64,000 bases of DNA, from assembly GCA_021202275.1 (NCBI GenBank), contig JAJQDI010000005.1:62001-126000 (forward strand), in the 5' to 3' direction. The notes under the pieces were generated by a model. The model did no database searches, was not told the DNA's origin, and was given only the letters and a program-made list of their open reading frames with translations. This stretch comes from Bacteroides sp. (GTDB taxonomy: Bacteria > Bacteroidota > Bacteroidia > Bacteroidales > Bacteroidaceae). The position numbers and the translations under genes were made by a program. Below are positions 1 to 64,000 of the stretch, piece after piece. The first letter of the stretch is position 1. Every line of letters begins with the position of its first letter.

Positions 1-1358
1 GTCAGTCCGTAGGTGTTGAGGGGTTTTCCGCGCAGACTGAATACAGCCTGTGTATTCACATCCCGGCTTTTGGTGATGGAACCACTGGCCGAGTCTCCCT
101 CCGTAATGAAAATGCAGGAGTCTTCCTGGTTCTTTCCTTTGGTATCGTTGAGGTGCACCCGGCAGTCGCGCAGCTTCCGGTTGTGCAGGTTGGCTTTTTT
201 GGCACGCTCCCGGGCCAGCTTGGCTACTCCCGCTATGGCCTTCCGCTCTTTCTCCGACTCCTGGATCTTTTGCAGCATGATGTCTGCTACCTCCGCGTTC
301 TTGTGCAGGAAGTTGTCTACCTCCTGTTTGATGAAGTCACCTACATATTTGTTTACCGTCACCCCGCCCGGTGCCATGTTGGTAGACCCCAGTTTGATCT
401 TGGTCTGACTCTCGAACATAGGTTCCTCTACGTTGATGGCAATGGCGGCTACCAATCCGTTGCGAATGTCGGTATAGTCCTGATTCTTGTTGTAGAACTC
501 TTTGATGGTACGCGCGATGTGCTCTTTGAAAGCACTCTGGTGGGTACCTCCCTGGGTGGTATGTTGTCCGTTGACAAACGAGTAATACTCTTCTCCGTAC
601 TGTCCGGTATGCGTAAAAGCGATCTCGATGTCTTCCCCTTTCAGGTGTATGATGGGGTAGAGCCCGGTAGCTGTCATATTGTCGTTGAGCAGGTCTACCA
701 GTCCGTTGCGGGAGAGGATACGTTGTCCGTTGTAGATGATGGCCAGTCCGGTATTGAGGTAGGTATAGTTGCGCAACATCGTTTCTACAAATTCGGAACG
801 GAAACTATAGTTCTCGAACAGGGTATTGTCCGGTTCGAAGAAGATATACGTTCCGTTTTCTTCATCTGTCTTTACAGTCTTGTCGCTCAGCAGATTTCCC
901 TTTTCAAATACCGCCATACGTACTTTCCCGTCGCGGTAGCTGCGTACCTCGAACCGGGAGCTCAGGGCATTCACCGCCTTGATACCTACACCGTTGAGAC
1001 CTACGCTTTTCTTGAAGGCTTTGCTGTCGTATTTTCCGCCTGTATTGAGCACGCTCACCGCCTCGATCATTTTTCCCTGCGGTATGCCTCGTCCGTAGTC
1101 ACGTACACTCACCCGAAGGTTCTCTTCGATGCGTATCTCGATCTTTTTTCCGGCCTGCATCTTGAATTCATCGATGCTGTTGTCCAATACCTCTTTGAGC
1201 AGTACGTAGATACCATCTTCCATGTGCGCTCCGTCGCCCAGTTTCCCGATATACATACCGGGGCGGGTGCGTACGTGTTCCATGTCGCTCAGGTGGCGGA
1301 TGTTGTCGTCGGTATACTTAACGGGTTCCGACGTATGTAATTCTTTGTTCTCTTCCAT
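1..1358 (-). CDS. parE: DNA topoisomerase IV subunit B (GyrB/ParE family), 3' part beyond window
   Basis: Reverse-strand translation from ATG at 1358: [65 protein letters not shown], a GHKL/type IIA topoisomerase N-terminus; runs off the left edge, so absent from the ORF track. Confidence 0.9.
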
Positions 1359-1362
1359 GTTT

Positions 1363-2499
1363 TCAATCAATCTTTTTAACAAACGCGCGTCTGCGCTTAT
1401 GCTGTTCGGTCTTGAAGTATTCCCATTGTGCCTGTACTTTTCCGTTCATCTCCAGTTCCGGGTTGCTCTCAGCATATACGAATCCCAGTTTTTTATAGAT
1501 AGGGATCAGGTCGGAAAACAGCAGGGCGTTCACTCCCTTGTTCTGATATTCGGGCTTTACGGCTACCAACAGCAGGTCCAGCACCTGAGAGCGCCTTTTC
1601 ATGAACAGGGCCTTGAGCAGATAAAACCATCCGAAGGGCAGCAGCCTGCCTTTGGCTTTCTGCAACGCTACAGACAGCGAAGGCATGGATACACCTACGC
1701 CTACCAACTTATCTTCCTGATCGGTAATGAGCGTTACCATCCGGAGGTCCACGATCGGCAGATACATTTTCACATATTGATCGATCTGTCGCTGAGAAAG
1801 TGGCGAATATCCGTACAAGGGCTTATATGCTTCATTCATCAGTTCGAAGATAGCCTGTCCGTAGTCCTGAGCGATCTTCTTTGCCGACGAGTATTTTTTT
1901 ATTTTCAGGTTGTATTTTTTTTGTACCAGTTGGGAGATCCGTTTGTGTTTTTCCGGAATATCGTCCGGAATATAGATCTTGAATTCTACCCAGTCCGCGT
2001 CTTTTTTGTATCCCAGTTGCTCCATATGCTCCGGATAGTAGGGATAATTGTAAATGGTGGCCATGGTGCTGAGTTGGTCAAATCCTTCCACAAGCATGCC
2101 TTCCGCGTCGAAATCGGTAAACCCCAGCGGACCCTGGATATGATCCATTCCCTTGGATTTTCCCCATTCTTCCACCGTTTTCAACAGAGCCTCAGAGACT
2201 TCCGGATCGTCTATAAAATCGATCCAGCCAAACCGTACCTCTTTTTTGTTCCAGACCTCATTGGCCTTGTGGTTGATGATAGCGGCTACCCGGCCCACCA
2301 GCTTTCCATCCCGGTAAGCCAGGAAATATTCGGCTTCACAAAACTCAAATGCGGCATTTCTTTTTTTGTTGAAAGTAGCCAGCATATCGTCGTACAGATC
2401 AGGTACGGAGTAAGGTGTATTCTTGTATAATTCGTAGTTAAATCGTATGAACTTCTTCAGTTCTGCGGAAGTGTTGACCTTCTGTATACTAACGGACAT
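1363..2499 (-). CDS. GNAT-like N-acetyltransferase family protein (Bacteroidales conserved hypothetical)
   Basis: 378 aa [26 protein letters not shown] and [29 protein letters not shown] resemble acetyl-CoA-binding GNAT segments. Confidence 0.7.
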
Positions 2500-2667
2500 A
2501 TCCTCTGTTTATATTTAGATGCAAAGATACATTATAATCTTCAAATCTCCATCTAATTGGAGAAAGAACTTTCATGCTCAGTAAGTTAGGATTTTTTCAC
2601 GGTCTTCCCGTACATCCGGGAGAGATCCGCGGCACAGGAACGTGATCCGTACAGTGAACCTGAGCGG

Positions 2668-3624
2668 TTATAGTTGCCAGATCAGGTAGGTAATATATGC
2701 GATGTAGCACGCGACCAATATGCCCCCTTCCAGGCGGGTAATGGTGCGTTTGGCAAAAAACACTCCGAATACCCAGAGCAGTATGGAGGCTCCGACCAGA
2801 GAAAGCATATCGAAGTTGGTGATGCCTTGTATATGCAACGGTGTGATGGTGGCGCTGCATCCCAGTACCAGGAAGATATTGAACAGGTTGCTGCCGATCG
2901 CGTTCCCGATCGCAATCTCCGGGTTTTTCTTAATAGCGGCTACCACCGAAGTAGCCAGTTCGGGAAGAGAAGTGCCTCCGGCAACCAGGGTCAGCCCGAT
3001 GACCGATTCACTCACTCCCAGCGCACGCGCGATACCGCTGGCACCGTCTACAAACCATTGTCCGCCGAAGACCAGTCCGGCCAGTCCGGCGATCATATAC
3101 ACTCCGGCGCGCCATAGTGGCATTGTTTTTATCTCTTCTTCCTGTTCGCTTTCGATATTACCTGTGGCCATGGCAAATGTATAGGCCATGAATATAGCGA
3201 AGAAACAAAGTAATACAAGGCCATCTGTACGGCTGATGATATTTTCCGTATCTCCGTTCAGGATCACATCGTTGGCAATGATCAGCAACACGATAGCAGA
3301 CAGGATGCTCATCGGGATTTCTTTGCGCAGGGTATTGCGTGAGATCACTATGGGTGCAAAAAGAGCGGTGCAACCTACGATCACCAATGTATTGAAAAGA
3401 TTACTTCCCACGATATTCCCTACAGCCAGATCGGAACTTCCTTTCAAAGCGGAAGATACGCTGACAGTAAGTTCCGGGGCAGAGGTGCCGAAGGCAACGA
3501 CGGTCAGACCGATTACGATGGGAGGAATGCGCAGACGGGCAGCTAAAGAAGCGGCACCGTCAGTTAAACCGTTGGCTCCGATTAATATAAGGAGAAGGCC
3601 GCCTAATAAGAGAAGTATATTCAT
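2668..3624 (-). CDS. Calcium/sodium antiporter (CaCA family, YrbG-like)
   Basis: 318 aa; duplicated alpha repeats: VVAFGTSAPELTVSVSSALKGSSDLAVGNIVGSNLFN and LVAGGTSLPELATSVVAAIKKNPEIAIGNAIGSNLFN. Confidence 0.93.
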   Translation of the reverse strand: MNILLLLGGLLLILIGANGLTDGAASLAARLRIPPIVIGLTVVAFGTSAPELTVSVSSALKGSSDLAVGNIVGSNLFNTLVIVGCTALFAPIVISRNTLRKEIPMSILSAIVLLIIANDVILNGDTENIISRTDGLVLLCFFAIFMAYTFAMATGNIESEQEEEIKTMPLWRAGVYMIAGLAGLVFGGQWFVDGASGIARALGVSESVIGLTLVAGGTSLPELATSVVAAIKKNPEIAIGNAIGSNLFNIFLVLGCSATITPLHIQGITNFDMLSLVGASILLWVFGVFFAKRTITRLEGGILVACYIAYITYLIWQL

Positions 3625-3909
3625 AAGCGTATATTCAAAAGGAATTTATTTGTTTGCAAAGATAGGATTAAAAAAATAACGAGTATGTTTGGAGTCTTTT
3701 ATTAACACATGCGATGAATGAAGTACATGCAAAGTTGTGTGTCGATAATTAACAAATTTCTATGGGCTTTGTTGCTGGACTTCCTGAGTTACGGAAATAT
3801 ACGGGTTCGGTTCAGAGATGCCGTTCCGGATCTTGGTGGCTACCGGCGATAGCAGTGAACTCACTCTGCCTGAGCCACAGACAAACCAGCGGATCCGGGA
3901 GACTAATCG

Positions 3910-5091
3910 TTATCCGGCCTTCCGGCAACGGATCAATACCTTTTGTCCGTCAGACAGCGTGGTGGCAAACAGATATGTATCCCCTCCTTCCTTTAGCTTA
4001 GTGTACTTGCGTATTTCCGCTACGGAGACCGGGAAGTTACGTACGGTGATGTTTGCCTGAGTCAGATCGCCCAGCAATGATCTCCACCCTTTTTTGTGAA
4101 AAGGGCCGGTGGCTTCCACCTCAAATTTTCTGCCAGGGAAGTTGGTATGTAATTCTTCGGAGGTATACAGATGACTGTGTGGATGTAGCTTTTTCAGCCC
4201 GTATCTTTGCGCGGGCAGGGAGAATGCGCCGGCTTTCAATAGGGAACTATTGGGTTCGTACATATACCGGAGTACTTCCGGGGTGTATTCGCAGGCTGCC
4301 TCCCTTTCTTCTTCCCGGGTGAAAGAGAACAGGTGAGTTTTTTGTCTCCCCAGGTCTGCGCAGGTCAGTAAGGGGGTAGCTACCGGACCGGGAGAGAGTA
4401 CAAAAAGCAATTCCTTGCATTCGTTACGTACGGAAACAATATGCACCTCACATACTCCGGAGATCTCCTTCAGGGCTTGTGTAATATCCAGCATGGGAGA
4501 AAGTTTGATCATCACCCGCCTGGCTTTTTCCGGTAGCAACGCGCCGATCCGGGTAAGGTCGGGCGTACAATCGGAGAGCAACACCGTTTTTCCACCCGCG
4601 TCGTCCCGGCGGGCCGGGTCGAGGTAGATCATATCTACAGGCTGCATTTTTTTCAGATACACGATGCTGTCCGACTCGTGTACAGCGATCTGCGTCAGTC
4701 CCAGTACAGAGAAATTATGTATCGCCAGACGGCAAAGTTCCGGCTGTTGTTCTACGTAGTGTACCTCTCTGAAATGTTCCGCCAGGAACGCGCAATCGAT
4801 ACCCAACCCTCCCGTCAGATCGGTGAGGGTATTTCCCTGGAAAAGGCTGGCTTTGTAGCGGGCTGTGGCCTCCGACGAACATTGTTCCAGAGAAAGGTGC
4901 CGCGGGTAGCGTATCTCTTCGCGGGCATACCAGGAAGGGATTTTCTGTTTCGCAGTTTGCCGCCCCTGTATCTGACACAGAGCCACGGCCATATCTACCT
5001 GTGGAAATCTTTTTCCTTGCAGCGCCAGTGTCTTCGTGTTGGCCTCCCAGTGGTCGTGTATAAAATCGCGGGTAGCCGCGGATAGTTCCAT
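3910..5091 (-). CDS. Class I SAM-dependent methyltransferase, THUMP-like/RNA methyltransferase type
   Basis: 393 aa; DLTGGLGIDCAFLAEHF SAM motif and MIYLDPARRD motif. Confidence 0.8.
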   Translation of the reverse strand: MELSAATRDFIHDHWEANTKTLALQGKRFPQVDMAVALCQIQGRQTAKQKIPSWYAREEIRYPRHLSLEQCSSEATARYKASLFQGNTLTDLTGGLGIDCAFLAEHFREVHYVEQQPELCRLAIHNFSVLGLTQIAVHESDSIVYLKKMQPVDMIYLDPARRDDAGGKTVLLSDCTPDLTRIGALLPEKARRVMIKLSPMLDITQALKEISGVCEVHIVSVRNECKELLFVLSPGPVATPLLTCADLGRQKTHLFSFTREEEREAACEYTPEVLRYMYEPNSSLLKAGAFSLPAQRYGLKKLHPHSHLYTSEELHTNFPGRKFEVEATGPFHKKGWRSLLGDLTQANITVRNFPVSVAEIRKYTKLKEGGDTYLFATTLSDGQKVLIRCRKAG

Positions 5092-5100
5092 AAATCCTGT

Positions 5101-5865
5101 TTATTGGATAATTGAATACTTTTCTTTAGCCTGTGCCCGTGTGTATAGGTCGAAGTGCCACCATTCGGTTGGGAGCACCCGGTATCCGGCTTCGTGCATC
5201 ACTTGCCGCAGCAGTTTGCGGTTGTTCTGTTCTTCTCTGGTGATCGCCCCTTCGCGCAGCAGCTGATCTTCCAGGTTCACATGCGCCTCTCGGCCCAGGT
5301 GGTCTACTTCGGTACCCATAGGAAGCGGATGGCCCAGTGAGTCTGCGATGCTGATATCTACAGCTACCCCGTAATTATGCAGTCCTCCTCCCCGCGCCGG
5401 GTTGGATACATAGATATGTTTGGAAGTACCTTTGACCACATTCCACATTTTTTGTTGAACGGACATCGGTCGTACGGCATCGTATACGATCAGGTTGTAG
5501 GAGGGGTGTATGCGGTGCAGTGCCTGTTGGGCGCGTACCAGCGCTTCGGCAGCCTCCGGTTGCAGGTAGGCCTCCCGGAGATCTTCGTACAACACCTCTC
5601 CTGTAAAGTTATCTGCCGTAGCATACATGAGCCGGACGATGATGGTAGGGTCCAGATCCCTCACATCTACCAGTCCTATGGAATCCAGATAGAGGGCTGT
5701 CGGGCTTTTCCGGGGTGCGGGCGGTGGCAGGTGAGGCTCTTCCGTTGCAAGAGGTTGTCCGGCAGCAGAAGTGGATGTCGTACTCTTTTCTTCGGATGCC
5801 TGTCCACGGCAGGAAAACGGAATCAGCAGAAGCCAGCAGAGGTAAAAACAGAGCCATTTTTTCAT
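5101..5865 (-). CDS. D-alanyl-D-alanine dipeptidase, M15 (VanX/DdpX-like) lipoprotein
   Basis: Start moved to MKKWLCFYLCW (5865). VYDAVRPMSVQQKMW, SNPARGGGLHNYGVAVDISI and EWWHFDLY are M15D metal/catalytic motifs; signal peptide with lipobox FSC. Confidence 0.88.
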   Translation of the reverse strand: MKKWLCFYLCWLLLIPFSCRGQASEEKSTTSTSAAGQPLATEEPHLPPPAPRKSPTALYLDSIGLVDVRDLDPTIIVRLMYATADNFTGEVLYEDLREAYLQPEAAEALVRAQQALHRIHPSYNLIVYDAVRPMSVQQKMWNVVKGTSKHIYVSNPARGGGLHNYGVAVDISIADSLGHPLPMGTEVDHLGREAHVNLEDQLLREGAITREEQNNRKLLRQVMHEAGYRVLPTEWWHFDLYTRAQAKEKYSIIQ

Positions 5866-5897
5866 GAAGACAATACAAGGGTTTGGTATACAAAATA

Positions 5898-5925
5898 AAA
5901 GCACTTACCGGGTAGTAAGTGCTTT
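5898..5925. terminator. Hairpin aaagcactta/taagtgcttt
   Basis: Perfect 10-bp inverted repeat between tRNA and dipeptidase gene. Confidence 0.6.
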
Positions 5926-5943
5926 ATCTGATTTTCCCGAAGG

Positions 5944-6017
5944 TGGGCCATCTAGGGCTTGAACCTAGGACCTCCAGATTATGAGTCTGTTGCTCTAACC
6001 AACTGAGCTAAAAGCCC
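5944..6017 (-). tRNA. tRNA with CAU anticodon (elongator Met, or Ile2 with lysidine)
   Basis: Reverse strand GGGCTTTTAGCTCAGTTGGTTAGAGCAACAGACTCATAATCTGGAGGTCCTAGGTTCAAGCCCTAGATGGCCCA; cloverleaf arms present, anticodon loop CTCATAA; CCA not encoded. Confidence 0.93.
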
Positions 6018-6110
6018 GTACATCCTTCTTGATAGGAATGTGGATACAAAATTAAGGCATTTGCCCGAATTATGCAAGCATTTTATGCTAAAAACTGTTG
6101 ATTATGGTTT

Positions 6111-6422
6111 TCAGAACTTATGTGTACGTTTCGGGTTTTTGGGAAACCATCCTTTTTTCACCCGCTCTTCCTGCTCAAAGATCTCTTTAATGGTCCAGAA
6201 AGAGGAGAAAGCGAATACCCCGCAGAGCGAAGCCAGGAGAATGTGATCTGTCCACAAAGAACCGACTATACCCAGTATACCCAACACCAGGAATATCCAC
6301 CAGCAGCGGGTACCCCAGTAGTATTCGGCTTTTACCACTACCGGGTGGAATATGCCGATAATAAGAAACGTACAGATCCCGATAACAATACCCGAAAGAT
6401 GGTATTCAGCAAGGAATTCCAT
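6111..6422 (-). CDS. DUF4491-type small membrane protein
   Basis: 103 aa, three hydrophobic segments; FLAEYHLSGIVIGICTFLIIGIFHPVVVKAEYYWGTRCWW is typical of this Bacteroidales family. Confidence 0.75.
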   Translation of the reverse strand: MEFLAEYHLSGIVIGICTFLIIGIFHPVVVKAEYYWGTRCWWIFLVLGILGIVGSLWTDHILLASLCGVFAFSSFWTIKEIFEQEERVKKGWFPKNPKRTHKF

Positions 6423-6425
6423 TTC

Positions 6426-6890
6426 TTATTTCTGTATACGGATGGGAATCTCTTTTTTGATGCTTTGCTCTAAGGAGATCAGTGTTTCCGTGGCAGTTAC
6501 TCCCGGGATCTCCTGCATCTTGTTGTTGAGCAGATCCATCAGGTGTTCGTTGTCACAGGCATACAGTTTGGTGAGCATCGTGTACGGACCCGTGGTGAAG
6601 TGACATTCCACGATCTCGGGGATCTTTTGCAACTCTTCCACCACTGATTTGTACATGGACCCTTTTTCCAGTTTGATCCCGACATAGGTACAGGTACGGT
6701 AACCCAATGACTTGGGGTTGACGTGATAGCCCGACCCTACAATGACTCCCAGGTCGATCAGACGCTGTACACGTTGATGGATGGCCGCGCGGGAGACACC
6801 ACATTCGGCTGCGACGTCTTTGAAAGGGATACGGGCATTTTGGGAAATGATGTCCAGGATCTGCCTGTCCAGATTGTCTATTTTTTCCAT
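6426..6890 (-). CDS. Lrp/AsnC family transcriptional regulator
   Basis: MEKIDNLDRQILDIISQNARIPFKDVAAECGVSRAAIHQRVQRLIDLGVI HTH plus RAM domain; start moved to 6890. Confidence 0.93.
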   Translation of the reverse strand: MEKIDNLDRQILDIISQNARIPFKDVAAECGVSRAAIHQRVQRLIDLGVIVGSGYHVNPKSLGYRTCTYVGIKLEKGSMYKSVVEELQKIPEIVECHFTTGPYTMLTKLYACDNEHLMDLLNNKMQEIPGVTATETLISLEQSIKKEIPIRIQK

Positions 6891-6984
6891 AATCATTCTG
6901 TTAATGCGAATTTGCAGTTTTATCAAATAGTAAGCAAATATATAGAATTATTTTAATTTCAGTCTGGTTATGGAAGAAAAAATA

Positions 6985-7020
6985 AAAAAAGAGATGCATA
7001 ATGACACACATCTCTTTTTT
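6985..7020. terminator. Hairpin aaaaaagagatg/catctctttttt
   Basis: Perfect 12-bp inverted repeat with T tracts downstream of the FKBP gene. Confidence 0.75.
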
Positions 7021-7053
7021 TCTTTACTCCGGTAAGCCGGCGGTAAGTGAGAT

Positions 7054-7920
7054 TTATTTTTCGATCTCTACCAGTTCTACTTCGAAAATCAGCGCAGAGA
7101 AAGGATCAATCTTGGCTGTCTTGCGGCTTCCGTAGGCCAGTTCCTGAGGGATGTAAAGTTCCCATTTAGAACCCACAGGCATCAGAGTGAGGGCTTCTGT
7201 CCATCCGGCGATCACCGCGTTGGCACGGAAAGTCGTCGGTTCGTTGCGCTCGTAAGAGCTATCGAATTCTGTTCCGTCGATCAGGGTACCGCGATAGTTT
7301 ACCTTCACGCGTGAAGTGCTTTCAGGTACTTCTCCTTTTCCTTCTTTGAGTATCTTGTATTGCAGTCCGCTTTCGGTAGTGATGACGCCCTCTTTTTCTT
7401 TGTTCTCTGCCAGGAATCTTTCACCGGCGGCTTTGTTCTCTCCGTATTGCTTTTCAAGCTCTTTGGCTTTCACCTCTTCCATTTTGCTCTGTGCGTAGGC
7501 TTGTGCCATCTCCACACTCATGATACCCGGTTTTTCCAGGGTTCCGGTGATGAAAGCTGCCATGAAGTTGTCCCGGTCGATCGTTTTGGTAGAGTCATCA
7601 CCGAAAATCTCACGGTTGATGTTGGGAAGGATCTGGTTGCTGATCTGCTGTCCGATCTGCAGACCTGCCACATACGCTTTTTCTTTGTCCGAGGTCTTTC
7701 TGGTACCTTCGTTCAATCCTTTGATAAACTCATTGATGTAGGTAGTGTCTACCCCTAACTGACGGATCAGGTAAGGTTTTAGTCCATTGGTTTGTGCCAG
7801 ACCAATCGCATAGGTCAGGGTGTCTAATTCGGTTTTCAGATTAGCTTTCGGACTTTGTGCCGTGCAGGAGAACAGAGTAGCTACGACAGCTGCCGCCATA
7901 AAAAAAGTTACTTTTTTCAT
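7054..7920 (-). CDS. FKBP-type peptidyl-prolyl cis-trans isomerase (lipoprotein)
   Basis: Signal/lipobox TLFSCTAQ; SRVKVNYRGTLIDGTEFDSSYERNEPTTF...GWTEALTLMPVGSKWELYIPQELAYG. Confidence 0.95.
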   Translation of the reverse strand: MKKVTFFMAAAVVATLFSCTAQSPKANLKTELDTLTYAIGLAQTNGLKPYLIRQLGVDTTYINEFIKGLNEGTRKTSDKEKAYVAGLQIGQQISNQILPNINREIFGDDSTKTIDRDNFMAAFITGTLEKPGIMSVEMAQAYAQSKMEEVKAKELEKQYGENKAAGERFLAENKEKEGVITTESGLQYKILKEGKGEVPESTSRVKVNYRGTLIDGTEFDSSYERNEPTTFRANAVIAGWTEALTLMPVGSKWELYIPQELAYGSRKTAKIDPFSALIFEVELVEIEK

Positions 7921-7948
7921 TGTTGCTTTACATTTATAGTTATTAGAG

Positions 7949-8533
7949 TTACAATACTTCTATGAGTTCTACTTCGAATATCAGTGTGCTGAAAGGGGGG
8001 ATCATCTCTCCCGCTCCCTGCGCGCCATAGCCCAGATCGGCAGGGATATAAAGTTTCCATTTGGAACCTTCGGACATCAGTTGCAGGGCTTCTACCCATC
8101 CCGGGATCACCTGGTTCACACCAAATACGGCGGGTTGTCCGCGCTTTACGGAACTATCGAACAGCGTTCCATCGATCAGTGTTCCTTCGTAGTGGCATTT
8201 TACTTTATCGGTGGCCTGAGGCTTCTTACCTGTCCCTGCTGTGATCACTTCGTATTGCAGACCGCTGGGAAGAGTCACTACACCGGCACGTTGTTTGTTG
8301 CTTTCCAGAAACGCCTGTCCCTGTTGTATATTCGCTTCGTTGATCTGTACCTCCATTTCGGCAAAGTAGGTATTGACAATGTCGCGCGCTTCGGCATGAC
8401 TGATCGCGGTTTCATTGTCGTCCAGGACATCTTTGATCGCTTGTGCGAAATCTTCTACTGCGATGCCTTTGGCACCCATACTCAAGAGGTTCTGGCCGAT
8501 TCCCAGGCCGATAGCGTAACTGAATTTATCCAT
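7949..8533 (-). CDS. FKBP-type peptidyl-prolyl cis-trans isomerase
   Basis: DKVKCHYEGTLIDGTLFDSSVKRGQPAVFGVNQVIPGWVEALQLMSEGSKWKLYIPADLGYG; paralogue in tandem with the previous gene. Confidence 0.95.
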   Translation of the reverse strand: MDKFSYAIGLGIGQNLLSMGAKGIAVEDFAQAIKDVLDDNETAISHAEARDIVNTYFAEMEVQINEANIQQGQAFLESNKQRAGVVTLPSGLQYEVITAGTGKKPQATDKVKCHYEGTLIDGTLFDSSVKRGQPAVFGVNQVIPGWVEALQLMSEGSKWKLYIPADLGYGAQGAGEMIPPFSTLIFEVELIEVL

Positions 8534-8797
8534 ATATATGTTTGGGGATTGTGGCCGCAGACGGAGTAAGTTCTCTGATCTCCGGTTTATTAAGTTTATT
8601 GAAGCGCAAAAATAGGGGTTTTATTTGAATCATTCTCCTTTTTCCTGTTTAATTTTTCTTTATACACTGTAGAGCAGGTGTAAATGCTGGTTGAGTAGAT
8701 TATCGGATGGGTTATAAGGGCTGTTGATCCCGCCGGAAATGCGGTGGCCGGTAAGAGGTATGGAACTTTTTAAAGTGAGGTTATTTTACTTCAGTAT

Positions 8798-8830
8798 TTT
8801 GTCATTTGAACCGGAAAAAACGTATATTTG
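8798..8830 (+). promoter_or_regulatory. Bacteroidales-type promoter for sirtuin gene
   Basis: TTTG (8798-8801), N21, TATATTTG (8823-8830). Confidence 0.6.
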
Positions 8831-8970
8831 TAAGGGTATACGCAAAAGAAATAGCAATCTGTCCCGGATCATGAAACGAAGGGGATCCGGATGGCAACAG
8901 AATGTGAAGAGGTAGATGTCCGGAGAATCGGGATACATAAAATTGTTATTTATCGGAAATAGGAAAACAG

Positions 8971-9684
8971 ATGAGTATGAAGCATATCGTTGTTTTGTCT
9001 GGAGCAGGTATGAGTGCCGAAAGCGGTATCAGTACCTTCCGGGATACAGGAGGCTTGTGGGAGAAATATCCGGTAGAGCAGGTAGCTACTCCCGAGGGAT
9101 TTGCCCGGGATCCGCAACTGGTACTCCGTTTCTATAACGAACGCCGGAAGCAGTTGCTGTCGGTAGAGCCAAACCGGGGACATGAGATCCTGGCCGGACT
9201 GGAGGCGGACTTCCGGGTGTCTGTGATCACCCAGAATGTAGATAACCTGCACGAACGGGCGGGTAGCAGCGATGTCATTCATCTGCACGGCGAACTGATG
9301 AAGGCTTGTTCGAGCCGTGATCCGCAGGATCCGCGCTACATAGAAGAGTTGTCCGTAGATCGTTGGGAGATCCGCCTGGGAGACCGGGCCGGTGATGGTT
9401 CTCAACTTCGTCCTTTTATTGTATGGTTCGGGGAGTCTGTTCCGGAGATCGGCCGGGCGGCCGAACGGGTAGCAGAAGCGGATGTCCTCGTTGTCGTAGG
9501 GACTTCCCTGAATGTCTACCCGGCGGCCGGATTGCTGCATTACGCGCCCGCAGGCGTTCCGGTCTATCTGATAGATCCGAATGAGGTGCAGGTGGCAATT
9601 TCCAGACCTGTTCATTATATCTGTAAAGGAGCCTCTGCAGGAATGGCAGAGTTGAAAGAACTACTGGCCGGGCCTGGTAAATAA
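8971..9684 (+). CDS. NAD-dependent protein deacylase, Sir2 family
   Basis: GAGMSAESGISTFRD, TQNVDNLHERAG, HLHGEL, PFIVWFGESVP, VGTSLNVYPAA; FYNERR carries the Y-x-x-R deacylase signature. Confidence 0.95.
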   Translation: MSMKHIVVLSGAGMSAESGISTFRDTGGLWEKYPVEQVATPEGFARDPQLVLRFYNERRKQLLSVEPNRGHEILAGLEADFRVSVITQNVDNLHERAGSSDVIHLHGELMKACSSRDPQDPRYIEELSVDRWEIRLGDRAGDGSQLRPFIVWFGESVPEIGRAAERVAEADVLVVVGTSLNVYPAAGLLHYAPAGVPVYLIDPNEVQVAISRPVHYICKGASAGMAELKELLAGPGK

Positions 9685-10413
9685 CCGGATCACAAACCAC
9701 AGGTGATAGCCTATGGTGTTCAACGTACCGTAGTGCTTGCACATGATACGAAAGCGTTCCATCAGGGAGGCTTTCCGGTTGGCCGTGGTAGTACCTTCGC
9801 TCAGGTAATCGATCAGGGTCAGGTGTGTATGATGCAGGATCGTGGCCTGTTTCATAATGCGGATGCACCAGTCGAAGTCGGCCGAGAAGCGGTATTGGGT
9901 ATCGTACCGGGGAGCCAGTACGCGACGTGGAAAGAAGGCCTGGTGACAGACCAGCATCCCCTGGCGGAAACTTTTCCAGGTGAGGTGTTCGGGAGCGGAG
10001 AGCCGGCGCATGCGCAGAAAATGTCTCTGCTCGTCTACCAGTGCGGTTTCTCCGTACATCACATCCGGCCATTCTCCTGCGGGCAGGGAATCGACCATTT
10101 GTTGCAGGGTCTCTGTGCAATGAAAGGTATCTCCGGCATTCAGGAAACAAAGGTAATCTCCTGTAGCCCGTTTCAGCCCTTTGTTCATGGCGTCGTATAT
10201 ACCCTGGTCGGGTTCGCTGATAAAAGTATGGATGTGGTTGCGGTAGTTTTCGACCACCTGCCGGGTATGGTCCTTCGAAGCCCCGTCGACCACAATATAT
10301 TCTATCTCCCCATAGGTTTGCGTGGCTACACTCCGGATGGTCTCTTCCAGATGCCGGGCTGCGTTGTAGGTAACCGTAATGACGGAAAAGCGGACAGCAC
10401 GTTGCTCAGGCAT
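9661..10413 (-). CDS. Glycosyltransferase family 2
   Basis: FSVITVTYNAARHLEETIRSVATQTYGEIEYIVVDGASKDHT...DQGIYDAMNKGLKRATGDYLCFLNAGD; start placed at MPEQRAVRF (10413). Confidence 0.93.
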   Translation of the reverse strand: MPEQRAVRFSVITVTYNAARHLEETIRSVATQTYGEIEYIVVDGASKDHTRQVVENYRNHIHTFISEPDQGIYDAMNKGLKRATGDYLCFLNAGDTFHCTETLQQMVDSLPAGEWPDVMYGETALVDEQRHFLRMRRLSAPEHLTWKSFRQGMLVCHQAFFPRRVLAPRYDTQYRFSADFDWCIRIMKQATILHHTHLTLIDYLSEGTTTANRKASLMERFRIMCKHYGTLNTIGYHLWFVIRLFTRPGQ

Positions 10414-11671
10414 GATTTCCGGTGATCTGATTATAGATATCAATGTACTTTCTGGCAACTGCTCTTTCGGAATAATTGCCCGTCACTTTCCGTACCGCCT
10501 GTTCCGAAAGCAGTGTATATTCAGACTCGTTCAATGTCCAGAATATGCCATTGGCCAGGTCTTCGGTAGATCTGTAGTTGGCTACATAGCCATTGTGCAG
10601 GTGATCTATCATTTCGGGGATACCTCCTGTATGAAATCCGACGCAAGGTGTTCCGCAGGCCATAGCTTCCATGATCGTATTGGGAAGGTTATCTTCCAGA
10701 GAAGGGATCAGGAACAGGTCTACCGCGTTGTAAATATCCACCAGATCGTGTTCGTTGTTCACGTAGTTAAGCGGATATACCGGAAAAGGGAGCTGCTCTT
10801 CCAGTTGCTGCGATTTCTTTCCGAATACCGCGATTCCCAGATGATCTTTGTAGCCGGGATATTTCTCCGCCAGTAACTGTGACGCGCTGATCAGGTAGTC
10901 GATCCCTTTGCGCTTGTCGGTGATCTTGGCCGAACCGAACAGGATTAGTTTTTTGTCCTGGGGCAGTCCACACTTCTGGCGCGCTTTCTCTTTGTTGCCG
11001 GGTTTGAAGAAATTGGTATTGATCGGATTGGGAATGCTTTCGATCCGCTTGCCGATCAGCAACGCGCTTTTCGAAGCCACCCCTTTCAGCCACTGGCTAC
11101 AGGTCACAAACGTAATGTTGGTATTCTGGTACAAGTCGTGTTTTTTGTGGAATACTTTCCAGGACAGATCTTTGGTGCTGCTGCCGCCGTTGATGAACGG
11201 GCACGAGTCGCACTCCCGCTGATACCGGGTACACTCTCCCGAATAGTGGCAGATGCCGGTACAGGGCCACATATCGTGCATGGTCCAGACTACCGGTTTG
11301 CCGGAATCCAGTATCTTACGGATATTTTTCAGGGAAAGCATTCCCTGGTTGATCCAGTGCAGATGGATCACATCCGCCTGCCGGAATTCGGGCAGAGAGG
11401 TGATATCACTTCCTATATTGGCGATATCCACCGCGTAAAGGTCTTTCTTACTGAACCGTTTGGTGGCCCAGATCACTACTCTTTCCCAGAGAAAATTCCA
11501 TACGAGACGCCAGCTGTTCTCCATAGCCACCACACTCACCTGCTGTGTCTGTTTGTCTCTTACCAGCAGTTTTGCTTTGATCCCGTTATTTTTCAGAGCT
11601 TCCAGCAACCGGCTGGCAGCGATGGCTGCTCCTCCGGCACGTTCGGAAGTATTGATCAGAAGTATCCTCAT
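10406..11671 (-). CDS. Glycosyltransferase family 4
   Basis: MRILLINTSERAGGAAIAASRLL... LILFGSAKITDKRKG... LIPSLEDNLPNTIMEAMACGTPCVGFHTGGIPEMI; start moved to 11671. Confidence 0.92.
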   Translation of the reverse strand: MRILLINTSERAGGAAIAASRLLEALKNNGIKAKLLVRDKQTQQVSVVAMENSWRLVWNFLWERVVIWATKRFSKKDLYAVDIANIGSDITSLPEFRQADVIHLHWINQGMLSLKNIRKILDSGKPVVWTMHDMWPCTGICHYSGECTRYQRECDSCPFINGGSSTKDLSWKVFHKKHDLYQNTNITFVTCSQWLKGVASKSALLIGKRIESIPNPINTNFFKPGNKEKARQKCGLPQDKKLILFGSAKITDKRKGIDYLISASQLLAEKYPGYKDHLGIAVFGKKSQQLEEQLPFPVYPLNYVNNEHDLVDIYNAVDLFLIPSLEDNLPNTIMEAMACGTPCVGFHTGGIPEMIDHLHNGYVANYRSTEDLANGIFWTLNESEYTLLSEQAVRKVTGNYSERAVARKYIDIYNQITGNHA

Positions 11672-11789
11672 TCCCTTACAACTTTCTGCAAAAATAGCGA
11701 TTTTGGAGCGAGCAGACGATAAATTCAACCTTTTTTTGGACAAATAGCTCTGAATTTATCCTATCTTTGCCTTCCTATAATACAATTCT

Positions 11790-12641
11790 ATGGCAGACAA
11801 AATGGTCCGGTTCCTGAGAGAGTTGTTCCAGAGTTTTCTGAGTATCGTGAAAATCCTGCTTTTCTCCCGTCGGGCTACACCGGTGAAAGATAATTTCAGA
11901 AATAGAGAAGAATTAGTGATCCTGGCCAACGGGCCTTCGCTGAATACCACCCTGGAAAGGGCGGCGGATTTTCTCCGGGATAAGACGCTGCTGGCGGTCA
12001 ATTTCGGAGTGCTCTCCCCTGTTTATGAAAAGGTACGTCCGGAGCTCTATCTGATAGCCGATCCTCTTTTCTGGACCGTGCCGGAAAAACGTGTACAGCT
12101 TTTTGGTACGTTGGCAGAGAAAACCACCTGGCCGCTTAACCTGCTGGTACCGGCCCGCGCCTGGCAGAATAAGGAGTGGCAACCCCTGTTGGCAGGTAAT
12201 CCTCATATCCGGCTGTGTCTCTACAACACTACTCCTATCGAAGGGTTCCAGGGACTGTGCAACTTTATTTTTCGCAGAGGCTGGGGGGTGCCCCGTCCGC
12301 ATAATGTATTGATCCCCTGTATCACCATCGGGCTGGGGTTGCCTTTCCGGTGTGTTTACCTGGCTGGTGCAGACCATTCGTGGCTGCCGGAGATCTCGGT
12401 GACCGACCGCAACGAGGTGATGATGCACCAGAAACACTTTTACGATCAGGGAACTTCCCGGTCGGAAAGGGCAATAGAGGTAGACCAGAGCACCACCCGC
12501 CTCCACAAGGTGTTGTATCACATGTATGTAGCTTTCAGTTCCTACTTCGTTCTGGAAGCATATGCCCGTAAACTGGGAAAAGAGGTGATCAACATTACTC
12601 CGGGGTCGTATATAGACGCTTTCAAACGCATGAAGGTATGA
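11790..12641 (+). CDS. DUF115/MptE-like protein in surface-glycan locus
   Basis: VILANGPSLNTTLERAADFLRDKTLLAVNFGVLSPVYEKVRPELYLIADPLFW; overlaps start of next CDS (ATGA). Confidence 0.6.
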   Translation: MADKMVRFLRELFQSFLSIVKILLFSRRATPVKDNFRNREELVILANGPSLNTTLERAADFLRDKTLLAVNFGVLSPVYEKVRPELYLIADPLFWTVPEKRVQLFGTLAEKTTWPLNLLVPARAWQNKEWQPLLAGNPHIRLCLYNTTPIEGFQGLCNFIFRRGWGVPRPHNVLIPCITIGLGLPFRCVYLAGADHSWLPEISVTDRNEVMMHQKHFYDQGTSRSERAIEVDQSTTRLHKVLYHMYVAFSSYFVLEAYARKLGKEVINITPGSYIDAFKRMKV

Positions 12642-13393
12642 GAGACGGTATCATCATACAGGCACGCACAGGCTCTACCCGCCTTCACAACAAGATATTA
12701 CGTCCATTCTACGGCCAGCAACGTATCATTGATATCCTGATCTCCCGCATACGTAGTTCGTGTCCGGGCATCCCCGTGATACTGGCTACTACCCGGCAGC
12801 CGCAGGACGATGTGCTGGAAGAGGTGGCGCGGCAACACGGGATCTTCTTTTTCCGGGGCGAAGAAGATAATGTACTGGCACGTTTTCTGGGAGCTGCCGG
12901 TGCCTATGGCATAGACCGGCTGATCCGGGTCTGCTCGGACAATCCTTTTTTGCAAACAGATAGTTTCAACGAACTTTTCCGGGAGCATTCGGCAGAACCG
13001 GCAGATTATATCTCGTACGGATTTCCCGACGGTCGTCCGGTGATCCGTTCACACCTGGGGCTGTTTGCTGAACTGGCTACTACAGACGCGTTGAAGCGGG
13101 CGGCAGTGTGCGCGTCCGGAAGACCGGAGTATGCAGAGCATCTGACAACCTGTTTATATACACATCCCGGACAGTTCAGTTCCCGGTTGCTTCCTTTGCC
13201 GGAATCGCTCCGGCAACGGTACGATCTGAGGTTTACTCTGGATACCCACGAAGACTTTTCGTTGTTGCAGGAATTGTATGCTCTGTTTGTAGAGAGGGAA
13301 TTGATTGGTGTGGAAGGATTGCTGGGACTGGTAGAGGAGCGGCCCGGATACCTCAGTGGAATGCGGGACAATATCCGGAAGAATGAGAAATAG
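12638..13393 (+). CDS. Cytidylyltransferase family protein (SpsF/acylneuraminate-CMP transferase-like)
   Basis: GIIIQARTGSTRLHNKILRPFYGQQRIIDILISRI... FRGEEDNVLARFLGAAGAYGIDRLIRVCSDNPFLQ. Confidence 0.85.
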   Translation: MRDGIIIQARTGSTRLHNKILRPFYGQQRIIDILISRIRSSCPGIPVILATTRQPQDDVLEEVARQHGIFFFRGEEDNVLARFLGAAGAYGIDRLIRVCSDNPFLQTDSFNELFREHSAEPADYISYGFPDGRPVIRSHLGLFAELATTDALKRAAVCASGRPEYAEHLTTCLYTHPGQFSSRLLPLPESLRQRYDLRFTLDTHEDFSLLQELYALFVERELIGVEGLLGLVEERPGYLSGMRDNIRKNEK

Positions 13394-13506
13394 GAATTTC
13401 AGGAGGAAGATTTCAGTCCTTGTATTTTCCAATGTGTGTTATAAAGCGGATCCATGAAAAACTATTTTTTATTTTCAATCGTACATTGTAAATCAGTAAA
13501 TCGTAC

Positions 13507-14547
13507 ATGAAGCATACATATATAATCGGAGAGATCGGGCAGAACCACAATGGTTCGGTAGATATAGCCAAACTGATCGTGGAGCTGGTATCCCGTCCGG
13601 TGAAGGAGGAGGCCTTTGGTTTGGACCTGCGTCCGATGGACGCGGTGAAAATGACCAAGCGGGATCTGAAAGAGGAGCTTACCGTATCGCAGATGAACCG
13701 TATCTACGATTCGCCCCATTCCTTTGGCAGGACGTATGGAGAACACCGCGCTTTCCTTGAATTGACGGACGAAGAACATTTCGAAGTATATAAGCACGCC
13801 CGGTCCCTGGGCCTGGAATTTGTGGAGACACTCTGTTCCAGGGGATGCCTGTCCCTGCTCCGGTTGTTTACTCCGGATTATCTGAAAGTAGCCAGTCGCG
13901 ATCTGACCAATCTGCCTCTGGTGGAAGCGCTGGCGGAGACCGGTATCCCGATGATACTGTCTACCGGTATGGCCGGACGTAAAGAGCTGGATGAGGCGTT
14001 GGAGACGATCCATCGCTACCATTCTCGCATCTCTATCCTGCATTGTGTGTCGGAATATCCTACCCATCCCGATCATCTCAATCTCCGCAGCATGGAGTAT
14101 CTGAAAAAACATTACGGACAGTACCGGATCGGTTTCTCAGACCATACTATTGGCATTGCTGCCACGGCGGTTGCCGTAGGTCTGGGGGCGGAGATCATCG
14201 AAAAGCATGTCACCATTGACCGTCGCATGAAAGGTACCGACCAACTCGGTTCCCTGGGTCCGGATGGGGTGAACCGTATGATCCGGGACATCCGGCTGGC
14301 AGAGCGATGGATGGGCAGGGAAGAGCTCTATATCGACGAACATGTGGCGCAGGCAAAGGTGAAGCTGGAGCGTTCCATTGCCACGAAGCGGACACTGAAA
14401 CCCGGAGAGGTGATCACGGAAGAAGATATTCATCTGCTGAGTCCGGGTGACGGTTTCAAATGGACAGAACGCGATCAGCTGATCGGACGCGAAGTGTCTG
14501 TGGAGATCCCAGCCCATGAGATCATTTATCCCTCTTCATTGCGATAA
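13507..14547 (+). CDS. N-acetylneuraminate synthase (NeuB) family protein with C-terminal SAF domain
   Basis: IGEIGQNHNGSVDIAKLIVE... DYLKVASRDLTNLPLVEALAETGIPMILSTGMA... GFSDHTIGIAATAVAVGLGAEIIEKHVTIDRRMKGTDQ; SAF: RSIATKRTLKPGEVITEEDI. Confidence 0.92.
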   Translation: MKHTYIIGEIGQNHNGSVDIAKLIVELVSRPVKEEAFGLDLRPMDAVKMTKRDLKEELTVSQMNRIYDSPHSFGRTYGEHRAFLELTDEEHFEVYKHARSLGLEFVETLCSRGCLSLLRLFTPDYLKVASRDLTNLPLVEALAETGIPMILSTGMAGRKELDEALETIHRYHSRISILHCVSEYPTHPDHLNLRSMEYLKKHYGQYRIGFSDHTIGIAATAVAVGLGAEIIEKHVTIDRRMKGTDQLGSLGPDGVNRMIRDIRLAERWMGREELYIDEHVAQAKVKLERSIATKRTLKPGEVITEEDIHLLSPGDGFKWTERDQLIGREVSVEIPAHEIIYPSSLR

Positions 14548-14582
14548 AACACGGAATATACCTGGATTTTTACCTATATTAA

Positions 14583-15104
<522 letters not shown>

Positions 15105-15195
15105 ACGGTCTTTTTTATAGGATAGATCTGTGTATTTGTATACGGTAACGATTCTCTGTATATGTAATCATACTTCTTTGTATATATGTAGTTAA

Positions 15196-15339
15196 GCTAC
15201 CTCGCCCTGATCGGATGCGATGAGTAAAGATATGAAAAAGCGGGGATTTAAATTCTTTGGTTCTGCCATTTGTTGTGTCTATTTACAGGCTATCGGATTT
15301 GTAAATGATCACCTGGTCAGCTACGTATGTAAAAAATAA
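15196..15339 (+). pseudogene. tag: C-terminal remnant of DNA-3-methyladenine glycosylase I
   Basis: Frame reads ATSP*SDAMSKDMKKRGFKFFGSAICCVYLQAIGFVNDHLVSYVCKK*, matching the conserved Tag C-terminus; preceded by in-frame TAA and interrupted by TGA at 15208. Confidence 0.75.
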
Positions 15340-16252
15340 AAACATTTCATCCTTACTTTCTGATCCATTTGTGTCCTGGTTTGTTGAACGTCTACATACA
15401 GGAGGGAATGAGAAAAAAAGTCTATGGTTGGGGGTATGGTGTATAGTCGGGATGTGTGTATCCTGTGCGGAAGAGGTAAAGATACTGGATACGGAACCGG
15501 TAGCGGCAGGTGTAACAGATACACTGACCCTGGTTACCGATCTGCTGCCGGAGGTGGATACACTTCCTGTGCTTCCCTGTAAATGTATTTATCTTACGAT
15601 TGATGATTCACCTCTGAACGGAACTAAATATCTGGATAGTGTGATCGTGGCCGAAACCATAAAAGCAAATGTATTTATGGTAGGAAAGGCCATAGATGAA
15701 AGCCGTAAATTTCAGAATTATCATAAGATACTTCAGGAAAATCCATATATTGAGATTTACAACCACAGTTATTCGCATGCCAGCAACAGATACTTTCATT
15801 TTTATGGAGATCCTGCCTCTGTGTTAGATGATTTTGAGATGAACCGCTCGAAATTCCATATTGAACATAAAATAGCACGCCTGCCCGGACGTAACCTGTG
15901 GCTATTAGGGGACAGAAAAAGGAACTGCGACCAGCCTGCCGGACGAGCGGCAGCGTTACTTGCCGATGAAGGGTATCAGATATTCGGATGGGACTTGGAA
16001 TGGAGGTATGCCGCGGAAGACTATGTTCCGGAGCAAACCATTGATCAACTGGTGGTACAGGCCGAGTATCTGTATACCTCTTCACGCACCTTCACACCGG
16101 ACCATGTGGTGTTGCTGATACATGATCAGATGTTTGCCAGGAGGCACGAACAAAACGATCTGGGAGAACTGATCCGCAAACTGAAAGAGAAAGACTTTAC
16201 ATTTGAATACCTGACGGCCTATCCGGTCTCTATGGATGAAAGGCAGGAGTGA
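15305..16252 (+). CDS. Polysaccharide deacetylase (NodB)-like lipoprotein; start uncertain
   Basis: CIYLTIDDSPLNGTKYLDSV, IYNHSYSHASN, RLPGRN, GYQIFGWDLEW, VVLLIHDQMF are NodB-like motifs. EKKSLWLGVWCIVGMCVSCAEE resembles a lipoprotein signal peptide. Confidence 0.75.
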   Translation: MITWSATYVKNKNISSLLSDPFVSWFVERLHTGGNEKKSLWLGVWCIVGMCVSCAEEVKILDTEPVAAGVTDTLTLVTDLLPEVDTLPVLPCKCIYLTIDDSPLNGTKYLDSVIVAETIKANVFMVGKAIDESRKFQNYHKILQENPYIEIYNHSYSHASNRYFHFYGDPASVLDDFEMNRSKFHIEHKIARLPGRNLWLLGDRKRNCDQPAGRAAALLADEGYQIFGWDLEWRYAAEDYVPEQTIDQLVVQAEYLYTSSRTFTPDHVVLLIHDQMFARRHEQNDLGELIRKLKEKDFTFEYLTAYPVSMDERQE

Positions 16253-16324
16253 TCTGTAACTTCCACATATAGATCTACACCTTACATGAAGTATAAGATT
16301 GTCTGATCCGTAAGTCTGTTTCCT

Positions 16325-16861
16325 CTATTTATATCTGTAAAAAGTGAATGTTTTGGATACTCTCTTTCTTTCCGGCAGACGTGACTGCTTCCGGAATATC
16401 CGGTAATCGTCAGCCGACATGATCATTTTCAGATTCTCCAGGATCACCGGATCACATAGGGTATCTGTTCCCTGCTGGTGTACATCTATCATGCAATTAT
16501 GGACCAGGTCGATTTCGATACGGAACTGATGTTTCTCTTCCAGAGGAAGATAATATCCCGGCCTGCCATCCAGATACGTGATCATACCCATGGCAGCCCC
16601 ACTCTGATACATATAAACTTCTCCGTAAGGGTGGTAAAATGTCATATTCTGCATGACCGTCTTCATTCCGTCTATATACAGGGCATTGTCTTCCTCGTAA
16701 CCATCACCGGAATTCCATATCATCACATTGCAACGTTGCGTTATATAACTTACATCCGCCTCGATCATATTCGGTTGATGTGTGGATTGTTTTTTCCTAC
16801 CACACGATATGGGAAACATACATACTGAAACAAGCAAAATCAGTGTAAGGGATCGTATCAT
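16325..16861 (-). CDS. Hypothetical lipoprotein
   Basis: Start moved to MIRSLTLILLVSVCMFPISCGRKK (16861); lipobox PISC. Confidence 0.7.
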   Translation of the reverse strand: MIRSLTLILLVSVCMFPISCGRKKQSTHQPNMIEADVSYITQRCNVMIWNSGDGYEEDNALYIDGMKTVMQNMTFYHPYGEVYMYQSGAAMGMITYLDGRPGYYLPLEEKHQFRIEIDLVHNCMIDVHQQGTDTLCDPVILENLKMIMSADDYRIFRKQSRLPERKRVSKTFTFYRYK

Positions 16862-16863
16862 AA

Positions 16864-18306
16864 TCAGAGTTTCTTTTTGCGCAAAACAATAGCGAATAAT
16901 TCCTGCTGAATGTGGGAACCAAGCAGGCGGTTGAGTAACAGATAGATGCAGGCTCCTGCAGATATCCCTGTCACCAACAATAGAATGTCGTGGGTGAGGA
17001 ACAATTTCGTGCCCCATACGCCTAATCCCATCACTCCGGTCAATGCCACATAAGGAATCAGGTCTTTTGTCTGTCTCCACATCCCATATCCTGTCACTTT
17101 TTGTACATTGTACGAGGTAATGAGGTATTGGATCACACCTACTACCACCTGTCCGATGATAAGAGCGATGATCCCCATAGGAAGCGTTACGAAGATAGCC
17201 ACCAGTGTGAGTATATTCTTTATCACCTCTATCCGGAAGATGATACGGGTTTTTCCGATAGCCATGATGTAGTTATTGAGCAGAGAAGTGAGTACAAAAA
17301 AGATCCCTTTCAGCAGAAAAAGCTGGAACATAGGGACCGATTGGTTCCATTTGTCGCCGAACAAGGTATGGAACAGAGGGGTAGTCACCAGAATGAGGCC
17401 CACGAAGACAGGAAAGCTCAGATAGGCCGTCATGCGGCTCATCTTGCCAAATATCCGGTACATCCGTTCGTTGTCGTCTTGTATGGAAGCCAACGCCGGG
17501 AAAATGGCATTCCCGATGGTCTGACTAAGGGCAGTGATACCCATCCGGCTCCATTTATCGGCTTGCGTATAGAATCCGAGATCGCGTATGCTGTACCAGG
17601 TACTGATGAGCAAAGTGTAAATATTCTGAAAGAAGGTACTGATAAACGAGGCCAGCATCATGTGTGAACCCACTGCAAAGGTGCTGCGCAGGGATTCTCT
17701 GCTGAATTCCGCCTGGGGACGCCAGCTGCTGACGACCCAGAGGACAAGGGTTTTGAAAAAAGAGATAGACAACACCTGTACGACCAATGCCCAGATACCG
17801 TATCCATACAAGGCCAGAAGGATGGCAAACACAGCCGACAGAGAAAGGGCGATCAGGTTGGCCAGGGTCAGTTTACGGATATTCATGGTTTTCATCAGGA
17901 TCCCGGTCTGTACCAGACCCAGAGAGATAAATATAATTTGCAGGCAGACGACCCGGGTGAGCAAGATGAGGCGGGGCTCTTCGTAGTAACCGGCAATCCA
18001 GGGGGCAGTCAGGAACAGGAGCAGATAAATTGCCAAGCAAATACCCAGATTGAAAAAGAAAACCGTACTGTAGTCTTTGGAGATCGTGACCTTCTTCTGT
18101 ACCAATGCCATGGTGAATCCGCTGTCACTGAATATATTGGCGAAAGCGACAAACACCAGGATAATACCGAGCAGACCGAAGTCTTCCGGAGGGAGGATGT
18201 TGGCGAGGATCACCCCGGTCACGGCGTAACTCACCTGTGTGAACACCTTGTCAATGGTGCTCCATACCAGTGCGTTGACGGTCTTGGCTTTGAGACTATC
18301 ACTCAT
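16864..18306 (-). CDS. Lipopolysaccharide/oligosaccharide flippase (Wzx/MOP superfamily)
   Basis: 480 aa polytopic; LVWSTIDKVFTQVSYAVTGVILANILPPEDFGLLGIILVFVAFANIFSDSGFTMALVQKK. Confidence 0.93.
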   Translation of the reverse strand: MSDSLKAKTVNALVWSTIDKVFTQVSYAVTGVILANILPPEDFGLLGIILVFVAFANIFSDSGFTMALVQKKVTISKDYSTVFFFNLGICLAIYLLLFLTAPWIAGYYEEPRLILLTRVVCLQIIFISLGLVQTGILMKTMNIRKLTLANLIALSLSAVFAILLALYGYGIWALVVQVLSISFFKTLVLWVVSSWRPQAEFSRESLRSTFAVGSHMMLASFISTFFQNIYTLLISTWYSIRDLGFYTQADKWSRMGITALSQTIGNAIFPALASIQDDNERMYRIFGKMSRMTAYLSFPVFVGLILVTTPLFHTLFGDKWNQSVPMFQLFLLKGIFFVLTSLLNNYIMAIGKTRIIFRIEVIKNILTLVAIFVTLPMGIIALIIGQVVVGVIQYLITSYNVQKVTGYGMWRQTKDLIPYVALTGVMGLGVWGTKLFLTHDILLLVTGISAGACIYLLLNRLLGSHIQQELFAIVLRKKKL

Positions 18307-18348
18307 ATTTACGATTTGACGATTTACGATTTACAATTGAAATATGAG
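18302..18348. repeat. 9-bp inverted repeat (ctcatattt/aaatatgag) flanking tandem TTTACGATTT-type motifs
   Basis: ctcatatttacgatttgacgatttacgatttacaattgaaatatgag read directly. Confidence 0.8.
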
Positions 18349-18462
18349 GATTTATTGCTTTGTCATGATTCATTCTTTGATTCTTACTAAGAAACGTTTG
18401 CGATTTACAATTGAAGCCATCTCCTGTGATGGATGGAGTACAATCAATCGTCAAATCGTAAA

Positions 18463-20502
18463 TCACTTCACTGGGCTTCCCGGTTTTACCTGTTTTTCAG
18501 GAGTGAGCACGGCAAGGGTACCATCGGCATTTTCGGCTGAGAGGATCATTCCTTCCGACACGATCCCTCGGAGTTTGCGGGGTGGCAGGTTGGCGATGAA
18601 GCATACCTGTTTGCCTACCAATTCTTCGGGAGTATAGTATAAAGCTATACCCGATACGATGGTACGTGTTTCCAGTCCGTCCTCTATCTTAAATTGCAGC
18701 AACTTGTCTGCTTTCGGTACTTTCTGACACTCCACTACGGTACCTACCCGGATATCCAGCTTGAGGAAGTCTTCGAAGTCGATGTTTTCCCGGATCGGAT
18801 GAGCTTTGTATTCTGCTTCGTCATTGGCCTTTTTCGTATCCTGTAGCTTTTGTATCTGAGCCTCAATGGTAGCATCTTCGATCTTTTCGAAAAGCAACTC
18901 CGCCTTGTTGAGCTGATGTCCTGTCAGAAGCAGGTCCGTATGTCCCAACTGTGCCCAGTCGAACGCCGTCATTCCCAGCATGTCGCGCAACTTCTGTGAA
19001 CTGAAAGGCAGGAAAGGTTCGAAAGCAATCGCCAGATTGGCTACTAACTGCAGGCTGATGTTAAGTATTGTGCCTACACGCTCCATATCTGTTTTGGCCA
19101 GTTTCCACGGTTCGGTATCTGCCAGGTATTTGTTGCCGATACGAGCGAGGTTCATCGCCTCTTTCTGTGCGTCACGGAATTTGAATACATCCAGCAGTTT
19201 CTCTACCTCGGTTTTTACATCCGCAAACTCGTGAAGGGTTTCCCGGTCGTAGTCGGTCAGTGCTCCGGCAGCAGGAACTTTCCCATCAAAATACTTATGA
19301 GTAAGCACAAGGGCGCGGTTCACGAAATTGCCATACACAGCCACCAGTTCGTTGTTGTTGCGTGCCTGGAAGTCGCGCCAGGTAAAGTCATTGTCTTTGG
19401 TTTCCGGAGCATTGGCGGTAAGTACATAGCGCAATACATCCTGCTTGCCTGGGAACTCTTCCAGGTACTCGTGCAGCCACACTGCCCAGTTGCGGGAGGT
19501 AGAGATCTTTTCTCCCTCCAGGTTGAGGAATTCGTTGCTGGGTACATTGTCCGGTAATATATAGCTGCCTTCCGCCTTCAGCATGGCAGGGAATACGATG
19601 CAGTGGAACACAATGTTATCTTTTCCGATAAAATGGATCAGACGTGATTCGGGATCTTTCCACCAGGTCTCCCAGGTGTCCGGCAACAGTTCTTTGGTGT
19701 TAGAAATGTATCCGATGGGTGCGTCGAACCACACATACAATACTTTTCCTTCCGCTCCTTCTACCGGCACAGGGATGCCCCAATCGAGATCACGGCTCAC
19801 AGCACGGGGTTGCAAACCCATATCGAGCCAGCTTTTGCACTGACCATAGACATTGGGACGCCACTCCTTATGATCTTCCAGGATCCACTGACGCAGCCAC
19901 GACTCGTGCTGGTCAAGCGGGAGATACCAGTGTTTGGTCTCTTTCCGCACAGGCTGGCTTCCGCTGATCGCACTCTTGGGGTTGATCAGATCGGTAGGTG
20001 AAAGCGAAGTCCCGCACTTTTCACACTGGTCGCCATATGCTCCTTCTGAATGGCAATGCGGACACTCACCGGTGATGTAACGGTCTGCCAGGAATTGGTG
20101 TGCCTCTTCGTCGTAATATTGTTCGGAAATACGTTCGATAAACTCTCCCTTATCATATAATTTACGGAAAAAGTCAGAGGCCACTTCGTGGTGTGTCTTT
20201 GAAGTTGTACGGCTATAAATATCAAAAGAAATACCGAAATCCGCGAAAGATTGCTTGATGAGTGTGTGATAGCGGTCTACCACATCCTGTGGAGTAATGC
20301 CTTCTTTCCTGGCACGGATGGTAATAGGCACCCCGTGCTCGTCCGACCCGCCGATGAAGAGTACTTCCTCTTTCCGGAGGCGCAGGTAGCGGACATAAAT
20401 GTCGGCAGGCACATATACCCCTGCCAGATGGCCTATATGTACAGGACCGTTGGCATACGGAAGTGCCGAGGTGACGGTAGTCCTTTTGAATTTCTTTTCC
20501 AT
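18463..20502 (-). CDS. metG: Methionyl-tRNA synthetase with C-terminal tRNA-binding domain
   Basis: [42 protein letters not shown]; zinc knuckle [30 protein letters not shown]-terminal [24 protein letters not shown]. Confidence 0.98.
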
Positions 20503-21445
20503 TGTATCGTAAGTATGTTTGTTAGATGCTTTTATAAGAAGGTACAAAGATAGCTACTTTTTCTATATTTTAGGTAATAGATGGAGTAGCAAGTGTTGTG
20601 CTGTAGCCGAATGAAAGATCGGGACAGAGTTGTGAAACAGTCATTCCTGGGAAAAGCAGATTAGTTATCTGTTGGTTTCCTCTTTTTAGGGATTGCCGGA
20701 TGTTGCCGGAGTTTATGGGGTATTTACGGAAAGTAAATCAAACCGTGGTATATAATCATTTTGTCAATTCTGACGAATTGTATTTTATAATGCCGGAGAA
20801 TTCGTTATTTCTCAGCCTAAAGTTCCTTTCAGAATAGTCGATTTTTCAGGGAGTAGCTTTGTTCGTTTTGTTATGTAATTATTAGGTATGGGTTTTTTTT
20901 GACTTTGAAAGCATCAAATTTGTATTGATTTTTATGTTTGTATTTCTGCTATGGTATCATTCTGTTGTTTTAAAAATTTCATTGGATTACTTCTGAAAAA
21001 TTGAAAAACTCTTTTTGGGGAAATAATAAATGGCTTTTTTTCGTTCTGTATACGGAGCGAATCGTTTTTCAAGGTGAAAACTCCATTTTCACTACCGGAA
21101 AACAGTAGTTAGACTGCCAGTTATCCTTACCGGTAGCAGTGTTTAGAATGCTACAAAGCAGGGTCTTTTTTTGATTTCGGTCATTTTTTTATGTTGGAAG
21201 AGCTTTTTTGGAAAATAAGGTTGTTAGTTAATTTATTAAAAAAGAAGTAATTTGTCAGGTATTACTTTGATTTTATAATTATATGTATGTTTCCTGACGC
21301 AACTTTACCGGTTCAGAAACCGTCTGAACTTTATTCCGTATACAATGTATGTAAGCTATTTTGACCCCACATGGATCGGGATAAATAAGTATTCATCAAT
21401 GAATTGTATATATACCCCTGTATGGGTTTGAATACAGGTGATATA

Positions 21446-21577
21446 CTATTTATCTATAAACTCATTCACCACATATGTTTCTATCACTTCGTCTACAGAA
21501 GTAGATAGCGTGGGTCTGTGCGGTTTACGTCCAACAAAAATTATATATCCATTCTCATTCGGTGTGATGAGACGCAC
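21446..21577 (-). other. Cryptic short ORF (43 aa, GTG start) in a 1.3-kb intergenic region
   Basis: Reads VRLITPNENGYIIFVGRKPHRPTLSTSVDEVIETYVVNEFIDK*; protein-like composition, frame open further upstream to a TAG. Confidence 0.35.
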
Positions 21578-21861
21578 ATAGGAAAGTGCAAATAGGTAGA
21601 TGTAAATATATATCTACAGGGGAATGATACTATATATTTTCAATCGTAAATCTCCCCGCGTCTCTACAGGGTAGCGGAGGAGTACATACAATGAATCATG
21701 AATTTCTACTGAAGACTGAGACCAGTATATCTTTTCTATTCGATATATTCTGACAATACGGTATTCTTGTAGGCTATAGACAACTAAATTCAGGATCAAT
21801 TGTTGACTTTTTGTATGTAAAAAGTTATATTTGTGAAGTAAATGTATAAATACATAAAACT

Positions 21862-23922
21862 ATGATCACTCCTCAACTCCTTTGCCCGGAGAGTATCGTT
21901 GTCGTAGGTGCTTCCAACAATGTACATAAACCCGGAGGTGCCATTTTGAGAAATTTGTTGTCTGGAAATTATCAGGGCGAACTGCGTGTGGTGAATCCCC
22001 GTGAACAGGAAGTGCAGGGGGTAACCTCCTACCCGGATCTGTCGGCACTCCCTCCTACCGATCTGGCTATTCTTGCCATTGCGGCTCCTCTGTGTGCAGA
22101 GGCTGTAGAACGGTTGGCCGCGGAGAAAGGAACACGTGCGTTTATTATTCTGTCTGCGGGTTTTGGCGAAGAGACACCGGAAGGGGCAGAAATGGAAGAT
22201 CGTATTTTGCAGATAGTGAATCATTACGGGGTTTCGCTGATCGGTCCGAACTGCATCGGATTGCTCAATCATTGCCACCACAGTGTCTTTACCCAGCCTA
22301 TCCCGGAGCTCGACAGGAAAGGAGTAGACCTGATCTCAAGTTCAGGAGCCACGGCAGTATTTATTCTGGAGTCGGCCGTGACCAAAGGACTGCGTTTCAA
22401 TTCGGTCTGGTCGGTGGGGAATGCCCGGCAGATCGGCGTGGAAGAGGTACTTGAATATATGGATGAGAACTTTGTGGAAGGAGAAGATTCGGATATCAAA
22501 CTGCTTTATATGGAAAGTATACACGATCCGGATAAATTGCTGTTTCATGCCTCCTCGCTGATCCGTAAAGGGTGTCGGGTCGCCGCGATCAAATCAGGTA
22601 GTTCAGAGAGTGGTAGTCTGGCAGCTTCTTCGCATACCGGTGCGATTGCCAGTTCAGACTCAGCAGTAGAGGCGTTGTTCCGCAAAGCCGGGATCATCCG
22701 TTGCCATTCACGGGAAGAACTGACCACGGTGGGAGCGGTGTTTACGCTACCTGAGCTGAAGGGCCGTAATTTTGCTATCGTCACTCACGCGGGAGGTCCG
22801 GGAGTGATGCTTACCGACGCGCTGAGTAAAGGTGGACTGAAAGTCCCTCATCTGGAAGGACCGGTTGCGGATGAACTGAAACAGCTGTTGCTGCCCGGTG
22901 CTTCCGTAGGTAATCCCATAGATATTCTGGCCACCGGTACTCCCGGGCACCTGGAGGTGGCTATTGATTTCTGTGAAAACCGGTTTGATCAGATAGACGC
23001 GATCCTGGTGATCTTCGGGACTCCGGGACTGGTGACCATGTTTGAAGCATATGAGGTACTGCATCGTAAGATGCTTACCTGTCGCAAACCTCTTTTTCCG
23101 GTGCTTCCTTCTATCCATACGGCCGGTGAAGAGGTAGATGTCTTCCTAAAAAAAGGACATGTGAACTTTGCCGATGAAGTTACACTGGGTACTGCCATTT
23201 CACGGATTGTCAATGCTCCCCGGCCTGCCACTCATGAAATAGAATTGTTTGGAGTGGATGTACCCGGGATACGCCGTATCATAGACTCTATACCCGTTGG
23301 CGGTTATCTTCCTCCACAGCAGGTTCAGCTGCTTTTGAAGGCCGCCGGTATTCCGTTGGTAGAAGAACGCGTCTCGGCACAAAAAGAAGATCTGTTGGCG
23401 TTTGTAAAGGAGTGCGGTTTTCCGGTAGTAGCTAAAGTCGTAGGTCCGCTGCACAAGACCAATGTAGGAGGGGTATCGCTTCATATCCGCAATGAGGAAC
23501 ATCTGTGTATGGAATTTGAGCGTATGATGCATATTCCTGAGGCTATGGCTGTGATGGTGCAGCCCATGTTGCAGGGCACAGAACTGTTTATCGGAGCTAA
23601 ATACGAAGAGCGTTTCGGGCATGTGGTCTTATGTGGATTGGGAGGCATCTTTGTAGAGATCCTGCAGGATCTCTCTTCCGGGCTGGCTCCTTTGAGCTAT
23701 GCGGAGGCATATTCGATGATACGGTCTTTGAAAGCCTATAAGATCATCCGGGGAATACGTGGACAGAAAAGTGTGAATGAAGATAAATTCGCGGAGATCA
23801 TTGTGCGGCTTTCTACGCTGCTCCGTTTTGCCACAGAGATCAAGGAAATGGATATAAATCCTTTGTTAGGTACAGAGGAAGAAGTGATAGCGGTAGATGC
23901 ACGTATCCGGATAGAGAAATAA
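21862..23922 (+). CDS. Acetate-CoA ligase (ADP-forming) family, fused alpha/beta
   Basis: ESIVVVGASNNVHKPGGAILRNLL; LIGPNCIGLLNHCH; AIKSGSSESGSLAASSHTGAIASSD; ATP-grasp GFPVVAKVVGPLHKTNVGGV and KEMDINPLL. Confidence 0.93.
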   Translation: MITPQLLCPESIVVVGASNNVHKPGGAILRNLLSGNYQGELRVVNPREQEVQGVTSYPDLSALPPTDLAILAIAAPLCAEAVERLAAEKGTRAFIILSAGFGEETPEGAEMEDRILQIVNHYGVSLIGPNCIGLLNHCHHSVFTQPIPELDRKGVDLISSSGATAVFILESAVTKGLRFNSVWSVGNARQIGVEEVLEYMDENFVEGEDSDIKLLYMESIHDPDKLLFHASSLIRKGCRVAAIKSGSSESGSLAASSHTGAIASSDSAVEALFRKAGIIRCHSREELTTVGAVFTLPELKGRNFAIVTHAGGPGVMLTDALSKGGLKVPHLEGPVADELKQLLLPGASVGNPIDILATGTPGHLEVAIDFCENRFDQIDAILVIFGTPGLVTMFEAYEVLHRKMLTCRKPLFPVLPSIHTAGEEVDVFLKKGHVNFADEVTLGTAISRIVNAPRPATHEIELFGVDVPGIRRIIDSIPVGGYLPPQQVQLLLKAAGIPLVEERVSAQKEDLLAFVKECGFPVVAKVVGPLHKTNVGGVSLHIRNEEHLCMEFERMMHIPEAMAVMVQPMLQGTELFIGAKYEERFGHVVLCGLGGIFVEILQDLSSGLAPLSYAEAYSMIRSLKAYKIIRGIRGQKSVNEDKFAEIIVRLSTLLRFATEIKEMDINPLLGTEEEVIAVDARIRIEK

Positions 23923-24162
23923 AAGTTTTGAAAAAAGTACGATTGTGACGCAATATTTCTGTAAAGAGCGCATTTATTGTAAATAAAAAGGTTTATCCCG
24001 GTTCCCTCATGGGGAAATTGAACTTTTATGGATGAATAATTGTTCTAAAAATAAAATTTTTTTAATCCATGCCGATCCGGATGGACGAATTCATTCTGGG
24101 AATACATAGTTTTGTGTAGTGCTTTGACAACAGAAAGATAACCCTGATGTGCACAATTTGGT

Positions 24163-24624
24163 ATGATAATAGGTAGAAAAAGAAGGTTGGGTTTTATCAA
24201 CCGCGTTTTGTCGATGATCTTGACTCTTCTGGGATTTACTTCTTGTGAAAGTGAACAGCCCACGGAATATGGAGTCCCTCATGCCCGGTATGAAGTGAAA
24301 GGGACTGTTCTGGATGCCGAAGGAAGTGTGGTATCCGGATTGGGGGTCGTTGTTGCTGATGATTATCCGGTGTCAGCCTCCGCTTTTGAAGCGAGGGGTG
24401 AAGAGATTGTATATACAGATGTGAACGGAGAATTCATTGTGATCCGGGAAAGCTCATTCAATAGATTCCGTATGTATCTTTTGCCAAAGAAGGAGATTTC
24501 TTCGACTTACGAACCGATAGATTCTGTAGATATAGACTTCCGGGGTATTTCTCCGGAAGGGGGTAAAGGTTGGTACAAAGGAAGTGCCTCACAGCATATA
24601 CAGATACAGTTAAAAGGCAATTAA
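24163..24624 (+). CDS. Putative lipoprotein of rSAM/lipoprotein system
   Basis: Signal/lipobox LTLLGFTSCESE; KGTVLDAEGSVVSGLGVVV... DIDFRGISPEGGKGWYKGSASQHIQIQLK; immediately upstream of the radical SAM gene. Confidence 0.75.
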   Translation: MIIGRKRRLGFINRVLSMILTLLGFTSCESEQPTEYGVPHARYEVKGTVLDAEGSVVSGLGVVVADDYPVSASAFEARGEEIVYTDVNGEFIVIRESSFNRFRMYLLPKKEISSTYEPIDSVDIDFRGISPEGGKGWYKGSASQHIQIQLKGN

Positions 24625-24928
24625 TGGTTCTATTGTATAGCGGGCCTGTCTGCGCCGGTGATCGGGATGAAAAACATACAGCTCCTGTAGCCGGAAATTG
24701 TTTCTTTTCTGTCTGCTTTTGACCGGGAAGGATGGCTGGTCAGGCTGTATATATAGGGAAAAATTCTTTCCGCATTGAACATACGATACTATATGATTCT
24801 CAGATTCTCTGAATAAAAATCGGTTCAGAAGGTGAAGCTACCCCTTTCTTTTGACTTTTCAGGAGGAAGAGAGTGGTTTATTTTTTATGGAAGAGACAGA
24901 GCTTAGTAACATGTAAAAAGAAATAAGT

Positions 24929-25999
24929 ATGGGTGAATTATCTGTGCGTAAGCGTCTGGCGTTAGAAATTGCGCGTAAGGTCTTTCATAATCAGAAGGAA
25001 CTTCATCCATTGCGCAGTCTGTTCTGGGAATGTACACTGCGTTGTAATCTTCATTGCAAGCACTGTGGTAGTGATTGCCGGCAGTCATCCACTGTAAAAG
25101 ATATGCCGGCGGAAGATTTTCTACGGGTTGTGGATTCTCTGCTTCCTCATGTAAACCCTCATGACATGAATGTGATTCTGACCGGAGGTGAGCCTTTGGT
25201 ACGGAAGGATATCGAGAAGATCGGTCTTGAACTCTATAGACGTGAGATTCCCTGGGGTATCGTTTCCAATGGCCGGTTGCTCGATCGCAAGAGGCTGGAT
25301 CGTTTGTTGGCGGCCGGTATTCATTCCATGACCATTAGTCTGGATGGGTTTGAAGAAGAGCATAACTGGATGAGAGGACATCCGGATAGCTATGGAAAAG
25401 CCCTTGAAGCTATAAAAATGTTGGTGCATGAACCGGAGATCGTGTGGGACGTGGTTACGTGTGTGAACCGTAAGAACTACCCCCGCCTCTCTGAGTTCCG
25501 GGATTATCTGTTTCGGATGGGTGTCAGGAACTGGAGGGTATTTACTATATTTCCTTTGGGTAGGGCGGCGCAATATCCCGAATTTCAACTCTCCGGTGAA
25601 GAATTTAACGGTTTGCTTGAGTTTGTGAAAGAGGTGCGGCGGCAGAAACAGATGAAATTGAGCTATGGTTGTGAAGGCTTCCTGGGTCGATACGAAGGAG
25701 AAGTGCGGGATAACCTCTATCATTGTAGCGCGGGAGTGACTGTCGCTTCTGTTCTGGCAGACGGTTCCATTTCCGCCTGTCCCAGCATACGCAGCAATTT
25801 TCATCAGGGGAGTATTTATACAGACCATTTTATAGATGTCTGGAACCAGCGTTTCGTCAAATTCAGAAACCGCGAATGGGCCCGTCAGGGAGTCTGTGGC
25901 GAGTGTGAATTTTTCCGTTACTGTGAAGGAAACGGCATACACCTGCGGGATGAACAAGGGGAATTGCTGGTTTGTCATTACAAGCGGCTAAAAACATGA
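24929..25999 (+). CDS. Radical SAM/SPASM enzyme (rSAM/lipoprotein-system type)
   Basis: WECTLRCNLHCKHCGSDC (CX3CX2C), ILTGGEPLVRKDI, SPASM cysteines CSAGVTVASVLADGSISACPSI... GVCGECEFFRYCEGNGIHL... CHY. Confidence 0.93.
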   Translation: MGELSVRKRLALEIARKVFHNQKELHPLRSLFWECTLRCNLHCKHCGSDCRQSSTVKDMPAEDFLRVVDSLLPHVNPHDMNVILTGGEPLVRKDIEKIGLELYRREIPWGIVSNGRLLDRKRLDRLLAAGIHSMTISLDGFEEEHNWMRGHPDSYGKALEAIKMLVHEPEIVWDVVTCVNRKNYPRLSEFRDYLFRMGVRNWRVFTIFPLGRAAQYPEFQLSGEEFNGLLEFVKEVRRQKQMKLSYGCEGFLGRYEGEVRDNLYHCSAGVTVASVLADGSISACPSIRSNFHQGSIYTDHFIDVWNQRFVKFRNREWARQGVCGECEFFRYCEGNGIHLRDEQGELLVCHYKRLKT

Positions 26000-26330
26000 T
26001 ATTTACGGATTTACGATTGAATAGACTTAAGAATTATAAATTTGGAGTAGTATGTTATAAGTTTTAGGTTGTGGATTCTTTTTATCTTTTTCTTTCTGGA
26101 TGGTACTTAAAACTTATAAGACAGAACTTCGATAGGCAAACATACGGAACACACGGCGTGCGTATTCACGGCATACGTCCAATTCAGGAGTGTGCATTTC
26201 CACGTTATACATTCATCCAAACAGTGTGTTTCCGGATGGTGCAATTCCCATGCGACAGTATGGTATGTTTCATCCGATCAGGTGTAGCCAGGAGCTGTTT
26301 TGTTTGAACATAAACAAGTCTTGATCTTCC

Positions 26331-27866
26331 TTATATCCAGCTCTCTCTGTCCAGATTCCGGTATCCGATCGCTTCCGCCAGATGAGAAGATTGAATATCG
26401 CTGGAACTTTCGAGATCGGCGATGGTACGTGCTACTTTCAGTATACGGTCGTAGGCCCGAGCCGATAGTCCGAAGCGGGTCATGGCAGTTTTCAGTAAGG
26501 ATAGTCCTTTCTTATCGGGTTGCGCATACGTAGCAATCAGTTTGGGAGTCATTTGCGCGTTTGTATGTATACCTGGGCAGGATGTGAATCGTTTTTCCTG
26601 TATTTCCCTGGCATGTACTACTCTTTCTCGTATGTACCGACTGGATTCCGATGAAGATCTTTCGGAAATCTTTTCAAACGGCACCGGTACGATCTCGATC
26701 TGAAGATCGATCCGGTCCAGCAAAGGACCCGAGATGCGGTTGAGATATTTTTGTACCTGTCCCGGACTGCATACGCAAGGTTTGGTCGGATGGTTGTAGT
26801 AACCACACGGACAGGGATTCATGGAAGCAACCAACATAAATCCGGCAGGATACTCCACTGTAGACCGGACACGGGAGATTGTGATCTTGCGGTCTTCCAG
26901 CGGTTGGCGTAGGACCTCCAGGGCAGTGCGGTTGTATTCCGGCAGCTCATCTAAGAATAAGACTCCATTGTGTGCCAGGCTGATCTCTCCCGGCTGTGGA
27001 TAATTGCCTCCTCCCACCAATGCTATCTGGGATACCGTATGATGCGGGTCGCGGAAAGGGCGATGGGTGATGAGTGAAGTATGGCGGTCCAGCAGTCCCG
27101 CTACCGAATGTATTTTTGTAGTTTCCAGGCTCTCTGCGAGTGACAGCGGGGGCAAGATAGAAGGAAGGCGTTTGGCCATCATGGACTTCCCACTGCCAGG
27201 TGCGCCGATCATAAGCAGATTGTGACCTCCCGCGGCAGCCACTTCTACTGCACGTTTTACACTTTCCTGGCCTTTGACATCTGCGAAATCGAACAGCGAT
27301 TCTTTTTGTTCTCTTTGAAACTCTTCCCGGGTATGTACAACGGTGGGTTGCGGGTGACTTTCTGAATTGAAAAACCCGATGACCTCTTTCAGGGAATCCA
27401 TTCCGTAGACAGTCAGGTTGTTCACTACAGCCGCTTCCCGTGCGTTCTGACGGGGGAGAATCATGCCTTGAAATCCTGTTTCCCGCGCTTTGATGGCCAT
27501 GGGCAAAGCCCCTTTTATCGGTTGTAAGGTTCCGTCCAGGCTCAGTTCGCCCATGATCAGGTAGTGTGGCAATTTATCGGCGGATATCACTTCACCGGCT
27601 GCCAGTATCCCTATGGCTAAGGGAAGATCATAGGCAGCTCCTTCCTTGCGGATGTCCGCTGGAGCCATGTTGATCACCAGGTTACTGGTCGGGATCTTGT
27701 AGCCGTTTACCTGTAGGGCCGAAAGGATACGCTGATGGCTTTCTCTGACGGCAGAGTCGGGTAGCCCCACCATGTAGAACATACATCCCCGGGAGCTGTT
27801 TACTTCGATGGTGATCAGGATCGCGTCAATACCGTGTACTGCCGCTCCGAATGTTTTGACGAGCAT
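26331..27866 (-). CDS. YifB/ComM family Mg chelatase-like AAA ATPase
   Basis: MLVKTFGAAVHGIDAILITIEVNSSRG; GAPGSGKSMMAKRLPSILPPL; HNGVLFLDELPEYNRTALEVLRQPLEDRKITISR; CPCGYYNHPTKPCVCSPGQVQKYLNRISGPLLDRIDLQIEI. Confidence 0.95.
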   Translation of the reverse strand: MLVKTFGAAVHGIDAILITIEVNSSRGCMFYMVGLPDSAVRESHQRILSALQVNGYKIPTSNLVINMAPADIRKEGAAYDLPLAIGILAAGEVISADKLPHYLIMGELSLDGTLQPIKGALPMAIKARETGFQGMILPRQNAREAAVVNNLTVYGMDSLKEVIGFFNSESHPQPTVVHTREEFQREQKESLFDFADVKGQESVKRAVEVAAAGGHNLLMIGAPGSGKSMMAKRLPSILPPLSLAESLETTKIHSVAGLLDRHTSLITHRPFRDPHHTVSQIALVGGGNYPQPGEISLAHNGVLFLDELPEYNRTALEVLRQPLEDRKITISRVRSTVEYPAGFMLVASMNPCPCGYYNHPTKPCVCSPGQVQKYLNRISGPLLDRIDLQIEIVPVPFEKISERSSSESSRYIRERVVHAREIQEKRFTSCPGIHTNAQMTPKLIATYAQPDKKGLSLLKTAMTRFGLSARAYDRILKVARTIADLESSSDIQSSHLAEAIGYRNLDRESWI

Positions 27867-27973
27867 ATCGTGTATGAGTAAAGGTTTTTCGGTTAAAAAA
27901 CAGGTCTGAACCAATGGTCGACGAAGTCAATAAAGAAACGTAAGACCTATCAGGCTCTGGAGCTCACTTGCAA

Positions 27974-29008
27974 TTATTTTTTTGTTTCGAATACTTCCCG
28001 GAGCTTGACAGATAGAGAATCCAGTGTCATTTTCTGATCCAGGATTCTGCCGTCCGGACCAATCAGCGTGTAGGAAGGTAGAGACAGAATGCCGTATTGT
28101 CTGACAACCGACCCATTCCATCCGGACAGGTCACTAACCTGTTCCCAATCCAGCGTATCTTTTTCAATGGCCTCTTCCCAGTCTGTATGGTTGAGGTCTA
28201 AAGATATGCTTAACAGGGAGAATTTATCTTGTTTTTTATATGTATTGTATATTTCTTTAAGTTGAGGAAGGCTTTGGGAGCATGAATCGCACCAGGATGC
28301 CCAGAAGTGCAGTACCAGGTATTTGTCCCGAAAACTGGTCCGCAAGATACTTTTTGCTTCGGGATTTTTCAGGTTGAATGCCGGTGCTGTTTTTCCCGCA
28401 ACCGTCTTTTCCTGTTGTTCGGCCACATCATTGGCCTGTTGTATGAAAGGGAGATCTTTCAGGTCGCCGGCCATTCCTGCGATCAACTCTCTGATCTTCC
28501 CGTAATCCGGATCCATGGCCTGGAGATAGTACTTGTCGAGCAGGTAAGCAGATACACGGGAAGAGGGATGTGTACGTATAAACTCTTCTGTTTTTTCCAA
28601 TATATTTTCCTTCGACAGGGTGTCTGTCACGTAGAGACTGTTCCGGAATTTGCTGTACTCTTTGTTTAGAGGATTGCCTTCGATGCGAATGGGAGCGGAG
28701 ACTGATCTTATGTCTGCGTAGATGGATATGGTTTGTCCTTTATCCAGAAATACAGGATATTCAATAGAATCTTTCAAAAGGAGTGTGGCATGTACAAGCG
28801 TATCTACCGGAAGGGTCTGAGAAAATTTTCCCTGTACTGTGAATAGAGTATCCACACGGTCGAGAAACTCATCTGTCGCAACCAAATATAGGGTATTGTT
28901 GTCCAGTCCGATGATCTCACCCTGGACGAGCGCCTGCTGATCTGTTCCGGATTTGCATCCGGCCAAGAGGAGGCTGGTGATTGATACGATCCACAAAAGA
29001 CTTTTCAT
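27974..29008 (-). CDS. TlpA-like thioredoxin-fold lipoprotein with DUF4369-like N-terminus
   Basis: Lipobox LLLAGCKSG; LVLHFWASWCDSCSQSLPQLKEIYNTYK (CxxC). Confidence 0.9.
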   Translation of the reverse strand: MKSLLWIVSITSLLLAGCKSGTDQQALVQGEIIGLDNNTLYLVATDEFLDRVDTLFTVQGKFSQTLPVDTLVHATLLLKDSIEYPVFLDKGQTISIYADIRSVSAPIRIEGNPLNKEYSKFRNSLYVTDTLSKENILEKTEEFIRTHPSSRVSAYLLDKYYLQAMDPDYGKIRELIAGMAGDLKDLPFIQQANDVAEQQEKTVAGKTAPAFNLKNPEAKSILRTSFRDKYLVLHFWASWCDSCSQSLPQLKEIYNTYKKQDKFSLLSISLDLNHTDWEEAIEKDTLDWEQVSDLSGWNGSVVRQYGILSLPSYTLIGPDGRILDQKMTLDSLSVKLREVFETKK

Positions 29009-29139
29009 AGGTATAACATTTATTTTTACACCAAGATACGGAGTTAGCTATTTCCGCACCCTGCCAGAGGTGATGAAGGATATCAGGCTTATTCCCTATT
29101 TCTTAGTTTTCTGCGAAAATAAGAGTTTTGAGCATAAAA

Positions 29140-29184
29140 AAAAAGAATTGCCCGTCAATTGTTTATTGGCGGGCAACTCTTTTA
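29140..29184. terminator. Rho-independent terminator hairpin
   Basis: agaattgcccgtcaat...attggcgggcaactct with A/T tracts, downstream of the 30.9-kb gene. Confidence 0.85.
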
Positions 29185-29209
29185 TTTAAATTTCAATAAC
29201 AAGCCTTTT

Positions 29210-30910
29210 TTAGTTGATCGCGCTTGCGAAGTCGGCGTCAGTGAAATATTTAGAGAATTCCAGATCTGTAGCAGCCTTTTTACCCAAAGAAGGATCTTTG
29301 GCTACTGCTGCTTTCAGGTTGCTTGTTACTGCATTCTTGTTGTTGGTTCTTGCACCTACTACAGCTTTCAGATAGTCTGTATAAGCATCTTTGTTCTCTA
29401 CATTTTCCAATGTGTTGCTTGCTTTATTGTAATCCTTAGCCAGGATCTGAGCCAGAGCGGCACTGTTGGTCTTTGTATCACCGAATGAACTTACCGCTCT
29501 GTCATACTGACCTTGTGCAACATACAGGTTACCCAGAGCTTCGCCCAATTCTTTTGCACCACCGGCTTTACCCAGGTAAGATTCAGCTGTAGCTTTGTCA
29601 CCTTTGGCCAGCGCAACCAGACCTAAATTCATATTTACTTCAGGAGCTGCCTGGAGACTTTCTGCTTTCTTCAGATAAGACTGAGCTTTATCCAGGTCAC
29701 CGGCTTCATAAGCAAGTTTACCCAAGTTGTTGTAAGCACGGTAGTCATTGGGGAACTGTTTGGTTGTCTGAGTAAGGATCGCTTCTTTTTTAGCTTTGTC
29801 CGAAGTCAGGGTTGTAGCATACAGAATTTCTTCCAGGTTCAACTGTGAAGGATCAGAGTCTGCCAATGCCGCGATTTCTTCGTCGGACTTACCGATGATC
29901 TCGTAGTTCAGAGTCATACGTGAACGACGCAGTTCGGGAAGTACTTCATCAGCCAGTGTTTTGTATACGGAAGAGATGTTCTTGATCTCCTGCTCTCTGC
30001 GTTCCGGATCCTGATACATAGAAAGTACGCGGAGGATCAGTTCTTTGTCCTGGATGTTTGATTTGGAAACCAGTTCCTGGAATCCTTCCCAGTCTTCAGC
30101 AGTATATTTACCGTCAATCACAGCATCGATCTTTGCTTTCTTCAGATCTTTCTCCAACATTTTGGTGGTGTTGGTCTCACGGTTACCTGCCAGTCTGTCG
30201 TTCAGGGAATAAGCACCGTCCGGAGAAGCATACGCAGAAACTTCGATGTTAGTGATCTTTTTGTTCTCAGCTTCATTTACGGCTGCCACTTCCTGATTGA
30301 ACGTTTTGGCTTTGTTCAATTCGCTGCTGCGGATGTTTGCCTGCTGGATAAGGAACATGATATTTTCCTGATAAGCTTCTTTGATGATGCGTTGGAAAGC
30401 GTCGTCTCCATTTGCCGGATTGGCTGTTTCCAGCGTTCCGCCGATCAATTCCGAAGTAGAGATCACACCATCAGCGATCTTAACTGCGGGAATAGAGATC
30501 ACTTTGTTACCTGCTGTACCACTGAATTCCAGATAAAGCTCTGATTTAGCCATTTCGGGAACATAGTCGTAAGAAGTTCTCATAGTGAAGTTACCACCCA
30601 TCGCGTAAGAGATGGTCTGGTCGTTTCTGGCCACTTTTTCACCCTGGAACACAGCTTGTTGTCCTCTGGCTTCTCCACCGTCCCATTTCAGTACGGGAGT
30701 TACTTCCAGAACAGCCTTCTTGTTGAAATACTTTTCCGGGAATTTACCATTGATAGTTACAGGCACTTTACCGCCTACAGCTTCCAGAACCTGAGGAGTC
30801 GTCGTGAAATAGTCGGATGACAATTCACCCATTTTTTTGCTACATGATGAAAATGCAACAATCATAGCCATAAGTAATGGCAAATACAACTTCTTAATCA
30901 TTTTAGGCAT
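29210..30910 (-). CDS. Tetratricopeptide-repeat lipoprotein
   Basis: MIKKLYLPLLMAMIVAFSSCSKK lipobox; TPR segment DYRAYNNLGKLAYEAGDLDKAQSYLKKAESLQAAPEVNMNLGLVALAKGDKATAESYLGKA. Confidence 0.85.
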   Translation of the reverse strand: MPKMIKKLYLPLLMAMIVAFSSCSKKMGELSSDYFTTTPQVLEAVGGKVPVTINGKFPEKYFNKKAVLEVTPVLKWDGGEARGQQAVFQGEKVARNDQTISYAMGGNFTMRTSYDYVPEMAKSELYLEFSGTAGNKVISIPAVKIADGVISTSELIGGTLETANPANGDDAFQRIIKEAYQENIMFLIQQANIRSSELNKAKTFNQEVAAVNEAENKKITNIEVSAYASPDGAYSLNDRLAGNRETNTTKMLEKDLKKAKIDAVIDGKYTAEDWEGFQELVSKSNIQDKELILRVLSMYQDPERREQEIKNISSVYKTLADEVLPELRRSRMTLNYEIIGKSDEEIAALADSDPSQLNLEEILYATTLTSDKAKKEAILTQTTKQFPNDYRAYNNLGKLAYEAGDLDKAQSYLKKAESLQAAPEVNMNLGLVALAKGDKATAESYLGKAGGAKELGEALGNLYVAQGQYDRAVSSFGDTKTNSAALAQILAKDYNKASNTLENVENKDAYTDYLKAVVGARTNNKNAVTSNLKAAVAKDPSLGKKAATDLEFSKYFTDADFASAIN

Positions 30911-31199
30911 ATTTTAATGTTTGTAATTGAAATGTGTTTTTTTATCTCTTTATCAGTGTCTTATAACCGAATTGGGGCTTTATGTGGACAAAGATATTAA
31001 ATCTTAAGTTTATTTTCAAACACAATGCTAAATTTATTATAAATTAATGAACCTGATCTTCGGAATATTTGTTATACACAGGGGATTTTAGGGCTTTTTT
31101 CAGGGGGCTTTTACAGGAAAAAGACAATTGCCCTTACCCTATCAGATGTGACAACAGGCAGGGCAGTTTACAATTTACAGGGTATGGGGGTAATATAAA

Positions 31200-32878
31200 T
31201 TATTCTTTATAAGTAGATATGAGCAGGGTGGCGTACAGGCATTCTCCGGCCTGAGTAATACCTTCTACGGATATCCGGAACTTTCCTGTGAGATCAGATG
31301 TCTGAAAAGGAATACTGATCTTGTTTTCTCCATTCGTCCGCATATCAGGTTCCCACAGAAGGGTATGTCTGAAATCCGGTAAGCGGCTGTTCCGGTTTTC
31401 CGGCAGTGAGTAGTCCGGCGCGTAGAAACAACGCTTCAATTGCGGACCTGCATATTGATAAAACTGCATGGATTTGTTCGCTGCCAGTCTCGGATAGTCG
31501 TTGCGGTAAGTACTGAACGAAGCGATACCATCGAAAAATTGCTCTCCGAAGACATACACTCCTCTGTAGACATCGAGTTGTTTGACTAATGAAGGATCAT
31601 AGGTATATATCATATCGTGATTGTTCAGAGGTATTCCATCCAAAAGCACCAGGGTGTTGCCATACGTAAACTGATTCTGATTTTCCTGTATCGCGCTTAG
31701 CATGCGTTGTTTTCCGATCTTTCTGAACCGTAATCCTCTTACATATTCAATAATGGTTTCTTCGATATTGGCAAAACGGGTATATTCGTCTAATTTATAA
31801 CTCCATGCGGGTGTCCAGTTGAATTTCGGGCGGGCAGGAGAAATTCTGACCAGGGAATCTCCGGTATAATAATAAGAGGCTTGCAGACCAATACTGCGTT
31901 GCAGAAATTCCTCTTTTTGCTGCTCATAAAGAAGGACTGGAGGTAAGGAAGAGGGAGCGGAAGCTACAAAAGGGCTTTCAATATCTATACGGAATGCGTT
32001 GTCGGCATCATTGAATACACTCGTTACGATCTCTTCCGTACCTGAGATGTTGTTGGTATAGAAGTAGACATGAGAATCGGGGTTCATTATTCCATTAAAT
32101 ACATGTATCTGTTCTCCGGTGAATCCTATCATTGGGATCACCTCTTTGGAATAGGCTTCCTGGTCTGTTTGTATATCTATTAATTTCCCTTTTATGATAT
32201 GTCCTTCATATTCGGGAAGGATATCGTTTGAAAAGGAACGAAGGTCCAGGGCCGGGAGTTCGTTTTGCCATTGCAGGATGTTTGGTGCGGAAGCAACCGG
32301 ATCGGAACCCGCGATCGAAACGGACAGGGTATGTAGGTTTTGTGGAAGATTCTCTATGGTGAGTATACCGGTTTGTCGGGTAGAGTAGCTTGGCCGGTCC
32401 GCAGAGAGTTTGATATATGTATGGGGCGGATCCTCTTTGGGAGCGGGTAAGGGCTCTTTGAGAAGTTCGCTTTTCCCCTCAGCGATGAACGTATTTACTA
32501 TCCCTATGTTCTTCCCGAAAAACAGTCTTCCCCTTCGTTCTGCATATAACGGGTATAGGCTACTAAGCGATAATTGCCTGTAGAAAGTGTGGCGGGCAAC
32601 TCCATCCAGCCTTGTCCGATCCCTTCGTGGAGTTCGATCTTTATCTGACATTGCGCAGCGTTCTCATCCAGCAATTCTACATATCCTACTTTGCTCAGAG
32701 GCAGGGGTTTTCCCTGAATATCGGTAGTGAGCATTTTGATCCACACCCATTCACCGGCCAGATACGTTTGTTTATCCGTTTGCACATATATTCTTTCTCT
32801 CAACAGCGGCTCTGTGTTACCTGTAGAGATGAATAAAAGACAGAGGCAGGTGACTACTATTTTTTTGTATGCTATCAT
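31200..32878 (-). pseudogene. Macroglobulin (MG2)-like / plug-domain outer-membrane protein, frameshifted at 32518-32522
   Basis: 5' ORF 32504-32878 (RERIYVQTDKQTYLAGEWVWIKMLTTD... YTRYMQNEGEDCF|SGRT*) and 3' ORF 31200-32651 (...LFFGKNIGIVNTFIAEGKSELL... YGNTLVLLDGIPLNNHDMIYTYDPSLVKQLDVYRG) join as MQNEGEDCFFGKNIGIVNTF if one T is added. Confidence 0.75.
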
Positions 32879-32889
32879 AAGTATAGGGT

Positions 32890-34071
32890 TTATTGTCGGT
32901 TTCCGGGCCAGAAGTCTGGCTTACTTTTAGAGGCTTGACTTTTTAACCGGCAGTCTACACATTCTCTGGGTTTATAGACCATTTGGGGAGGGATGGCATC
33001 GCTGAGGGTATATGGTATATACCCTACTGCCTCAATCTCCTTAGGACGTTTACCACTTGGAGGACCTGTCATCTTTTCTTCGTCACATGTTCTGAACAGA
33101 AAATTGATGGAAGTGCTCCATTCGTATAACCCTTCCGAATAATCAATGAACCGGGTGCCGATTGTGGTCGTGGCTACTTCTACATATCCGATAACAGGGA
33201 CTTCCGGTTGGGATAAGTTTCGGATATTACCTTTGATCTCTGTGGGCATAGAAGTGAATAAACCGGAGTTCTGATCGGTATTTTTAAGAAGGTTATAGAA
33301 ATAGTCATACGCCTCTTTGCGAATAAGGTTCTGATTGATCCGTATGTGATAAAGTACACTCAATTTGTCGTTGTAAGGAGAAATTTCCAGGAGGGGATAG
33401 TTGCTAAATCTGTTTTCAGCAAGATTCATAGTAGAACCTAATAGTATACTTTTGGATGCATTGTGGCCCCAGCAATAGTAGGTATTATAAGGGGGTACAT
33501 ATCTATAAATAGAATCGTTCTCATCCAGGCCATATTCTGCTTCCAACGGTGCCCAAACCTCCCAGTCTTCTGTGTAGGACCAGAAGAAATACCGGGATTG
33601 ATCTTTTTCTTCCGTGGTGTTGACACAAATTTGTACGGGTGTCCCTTTTGCCGGTTTGATGTAGTTTATGTGGATCTCGGGGGTAATTAGCGGAGTAAGG
33701 AATTCCGACGCGTATTCTTCTCCGTTGTCCAGCCTGAAGTAGAGGCGATATTGTTTCCCGGCATCCAGACTACCTGTCTTTATATGGTATTCGCCCGAAC
33801 CTATGTGCATCGCTGGCTCGCTCTGAGTCCCATCGTTACATTCTACATACATCATACTGACTCCTGTTTCTGCCGGATAAGTATTGTATGGGTCCGAGAT
33901 ATCCAGGCTCCTGCTCAGTTTGAATGTGCTTTCTGTTTCAGTAATGAATCCTTCTACTACCAAAATGTCTGATAATCCGTTCATTTCTCCCACTGTGTAG
34001 TCACTGATACAGCGAAAAAAGAAAGCTAGCAGAAATAGATTCAGTAACACTATGTGAAAACTTCTTTTCAT
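32890..34071 (-). CDS. DUF4249 family outer-membrane-associated protein
   Basis: LSDILVVEGFITETESTFKLSRSLDISDPYNTYPAETGVSMMYVECNDGTQSE...YRLYFRLDNGEEYASEFLTPLITPEIH; located next to a TonB-dependent receptor. Confidence 0.85.
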   Translation of the reverse strand: MKRSFHIVLLNLFLLAFFFRCISDYTVGEMNGLSDILVVEGFITETESTFKLSRSLDISDPYNTYPAETGVSMMYVECNDGTQSEPAMHIGSGEYHIKTGSLDAGKQYRLYFRLDNGEEYASEFLTPLITPEIHINYIKPAKGTPVQICVNTTEEKDQSRYFFWSYTEDWEVWAPLEAEYGLDENDSIYRYVPPYNTYYCWGHNASKSILLGSTMNLAENRFSNYPLLEISPYNDKLSVLYHIRINQNLIRKEAYDYFYNLLKNTDQNSGLFTSMPTEIKGNIRNLSQPEVPVIGYVEVATTTIGTRFIDYSEGLYEWSTSINFLFRTCDEEKMTGPPSGKRPKEIEAVGYIPYTLSDAIPPQMVYKPRECVDCRLKSQASKSKPDFWPGNRQ

Positions 34072-34077
34072 GGTCTC

Positions 34078-36828
34078 TTAAAATTTGATGTTGTACGAAA
34101 CATAAGGTATAGGCACCCCGAAAATAGCCATTTTATAACCTTTCAATCTGCCGTTTTCATTCTGAAAATAGATGGAATATGTATTTTTCCGACCCGTCAG
34201 GTTGTATATCCCGAAAGAGATGGAACTGTGTGTCAGTAATGTCAGATGGTGGCTTGGTTCTATGTTGAATGAGGTATCTACCCGGAAAAAGTCTGAAATA
34301 CGATTCTGATTTCTGTCGGTATAGTAAACATATTCTCCATTCGCATACTGGTATTTGGAGACAGGAAGGGTAATGGGTCTTCCAGTGCTGTAATCACAGT
34401 TCAGCGAAAAACTGAAACGGTGGGTAAACTTGTAGTTCCCTACCAACTTGAATTCATGAGGCTTGTCGTAATCGGCCGGATACCAGTTGCCGTTATTCAC
34501 CGGTTCCGATATGCGTTTGTCTTTCTGTCGTAATTTGGTACGTGAATAGGTATAGCTAACCCATCCGTTGAGCGTTCCATAATCCTTCCTGAACATGATC
34601 TCAGCACCGTAGGCTTTTCCTTTTGTTTCCAGTACATCCGTTTCTATGTGATGATTCATGATCAGCTCCGCACCGCTTCTGTAGTCGAGATAGTTGTTCA
34701 TGGTTTTGTAATAGATCTCTATGGATGCCTCTAAGGTGTTATGGAGCAGATTTTTATAAATACCTGCGGCAATCTGTGACCCGTTCTGAGGGCGTATGTT
34801 CTGATCGCTTAACTTCCATGTGTCTGTGGGAGAGATGGTTGTCGTATTCGACAATTTATGCAGGTACTGTCGCATGGTATTGTATCCGATCTTGACAGAC
34901 ATATTGTTGGGAAACTCATACCGGGCTGATATTCTGTATTCCGCTCCGTGATAGGTTTTGTAAGACCCTCCGTTCCTATGGACTGTGTCAGTGATGTTGG
35001 CCAGGGAGGGGAGTTCCTGCTTTTCATACAGGAAATACTCCCGGGGTCCCAGGACATTGAATAAGGTATATCTTATTCCTGCCTGTATGGAAAGATCCGG
35101 CGTGATCTCCCATTTCTCACTCAGGAAAATCGCGGATTCTACCGCTTTTTCTTTTTGTAACTGGTCTGATAGTAAGAGTGAATTCTCTCCGCGGGGAGTC
35201 TGTTTGCCCGGGGAAAACATATAATAGGTACTGCTCAGACCGAAATCAACGGTATGTTCGTTGGAAGGATACCAGGTGAAAAGGGACTTTCCGTAGAACT
35301 GATTGATGCCGAAAGAAAGATTGTACCCATGGGATTCCTGGGTTATATCCCAGGTGCTGTAATCGTAATGATCGTAACCTGCGGTAAGCGTGGAGGTCAG
35401 AGTGGGGTTGATGAGTTGTCTCCACTTCGCAGATGCGTTGGCATTCTGATAGGAGTAGTAGTCTTCCTTGCTGAAGCTGAAACGGTCGTGGCTGAAATAT
35501 CCGTTTACATACAGGTTGCTTCTGTCATTGAATTTGTGAGCGATAGTCGCGTTCAGATCATAGAATCCCGCGTTTCCGTTTTTATAACCGCTTTTTTCCG
35601 GCAACTGTTTCAGTATCCAGTCCGAATAGGTGGTACGGCCTCCCAGGATAAAGGAGGTTTTTTCTTTGAAGAGCGGGCCTTCTACCGTAAGCCGACTGGT
35701 GAGTACTCCCAGGCTAACCGCTCCTTTGAATTGTTTTTTATTCCCCTCCCGGCTGTTTATATCCAGTACGGAAGAAATGCGTCCTCCATACTGTGCCGGG
35801 ATACTGCTTTTGTAGAGTTCCATGTCTTTGACCACATCCGGATTGATCGCGGAGAAAAATCCGAAAAGGTGTGTCGGGTTGTAAAGGGTACCTTCGTTGA
35901 ACAGGATCAGGTTCTGGTCTGTGGAACCTCCGCGGACATTGAAACCTGTTGATGCTTCGCCAACGGATTTTACTCCCGGGAGCGACATGACGATACGCAT
36001 GATATCCACCTCTCCGAAGGCGGTAGGAATGTTTTTTATCGCGCTGATCTCTAAACGTTCCATACCTAATGTTGTGCGTCTGACGTTCTGTGACTTTTCG
36101 GAAGAGATAACCACCTCTCTGAGGGCATATACCTACTCCTGTAATTCTATATCCAGCTTTCCGTTGGCATATAATACCACCTGCCTTTTCGTATCTTCCA
36201 GGCCGATCCCTTGTATCTGTAGTTCGTGTCTTCCCCCAGGTAACTCGATCTTGTAATATCCATACGGATCAGTAACAGCTCCTGTCTGTAACTCTTTGAT
36301 ATAGATGGATGCTCCGGTCACGGGTTCTCCGTTCTTGAAATTGGTAATGGTTCCGGTAAGTATGACTTTATCCGGAATGTCTGCAGTAGGAGAGCCTATC
36401 TCATATACTTTATTTTCCGATGTGGCCTTCTGGTCTCTGTTGGTAAACGCGGACAGCCACGCAGAGACCTCTTCACTTTCTTCTTTGATTTCTGAGGTAT
36501 TTTCTCCGAACCCTTCCGGCAGAGAGGTTATAAAAGGCTTTTCTTTGATAACAAAGATATAATTGGTATAGGGGTACACGGTCAGCCCAAATCTTTCCAG
36601 TGTATTTTCCAGCAAGGATATTGGTTCGGCATCGGTCACATTCACGGTTACCAGACAGCTGTCTGTCTCTTCCGGCCGGGAAAAGATCTGATAGGCAGAT
36701 TGCTCTTCTATATGTTGGAAAAGAATAGGTAGCGGTTGCTCCTCTACAGATATAGTCACACTCTTCTGTGCATATACGGGCAGGCAGAATGCCAGGAAAA
36801 GGAGGTAGAAGTATGCTTTTTTGTCCAT
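34078..36828 (-). pseudogene. TonB-dependent receptor with STN and carboxypeptidase-regulatory-like domains, interrupted by in-frame TAG at 36133-36135
   Basis: STN: QKSVTISVEEQPLPILFQHIEEQSAYQIF; CarbopepD: LTGTITNFKNGEPVTGASIYIKELQTGAVTDPYGYYKIELPGGRHELQIQGIG; then ELQE*VYALREVVISSEKSQNVRRTTLGMERLEISAIKNIPTAFGEVDIMRIVMSLPGVKSVGEASTGFNVRGG in the same frame. Confidence 0.85.
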
Positions 36829-36832
36829 GGGG

Positions 36833-37546
36833 TTACTCTAATATTTCAATTTGGCGGCTGATATGTAACAGGAAGTCTTCCGGGTCTTTTTTGAAGCTAT
36901 ACCCACTCTGTTTGATATAGTGTTTCAATTCTTTTTTCATGGAAGGAAATAGTTTCAGTACGGAATTGTTCCCTTTGACCTGATAAGGGTAGTCTCCTTT
37001 GAAAAAATAATATTTGTCTTTATGAATGAACTCATAGGTGATATTGTCACTCACAGTCTCTTTCAGGTTACATACGGATTGGCGCCAGATCTTATATGTA
37101 CCTGTCGGCAGTTCGAGATAATACCCGTTGCTGAGTGGTATATTGGATTTTGTCCTGTTGTGATAAATGATCTTGTAATTGTGCAGGTTGGCGTAATCTA
37201 TTTTGTCAGGATCAAGAATAATATTAAATCGGGTGTCCGGAGAGTGTATGATCAACTCATTTTGGTACAGATCCAGCCTGAGTCTGACATGTGGGTATAA
37301 GATACCTTCATAGGATAGCCATCCGTCTTCGTAACTATCACTTTTCAGGTAGGGATGTCCTATTATATAAGCGGGATACTTTATTTGTTCTTTTCCGGAA
37401 TAGATCGTTACCAGACTATGAGCTTTTTCCAAATAGTTTTCGATAATTACTTGTAGTGGGTCATTTACGTTTGTTTCGGGCTGCTCCTGAGATCTTACAC
37501 TATATATAACCAAAGAGAACAGAATAAAAAAAAGTCTTCTTTTCAT
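36833..37546 (-). CDS. Hypothetical secreted protein, first gene of the TonB receptor/DUF4249 operon
   Basis: 237 aa with signal peptide MKRRLFFILFSLVIYSVRS; stop 5 bp upstream of the receptor ATG. Confidence 0.65.
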   Translation of the reverse strand: MKRRLFFILFSLVIYSVRSQEQPETNVNDPLQVIIENYLEKAHSLVTIYSGKEQIKYPAYIIGHPYLKSDSYEDGWLSYEGILYPHVRLRLDLYQNELIIHSPDTRFNIILDPDKIDYANLHNYKIIYHNRTKSNIPLSNGYYLELPTGTYKIWRQSVCNLKETVSDNITYEFIHKDKYYFFKGDYPYQVKGNNSVLKLFPSMKKELKHYIKQSGYSFKKDPEDFLLHISRQIEILE

Positions 37547-37640
37547 AATCTTCCATATAGATAAGCAGCATAAAAATAATGAAATTCTCTAAAAATACCA
37601 AATTTGCTGTGTATAAAATAAAAAATAGCTTAATAAGTTG

Positions 37641-37667
37641 CAACCCTTTTCTCCGTGAAAAGGGTTG
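37641..37667. terminator. Hairpin caaccctttt/aaaagggttg
   Basis: Perfect 10-bp inverted repeat between xerD 3' end and the 37.5-kb gene. Confidence 0.6.
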
Positions 37668-37703
37668 TATCGCTAAAATAGTTATTACAAATAAAGACAG
37701 CGT

Positions 37704-38666
37704 TCAGTATTTATTTTTTGGTACACCGGGAAAGTCTTTCTGCGGGTTGTTCCTGGGGTGATGTCCGATGATCTCATTGCGCAGCATGTGCCGGTCGATG
37801 TGTGTATAAATTTCTGTTGTCGCGATAGATTCATGACCCAACATGCATTGAATGGCCCTCAGGTTGGCTCCTCCTTCCAGTAAATGGGTCGCGAAAGAGT
37901 GGCGGAAGGTGTGTGGACTGATGTTTTTCCGGATACCTGCTGCCGCGGCAAGCTCCTTGATCAGATGAAAGATCATGATGCGTGACAGGTGAGTCCCTCT
38001 CCGGCTGAGGAAGACATAATCTTCATGATCTTTTTTGATCTCTATGTGGTTCCTGTCGGAAAAATAAAGCCTGATCTCTTTAATGGCTTTCGGAGAGATC
38101 GGTACTAAGCGTTGCTTGTTTCCCTTTCCTTCTACTTTAATAAACCCTTCTTCTAAATAAAGTTCGGATAGTTTCAGATGAGTGAGTTCGGATACCCGTA
38201 ATCCGCAACCGTATAGGGTTTCAAGGATCGCTTTGTTGCGTTGGCCCTCCTTCTTGCTGAGATCAATGGCCGCTATCAGTTGGTCGATCTCCTCTACGGT
38301 CAGCACTTCAGGCAGATAAAGACCTATCTTAGGTGTCTCCAGCAGTTCGCTGGGGTCCGTTTCCAGAATGTCTTCCAGAATGAGGAAATGAAAAAAAGAT
38401 TTGATGCCCGATATGATACGTGCCTGGGAGCGGGCATGTATGCCGATGTCGTGCAGGCTGGCTACAAAAAGTTCCAGGTCTGTGAGTTTCACCTGCAGAA
38501 GGTCTATGTGCTCGCCTTCCAGGAAATCCATGAGCTTGTCCAGATCCCTCAGATAAGCATCCAGCGTATTATCAGAGAGAGATTTTTCCAGGCGCAGATA
38601 GTGGTGGTAGCGGCGGATTATACGTGCCGTTTTTTCGTTCGCACAGGATTTTCCCTCTCTTTTCAT
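37704..38666 (-). CDS. xerD: Site-specific tyrosine recombinase XerD
   Basis: LYGCGLRVSELTHLKLSELYLEEGFIKVEGKGNKQRLVPIS; HTFRHSFATHLLEGGANLRAIQCMLGHESIATTEIYTHID. Confidence 0.93.
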   Translation of the reverse strand: MKREGKSCANEKTARIIRRYHHYLRLEKSLSDNTLDAYLRDLDKLMDFLEGEHIDLLQVKLTDLELFVASLHDIGIHARSQARIISGIKSFFHFLILEDILETDPSELLETPKIGLYLPEVLTVEEIDQLIAAIDLSKKEGQRNKAILETLYGCGLRVSELTHLKLSELYLEEGFIKVEGKGNKQRLVPISPKAIKEIRLYFSDRNHIEIKKDHEDYVFLSRRGTHLSRIMIFHLIKELAAAAGIRKNISPHTFRHSFATHLLEGGANLRAIQCMLGHESIATTEIYTHIDRHMLRNEIIGHHPRNNPQKDFPGVPKNKY

Positions 38667-38669
38667 TTC

Positions 38670-38718
38670 TTTTTTCTAACTTTGCAACGAATGTTGTATC
38701 AAGCAAAGTTAGAAAAAA
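38670..38718. promoter_or_regulatory. 16-bp perfect inverted repeat carrying opposing TAACTTTG -7 elements between xerD and aroQ
   Basis: ttttttctaactttgc (38670-38685) and gcaaagttagaaaaaa (38703-38718), 17-nt loop; + strand TAACTTTG 38677-38684, - strand TAACTTTG 38711-38704. Confidence 0.7.
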
Positions 38719-38734
38719 TAACAGGAATGTAAAG

Positions 38735-39154
38735 ATGAAGATCCAGATTATTAATGGTCCTAATATTAATTTGTTGGGAAAACGTGAACCGTCAGTGTAT
38801 GGGAGTGTTTCTTTTGAAGATTATCTGACAGAACTGCGTGGTACATATAAAGGTATAGAGATCAGGTACGATCAGTCTAATTCGGAAGGTTGTATCATAA
38901 ATAAAATACAGGAAGCCGGATTTGAGGTGGATGGCATTATTTTGAATGCCGGAGCTTATACCCATACATCTATCGCGATCCAGGATGCGATCCGGGCAGT
39001 GTCCGCTCCCGTGATTGAAGTACATATCTCCAATGTACATGCCCGCGAATCGTTTCGGCATGTCTCGATGATCGCTTCCGCCTGTAAAGGAGTGATCTGC
39101 GGATTTGGCCTGGATTCTTACCGGCTGGCGATGGAGGCGTTTTTGAATAAGTAA
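38735..39154 (+). CDS. aroQ: Type II 3-dehydroquinate dehydratase
   Basis: MKIQIINGPNINLLGKREPSVYGSVSFEDYL; EGCIINKIQEAG; GIILNAGAYTHTSIAIQDAI; VEVHISNVHARESFRHVS-type motif. Start moved to 38735. Confidence 0.97.
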   Translation: MKIQIINGPNINLLGKREPSVYGSVSFEDYLTELRGTYKGIEIRYDQSNSEGCIINKIQEAGFEVDGIILNAGAYTHTSIAIQDAIRAVSAPVIEVHISNVHARESFRHVSMIASACKGVICGFGLDSYRLAMEAFLNK

Positions 39155-39198
39155 TTGACAGGATATATAAGGATATAAATTAAACAGGTAGAAAGATT

Positions 39199-40656
39199 AT
39201 GTTATTGAAACATACCAAAATTGTAGCGACGGTTTCCGATCAGCGTTGTGAGGTAGATTTTATCAAACAATTGTATGAATCGGGGGTGAATGTCGTCCGT
39301 ATAAATACAGCTCATGTACAGCGGGAAGGCTTTGAGAAAATTGTGAATAACACACGAGCTGTTTCCAATCGGATCGCGATCCTGGTAGATACAAAGGGCC
39401 CCGAAGTAAGAACAACGGTCTCGGACGCTCCTATTGATTTTCATACGGGAGACCGGGTGAAGATGTCGGGGCGTCCGTCCGAGAAAACCACCCGCGAATG
39501 GATCTCTGTTTCCTATCCGGAGTTCGTGAAAGACCTGGCTGTGGGAGGAGATATCCTTATTGACGATGGAGAACTGGAACTGAAGGTAGTGGAGAAGACC
39601 GAAGAATATCTGGTTTGTGAGGTGATGAATGAAGCGACATTGGGTAGCCGTAAGAGTGTGAATGTGCCCGGTGTACGTATCAACCTGCCTTCACTGACGG
39701 AGAAAGACAAAACGAATATCGCGATCGCGATGGAGCTGGATATTGATTACATCGCTCATTCTTTTGTACGCAACAGGCAGGATATCCTGGATATCAAAGA
39801 GATCCTCAATGCCAATAACAGCGATATACGTATTGTTGCCAAGATCGAAAACCAGGAAGGAGTAGATAATATTGACGAGATCCTGGAAGTGGCCGATGGC
39901 GTGATGGTGGCGCGGGGAGACCTGGGTATTGAGGTCCCCCAGGAGAGAATACCAGGTATTCAGAGGTTGCTTATACGCAAGTGTGTACTGGCAAAGAAAC
40001 CGGTGATCGTTGCTACGCAGATGCTGCACAACATGATCACCAATCCGCGTCCTACACGTGCGGAAGTCACAGATATAGCCAACGCGATCTATTACCGTAC
40101 CGACGCGCTGATGTTGAGCGGAGAGACTGCTTACGGAAAATATCCTGTGGAAGCGGTGAAAACGATGACGGCTATCGCTTCTCAGGCAGAAAAAGATAAG
40201 CTCGAAGAAAACGATATCCGCATACCGTTGGATCCGGAGAGCAACGATGTAACCGCTTTTCTGGCTAAACAGGCTGTGAAAGCAACGAATAAGCTGAAAA
40301 TGCGTGCGATCATCACCGATAGTTACAGCGGACGTACGGCACGTAACCTGGCTGCTTTCCGTGGAAAATTCCCGGTACTGGCCATTTGTTACAAAGAGAA
40401 GACCATGCGTCATCTGGCCTTGTCATACGGAGTTGACCCTATTTATATGCCGGAACTGGCCAATGGACAGGAGTATTATTTTGCCGCTTTGCGCAGACTG
40501 CTGAAAGACAATGTACTGAGCCCCGAGGATATGGTAGGTTACCTGAGTAGCGGGAAGGCAGGTACGCAAACCTCTTTCTTAGAGATCAACGTGGTGGAAG
40601 ACGCGTTGAAACATGCGGAAGAGAGTGTATTGCCGAATAAGAACCGCTATCTGTAA
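39199..40656 (+). CDS. pyk: Pyruvate kinase
   Basis: KHTKIVATVSDQRCEVDFIKQLYESGVNVVRINTAH; LVDTKGPEVRT; DGVMVARGDLGIEVP; PVIVATQMLHNMITNPRPTRAEVTDIANAIYYRTDALMLSGETAYGKYPVEAV. Confidence 0.97.
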   Translation: MLLKHTKIVATVSDQRCEVDFIKQLYESGVNVVRINTAHVQREGFEKIVNNTRAVSNRIAILVDTKGPEVRTTVSDAPIDFHTGDRVKMSGRPSEKTTREWISVSYPEFVKDLAVGGDILIDDGELELKVVEKTEEYLVCEVMNEATLGSRKSVNVPGVRINLPSLTEKDKTNIAIAMELDIDYIAHSFVRNRQDILDIKEILNANNSDIRIVAKIENQEGVDNIDEILEVADGVMVARGDLGIEVPQERIPGIQRLLIRKCVLAKKPVIVATQMLHNMITNPRPTRAEVTDIANAIYYRTDALMLSGETAYGKYPVEAVKTMTAIASQAEKDKLEENDIRIPLDPESNDVTAFLAKQAVKATNKLKMRAIITDSYSGRTARNLAAFRGKFPVLAICYKEKTMRHLALSYGVDPIYMPELANGQEYYFAALRRLLKDNVLSPEDMVGYLSSGKAGTQTSFLEINVVEDALKHAEESVLPNKNRYL

Positions 40657-40670
40657 ATAAGAGTCCCACG

Positions 40671-41318
40671 GTGTCTGTTACGCTGGACGAATATATATCG
40701 CAGCACATAGACCCTGAGAGCGAATACCTGAAAGCGCTTTACAGGGATACACATGTAAAGTTACTGCGCCCGCGCATGGCTTCCGGTCATTTGCAAGGGC
40801 GCATGCTTGCCATGTTCGTACGTATGATCTGCCCCGGGCAGGTCCTGGAGATCGGAACGTATAGCGGCTATTCCGCCTTGTGCCTGGCGGAAGGATTGCC
40901 TGAGGGAGGCATGCTCCATACGTTTGAGATCAATGATGAACAGGAGGATTTTACCCGGCCGTGGCTGGAAAACTCTCCTTATTCAGAGAAGATCCGGTTT
41001 TACATCGGAGACGCGCTGGAGAAAGTGCCGCAACTGGGTATAACTTTTGACCTGGCATTTGTGGACGGTGATAAAAGAAAATACCTCGAGTATTATGAAA
41101 TGGTGTTGTGCCATCTGAAAGAGGGAGGATACATCATCGCAGACAATACATTGTGGGACAATCATGTGTTAGAGACTCCAGCCGCGAATGACAAGCAGAC
41201 GCAGGGCATCCAGGCATTTAATGCGTATGTGGCGCAGGACAACCGGGTAGAAAAAGTGATCATTCCCGTACGGGATGGTCTGACCCTTATTCGTAAAAAG
41301 AAAACGACGGGGAGGTGA
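40671..41318 (+). CDS. O-methyltransferase (class I SAM, caffeoyl-CoA OMT-like)
   Basis: VLEIGTYSGYSALCLAEGLPEGGMLHTFEIN; FDLAFVDGDKRKYLEYYEMVLCHLKEGGYIIADNTLW; GTG start. Confidence 0.92.
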   Translation: MSVTLDEYISQHIDPESEYLKALYRDTHVKLLRPRMASGHLQGRMLAMFVRMICPGQVLEIGTYSGYSALCLAEGLPEGGMLHTFEINDEQEDFTRPWLENSPYSEKIRFYIGDALEKVPQLGITFDLAFVDGDKRKYLEYYEMVLCHLKEGGYIIADNTLWDNHVLETPAANDKQTQGIQAFNAYVAQDNRVEKVIIPVRDGLTLIRKKKTTGR

Positions 41319-41357
41319 GGCAATTCTCATGTCCTTACTTTATAAATAGAAATAAGT

Positions 41358-41690
41358 ATGGAAACGACCAGGCAAAATAAAATAGCCAGATTGTTGCAGA
41401 AGGAATTAAGTGATATTTTCCTGCTTCAGGCAAAAGCGATATCCGGTACGCTGGTATCGGTGAGTGTAGTACGTATCAGTCCGGACCTGAGTATCGCGCG
41501 CGTGTATCTCAGTATATTTCCTCCGGACAAGAGTGAGGAGATGGTGAAAAATATCAATGAGAATACCCGGTCTATCCGTTATGAACTGGGTACCCGCGTA
41601 CGTCATCAGCTCCGGATCATTCCCGAGTTGAAGTTCTTTGTGGATGATTCACTGGATTATCTGGAAAAAATAGACTCTCTGTTGAAGTGA
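41358..41690 (+). CDS. rbfA: 30S ribosome-binding factor A
   Basis: RQNKIARLLQKELSDIFLLQ; TLVSVSVVRISPDLSIARVYLSIFP; IRYELGTRVRHQLRIIPELKFFVDDSLDYLEKID. Confidence 0.95.
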   Translation: METTRQNKIARLLQKELSDIFLLQAKAISGTLVSVSVVRISPDLSIARVYLSIFPPDKSEEMVKNINENTRSIRYELGTRVRHQLRIIPELKFFVDDSLDYLEKIDSLLK

Positions 41691-42919
41691 ATTTTCCTTC
41701 CTATATCGCTAAGCGTTATCTTTTCTCCAAAAAGAAGCACAACGCCGTGAATGTGATCTCAGCGGTTTCTGTTTGTGGGGTCGCTCTGGCTACGCTGGCA
41801 TTGGTGTGTACACTTTCTGTCTTTAACGGGTTCCGGGATATGGTAGCCGGCTTTTTCACAGCTTTTGATCCTGAACTGAAGATAACGGTCCGTGAAGGAA
41901 AAGTCTTTGATGCTGAACAGCCGGATATCTCCGCCATTCGTGACTGGAAGGAGGTGGAAGTGTTTACTGAGACTCTGGAGGAGGGGGCTATGGTGCAGTA
42001 CAAAGACCGGCAGGTGATGGCGATGATCAAAGGAGTAGATGATAATTTTGAGCAGCTGACTCAGATCGATAGTATTCTGCATGGAGCCGGAGAGTTTGTC
42101 TTATATGATGAGGTAGCGGAATACGGGATCATGGGCATTGAACTGGTGTCTGTATTGGGAACAGGCGTACAACCCATAGATCCTCTACAGGTATATGCTC
42201 CTAAGCGTCAGGCGCGCGTCAATATGGCCAACCCTTCCGCTTCTTTCAATAGTCGGTATCTCTTCTCTCCGGGGGTGGTTTTTGTGGTGAATCAACAGAA
42301 ATACGATGGTCAATATATACTAACGTCTTTGAATTTTGCCCGTGAGTTGTTCGATTATGAAACAGAGGTTTCCGCGATTGAAGTTAAATTATCTGCGGGT
42401 GAGTCTGCGCCCGGGGTCAAGAGAAAGCTGGAGCAACATCTGGGGCCGGAGTATATTGTCCGGGACAGGTATGAACAGCAGGAAGATGTGTTTCGTATCA
42501 TGGAGATCGAAAAGCTGATCTCTTATCTTTTCCTCACTTTTATTCTAGCCATTGCCTGCTTCAATGTGATAGGTTCTCTCTCTATGCTTATAATAGATAA
42601 GAAGGAGGATGTGGATACCTTGCGCAATCTGGGGGCGGATGATAAACTTATTTCCCGCATTTTTCTGTTTGAAGGTGGACTGATCACCCTGAGCGGTGCC
42701 ATAACGGGTATATTTCTGGGACTGGCCATGTGTTTTGTCCAACAACACTTCGGGATCATTACTTTAGGGAACGGACACGGTAGCTTTGTGGTGGATGCCT
42801 ATCCGGTGAGTGTTCATGCCGTAGACATTTTCTTTATTTTCATTACAGTATTGATTGTCGGTTTCTTTTCCGTATGGTACCCGGTGCGTTATCTTTCCCG
42901 CAGATTGCTGAATGCCTGA
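41687..42919 (+). CDS. FtsX-like ABC transporter permease (LolC/E-type)
   Basis: NFPSYIAKRYLFSKKKHNAVNVISAVSVCGVALATLALVCTLSVFNGFRDM; C-terminal FtsX TM block. GTG start overlapping the rbfA stop. Confidence 0.92.
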   Translation: MNFPSYIAKRYLFSKKKHNAVNVISAVSVCGVALATLALVCTLSVFNGFRDMVAGFFTAFDPELKITVREGKVFDAEQPDISAIRDWKEVEVFTETLEEGAMVQYKDRQVMAMIKGVDDNFEQLTQIDSILHGAGEFVLYDEVAEYGIMGIELVSVLGTGVQPIDPLQVYAPKRQARVNMANPSASFNSRYLFSPGVVFVVNQQKYDGQYILTSLNFARELFDYETEVSAIEVKLSAGESAPGVKRKLEQHLGPEYIVRDRYEQQEDVFRIMEIEKLISYLFLTFILAIACFNVIGSLSMLIIDKKEDVDTLRNLGADDKLISRIFLFEGGLITLSGAITGIFLGLAMCFVQQHFGIITLGNGHGSFVVDAYPVSVHAVDIFFIFITVLIVGFFSVWYPVRYLSRRLLNA

Positions 42920-43084
42920 TCCGGGAGCTGCTCGTTCTGTTCTGGGATTCGTCGGATCATCTCTAGCCGGAAGGGACTTTTCAGGATAAATGTCGAGATT
43001 GATAGACAAAACTGGTAAGTTTGTCGATTCCATTTTTATTTTTATTCTGCGTTTCTTATTTTTGAATAGCAATTAAGAGATCGG

Positions 43085-43576
43085 ATGAAACGCAGATATA
43101 TACTCATTTCTCTTATCTGTCTGATATGTCCTCTGGCAGGCATGGCACAGGAACCGGATACTTCCCGGCCCCGACAGCCCCGGGAGGTCGTTGAGCCTGA
43201 AGTAAGAGCCAGACAGATGGCTGATGAGATGCAGGTGAAACTTGAGCTGGATCAGAAACAGTATAAGAAGATATATAAGCTTTTTCTTCGGGAAGAAAAA
43301 GAACGTTCGCAGACAAGACCTGATCCCGGTCGCCAGGGACCTCCTCCGGGAGGAAGAAGAGAGGGCGGACCTCCGCCGGACAGGAACAGGGAATTCTCAG
43401 CTGACAGACCGCAGACAAGAAGAGGGATAGATCCTGAACAGATGCAGAAAGCGATTGAGGAAAAAAACAAAAAGATAAAGAAGATCCTGACGGATGAACA
43501 ATACGAAAAGTGGTCTTCTTTGGAAAAAGAAAAAGAAAGAAAAAAACTCCCCTGGGAGTTGAAAGAAGGCGAGTAA
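43085..43576 (+). CDS. Secreted basic, low-complexity protein (DUF4890/Spy-like)
   Basis: Signal MKRRYILISLICLICPLAGMAQ; LDQKQYKKIYKLFLREEKERSQ...LTDEQYEKWSSLEKEKE; Pro/Arg/Gly-rich middle. Confidence 0.65.
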   Translation: MKRRYILISLICLICPLAGMAQEPDTSRPRQPREVVEPEVRARQMADEMQVKLELDQKQYKKIYKLFLREEKERSQTRPDPGRQGPPPGGRREGGPPPDRNREFSADRPQTRRGIDPEQMQKAIEEKNKKIKKILTDEQYEKWSSLEKEKERKKLPWELKEGE

Positions 43577-43787
43577 AAGCTCGATATTTCGAAAAGACTG
43601 TATAAAAACAGGCTTATTCATACATAGATAACGTTTGTTCTTTTTTGGTAGTAGTAAGATGAGTACACACGTGAGGTGTGTGATAGTTAAATGATTTGTG
43701 TGAGGGTACATGGAGCAGGTGACTGTTCCATGTATTATTTTATATCTATGTGATGAAGATCGGGTATATCCTATTAAGTAATAGATA

Positions 43788-43849
43788 AAAAGAAGCTGTC
43801 TCATCATAGATTTCACCTTGTCAGAATCTATAGTGAGACAACTTTTTTA
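43788..43849. terminator. Long imperfect hairpin with tgtctca/tgagaca core
   Basis: aaagaagctgtctcatcatagatt...aatctatagtgagacaactttttt. Confidence 0.65.
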
Positions 43850-43908
43850 TATCATATAAAGAGATAGGCTTTTCTGAAAACAGGATCTGGCTTATCCGAT
43901 AAGGGTTC

Positions 43909-46407
43909 TCAGGATGTTTTCTTTGAATTCAGCACGTTTTTTCTCTGTTTCCATATCCACGCGATGACAGCAAGGAGTAGAATTACGAGTGCTACGTAGG
44001 CTATTGTTTCCGTGATCTTCAGGCTTTTTGGAGTGAAACGCATTTCAATGGTATGTTCACCTGCCGGAACTTCAATGGCACGCAGGATGTAATCGGCCCT
44101 TGCTATAGGCACAGAGATACCATCTATGGTAGCTTCCCAGCCCGGATAGTATATTTCTGAGAACACAATTACACCTTTTTCCTCAGAAGAGCTTTTGTAT
44201 ACGAGGTGGTCGGGTTCGTAGCTGGTAAGAGTTACCGAGGCCAACGAATCCTTGTAGCTTTCGGTGATACCGGAAAGTGCGTCGCGGAAACTATCATTTA
44301 CCAGAGCTGTTTCTGCGGGATCTATATCATTGAGGCCTTCCATCTCTTCTGTCGCGCTGTTCACATATCTGATCTCCGATACATACCAGGCGTTTCCATA
44401 GGCATACGGATTTTCCAGAGGAATGGTTTGTCCGTGTGTAGCGGGAAAAATGAAGTATCTGGTATTGAGCATATTCAGGATCCTGAAACGATCCGGGTCC
44501 ATTCTTTCCACATCTCCCTCACTGCTTTGTATCTCCTCATATACCGCACTCATTTCGGGTACAATATGCCAGTCTATCATGTCCTGATAGCGCTGGAGTT
44601 TCGCAGCGTGATACCCTCCTACGCTTTTGTGCCAGTAAGAGGTATAATTTTCCTGGAAAGTACTGGTTGCGAAGTTCAGCACTCTGTAATCCAGTGAAGG
44701 GTCCTGTAGAATGAAGTCATCTGTAGGGGTCTTGCGGAAGGTTTCTGTCTTCTGGGTCTGTGGCTGGAATTGAGCGTCATTCAGATAGCGTTTGTTTATT
44801 GCCCACAGATCTGTCAGGCACAATATGGCTATCGCTCCGATCAGGAGAGTGGTTTTTAACTTGCCTGCCCTGTATATCCACAACAACAAGGTGCCGATGA
44901 CAATGATGAAAGAGCTTCGCCAGGCATCTGAAGTGAAAAGGTAAACGCGCATTTCTTCCAGGTTACTGAGTATTCCTTTCAATTGATCTGCGGGAATGGC
45001 ATTCTGAAGAGCCTGGAATTCCTGTGCGGGGATGTAGCTGGAGAAGAACAATCGGGGGGCGATGGCAAATAAGAAGCAAAGGCCCCCTGTGAGAGCAAAA
45101 CTGATGTACAGATATTTTGCTTTTTCTTTCAATAAACCGGGCTGTTGCACGATCTCTTTTATAGCCAGTACGGCCAGCAGGGGGATGGTAAACTCTGCGA
45201 TCACTAAAATGGAAGATATAGCCCGGAATTTGTCATACAGGGGAACATAATCAATGAAGAAATCTGTAAGGCCCATGAAATTCTTTCCCCAGGACAATAG
45301 TACAGAGAATATCGTTGCCCCCAGAAGTGCCCATTTGACAGGGCCTTTTACCAGAAAACATCCCAGAATGAACAACATCAATACAAATGCGCCTATGTAT
45401 ACAGGACCCGACGTCATGGGCTGGTCTCCGAAATACTGAGGAAGTTGCGAATAGAGACTGATATACATGGGGTTGGCTTTCTTCATGGCCGTCCTGCTCT
45501 GGGAAAGAGGTACGGATGCTCCTCCTTTCAGGTTGGGTACCAGTAGGTTGAAGGTCTCTCCGATCCCGTAACTCCACTGAGTAATATATTCACGCGTCAG
45601 TCCGTTTTCTTCTTTACCTTCTGTGGTCTCCTGCCGCAATTCACTCTGTCCGCGCATCGTTTCTTTTGTGTATTCATACGTATGATACAGCGTAGACAAG
45701 TTGATGGAGATACCTATAAAGCCCGCTACTATAAGTGTGCCGGTAGCTTTGAGAAAGTCTGTTAATTCTTTTTTCTTCCAGGCATCTATGAAAATAGCTA
45801 TCACCAGGAACAGGATCACAAACAGGAAATAATAGGTCATCTGTATGTGGTTCGACTGGATCTGCAAGGCTACGAACAGAGCTGCCAGAATGCCTCCTGC
45901 CAGGTATTTCTTTTTATATGCCAGTAAGATCCCTGCTATGGTAGGAGGTATGTAGGCCAGCGTAATAAATTTCCAGATATGTCCCGCGGAGATCAGAATG
46001 AAAAAATAGGAAGAAAATCCCCAGATGATCCCTCCTAATCCGGCCAGCCAGGCAGATACTCCCATCACACGCAACAGAATGTAGAAGCCAAGCATCATCG
46101 CGAACACCAGCCATACATAGTTGGGCAGGAAAAGATGGTAGGCTTTTTCTACCAGGCGCAGAGGCTCCGTAGAGTCGTAACTGGGAGAGATCTGGTAAGT
46201 GGGCATACCGCCAAACAACGCATTGGTCCAGCGGCTGCGATGCCCTGTACGCTCGTAATATTCTTTCACCTCCTGGCTGGCGCCTGCACCTGCCGCAGTA
46301 TCGTGCTGGAAGAGGATACATCCTTCTAGGACAGCGGGAAAGAAATAAGCGAATGAAATGATAATAAATGCCAGGATGACTAATAATTCCGGTAGAAATC
46401 TTTTCAT
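43909..46407 (-). CDS. YfhO family multi-pass membrane protein
   Basis: MKRFLPELLVILAFIIISFAYFFPAVLEGCILFQHDTAAGAGASQEVKEYYERTGHRSRWTNALFGGMPTYQI; start moved to 46407. Confidence 0.92.
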   Translation of the reverse strand: MKRFLPELLVILAFIIISFAYFFPAVLEGCILFQHDTAAGAGASQEVKEYYERTGHRSRWTNALFGGMPTYQISPSYDSTEPLRLVEKAYHLFLPNYVWLVFAMMLGFYILLRVMGVSAWLAGLGGIIWGFSSYFFILISAGHIWKFITLAYIPPTIAGILLAYKKKYLAGGILAALFVALQIQSNHIQMTYYFLFVILFLVIAIFIDAWKKKELTDFLKATGTLIVAGFIGISINLSTLYHTYEYTKETMRGQSELRQETTEGKEENGLTREYITQWSYGIGETFNLLVPNLKGGASVPLSQSRTAMKKANPMYISLYSQLPQYFGDQPMTSGPVYIGAFVLMLFILGCFLVKGPVKWALLGATIFSVLLSWGKNFMGLTDFFIDYVPLYDKFRAISSILVIAEFTIPLLAVLAIKEIVQQPGLLKEKAKYLYISFALTGGLCFLFAIAPRLFFSSYIPAQEFQALQNAIPADQLKGILSNLEEMRVYLFTSDAWRSSFIIVIGTLLLWIYRAGKLKTTLLIGAIAILCLTDLWAINKRYLNDAQFQPQTQKTETFRKTPTDDFILQDPSLDYRVLNFATSTFQENYTSYWHKSVGGYHAAKLQRYQDMIDWHIVPEMSAVYEEIQSSEGDVERMDPDRFRILNMLNTRYFIFPATHGQTIPLENPYAYGNAWYVSEIRYVNSATEEMEGLNDIDPAETALVNDSFRDALSGITESYKDSLASVTLTSYEPDHLVYKSSSEEKGVIVFSEIYYPGWEATIDGISVPIARADYILRAIEVPAGEHTIEMRFTPKSLKITETIAYVALVILLLAVIAWIWKQRKNVLNSKKTS

Positions 46408-46507
46408 GAACGTATGCAGGATAATGGAGTGAACAAGTATACAGGGAAGAGAAGGGAAACGATGTTCCGAAGAGACTCCGTACCCATCGTTTCCCGTGAT
46501 GCGGATA

Positions 46508-47926
46508 TTAATATCTGTAGTGATCGGCTTTGTAGGGGCCATCTACGGACACACCGATGTAATTGGCCTGCTCCTGTGTCAAACGGGTAAGTTTCACCCC
46601 GATCTTTTCCAGACACAGACGCGCCACCTCTTCGTCCAGATGTTTGGGCAGGCGATATACATCAATCTCATAGTTGTTGGTGAATAATTCGATCTGAGCC
46701 AGGGTCTGGTTGGTGAACGAGTTACTCATTACGAACGAAGGATGGCCGGTGGCACATCCCAGGTTCACCAAACGTCCGTCTGCCAGTAAAATGATGCTGT
46801 GTCCGTCCGGAAAGTAATATCTGTCTACCTGTGGTTTGATATTCACCCGTCTGATGCCCGGGTAATTTTTCAGAGCCTCTACTTGTATCTCGTTGTCGAA
46901 ATGTCCGATGTTACATACGATGGCCTGATCTTTCATCTGTTCTATGTGATCTATCCGTATGATATCGATGTTTCCTGTGGTAGTAACAAATATATTACCT
47001 TCCCGACAGGCATCTTCCATAGTTACCACTTCAAATCCTTCCATAGCCGCTTGCAGCGCGCAGATCGGATCAATTTCCGTAACTAATACCCGGGCTCCGT
47101 ACGAACGCATCGAATGTGCGCATCCTTTACCTACATCGCCGTAGCCTGCTACAACCACTACTTTTCCTGCGATCATCACGTCTGTAGCGCGTTTGATACC
47201 GTCGGCAAGTGATTCCCGGCAACCGTACAGGTTGTCGAACTTAGATTTTGTTACGGAGTCGTTGACATTGAAGGCCGGAAAGAGCAACTTGCCTTCTTCT
47301 TTCATCTGGTACAGTCTGTGTACGCCTGTCGTGGTCTCTTCGGATACGCCACGTATGTCCTTAGCTACCTGGTGCCAGTGACCGGCTTTTTCTGCCAACA
47401 CTTTTTTGAGCAGCGCGTTCAGTTGTATCTCATCTTCCGCGGTAACGGCTTTCTCCAGTACGGCAGCATCTTCTTCCGCCTGATAACCCAGATGGATCAT
47501 GACGGTGGCATCTCCCCCGTCGTCCACAATAACATTGGGGCCTTTTCCTCCGGCAAAAGTCAACGCCTGTAACGTACACCACCAGTACTCTTCCAGGGTT
47601 TCTCCTTTCCAGGCAAATACCGGTACTCCCGCTTTGGCAATGGCCGCGGCGGCATGATCCTGCGTGGAAAATATGTTACAGGAGCACCACCGGACTTCCG
47701 CTCCTAAAGTAACCAGCGTTTCGATGAGCACGGCAGTCTGTATGGTCATGTGAAGAGATCCCATGATACGGGCTCCTTTCAATGGCTTTGATTCTCCATA
47801 TTTTTCGCGAAGAGCCATCAGGCCAGGCATTTCATTTTCTGCCAGTTCGATTTCTTTCCTCCCGAAATCGGCGAGGTTGATGTCTGCCACTTTATAGGGC
47901 AGTGCAGAGAATAATTCTGAGGACAT
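46508..47926 (-). CDS. ahcY: Adenosylhomocysteinase
   Basis: [80 protein letters not shown]-terminal [11 protein letters not shown]. Confidence 0.98.
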
Positions 47927-48026
47927 AGATTGATTAATTAAAGTAAATGACTACAAAGATAGAATATTCTGTATGTTAGGGCAAAAGCAATTGTTGTTTT
48001 TTACTAAATTATAACAGCGGCTTGTG

Positions 48027-48057
48027 TTTGTTTTATACAATTATTGTTATATATTTG
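48027..48057 (+). promoter_or_regulatory. Consensus Bacteroidales promoter for PAS histidine kinase
   Basis: TTTG (48027-48030) N19 TATATTTG (48050-48057), 47 bp upstream of ATG. Confidence 0.75.
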
Positions 48058-48103
48058 CAACTAATAGTTAGAATATACAACTTAATATGTCCGGTAAACT
48101 CCT

Positions 48104-49729
48104 ATGAACCGTTATGATAATAAATCAAAGGAAGAATTACTTGAGATAATTGATCAGCTTGAGAAAAAAGTAGAACAAGTTTCTTCCACATTACCAGAGA
48201 AGCCCTTTCTTCAGGGATATATCCATCGTATCCTGAATGCTTTCCCTGATATGATCATTGTGTATGATCACGATGCCAATTTTATTGAGTTGGTATCTTC
48301 TCCTGAGACCAACCATGTAGAGGGTTATACAGTAGAAGAGTTACTGAAGACCAATCTCAGAGAGGTCGTTCCTGAGTCGGCCTATCAGAGCATCCGGGAG
48401 AATATGGATCGTGTGATCCGTACCGGGAAAGGTTCGGTGGGCAGACATAGTCTGGCGGTAGACGGTGAAGAGCGTCATTTTGAGAACCGCATCTATCCGT
48501 TAGACGATCGTTACCTGCTTTGTATGTGCCGCGAGATCACCGAACGGATCCAGGCCGAACAGAGGATCATTCAGCATGAGAAAGAGGTAGTACGCCTCAA
48601 TTCTTTCCTGGATGCCATTGTGAGCAATGTACCTGCTACCATCTTTGTAAAAGATCCGAATAATGAATTCCGGTATGTCTATTGGAACCAGCTTTTTGCG
48701 GAGCAGTGGGGCATCCCGGCAGAAGAAGCTATAGGGAAAAATGACAGTGAGCTTTTCTCCGCTTCGGAACAAATGGAGGAGTTCTACAGGCACGATCTGA
48801 AAGTCTTGGAAGAGGGCAGTGTTGAATTTGTACAGGAATATATGCATCCGCTGTGGGGCAGGAGAGTTGCCAATACCATGAAAACACTGGTACCTTCCGG
48901 CGAAGAGAAGCCTTATATCATGGGAGTTTCGTGGGATGTTACGGAACTGAAGGATACGGAACAGGCATTGATCGTAGCCAGGGAAAAGGCTGTGAAAGCA
49001 GACCGGCTGAAATCGGCTTTTCTCGCGAATATGAGCCATGAGATACGTACTCCTTTGAATGCGATTGTCGGCTTTTCCAAACTGGTGATCGATTCGGATC
49101 AGGATTCGGACCGGAAACTTTATATTGAGATCATAGAGAAAAACTGTGACCTGCTTCTGAATCTGTTCAATGATCTTCTGGATATATCTTCTCTGGAAGC
49201 CGGAACACTGGAGTTCTCTTACCGTTCGGTGCGCCTTCACGATGTATGTCTGCAATTGTTCGAGATGTATTGTTATTCTGTGGCAGATGGTGTCAGGCTG
49301 GTGATGGATGACAACGATCCCGAATTACACATTGTGAGTGACTGGGGGCGTGTGATGCAGATCTATACCAATCTTCTGGGGAACGCGATGAAATTTACCT
49401 CTCAGGGTGAGATCCGCTATGGGTTCCGTAGGCAGGGAGAACATGTCTGCTGCTATGTGAAAGATACAGGTATCGGGATAGCGGAAAATAAGTTATCTAC
49501 CATCTTTGATCGGTTTGGTAAAGTAGATAATTTTATACAAGGAACAGGACTGGGTCTTGCTTTATGCAAAATGCTGGTAGAGAAGTTAGGAGGTCAGATT
49601 GGCGTAGAATCGGTTGTAGGTGAAGGGTCTACTTTTTCTTTTGTACTTCCGATAGATAGGAAAGCAAACTCTGAAAATGATTCTGTGTTCACCATTTCCG
49701 CTTCGGTACTTAAAGGAAAAGAAATGTAA
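48104..49729 (+). CDS. PAS-domain sensor histidine kinase
   Basis: Two PAS-like segments; H box KSAFLANMSHEIRTPLNAIVGFS; N/G boxes LLGNAMKFT, VKDTGIGIAENKLSTIFDRFGK, GTGLGLALCKMLVEKLGG. Confidence 0.95.
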   Translation: MNRYDNKSKEELLEIIDQLEKKVEQVSSTLPEKPFLQGYIHRILNAFPDMIIVYDHDANFIELVSSPETNHVEGYTVEELLKTNLREVVPESAYQSIRENMDRVIRTGKGSVGRHSLAVDGEERHFENRIYPLDDRYLLCMCREITERIQAEQRIIQHEKEVVRLNSFLDAIVSNVPATIFVKDPNNEFRYVYWNQLFAEQWGIPAEEAIGKNDSELFSASEQMEEFYRHDLKVLEEGSVEFVQEYMHPLWGRRVANTMKTLVPSGEEKPYIMGVSWDVTELKDTEQALIVAREKAVKADRLKSAFLANMSHEIRTPLNAIVGFSKLVIDSDQDSDRKLYIEIIEKNCDLLLNLFNDLLDISSLEAGTLEFSYRSVRLHDVCLQLFEMYCYSVADGVRLVMDDNDPELHIVSDWGRVMQIYTNLLGNAMKFTSQGEIRYGFRRQGEHVCCYVKDTGIGIAENKLSTIFDRFGKVDNFIQGTGLGLALCKMLVEKLGGQIGVESVVGEGSTFSFVLPIDRKANSENDSVFTISASVLKGKEM

Positions 49730-49821
49730 GAGACACTTCATAGAGGGAGATGTTTGTTACCTCTTACACAAAGAGGAACATACTCTATCTATGTTCTTCC
49801 TTGTGTGGGTAAGTATCAGGC

Positions 49822-51471
49822 TCAGATGATGGTGATACCTTGTTCTTTACAGAGTTCTACTCCAAGATCTTTCAACTTGAATTTCTGTATTTTACCACTT
49901 CCCGTCATGGGAAATTCAGAAATAAAGAAAACATACTTCGGTATCTTATGGCGTGAGATCTTATTCTTGCAGAAGTCCTTTACGTCTGATTCAAGTAGTT
50001 CTGCCCCTTCCCGTAGGATGATGAAGGCTCCCACCTCTTCCCCGTATCTTTCGGAAGGGATGCCTGCTACCTGTACGTCTTTTACTCCGTTGAGTTGGTA
50101 TAAAAATTCTTCGATCTCACGAGGGTAGATGTTCTCCCCGCCCCGGATGATCATGTCTTTGATACGCCCTGTAATCCTGTAATTCCCATCTTCGTCTTTG
50201 ATGCCCAGGTCGCCGGAGTGCAGGAAACCGTTGGTATCGATTACTTCAGCTGTGGCTTCCGGATTTTTGTAGTAGCCTTTCATCGTGTTGTATCCCCGGT
50301 TGCACATCTCACCTTGTACACCTACAGGGCATTCTTCTCCGGTCTCCGGGTCCAGTACTTTCACTTCTGTGAACTCAAATTCATGACCCACAGTCGTACA
50401 ACGTACTTCAAAGGAGTCGTCAATGCGGGTTTGTGTCATTCCGGGAGAGGTTTCGGTCAGTCCGTAAACACTGGTCACTCTCATGAACATCTTTTCCTGT
50501 ACCTGTTTCATTAATTCTACCGGACACAGAGAACCTGCCATGATGCCCGTGCGTAGGCTGGACATATCGAACATTTCAAACATGGGATGATTGAGCTCAG
50601 CGATAAACATGGTAGGTACTCCGTACAGGGCGGTGCATCTCTCTTTGTGAATGGACGCCAGTACGACAAGCGGATCAAACCGTTCGACCATCACCTGTGT
50701 ACAGCCATGGGTAAGCACATTCATGCTGGCCAATACTACTCCGAAACAATGAAAAAGAGGAACGCAGCAACAGAGTTTGTCCCTGGAGGTAAAATGCATG
50801 TGTTCTCCCGTCAGATAACCGTTGTTGGCTATATTATGATGGGTAAGCATGACCCCTTTGGGAAAGCCGGTAGTACCGGAAGTATATTGCATGTTCACTA
50901 CATCGTGGCAGCTGACTTCTCTCTTGAGGAGTTCCAGCTGTTCATCTTCGATATTTTTTCCCAATAGTAGCAGTTCGGAGGTATTGTACATGCCACGATG
51001 CTTTTCCGGGCCGATATATACCACATTTTTCATGTAGGGGAACCGCGGACTTTCTAAATGGCTGCGTTGACAGCTCTTTAGTTCCGGAAGCATGTTGTAG
51101 GTCATTTCTACAAAATCACTGTCTTTCTCTCCATCTACGATGCACAGGGTGTGCATATCAGAGTTCTGGCAGAGATATTCCAGTTCGTTTTGTTTGTAGT
51201 TGGTATTCACTGTCACATACACGGCTCCTATTTTGGCGCAGGCATATAATAATGTGAGCCAATCGGGGACATTCGCTGCCCATATTCCTACGTGCGACCC
51301 TTTTTTTACTCCGATAGAGAGCAGGCCTTTGGCCATTTCGTCTACCCTTTGATTCATCTGTTTCCAGGTAAATCTCAGGTTCCGGTCGGAATATACAATG
51401 TATTCTTTATCCGGAGTCTCTTTTGCCCAGTGTTCGAGCCATTCCCCCAATGTCCTGTCGTAGAGTTGCAT
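49822..51471 (-). CDS. AMP-binding acyl-CoA synthetase
   Basis: [74 protein letters not shown]. Confidence 0.95.
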
Positions 51472-51505
51472 AGTGAGTGTGTTTTTAAAAGTATAGATAA
51501 ATGTA

Positions 51506-52081
51506 TCAGACAGGGGTATAAACTACAGCCAGTATTTTGGCGGCCTGCCCTTCGTAGGCATGTACATGATGAGGTACAATGGAATCATAATAAATACTGT
51601 CTCCCTCTTCCAGAAGATAGGTTTTATTCCCGTAACTTATTTCCATAACTCCTTCCAGTACCATAATAAATTCTTCCCCTTCATGGGAAGACAGGATGAA
51701 GTTGCTTTCTTCCGTGGGAGATACATCAATGATAAAAGGCTCCATGTGACGATCCGCTTTTGACCGGGAGAGGGAATGATACTTCATGTGGCGCCTGGAC
51801 TGGGTCGTGTTGTTGGAAAAACTGATGGTATCCGTTGCTTCCTCTTTCCGGCAGACAACAGGCCCGGTTTCGTCGTTATCGTCGAGGAATGTACCCAGCC
51901 GGACACCCAGTACACGGGCTATTTTGATCAGTGGAGCCAGTGAAGGGAGATCTACATTGTTCTCTATACGTTCTACCTGTTCGGCAGTAAGTCCTGAGCG
52001 TTCGGCCAGTTCTTTCGTGGTAATCGATTTGTTCTCGCGGAGGGATCTGATCTTTTCTCCGACTACTTTACTTGTGTCCAT
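51506..52081 (-). CDS. XRE-family regulator with C-terminal cupin domain
   Basis: [54 protein letters not shown]; cupin [43 protein letters not shown]. Confidence 0.93.
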
Positions 52082-52601
52082 CCTATTTGGTTTTCATGGA
52101 AATTTATGAATCAGAAATGTATAGAGGCAAAAATAGTGATTTCCTGATAGCATCCAACTAAGTAAGGTGAAATAAAGGGGAATTTTATTCAGAATAGAGA
52201 GAATATAAGACATATATCAACCTGCACCGGCAATATCATATGAGGAATGAATGGAATAAAAAGTTGACTTCTTATTTTTCAGCCGATCTTTTGCAGGGAT
52301 GAGGAGAATGGCAGGGGGGTTGTATCAGAATTTTGTTGGACGAGAACTGAACCGTAGCCGTTGGGAGGCTTTCATGAGAAGATACTTGTCTTACTACGAA
52401 AGTAATGTATAATGACACTGGTTAGGGAGCCTTCTTACCCCTGCCGAATAAGGACTGCGATAGCCGGTGATCAAATAGTAACCAAAGAGGGGAGAATTGG
52501 TAACCAATTTTTTTATTTTGATTACCGGAATAGGTCGATTTTTAAGGCTGCTGTTTTCAGGACAAAAAAGTGGCCGACCCAGCCTGAAATTAGTTTTTAC
52601 A

Positions 52602-52637
52602 AAAAAGAGATTGTCTCAGTTGAGACAATCTCTTTTT
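52602..52637. terminator. Perfect 17-bp hairpin aaaaagagattgtctca/tgagacaatctcttttt
   Basis: Read directly, downstream of rpsO. Confidence 0.9.
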
Positions 52638-52662
52638 GTTCCTTGTTCGGAAAATAATAAAA

Positions 52663-52932
52663 TTACTTTCTCAATCCGAGCTTTTTAACAATGGCACGAT
52701 ATCTTTCGATATCTTTTGCTTTCAGGTAGTCGAGCAAAGCGCGACGTTTACCTACCAGCATGGTCAGAGCTCTTTCAGTGCTATAATCTTTTCTGTTGAG
52801 CTTCAGGTGCTCAGTCAGACTTGAGATACGGTAGGAAAACAATGCTATCTGCGCTTCTGCTGAGCCAGTATCAGAGTTAGACTTTCCGTATTTCTCAAAG
52901 ATTTCCTTCTTTTTAGCGGAATCTAAATACAT
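52663..52932 (-). CDS. rpsO: 30S ribosomal protein S15
   Basis: KKEIFEKYGKSNSDTGSAEAQIALFSYRISSLTEHLKLNRKDYSTERALTMLVGKRRALLDYLKAKDIERYRAIVKKLGLRK. Confidence 0.98.
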   Translation of the reverse strand: MYLDSAKKKEIFEKYGKSNSDTGSAEAQIALFSYRISSLTEHLKLNRKDYSTERALTMLVGKRRALLDYLKAKDIERYRAIVKKLGLRK

Positions 52933-52974
52933 AATTTTTTAGATTTTTGATATATAAATATTGCTTTGAGCGTG

Positions 52975-52982
52975 CAAAGATA
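52975..52982 (-). promoter_or_regulatory. -7 element TATCTTTG of rpsO promoter
   Basis: CAAAGATA on + strand; on the - strand CTTG lies 19 nt upstream. Confidence 0.55.
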
Positions 52983-53057
52983 GGGATTATCTTTTATCTG
53001 ACAAGCTTTTACAGGAATTATTTTCCTTATCGTTCCTGTTGCTAAGGCCATTTTTCG

Positions 53058-53065
53058 TACCTTTG
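53058..53065 (+). promoter_or_regulatory. Probable -7 element TACCTTTG of typA promoter
   Basis: TACCTTTG 22 nt upstream of the ATA codon; lies inside the track ORF. Confidence 0.5.
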
Positions 53066-53086
53066 TGCCCAAACAATAGGTATTAT

Positions 53087-54889
53087 ATACAAAATATTAG
53101 GAACATTGCGATTATTGCCCATGTGGATCATGGGAAAACTACTCTTGTAGACAAGATGCTTTTGGCAGGACATCTTTTCCGGGACAATCAGACCAGCGGC
53201 GAACTTATTCTGGATAATAACGATCTGGAACGGGAAAGAGGGATCACTATTCTATCTAAAAATGTCTCTATCAACTATAAAGATACAAAAATAAATATTA
53301 TTGATACTCCGGGGCACAGTGATTTCGGAGGTGAGGTAGAACGCGTGCTTAATATGGCCGATGGCTGTATCCTGCTCGTGGATGCGTTTGAAGGGCCTAT
53401 GCCCCAGACGCGGTTTGTATTGCAGAAAGCGTTGCAACTGGGTCTCAAACCTGTGGTGGTGATTAATAAGGTAGATAAGCCCAACTGTCGTCCGGATGAG
53501 GTGCATGAGATGGTCTTTGACCTGATGTTCAGTCTGGATGCTACCGAAGAACAACTTGATTTCCCTACCATTTACGGTTCTGCCAAGAATGGCTGGATGA
53601 GTGAAGATTGGAAAGAGCCTACAGATAGTATTTCACCTCTGCTGGATTGTATCCTGGAGCATATACCTGCTCCTGAGGCGCTGGAGGGTACTCCTCAGAT
53701 GTTGGTTACATCTCTGGATTATTCGGCTTATACCGGACGTATCGCGGTAGGACGTGTACATCGGGGAACGTTGAAAGAAAGTATGAATGTATGTCTGGCC
53801 AAGCGTGACGGTAGTATCATAAAGTCCAGGATAAAAGAGGTGCATGTCTTTGAAGGTCTGGGACGTGCCAGGAAGAGCGAAGTTTCCTCCGGGGATATTT
53901 GCGCGCTGATCGGAATAGAAGGGTTTGAGATCGGGGATACGATCTGTGATTTTGAACAGCCGGAGCCACTTCCGCCCATTGCTATTGACGAGCCTACCAT
54001 GAGTATGCTTTTTGCCATCAATGATTCTCCTTTCTTTGGTAAAGACGGAAAATATGTAACTTCCCGCCACATTCATGATCGCCTGATGAAGGAACTGGAT
54101 AAGAACCTGGCTTTGCGGGTGACGAAGAGCGAGGAGGATGGAAAATGGATCGTATCCGGACGCGGTGTACTTCATCTTTCGGTACTCATCGAAACCATGC
54201 GTCGTGAAGGGTATGAATTGCAGGTAGGGCAGCCACAGGTGATCTATAAAACCATAGATGGTGTACGCTGTGAACCTGTAGAAGAATTAACGATCAATGT
54301 TCCTGAAGAGTATGCCAGCAAGATGATTGATATGGTGACCCGCCGTAAAGGAGAGATGATGATGATGGAGAGCAACGGTGAGCGTGTCAACCTAGAGTTT
54401 GCTATACCTTCGCGGGGAATCATAGGGTTGCGTACCAATGTGCTGACCGCCTCAGCTGGTGAGGCTATTATGGCTCATCGTTTCAAAGAATATCAACCCT
54501 ATAAAGGAGAACTGGAGCGTCGGACCAATGGCTCTATGATCGCTATGGAAGTGGGTACGGCTTTTGCGTATGCTATAGATAAACTACAGGACAGAGGATG
54601 TTTCTTTATTTTTCCACAGGACGAAGTCTATGCGGGTCAGGTGGTTGGTGAGCATTCACATGAGAATGATCTGGTGATCAACGTTACCAAATCCAAAAAG
54701 CTGACCAATATGCGTGCGTCGGGTGCGGATGATAAGGCCCGCCTGATCCCTCCGGTACAGTTCTCTCTGGAAGAGGCATTGGAATATATCAAAGAGGATG
54801 AATACGTGGAAGTAACTCCACGGTTTATGCGTATGCGTAAAGTGATCCTGGATGAGAATGAACGTAAACGTGCGAATAAGAATAGTTGA
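53087..54889 (+). CDS. typA: Translational GTPase TypA/BipA; apparent ATA start
   Basis: (I)QNIRNIAIIAHVDHGKTTLVDKMLLAGHLF; RERGITILSKNVSINYKDTKINIIDTPGHSDFGGEVERVL; VVINKVDKPNCR. The track ORF begins at a TTG (53039) upstream of a TACCTTTG promoter element. Confidence 0.93.
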   Translation: MQNIRNIAIIAHVDHGKTTLVDKMLLAGHLFRDNQTSGELILDNNDLERERGITILSKNVSINYKDTKINIIDTPGHSDFGGEVERVLNMADGCILLVDAFEGPMPQTRFVLQKALQLGLKPVVVINKVDKPNCRPDEVHEMVFDLMFSLDATEEQLDFPTIYGSAKNGWMSEDWKEPTDSISPLLDCILEHIPAPEALEGTPQMLVTSLDYSAYTGRIAVGRVHRGTLKESMNVCLAKRDGSIIKSRIKEVHVFEGLGRARKSEVSSGDICALIGIEGFEIGDTICDFEQPEPLPPIAIDEPTMSMLFAINDSPFFGKDGKYVTSRHIHDRLMKELDKNLALRVTKSEEDGKWIVSGRGVLHLSVLIETMRREGYELQVGQPQVIYKTIDGVRCEPVEELTINVPEEYASKMIDMVTRRKGEMMMMESNGERVNLEFAIPSRGIIGLRTNVLTASAGEAIMAHRFKEYQPYKGELERRTNGSMIAMEVGTAFAYAIDKLQDRGCFFIFPQDEVYAGQVVGEHSHENDLVINVTKSKKLTNMRASGADDKARLIPPVQFSLEEALEYIKEDEYVEVTPRFMRMRKVILDENERKRANKNS

Positions 54890-54914
54890 TCAGGAAGTTT
54901 AAGTTTGCTATACA

Positions 54915-54973
54915 CAAGAGGTTGTCTCGCCATAAACGGTCTGTCAGATGGTTCATGGGGAAACAACCTCTTG
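54915..54973. terminator. Hairpin caagaggttgt/acaacctcttg
   Basis: Perfect 11-bp arms downstream of typA. Confidence 0.65.
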
Positions 54974-54975
54974 AG

Positions 54976-55299
54976 TTATCTGGATCTTACTTCTCTTCGT
55001 ATAAAGCGATAATAAGAAAGTGCGAAACAGAGCAATGTTACCGCGATCAATCCGGTGAGTTGTGGCCATACCACGATCAGGCTCTGTGTAAATGGTAGCG
55101 GGCTGGGTATGGTTCCTTGCAGCTGTTCCATGGTCATGGGGCCCAGAATTCGTACAGAAGGCATCAGCAAAGTGGTTGTGGCTTCATTGAATAGTTCGGG
55201 CGGAGCGAAACTTAGTAAGTTGTGCATAACTTTCTGATAGGCTATTATCTGAAGGGGATGAGCCGTGGGAGCAGGTTGAAGTGTTTTCCCGAACCTATT
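54976..55299 (-). pseudogene. C-terminal fragment of an ABC-2 type transporter permease
   Basis: Frame extends upstream of the ATG: *NRFGKTLQPAPTAHPLQIIAYQKVMHNLLSFAPPELFNEATTTLLMPSVR...IVVWPQLTGLIAVTLLCFALSYYRFIRREVRSR; C-terminal WPQL...F.RREVRS is typical of these permeases. Confidence 0.6.
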
Positions 55300-55551
55300 T
55301 TAATTTACAAAAGAGGCTTTTTACACTAAAAGAGACAATAAAAATCAACTAAATCCAACTAAGGATGAAAGATACCAGAGATTCACCTATAAACAGAATA
55401 AAGGTTGTTTCAATGTTATTATAAGATAGTCTCTTGTACATTTTTTGTTGCTCTTTTCTTCCTACACTGACCCATAGAGAAAAGTAAGAAACATACGGTT
55501 TATTCCATCAAAGAAGATTAAAATATGTTTTGATCTAAATACTTAACGATT

Positions 55552-55941
55552 TTATGGGTCTATAAATTTTTTAAATGCTCCTATGTCTTCCTGTCGGATC
55601 TGAGCGATTGCGATCGCATATTCTCCGTGATGGCTTAAGCTAATGGAATCTTTAATATAAAACTCTTTGTCTCCCAGGTAGATCTGAGGGCATCCGTCGG
55701 GATCATTGTATACGGTAACGAGAGTTGGTTTATAGGGAATATTCACCGATTTGAATATAGCTTCTTTTGTCGCGAATCGACCTGCCAGATAAGTTATCTT
55801 CTTCGTTTTTTGATAAATCGCTATTTCTTCTTCCGAAAAATACCGTTCCAGAAAATGCCTTCCGTGTTTGGAAAGCATTTTCTGTATGAAACCGATCTCT
55901 ACCAGATCAATGCCGGGCCGGGAGGGCTTTTTATTTTCCAT
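55552..55941 (-). CDS. 4'-phosphopantetheinyl transferase, AcpS type
   Basis: RPGIDLVEIGFIQKML...LERYFSEEEIAIYQKTKKITYLAGRFATKEAIFKSV; SLSHHGEYAIAIA. Confidence 0.9.
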   Translation of the reverse strand: MENKKPSRPGIDLVEIGFIQKMLSKHGRHFLERYFSEEEIAIYQKTKKITYLAGRFATKEAIFKSVNIPYKPTLVTVYNDPDGCPQIYLGDKEFYIKDSISLSHHGEYAIAIAQIRQEDIGAFKKFIDP

Positions 55942-56173
55942 TGAAATCCGGAATATTTGTGTAAATGTAGTCTGCTATCTGCTTAACAGACATTTTTGTT
56001 AAATGATAATCCGGAATATGAAGTTTGTATTTTATTTTAATAGATGTGGCTAAGTCAGCTACTTCGGTCGAATCAAAATCTGTTTCTTTGATTGTCTTGT
56101 TCTCTGAATCTATGGTACATCCCATCTGATCGATGATGCCCCAAATCTCATTTTTAATTTCTTCTCTTTGCAT
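55931..56173 (-). CDS. Acyl carrier protein
   Basis: 80 aa; TDFDSTEVADLATSIKIKYKLHIP with candidate phosphopantetheine Ser; overlaps the PPTase start. Confidence 0.85.
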   Translation of the reverse strand: MQREEIKNEIWGIIDQMGCTIDSENKTIKETDFDSTEVADLATSIKIKYKLHIPDYHLTKMSVKQIADYIYTNIPDFNGK

Positions 56174-56183
56174 GGCTTTTATT

Positions 56184-57338
56184 TTAATTGTATCTACTTA
56201 ATTTGATCGCTCCTTTTATACCTCCGTATCCCTGGGATAAGACCAAAGCGGTGGCATGGTGTTTTTCTGTTGGCTCCCTGTTTATATTAGTTTCAGGAAG
56301 TGGATCAGAATGGGTCTTTAATACGATGTTTTCTTTCATACTGAGTATGGATAAAATTATATCCATCGGAGCAGAGGCACCTACCGTATGACCAAAAGTC
56401 GTTTTCGGACAACAGAAAACTATACTCCTGCCTAATTCTTTTTGAATGGCTGTTACTTCCATTTTGTCTTCCCGGTCTTTTGCGATGCCTGATAAGTAAA
56501 CTATATCAATAGGGTGGTCGTCTGTAGCTCTCCTGATCACATGTTGATAGATGGAAAGGGCTTTGTCGTCGTTGTAGTCTCCACTGTATCCGACACCTAT
56601 CCCATCTATCTGGGCCATGATAGATTCTTTGTTTACTCTTTTTAACGCATTTTCTTCTCTTTCCAGGATCAGGAAACCTGCTCCTTCCGCTATAACCATT
56701 CCTTTATTTTCAGCAAATAACCGATACTGGCTTCCTCGGGAATATTGATCGATGGAGTCATAAAATTCTAAACTCATGCTATTGACCGGAGCTTCTACTC
56801 CTCCTACTATGGCAAAATCAATTCTTCCTTTTCTTAAGTATTTAATCGCATTTTTTATTGCCATCAAACCGCTTACTCTGTCGGCTACTATGGTTTTACT
56901 TATTCCTCTCATCCCGTACATCAGAGAAGCATGTCCCTGTACAGCCGCGGGAAACCAGTTGCTCACTAAGTGTGGGCTCAACGGTGTATGGTCTTTCATA
57001 CTATTAAATCCGTCCCATAACGTATCCCATCCCGCGGAATTATTGCCGATAAACACTCCTACCTTGTCGGGGTAGTCGGAAATTTTAAAATTTGCCTGTT
57101 TGATTGCCTCATCTATGGCAACGAGCCCAAGTTTGGAAAAACGAGCACATTTGACCAATAATCTTCTATGGATCACATCTTCAAAAGAATCTTTATGAAC
57201 TACTCCTGCATATTGAATACCTTTTTCATTTACCTTCCGGATATGGGATTGTCCGGTCTGTAAATTCTGCCAGAATTCTTTTATGCTATTTCCACAGGGG
57301 CCGATTATACCCATGCCTGTAACAACAATTTTTTCCAT
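56184..57338 (-). CDS. Beta-ketoacyl synthase-fold protein lacking the active-site Cys (CLF-like)
   Basis: KIVVTGMGIIGPCGNSIKEFWQNLQTG; KTIVADRVSGLMAIKNA where KS enzymes have TAC(A/S)TG; VVYLSGIAKDR in place of NAHGTST; FGHTVGASAPMD retained. Confidence 0.85.
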   Translation of the reverse strand: MEKIVVTGMGIIGPCGNSIKEFWQNLQTGQSHIRKVNEKGIQYAGVVHKDSFEDVIHRRLLVKCARFSKLGLVAIDEAIKQANFKISDYPDKVGVFIGNNSAGWDTLWDGFNSMKDHTPLSPHLVSNWFPAAVQGHASLMYGMRGISKTIVADRVSGLMAIKNAIKYLRKGRIDFAIVGGVEAPVNSMSLEFYDSIDQYSRGSQYRLFAENKGMVIAEGAGFLILEREENALKRVNKESIMAQIDGIGVGYSGDYNDDKALSIYQHVIRRATDDHPIDIVYLSGIAKDREDKMEVTAIQKELGRSIVFCCPKTTFGHTVGASAPMDIILSILSMKENIVLKTHSDPLPETNINREPTEKHHATALVLSQGYGGIKGAIKLSRYN

Positions 57339-57340
57339 GT

Positions 57341-58551
57341 TTAAATTTTTGATAAGATTAATACTCCATGTAATCCGGAAAAACCATTTGCATTGGAAAT
57401 AGTGGTATCAATGGTCTGTTCAGTAGGGGTTGAGATTATATTTATATCGCATTCTTCGTCCTTTACTTTGTAATTGGCAGTAGGGGGAATGGTATTGTTT
57501 TTCATGGCCAGTACCGTATGCACAATTTCAATGGCGCTGGATGCTCCCAACGGATGTCCGGTCATGGATTTGGTCGAACTGACTGGTAAGGATTTTACAT
57601 GTTCTTTGAAGGCGATGTGATAAGCCGCGGCTTCAAAAAGATCATTCTGAGGGGTTGAACTGCTGTGGGCATTCAGGTAATCAATGTCCGAAGGTTGGAC
57701 TTCTGCTTCTTTCATTGTCTGTATGAGTAATTCTCCCAATGCTACCCCATTGTTGGGCAGGTCGGTCATGTGATAAGCGTTGTTGCAGCTATTGTATGCT
57801 TTGATCTCTGCATATATATGCGCTCCTCTGCAGATGGCATTTTCATATTCTTCCAGAATAAGTACGGCACATCCTTCTGCCAGAACAAATCCGTTCCTGG
57901 TTTTATCGAACGGACGGGATGCTTCTCTGGCAGACTCCTTATCCATGGTTTTAGTGAGTGCGCCAATGGCCTCAAACGATCCAATAGTCACTTTGGAAAC
58001 GGGTGTTTCAACAGCTCCGCAAATCATAAGGTGTTGATCCCCGTATTTGATGGCTTCATAAGCATATCCAATGGCATCAATGCCACCGGTACAGCCAGTC
58101 GACATAATCAGATTTTCTCCCTGGAAATCAAATTCATCGGCAATTTCGCAGGTAATGTGTGTATACAGCCCCTTTTTATAGATGTTTTGGCTTTCAGTGG
58201 TCTCCTCTCCGAAGAAAACGTCTTCACAATAAGCCATATTGCTGATAGCACTGGAAATACATACTCCTGCCTGACTTTTATCAATGGTTTGATGATTGAT
58301 GCGTGCGTCTTTCATCGCGCGTATGGCAGCATTTAAAGCTATATTAGCTGTCCTGCCTATTTTTTGGCCGGTTTGTTTGCTGTGAGATCTTCAAAATCTC
58401 CGATTAATCCAAGGACTCTTTTCATTCCTTTGTAATCGTGTAGATCATATCCTATTTTACAATTCAATGAATTATTCCAAAATTCATCGAGGGTGTTACC
58501 AATAGGAGTGAGGACACTCATACCTGTAATGACTACTCTTCTGTTTCTCAT
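57341..58551 (-). pseudogene. Beta-ketoacyl-ACP synthase (FabF/KS-alpha-like), apparent frameshift at 58360-58365
   Basis: 5' ORF RRVVITGMSVLTPIGNTLDEFWNNSL...DLTANKPAKK* and 3' ORF IGRTANIALNAAIRAMKDARINHQT... join if A6 were A7. Catalytic Cys (MSTGCTGGIDAIG) and both His (NAHSSSTPQND, SMTGHPLGASS) present. Confidence 0.85.
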
Positions 58552-59498
58552 GTTTCTTTACTATGTTTGTTACTCTAATAAATTTATCTCTATCGCAGAG
58601 AACTCTCTCTTATAAGTATAACAGCGAGTTACCCTTCTTTTTTATACAGGTATAAGGAGTGATCAGGTACCGGCAAAGGCTTATAATATCGTGTTTTAAA
58701 CCTTCTTTATAACGGATAGAGTGTGTAAATTTAAATCATTTATTTAGTAAAACAATGCATGGGTATAAAAAATAAAATTATTTGATAATAAAAGAATACA
58801 TGAATGATAAATTTATATAAATTATTAATTTAGAATATGTGTTTTATTTCTTTATAAAAGCAATTCATTTTTCAGAATAAGTATTAAGTTGAGTTATTAA
58901 GTATTTTGTATATATTGTATTTATTGAATTTATAAAAATATAAATTACGCATATAGAAGTTTATAGAAAATATTATGTCTCAATAATTCTGCTAAAACAT
59001 TGGCCGAATGGGTAGAGCTCCTGTTGATAAAAGTATAAAGTGGCAAAGAGAGATAACTGATATGAATGTGTGTATCTGTATGATATTTAAATAGGGGAAT
59101 ACGGAGGCAGCAGGAAAACCGGAGTCGGATATATACAGCCTGTCCGATGAAGTAATAACTGTGGTAAGAAACGGATCGGTTGCATGTCTTGTTTTTCTGA
59201 TGGGGTGTCAGGCTTGATTTGACTGGCAGATCATAGAAAAAAAGAAAAAGCAGAAGAGGGTGACTGTCTAAGTATAGCAAGCGTACCTGTTTTATGGAAA
59301 GGAAGAGGAGCCTGTATATTGCCTGCTATGTAGCTGTGTAGTGCTGAGTTTAAATTCCTGTTCAGTAGTCTGTACCGGATTACCTGGTATCTGTTTGGAT
59401 CGGGAAAATGGGTCATTACCCATAAGTCTTTTCTCCGGAAAAGAGATTGAAGCTCTGGTATAATAATCGGTGAAGTATGACGATGACTTTTCTGTTAA

Positions 59499-59530
59499 AA
59501 AAAGCTGTCCGATTGACCGGACAGCTTTTT
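59499..59530. terminator. Hairpin aaaaagctgtccg/cggacagcttttt
   Basis: Perfect 13-bp inverted repeat downstream of pckA. Confidence 0.9.
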
Positions 59531-59552
59531 ACTATAAAGTTGGATTCTCTGA

Positions 59553-61142
59553 TTACAACTGAGGACCTGCGGCGATCAATGCTTTCGCGTCGTCGTTGTC
59601 ACAGTACTGTTCGAAGTTCTTGATGTACTTGGCAGCCAGAGATTTGGCTTTGGTTTCCCATTCAGCCACATCCGTGTACGTGCTGCGAGGATCAAGAATA
59701 TCAGATACATTGTTCAATGTTTTAGGAACAGTGAGGTTCAGGATAGGAATGTGAACCTTTTCTGAGTTTTCGATAGAACCGTCGATGATGGCATCGATGA
59801 TGGCACGAGTATCTTTCAGAGAGATACGTTTGCCGGTACCGTTCCAACCAGTGTTCACCAGGTATGCTTTAGCTCCGTGTTCTTTCATCTTTCCACCCAG
59901 GGTCTTGGCATACATAGTCGGGTGCAGGGTCAGGAACGCTTCACCAAAGGCAGGAGAGAAAGATGGCAATGGTTCAGTGATACCACGTTCTGTTCCGGCC
60001 AGTTTGGAAGTGTAACCGCAAAGGAAGTGATACTGTGCCTGAGCATCGTCCAGGATAGAAACCGGAGGCAATACTCCGAACGCGTCAGCAGACAGATAAA
60101 CGATCTTGCTGGCATGTCCTGCTTTGGAAGGAAGAACGATCTTGTTGATGTGATAGATCGGGTAAGAAACACGGGTATTCTCTGTGATAGAACCATCCGC
60201 ATAGTCGGGGGTTCCGTCTTCTTTTACTACAACGTTTTCCAACAGAGCGTCACGTCTGATCGCTCTCCAGATATCCGGTTCGTTTTCTTCGCTCAGGTTG
60301 ATCACTTTCGCGTAGCAACCACCTTCGTAGTTGAATACACCGTTGTTGTCCCAACCGTGTTCGTCGTCACCGATCAGGTAACATTTCGGGTCGGCAGAAA
60401 GAGTGGTTTTTCCTGTTCCTGAAAGACCGAAGAAGATAGCAACATCGCCTTTTTCACCTACGTTGGCCGAGCAGTGCATAGAAGCCATACCTTTCAGAGG
60501 CAGGTAATAGTTCATCATAGCGAACATACCTTTCTTCATTTCACCACCGTACCATGTACCACCGATGATCTGTTCTTTTTCAGTCAGGTTGAATACAACG
60601 AATACTTCAGAGTTCAGTCCCTGCTCTTTCCAGTTCGGATTTGTAACTTTAGAAGAGTTGAATACAGTGAAATCAGGTTCTCCGTAGTGCTCCAGTTCGT
60701 ACAAAGAAGGACGAATGAACATGTTGGTTACGAAGTGTGCCTGCCATGCTACCTCTACGATGAAACGTACTTTCATACGAGTATCTGCATTGGTACCACA
60801 GAACGTATCCACTACATATAATTTTTTAGCTGAATTCAGCTGTTTCATAGACAAAGCCTTCAGATCATTCCAGATCTCAGTTGAAACCGGTTTGTTGATG
60901 GTTCCGTCCCACCAGATCGTATTTTCAGTGGTAGCGTCTTTAACGATGTAGCGGTCTTTAGGTGAACGGCCGGTAAATACACCTGTTTTTACAGATACAG
61001 CACCAGTAGTGGTTAACTCACCTTTTTCGTACCCTTCGTTTGACGGATCCATCTCAGCCTGGAAAAGCTGTTCGTACGTAGGGTTGTAAACAACTTCGAT
61101 GTCGTTGCTTATACCATACTTGCTTAAATCTAATTTTGCCAT
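59553..61142 (-). CDS. pckA: Phosphoenolpyruvate carboxykinase (ATP)
   Basis: [86 protein letters not shown]. Confidence 0.98.
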
Positions 61143-61397
61143 CTCTTTAATTAATTAAAATTGGTATATAATTTACTGTTTATTTTTACATTTTGTAGGT
61201 AAAATTAAATAGACCCTTGTAAATCGCTTACAAAAGTAATATTTTATTTGAAAACTTATCGGATATTAAAGAAATTTTTCTTTAATCTGACAGGTTTTAT
61301 AGTTACGTAACAATATCTGCAAACTGAATGTTGCAAATTGGAATATTATCCTTTACTTTGTATTCCGGAACAGAGAAAATATACAACTATTATACCT

Positions 61398-62051
61398 ATG
61401 AAGATTATTAATTTGAGTGAGTCGAACTCCATCCTGAATCAGTACGTTGCGGAGATCAGGAATGTGGAGGTCCAGGGCGACAGACTTCGTTTCCGGAGAA
61501 ACATTGAACGTATCGGAGAGGTGATGGCCTATAAGATCAGTAAGTCATTTGCCTATTCTATAAAGGAGATCCGTACTCCCCTGGGGACAGCTTCCGCAAG
61601 TACGCCTGACAATCCCATTGTGATCAGTACCATCCTCAGGGCAGGTATTCCTTATCATCAGGGGTTTCTGAGTTATTTTGATTATGCGGAAAATGCTTTT
61701 GTATCGGCCTATCGGAAGTACAAAGATACGTTGAAATTCGATATCCATATTGAATATATCGCTTCTCCCCTTATCAGTGGGAAAACACTGATCATTACCG
61801 ACCCGATGCTAGCTACCGGTAGTAGCATGGAACTGACCTATCAGGCCATGCTTACCAAAGGAGAGCCGGCTGAAATACATGTCGCTGCTATTATCGCCAG
61901 CCGTCAGGCAGTAGATCATATCGCGGGCGTTTTCCCGGCTGATAAGACTACCATCTGGTGTGCAGCCATAGATCCGGAGATCAATGAACATTCGTATATT
62001 GTACCCGGATTGGGAGATGCCGGTGATCTGGCTTACGGAGTAAAAGACTGA
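61398..62051 (+). CDS. upp: Uracil phosphoribosyltransferase
   Basis: MKIINLSESNSILNQYVAEIRNVEVQGDRLRFRRNIERIGEVMAYKIS; LIITDPMLATGSSMELTYQAML; start moved to 61398. Confidence 0.9.
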   Translation: MKIINLSESNSILNQYVAEIRNVEVQGDRLRFRRNIERIGEVMAYKISKSFAYSIKEIRTPLGTASASTPDNPIVISTILRAGIPYHQGFLSYFDYAENAFVSAYRKYKDTLKFDIHIEYIASPLISGKTLIITDPMLATGSSMELTYQAMLTKGEPAEIHVAAIIASRQAVDHIAGVFPADKTTIWCAAIDPEINEHSYIVPGLGDAGDLAYGVKD

Positions 62052-62146
62052 GATCTCTTACCTGGGAGTTGACGTATAAATTTTGTAGTCTGTAAAAATA
62101 CTTCTCTCTGACGGAAAGATAAAAAGATAAGCAGATCGGAAAAGAA

Positions 62147-62178
62147 AAAGAGCGATACTCTCGGGAGCATCGCTCTTT
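62147..62178. terminator. Hairpin aaagagcgat/atcgctcttt
   Basis: Perfect 10-bp arms between convergent upp and the oxidoreductase beta gene. Confidence 0.75.
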
Positions 62179-62197
62179 GTAATATTTCATGTGGGGA

Positions 62198-63208
62198 TTA
62201 TTTTACCTCCCAAACGTCATTTGTCATGAGAAGTTCCCGGAAGTTGTGATACTTAGCCTTGTTGCTCACTTCTTTGATCTGTTGTTGTACAGCCTCATCG
62301 TAAGTCGGAGCTACCACATCGCGTATGATCCCCAGGGCGATAGGGAATTCCGGACCTTCCATCAGAGCAAGTTTTAATTGCAGGGTCGTGTCTTCACAAT
62401 GGGCATTGTGTACAAGGATGTCTTTTTCTGTGACTCCGTTCTCCCCTAATTTCACGACTTTCAGTCCGAAACCTTCCTGCATCAGGCCGAGTTCGTTGTT
62501 CTCACCGAACAGCATGGGTTGACCGTGTTTCAGATAGATCGCGTTTTTGTTGCGTCCTTCTTTGGTAGCTACCATGTCGTGGGTACCATCGTTGAAGATC
62601 ACACAATTCTGAAGTATTTCAATTACTGAAGTACCTTTGTATCTGGCAGATGCCGTGAGTACTTCCACGGAGTTTGCTGCGTCTACTGCTACGCAACGCG
62701 CGAAGAAACGTCCGCGTGCCCCGAAAGTAAGTTCGGCAGGACGGAAGGGATCTTCCACGGTTCCGTATGGAGAGGTCTTGCTGACGAATCCTCTTTCCGA
62801 AGTGGGAGAGTACTGTCCTTTGGTGAGACCATAAATACGGTTGTTGAGCAGCAGGATGTTGATGTCTACGTTACGACGTATGGCATGGATGAAATGATTT
62901 CCTCCGATAGCCAGACCATCTCCGTCGCCGGATACCTGCCAGACATCCAATTCGGGGTTGGCTACTTTTACTCCGGTGGCAATGGCAGCCGCGCGTCCGT
63001 GAATGGTATGAAATCCGTAAGTGTTCATGTAATAAGGGAGCCGCGACGAACATCCGATCCCTGAAATGACAGCGATCTCATGAGGCGGTTTGCCAATCTC
63101 GGCCAATGCTTTGTACAGAGAGCTCAGAAAAGCATGGTCGCCACAGCCAGGGCACCAACGTGCCTGACCGATCTTATAATCTTTTGCAGTATATATTGTT
63201 TCGTTCAT
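62198..63208 (-). CDS. 2-oxoacid:ferredoxin oxidoreductase beta subunit
   Basis: ARWCPGCGDHAFLSSLYKAL; GIGCSSRLPYYMNTYGFHTIHGRAAAIATGVKVANPELDVWQVSGDGDGLAIGGNH; NNRIYGLTKGQYSPTS. Confidence 0.95.
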   Translation of the reverse strand: MNETIYTAKDYKIGQARWCPGCGDHAFLSSLYKALAEIGKPPHEIAVISGIGCSSRLPYYMNTYGFHTIHGRAAAIATGVKVANPELDVWQVSGDGDGLAIGGNHFIHAIRRNVDINILLLNNRIYGLTKGQYSPTSERGFVSKTSPYGTVEDPFRPAELTFGARGRFFARCVAVDAANSVEVLTASARYKGTSVIEILQNCVIFNDGTHDMVATKEGRNKNAIYLKHGQPMLFGENNELGLMQEGFGLKVVKLGENGVTEKDILVHNAHCEDTTLQLKLALMEGPEFPIALGIIRDVVAPTYDEAVQQQIKEVSNKAKYHNFRELLMTNDVWEVK

Positions 63209-63211
63209 ATG

Positions 63212-64000
63212 TTAGTCCTCCAATAAGTTTGTGAATGCATCTACAAGTTCCTGGGTAACGAATGGCTGTCCGGTTACTTCGTTGTATTGAAGAAGGTTTA
63301 TACCGGGATTTTTCATCCGCAGGAATCCGGCGAACTGGCCCATGTTCTGTTCCGCTACTACCACCTTTTTGTATTTTCCAAGCAATTCGCCTGTGTTGCG
63401 GGGTAGGGGATGGATGTATTCAAAATGAGTAAGAGCAACCTTTTTACCCTCTTTTCGCATCTGTTCCATTGCTGAGTGCAGGTGTCCGTATGTTCCTCCC
63501 CACCCTACGATAAGCAATTCCGCGTCCGGATCTCCTTCTATCTGTTGTTCCGGGATGTAATTCGCGATTTTATCGACTTTGGCCTGACGGAGCAAAGTCA
63601 TCTTGTGGTGATTATCAGGCTCCGTAGAGATGATACCGGTCTCGCTGCTCTTTTCAAGACCTCCGATGCGGTGTGTGAAGTTCTCTGTTCCCGGGATAGC
63701 CCAGTAACGGGCTCCACTCAGTTCGTCGCGTTGGTAGGGAGTCCACGAACCTGCCATGTCCGGGGTAACATACGGAGGATTGATCTTCGGATACTGATCC
63801 AGATCGGGCAATTTCCAGGCTGCTGATCCATTTGCGATGAAAGCGTCTGTTAGTAATACAACCGGTGTCATGTGTTCCAGTGCTATTTTGGAAGACATAT
63901 ATGCCATCTCAAAGCAACTGCTGGGAGACTTAGCGGCGATCACCGGCATGGGGCTTTCGCCGTTTCTTCCGAAAAGCGCCTGTAGCAGGTCCGATTGTTC
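63212..64000 (-). CDS. 2-oxoacid:acceptor oxidoreductase alpha subunit, 5' part beyond window
   Basis: Frame open to the window edge (EQSDLLQALFGRNGESPMPVIAAKSPSSCFEMAYMSSKIALEHMTPVVLLTDAFIANGSAAWKLPD). Confidence 0.93.
   Translation of the reverse strand, partial: EQSDLLQALFGRNGESPMPVIAAKSPSSCFEMAYMSSKIALEHMTPVVLLTDAFIANGSAAWKLPDLDQYPKINPPYVTPDMAGSWTPYQRDELSGARYWAIPGTENFTHRIGGLEKSSETGIISTEPDNHHKMTLLRQAKVDKIANYIPEQQIEGDPDAELLIVGWGGTYGHLHSAMEQMRKEGKKVALTHFEYIHPLPRNTGELLGKYKKVVVAEQNMGQFAGFLRMKNPGINLLQYNEVTGQPFVTQELVDAFTNLLED

Follow-up and report, generated by a model that had tools for sequence, protein, structure and literature searches.

The radical SAM/SPASM enzyme and the small lipoprotein encoded as neighbours in the 64,000-nt stretch of DNA analysed here (the window) belong to a system whose exported partner proteins share an X-Tyr-Gly motif, usually X-Tyr-Gly-X-Pro, lying mostly no more than about 15 residues from the lipidated Cys or the signal-peptidase site. 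This shared Tyr-Gly tag, placed behind an export signal, is the tag from which known spliceases remove a piece, and the backbone of these exported proteins is therefore probably rewired by unusual chemistry. Computational comparison with relatives established the pairing of enzyme and partner, the motif and its position, the relationship of the enzyme and the absence of an RRE. On these grounds we think it fairly likely that the enzyme family, TIGR04133, works like a splicease, on its own and without an RRE, and that its targets are proteins awaiting export; judged from motif and kinship, tyramine excision (-C8H9NO) is the chemistry that we favour, with similar reserve.

The gene pair and its conservation

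Both window proteins exceed the NCBIfam cut-offs (Table 1) of the annotated rSAM/lipoprotein pair, TIGR04133 (rSAM_w_lipo) and TIGR04134 (lipo_with_rSAM), and keep its gene order; the enzyme matches over the full length of the model (positions 1-350 of 350) and the lipoprotein over positions 4-149 of 150. The sequence-only reading of this DNA had recognised the pair as such, a lipoprotein of 153 aa followed by an rSAM enzyme with CX3CX2C and SPASM cysteines, alone amid unrelated genes. Both open reading frames lie exactly where it placed them, and the flanking genes are indeed unrelated: an ADP-forming CoA ligase gene upstream and, downstream on the opposite strand, a gene that is ComM-like on reading its translation. 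The pair is single-copy in the source genome. Cysteines C39, C43 and C46 of the enzyme (CX3CX2C) are invariant across 45 relatives, as are C248, C266, C284, C323, C326, C332 and C349 of the SPASM region.

Table 1. Features of the gene pair, with positions in the window
Feature	Position	Strand	Basis
TIGR04134 lipoprotein gene, proposed substrate, 153 aa	24163..24624	+	NCBIfam 102.3 bits vs cut-off 39.8
Signal peptide, residues 1-27, with LGF element at residues 23-25; proposed leader	24163..24243	+	sequence
Cys28, predicted lipidated Cys, lipobox FTSC	24244..24246	+	sequence and alignment A3
E35-Y36-G37-V38-P39, X-Tyr-Gly-X-Pro motif; proposed tyramine-excision site, X = Glu35	24265..24279	+	domain-HMM test and enrichment
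Beta-sandwich domain, residues 40-149, CarboxypepD-regulatory-like	24280..24609	+	AF2 mean pLDDT 87.1; Foldseek; Pfam PF13620 sub-threshold
GGKGWYKG, strands and turn within folded domain	24559..24582	+	alignment A3, AF2 model
304-nt spacer without recognisable gene	24625..24928	+	neighbourhood comparison
TIGR04133 radical SAM/SPASM enzyme gene, 356 aa, no RRE domain	24929..25999	+	NCBIfam 589.1 bits vs cut-off 425; AF2 pLDDT 93.5
CX3CX2CGS, C39-S48: radical SAM cluster ligands and CGS signature	25043..25072	+	sequence comparison
SPASM auxiliary-cluster region, C248 to C349	25670..25978	+	domain search, alignment

Two features had escaped that reading, namely the gap between the genes and the EYGVP shortly past the lipobox, which lies within the peptide stretch CESEQPTEYGVPHAR. 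The gap is unusually long, as the genes of most relatives overlap or lie less than 30 nt apart. Promoter matches are at chance level; terminator-like matches are somewhat over chance (5 against a mean of 2.1), with none on the + strand inside the spacer. Directly past the lipidated Cys stand acidic residues (CESE; window 24247-24255) that recall, loosely and inexactly, the CS(D/E)2 export sequence of Bacteroides lipoproteins (PMC6222051) and hint that the window lipoprotein is exposed at the surface.

The enzyme is patchily common, occurring in 28 of 101 genomes of the genus and in 69 of the 295 Bacteroidales genomes sampled at order level, and of the 40 genomes in which a TIGR04134 protein exceeds the cut-off, 39 carry it too, with the two genes neighbours in most loci. 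The comparison took in about 170 related loci overall, including some 80 enzyme neighbourhoods fetched from the order. A search detected an exported YG protein near the enzyme at 74 of 81 loci; adding one locus by eye (L138) and removing three cut by contig ends gives 75 of 78 loci with intact flanks, the remaining three (L098, L102 and L122) showing no recognisable YG partner. Among 12 same-genus loci held out of the discovery set, all have a YG partner (ten with YGxP, two with YYGPG or close to it), so the conserved pairing on which the sequence-only reading depended is upheld at both levels.

Both families are classed as ‘hypoth_equivalog’ and carry no assigned chemistry, and neither their names nor the descriptions consulted cover the X-Tyr-Gly core, partners from outside TIGR04134 or the Gram-positive branch described below. 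The literature searched contains no mention of TIGR04133/TIGR04134 or of rSAM-associated lipoproteins, and no published chemistry for either family, as the earlier reading had supposed. Scott et al. 2022 (10.1016/j.chempr.2022.09.017) is reportedly a survey of spliceases and may already include the TIGR04133 family.

The X-Tyr-Gly motif of the exported partners

Many family enzymes have no TIGR04134 neighbour and adjoin instead tiny Lys/Ser-rich or coiled-coil lipoproteins. Across neighbourhoods, YG.P reaches a density of 1.82 per 1000 residues in those ORFs whose ends fall within 1200 nt upstream of the enzyme, compared with 0.05-0.13 in the remaining zones, while nine control motifs are flat across the same zones. 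Y36, G37 and P39 are invariant in our alignment of lipoproteins (A3); this set was selected for YGxP, and we therefore do not count the invariance as evidence. Circularity was instead addressed with an HMM built only from the columns after the motif and run against all ORFs. It found 126 domain ORFs, of which 105 carry YG.P ahead of the domain and a further 13 carry YG without Pro at +3 (e.g. EYGSF, KYGVR, QYGVW), for a total of 118 with YG; the residual eight comprise two truncated ends, one CYAS protein beside an enzyme, and otherwise unlinked or unrelated proteins. YGxP as an absolute motif was accordingly refined to XYG: given the 13 members with YG alone, X-Tyr-Gly is the core, and a Pro at +3 is a strong preference on top of it. 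In the X position Glu, Cys, Met or Gln predominate, with Lys also seen.

In most proteins Tyr lies 1 to about 15 residues past the lipid Cys, and in non-lipoproteins directly behind an AxAQ-type signal-peptidase site. YG is retained on unrelated scaffolds, among them beta-sandwich lipoproteins, tiny Lys-rich lipoproteins, coiled coils, secreted non-lipoproteins and VYGPP-repeat lipoproteins. YG is very probably the reaction site. GF occurs in the signal peptides of 49% of partners versus 6% of control lipoproteins, and LGF is over-represented, which suggests that the signal peptide doubles as leader.

Lipidation was considered as the defining feature of the partners and rejected, as AxAQ|YG secreted forms lack a lipobox. 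The earlier proposal of a lipoprotein-modification system is too narrow because some of the partners are secreted non-lipoproteins. Seven loci (L099, L107, L158, L159, L160, L164 and L165) encode such non-lipidated secreted proteins of 260-310 aa with Q-Y-G at the predicted signal-peptidase site, some of which contain a second copy of the TIGR04134-like domain.

The same comparisons bear on two other readings of the pair. The sequence-only reading had offered the C-terminal DIDF...GGKGWYKG as the modified site and suggested aligning partners for invariant residues there. Members of the long TIGR04134 subtype often have a W-[YN]-x-G element, but the proposed motif is conserved in that subtype alone, being absent from the subtype of roughly 125 aa and from those partners seen that lie outside TIGR04134 and adjoin enzymes of this family. 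In the AF2 model of the lipoprotein, a signal helix is followed by a low-confidence linker containing EYGVP (residues 31-40, pLDDT 68) and by a beta-sandwich from residue 40, and GGKGWYKG falls in beta-strands of this confidently predicted domain (blocks of pLDDT 94-97), which again speaks against modification at the C-terminus; we regard this site as highly improbable. Foldseek searches with the model return weak PDB matches to generic beta-sandwiches only. It is also very unlikely that the enzyme acts on a small molecule which the lipoprotein merely binds or presents. TIGR04053 and heme-related SPASM families do score alongside TIGR04133 in NCBIfam, but partner folds differ and only a short tag is common to them, as expected of a substrate, and tag copies are multiplied within one polypeptide, up to the five of locus L250.

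Relationship of the enzyme to PlpX spliceases

The PlpX spliceases (IPR026482; TIGR04103, nif11-class peptide radical SAM maturase 3) likewise target XYG in a YGxP context: published PlpA-derived tags are LYGLP and GYGLP, e.g. RPLYGLPI, and hence XYGXP (PMC10533398). At a Nostoc PlpX-family locus (TIGR04103, 853 bits) the Nif11 precursor ends in ALYGLPPELF, and the window lipoprotein presents EYG at residues 35-37. PlpX is, in addition, a SPASM enzyme with CX3CX2CGS. In a maximum-likelihood tree, TIGR04133 and a Gram-positive group are sister to a clade of PlpX and the GDL motif peptide-associated rSAM enzymes (TIGR03913). The joint clade is separated from MftC, TIGR04053 and AhbD-like sequences with 97/95 support in a tree with limited family sampling from which the long-branched PqqE was left out; the same join has 93/71 when PqqE and other long branches are kept. 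Every sampled member of the joint clade has G47 and S48 of CX3CX2CGS and W202, residues found in 0%, 14% and 29%, respectively, of the sequences sampled outside it.

Placement from NCBIfam scores alone was tried and found uninformative, as several SPASM families score alike: the window enzyme reaches 110.3 bits against TIGR04103, under the cut-off of 725 and lower than its scores for TIGR04053, AhbD and NirJ2. MftC, PqqE, TIGR04053 and AhbD/NirJ share the radical SAM/SPASM architecture and similar HMM scores with TIGR04133; nevertheless, the tree places MftC, TIGR04053 and the AhbD-like sequences outside the TIGR04133/PlpX clade, and none of them has the CGS signature; PqqE, whose position is uncertain owing to its long branch, lacks CGS as well. 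GDL enzymes are 48% identical to the Nostoc PlpX-family protein, compared with a low 26% for TIGR04133, and some adjoin DUF1843 peptides with PYG or LYG, but these peptides are short, have no export signals and do not all contain YG. At three loci with GDL/TIGR03913-type enzymes beside DUF1843-type peptides (L175, L171 and L178), PYG or LYG stands near the N-terminus in some and is absent from others.

Several properties set TIGR04133 apart from PlpX. PlpX needs PlpY, a truncated RRE, whereas the window enzyme has no RRE and neither PlpY nor a PqqD-like gene lies nearby, the PqqD-like matches of the genome being confined to two other contigs (C10 and C27). The AF2 model of the enzyme has a radical SAM/SPASM fold, closest among solved structures to SkfB, SuiB and anSME, with one helix only before the barrel and therefore no RRE. 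PlpX substrates carry Nif11/NHLP leaders, whereas TIGR04133 partners are exported proteins, and the window lipoprotein has a signal peptide in place of a leader of Nif11 or nitrile-hydratase type. The fold that carries the tag also differs, and X in the partners is usually E, C, M, Q or K, whereas the prototype splicease acts on MYG and LYG. Since the enzyme falls short of TIGR04103 and has no PlpY, we class it as working like a splicease, not as a PlpX.

Kinship and motif together also weigh on the remaining alternatives. Tyr-centred crosslinking is common among SPASM enzymes, and a crosslink at the same YGxP, with loss of 2 H per site, could join the Tyr ring to the third residue as a triceptide-like cyclophane or take the form of a Tyr-Pro bond; this would give a role to the strong preference for Pro at +3, present in 98 of 118 domain proteins and neither required nor explained by the XYG rule on its own. 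We nonetheless consider it unlikely: Gly (KYGGPT, KYGGPP) or Pro (KYGPPP, VYGPPE) may stand in third place, so that the usual C-beta acceptor is missing; Pro can be dispensed with, as the 13 YG-only members show; the invariant Gly at +1 is what a splicease requires; and the enzyme groups with PlpX in the tree. Some other modification of Tyr or Gly (epimerisation, decarboxylation-type oxidation or hydroxylation) appears less likely still. To our knowledge, an internal YG motif, as found here, fits no known epimerase or MftC rule, and MftC groups outside the TIGR04133/PlpX clade, although radical SAM/SPASM enzymes do show varied Tyr chemistry, such as the oxidative decarboxylation by MftC (PMC8326336). 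Thioether formation of the sacti- or ranthipeptide kind draws on a Cys in the core peptide, and the window lipoprotein has none besides Cys28 of the lipobox, so that Cys-thioether chemistry is as unlikely as the sequence-only reading had judged.

Proposed mechanism and wider distribution

Under the favoured splicease-like reading, the TIGR04133 enzyme would recognise, in the cytoplasm and before export, the signal peptide together with X-Tyr-Gly(-X-Pro) near the export-processing site, and would excise tyramine at E35-Y36-G37 ahead of export, an order of events that we infer. The modified protein would then be exported, lipidated at Cys28 and anchored, leaving a reactive ketoamide at the membrane-proximal N-terminus, in front of the small beta-sandwich domain; protease inhibition or covalent capture is a possible role. 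For an enzyme family without assigned chemistry, this proposal offers a specific test at little cost, since the named peptide should lose 135 Da. If the proposal is true, backbone-spliced ketoamides would occur on surface proteins of gut bacteria, beyond secreted natural products. PlpXY has already been used for site-specific protein labelling (PMC10533398), for which an RRE-free splicease with a short tag would be useful.

A scan of a genome collection recovered TIGR04133 relatives in Clostridia, Erysipelotrichaceae, Coriobacteriaceae and Spirochaetaceae. Most Gram-positive relatives adjoin lipoproteins of an unrelated kind in which VYGPP occurs one to five times, and on Treponema saccharophilum plasmid pTS1 CYGMPENYY lies beside the enzyme. 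Whether RRE-less spliceases across phyla (Bacteroidota, Spirochaetota, Bacillota, Actinomycetota) introduce alpha-keto-beta-amino residues into the N-termini of exported and lipid-anchored proteins, with the signal peptide as leader and, in a CYG subtype, the lipidated Cys becoming a beta-amino acid, is in our estimate an even call.

Some loci depart from the typical arrangement. A divergent group of TIGR04133-like enzymes (L166, L167 and L168; about 220-250 bits) has no recognisable YG partner, and one TIGR04134 match (L048) contains one internal TGA, which may reflect decay of the gene or an artefact of the reading frame. Five loci of Clostridia, Coriobacteriaceae and Erysipelotrichaceae (L250, L243, L244, L239 and L240) pair relatives under the family cut-off with VYGPP lipoproteins, and together resemble a Gram-positive branch of the system that has yet to be described. 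Finally, one genome (G129; L096, L151, L152 and L153) has a single enzyme gene and several dispersed TIGR04134-type proteins, suggesting that one enzyme may serve substrates in trans.
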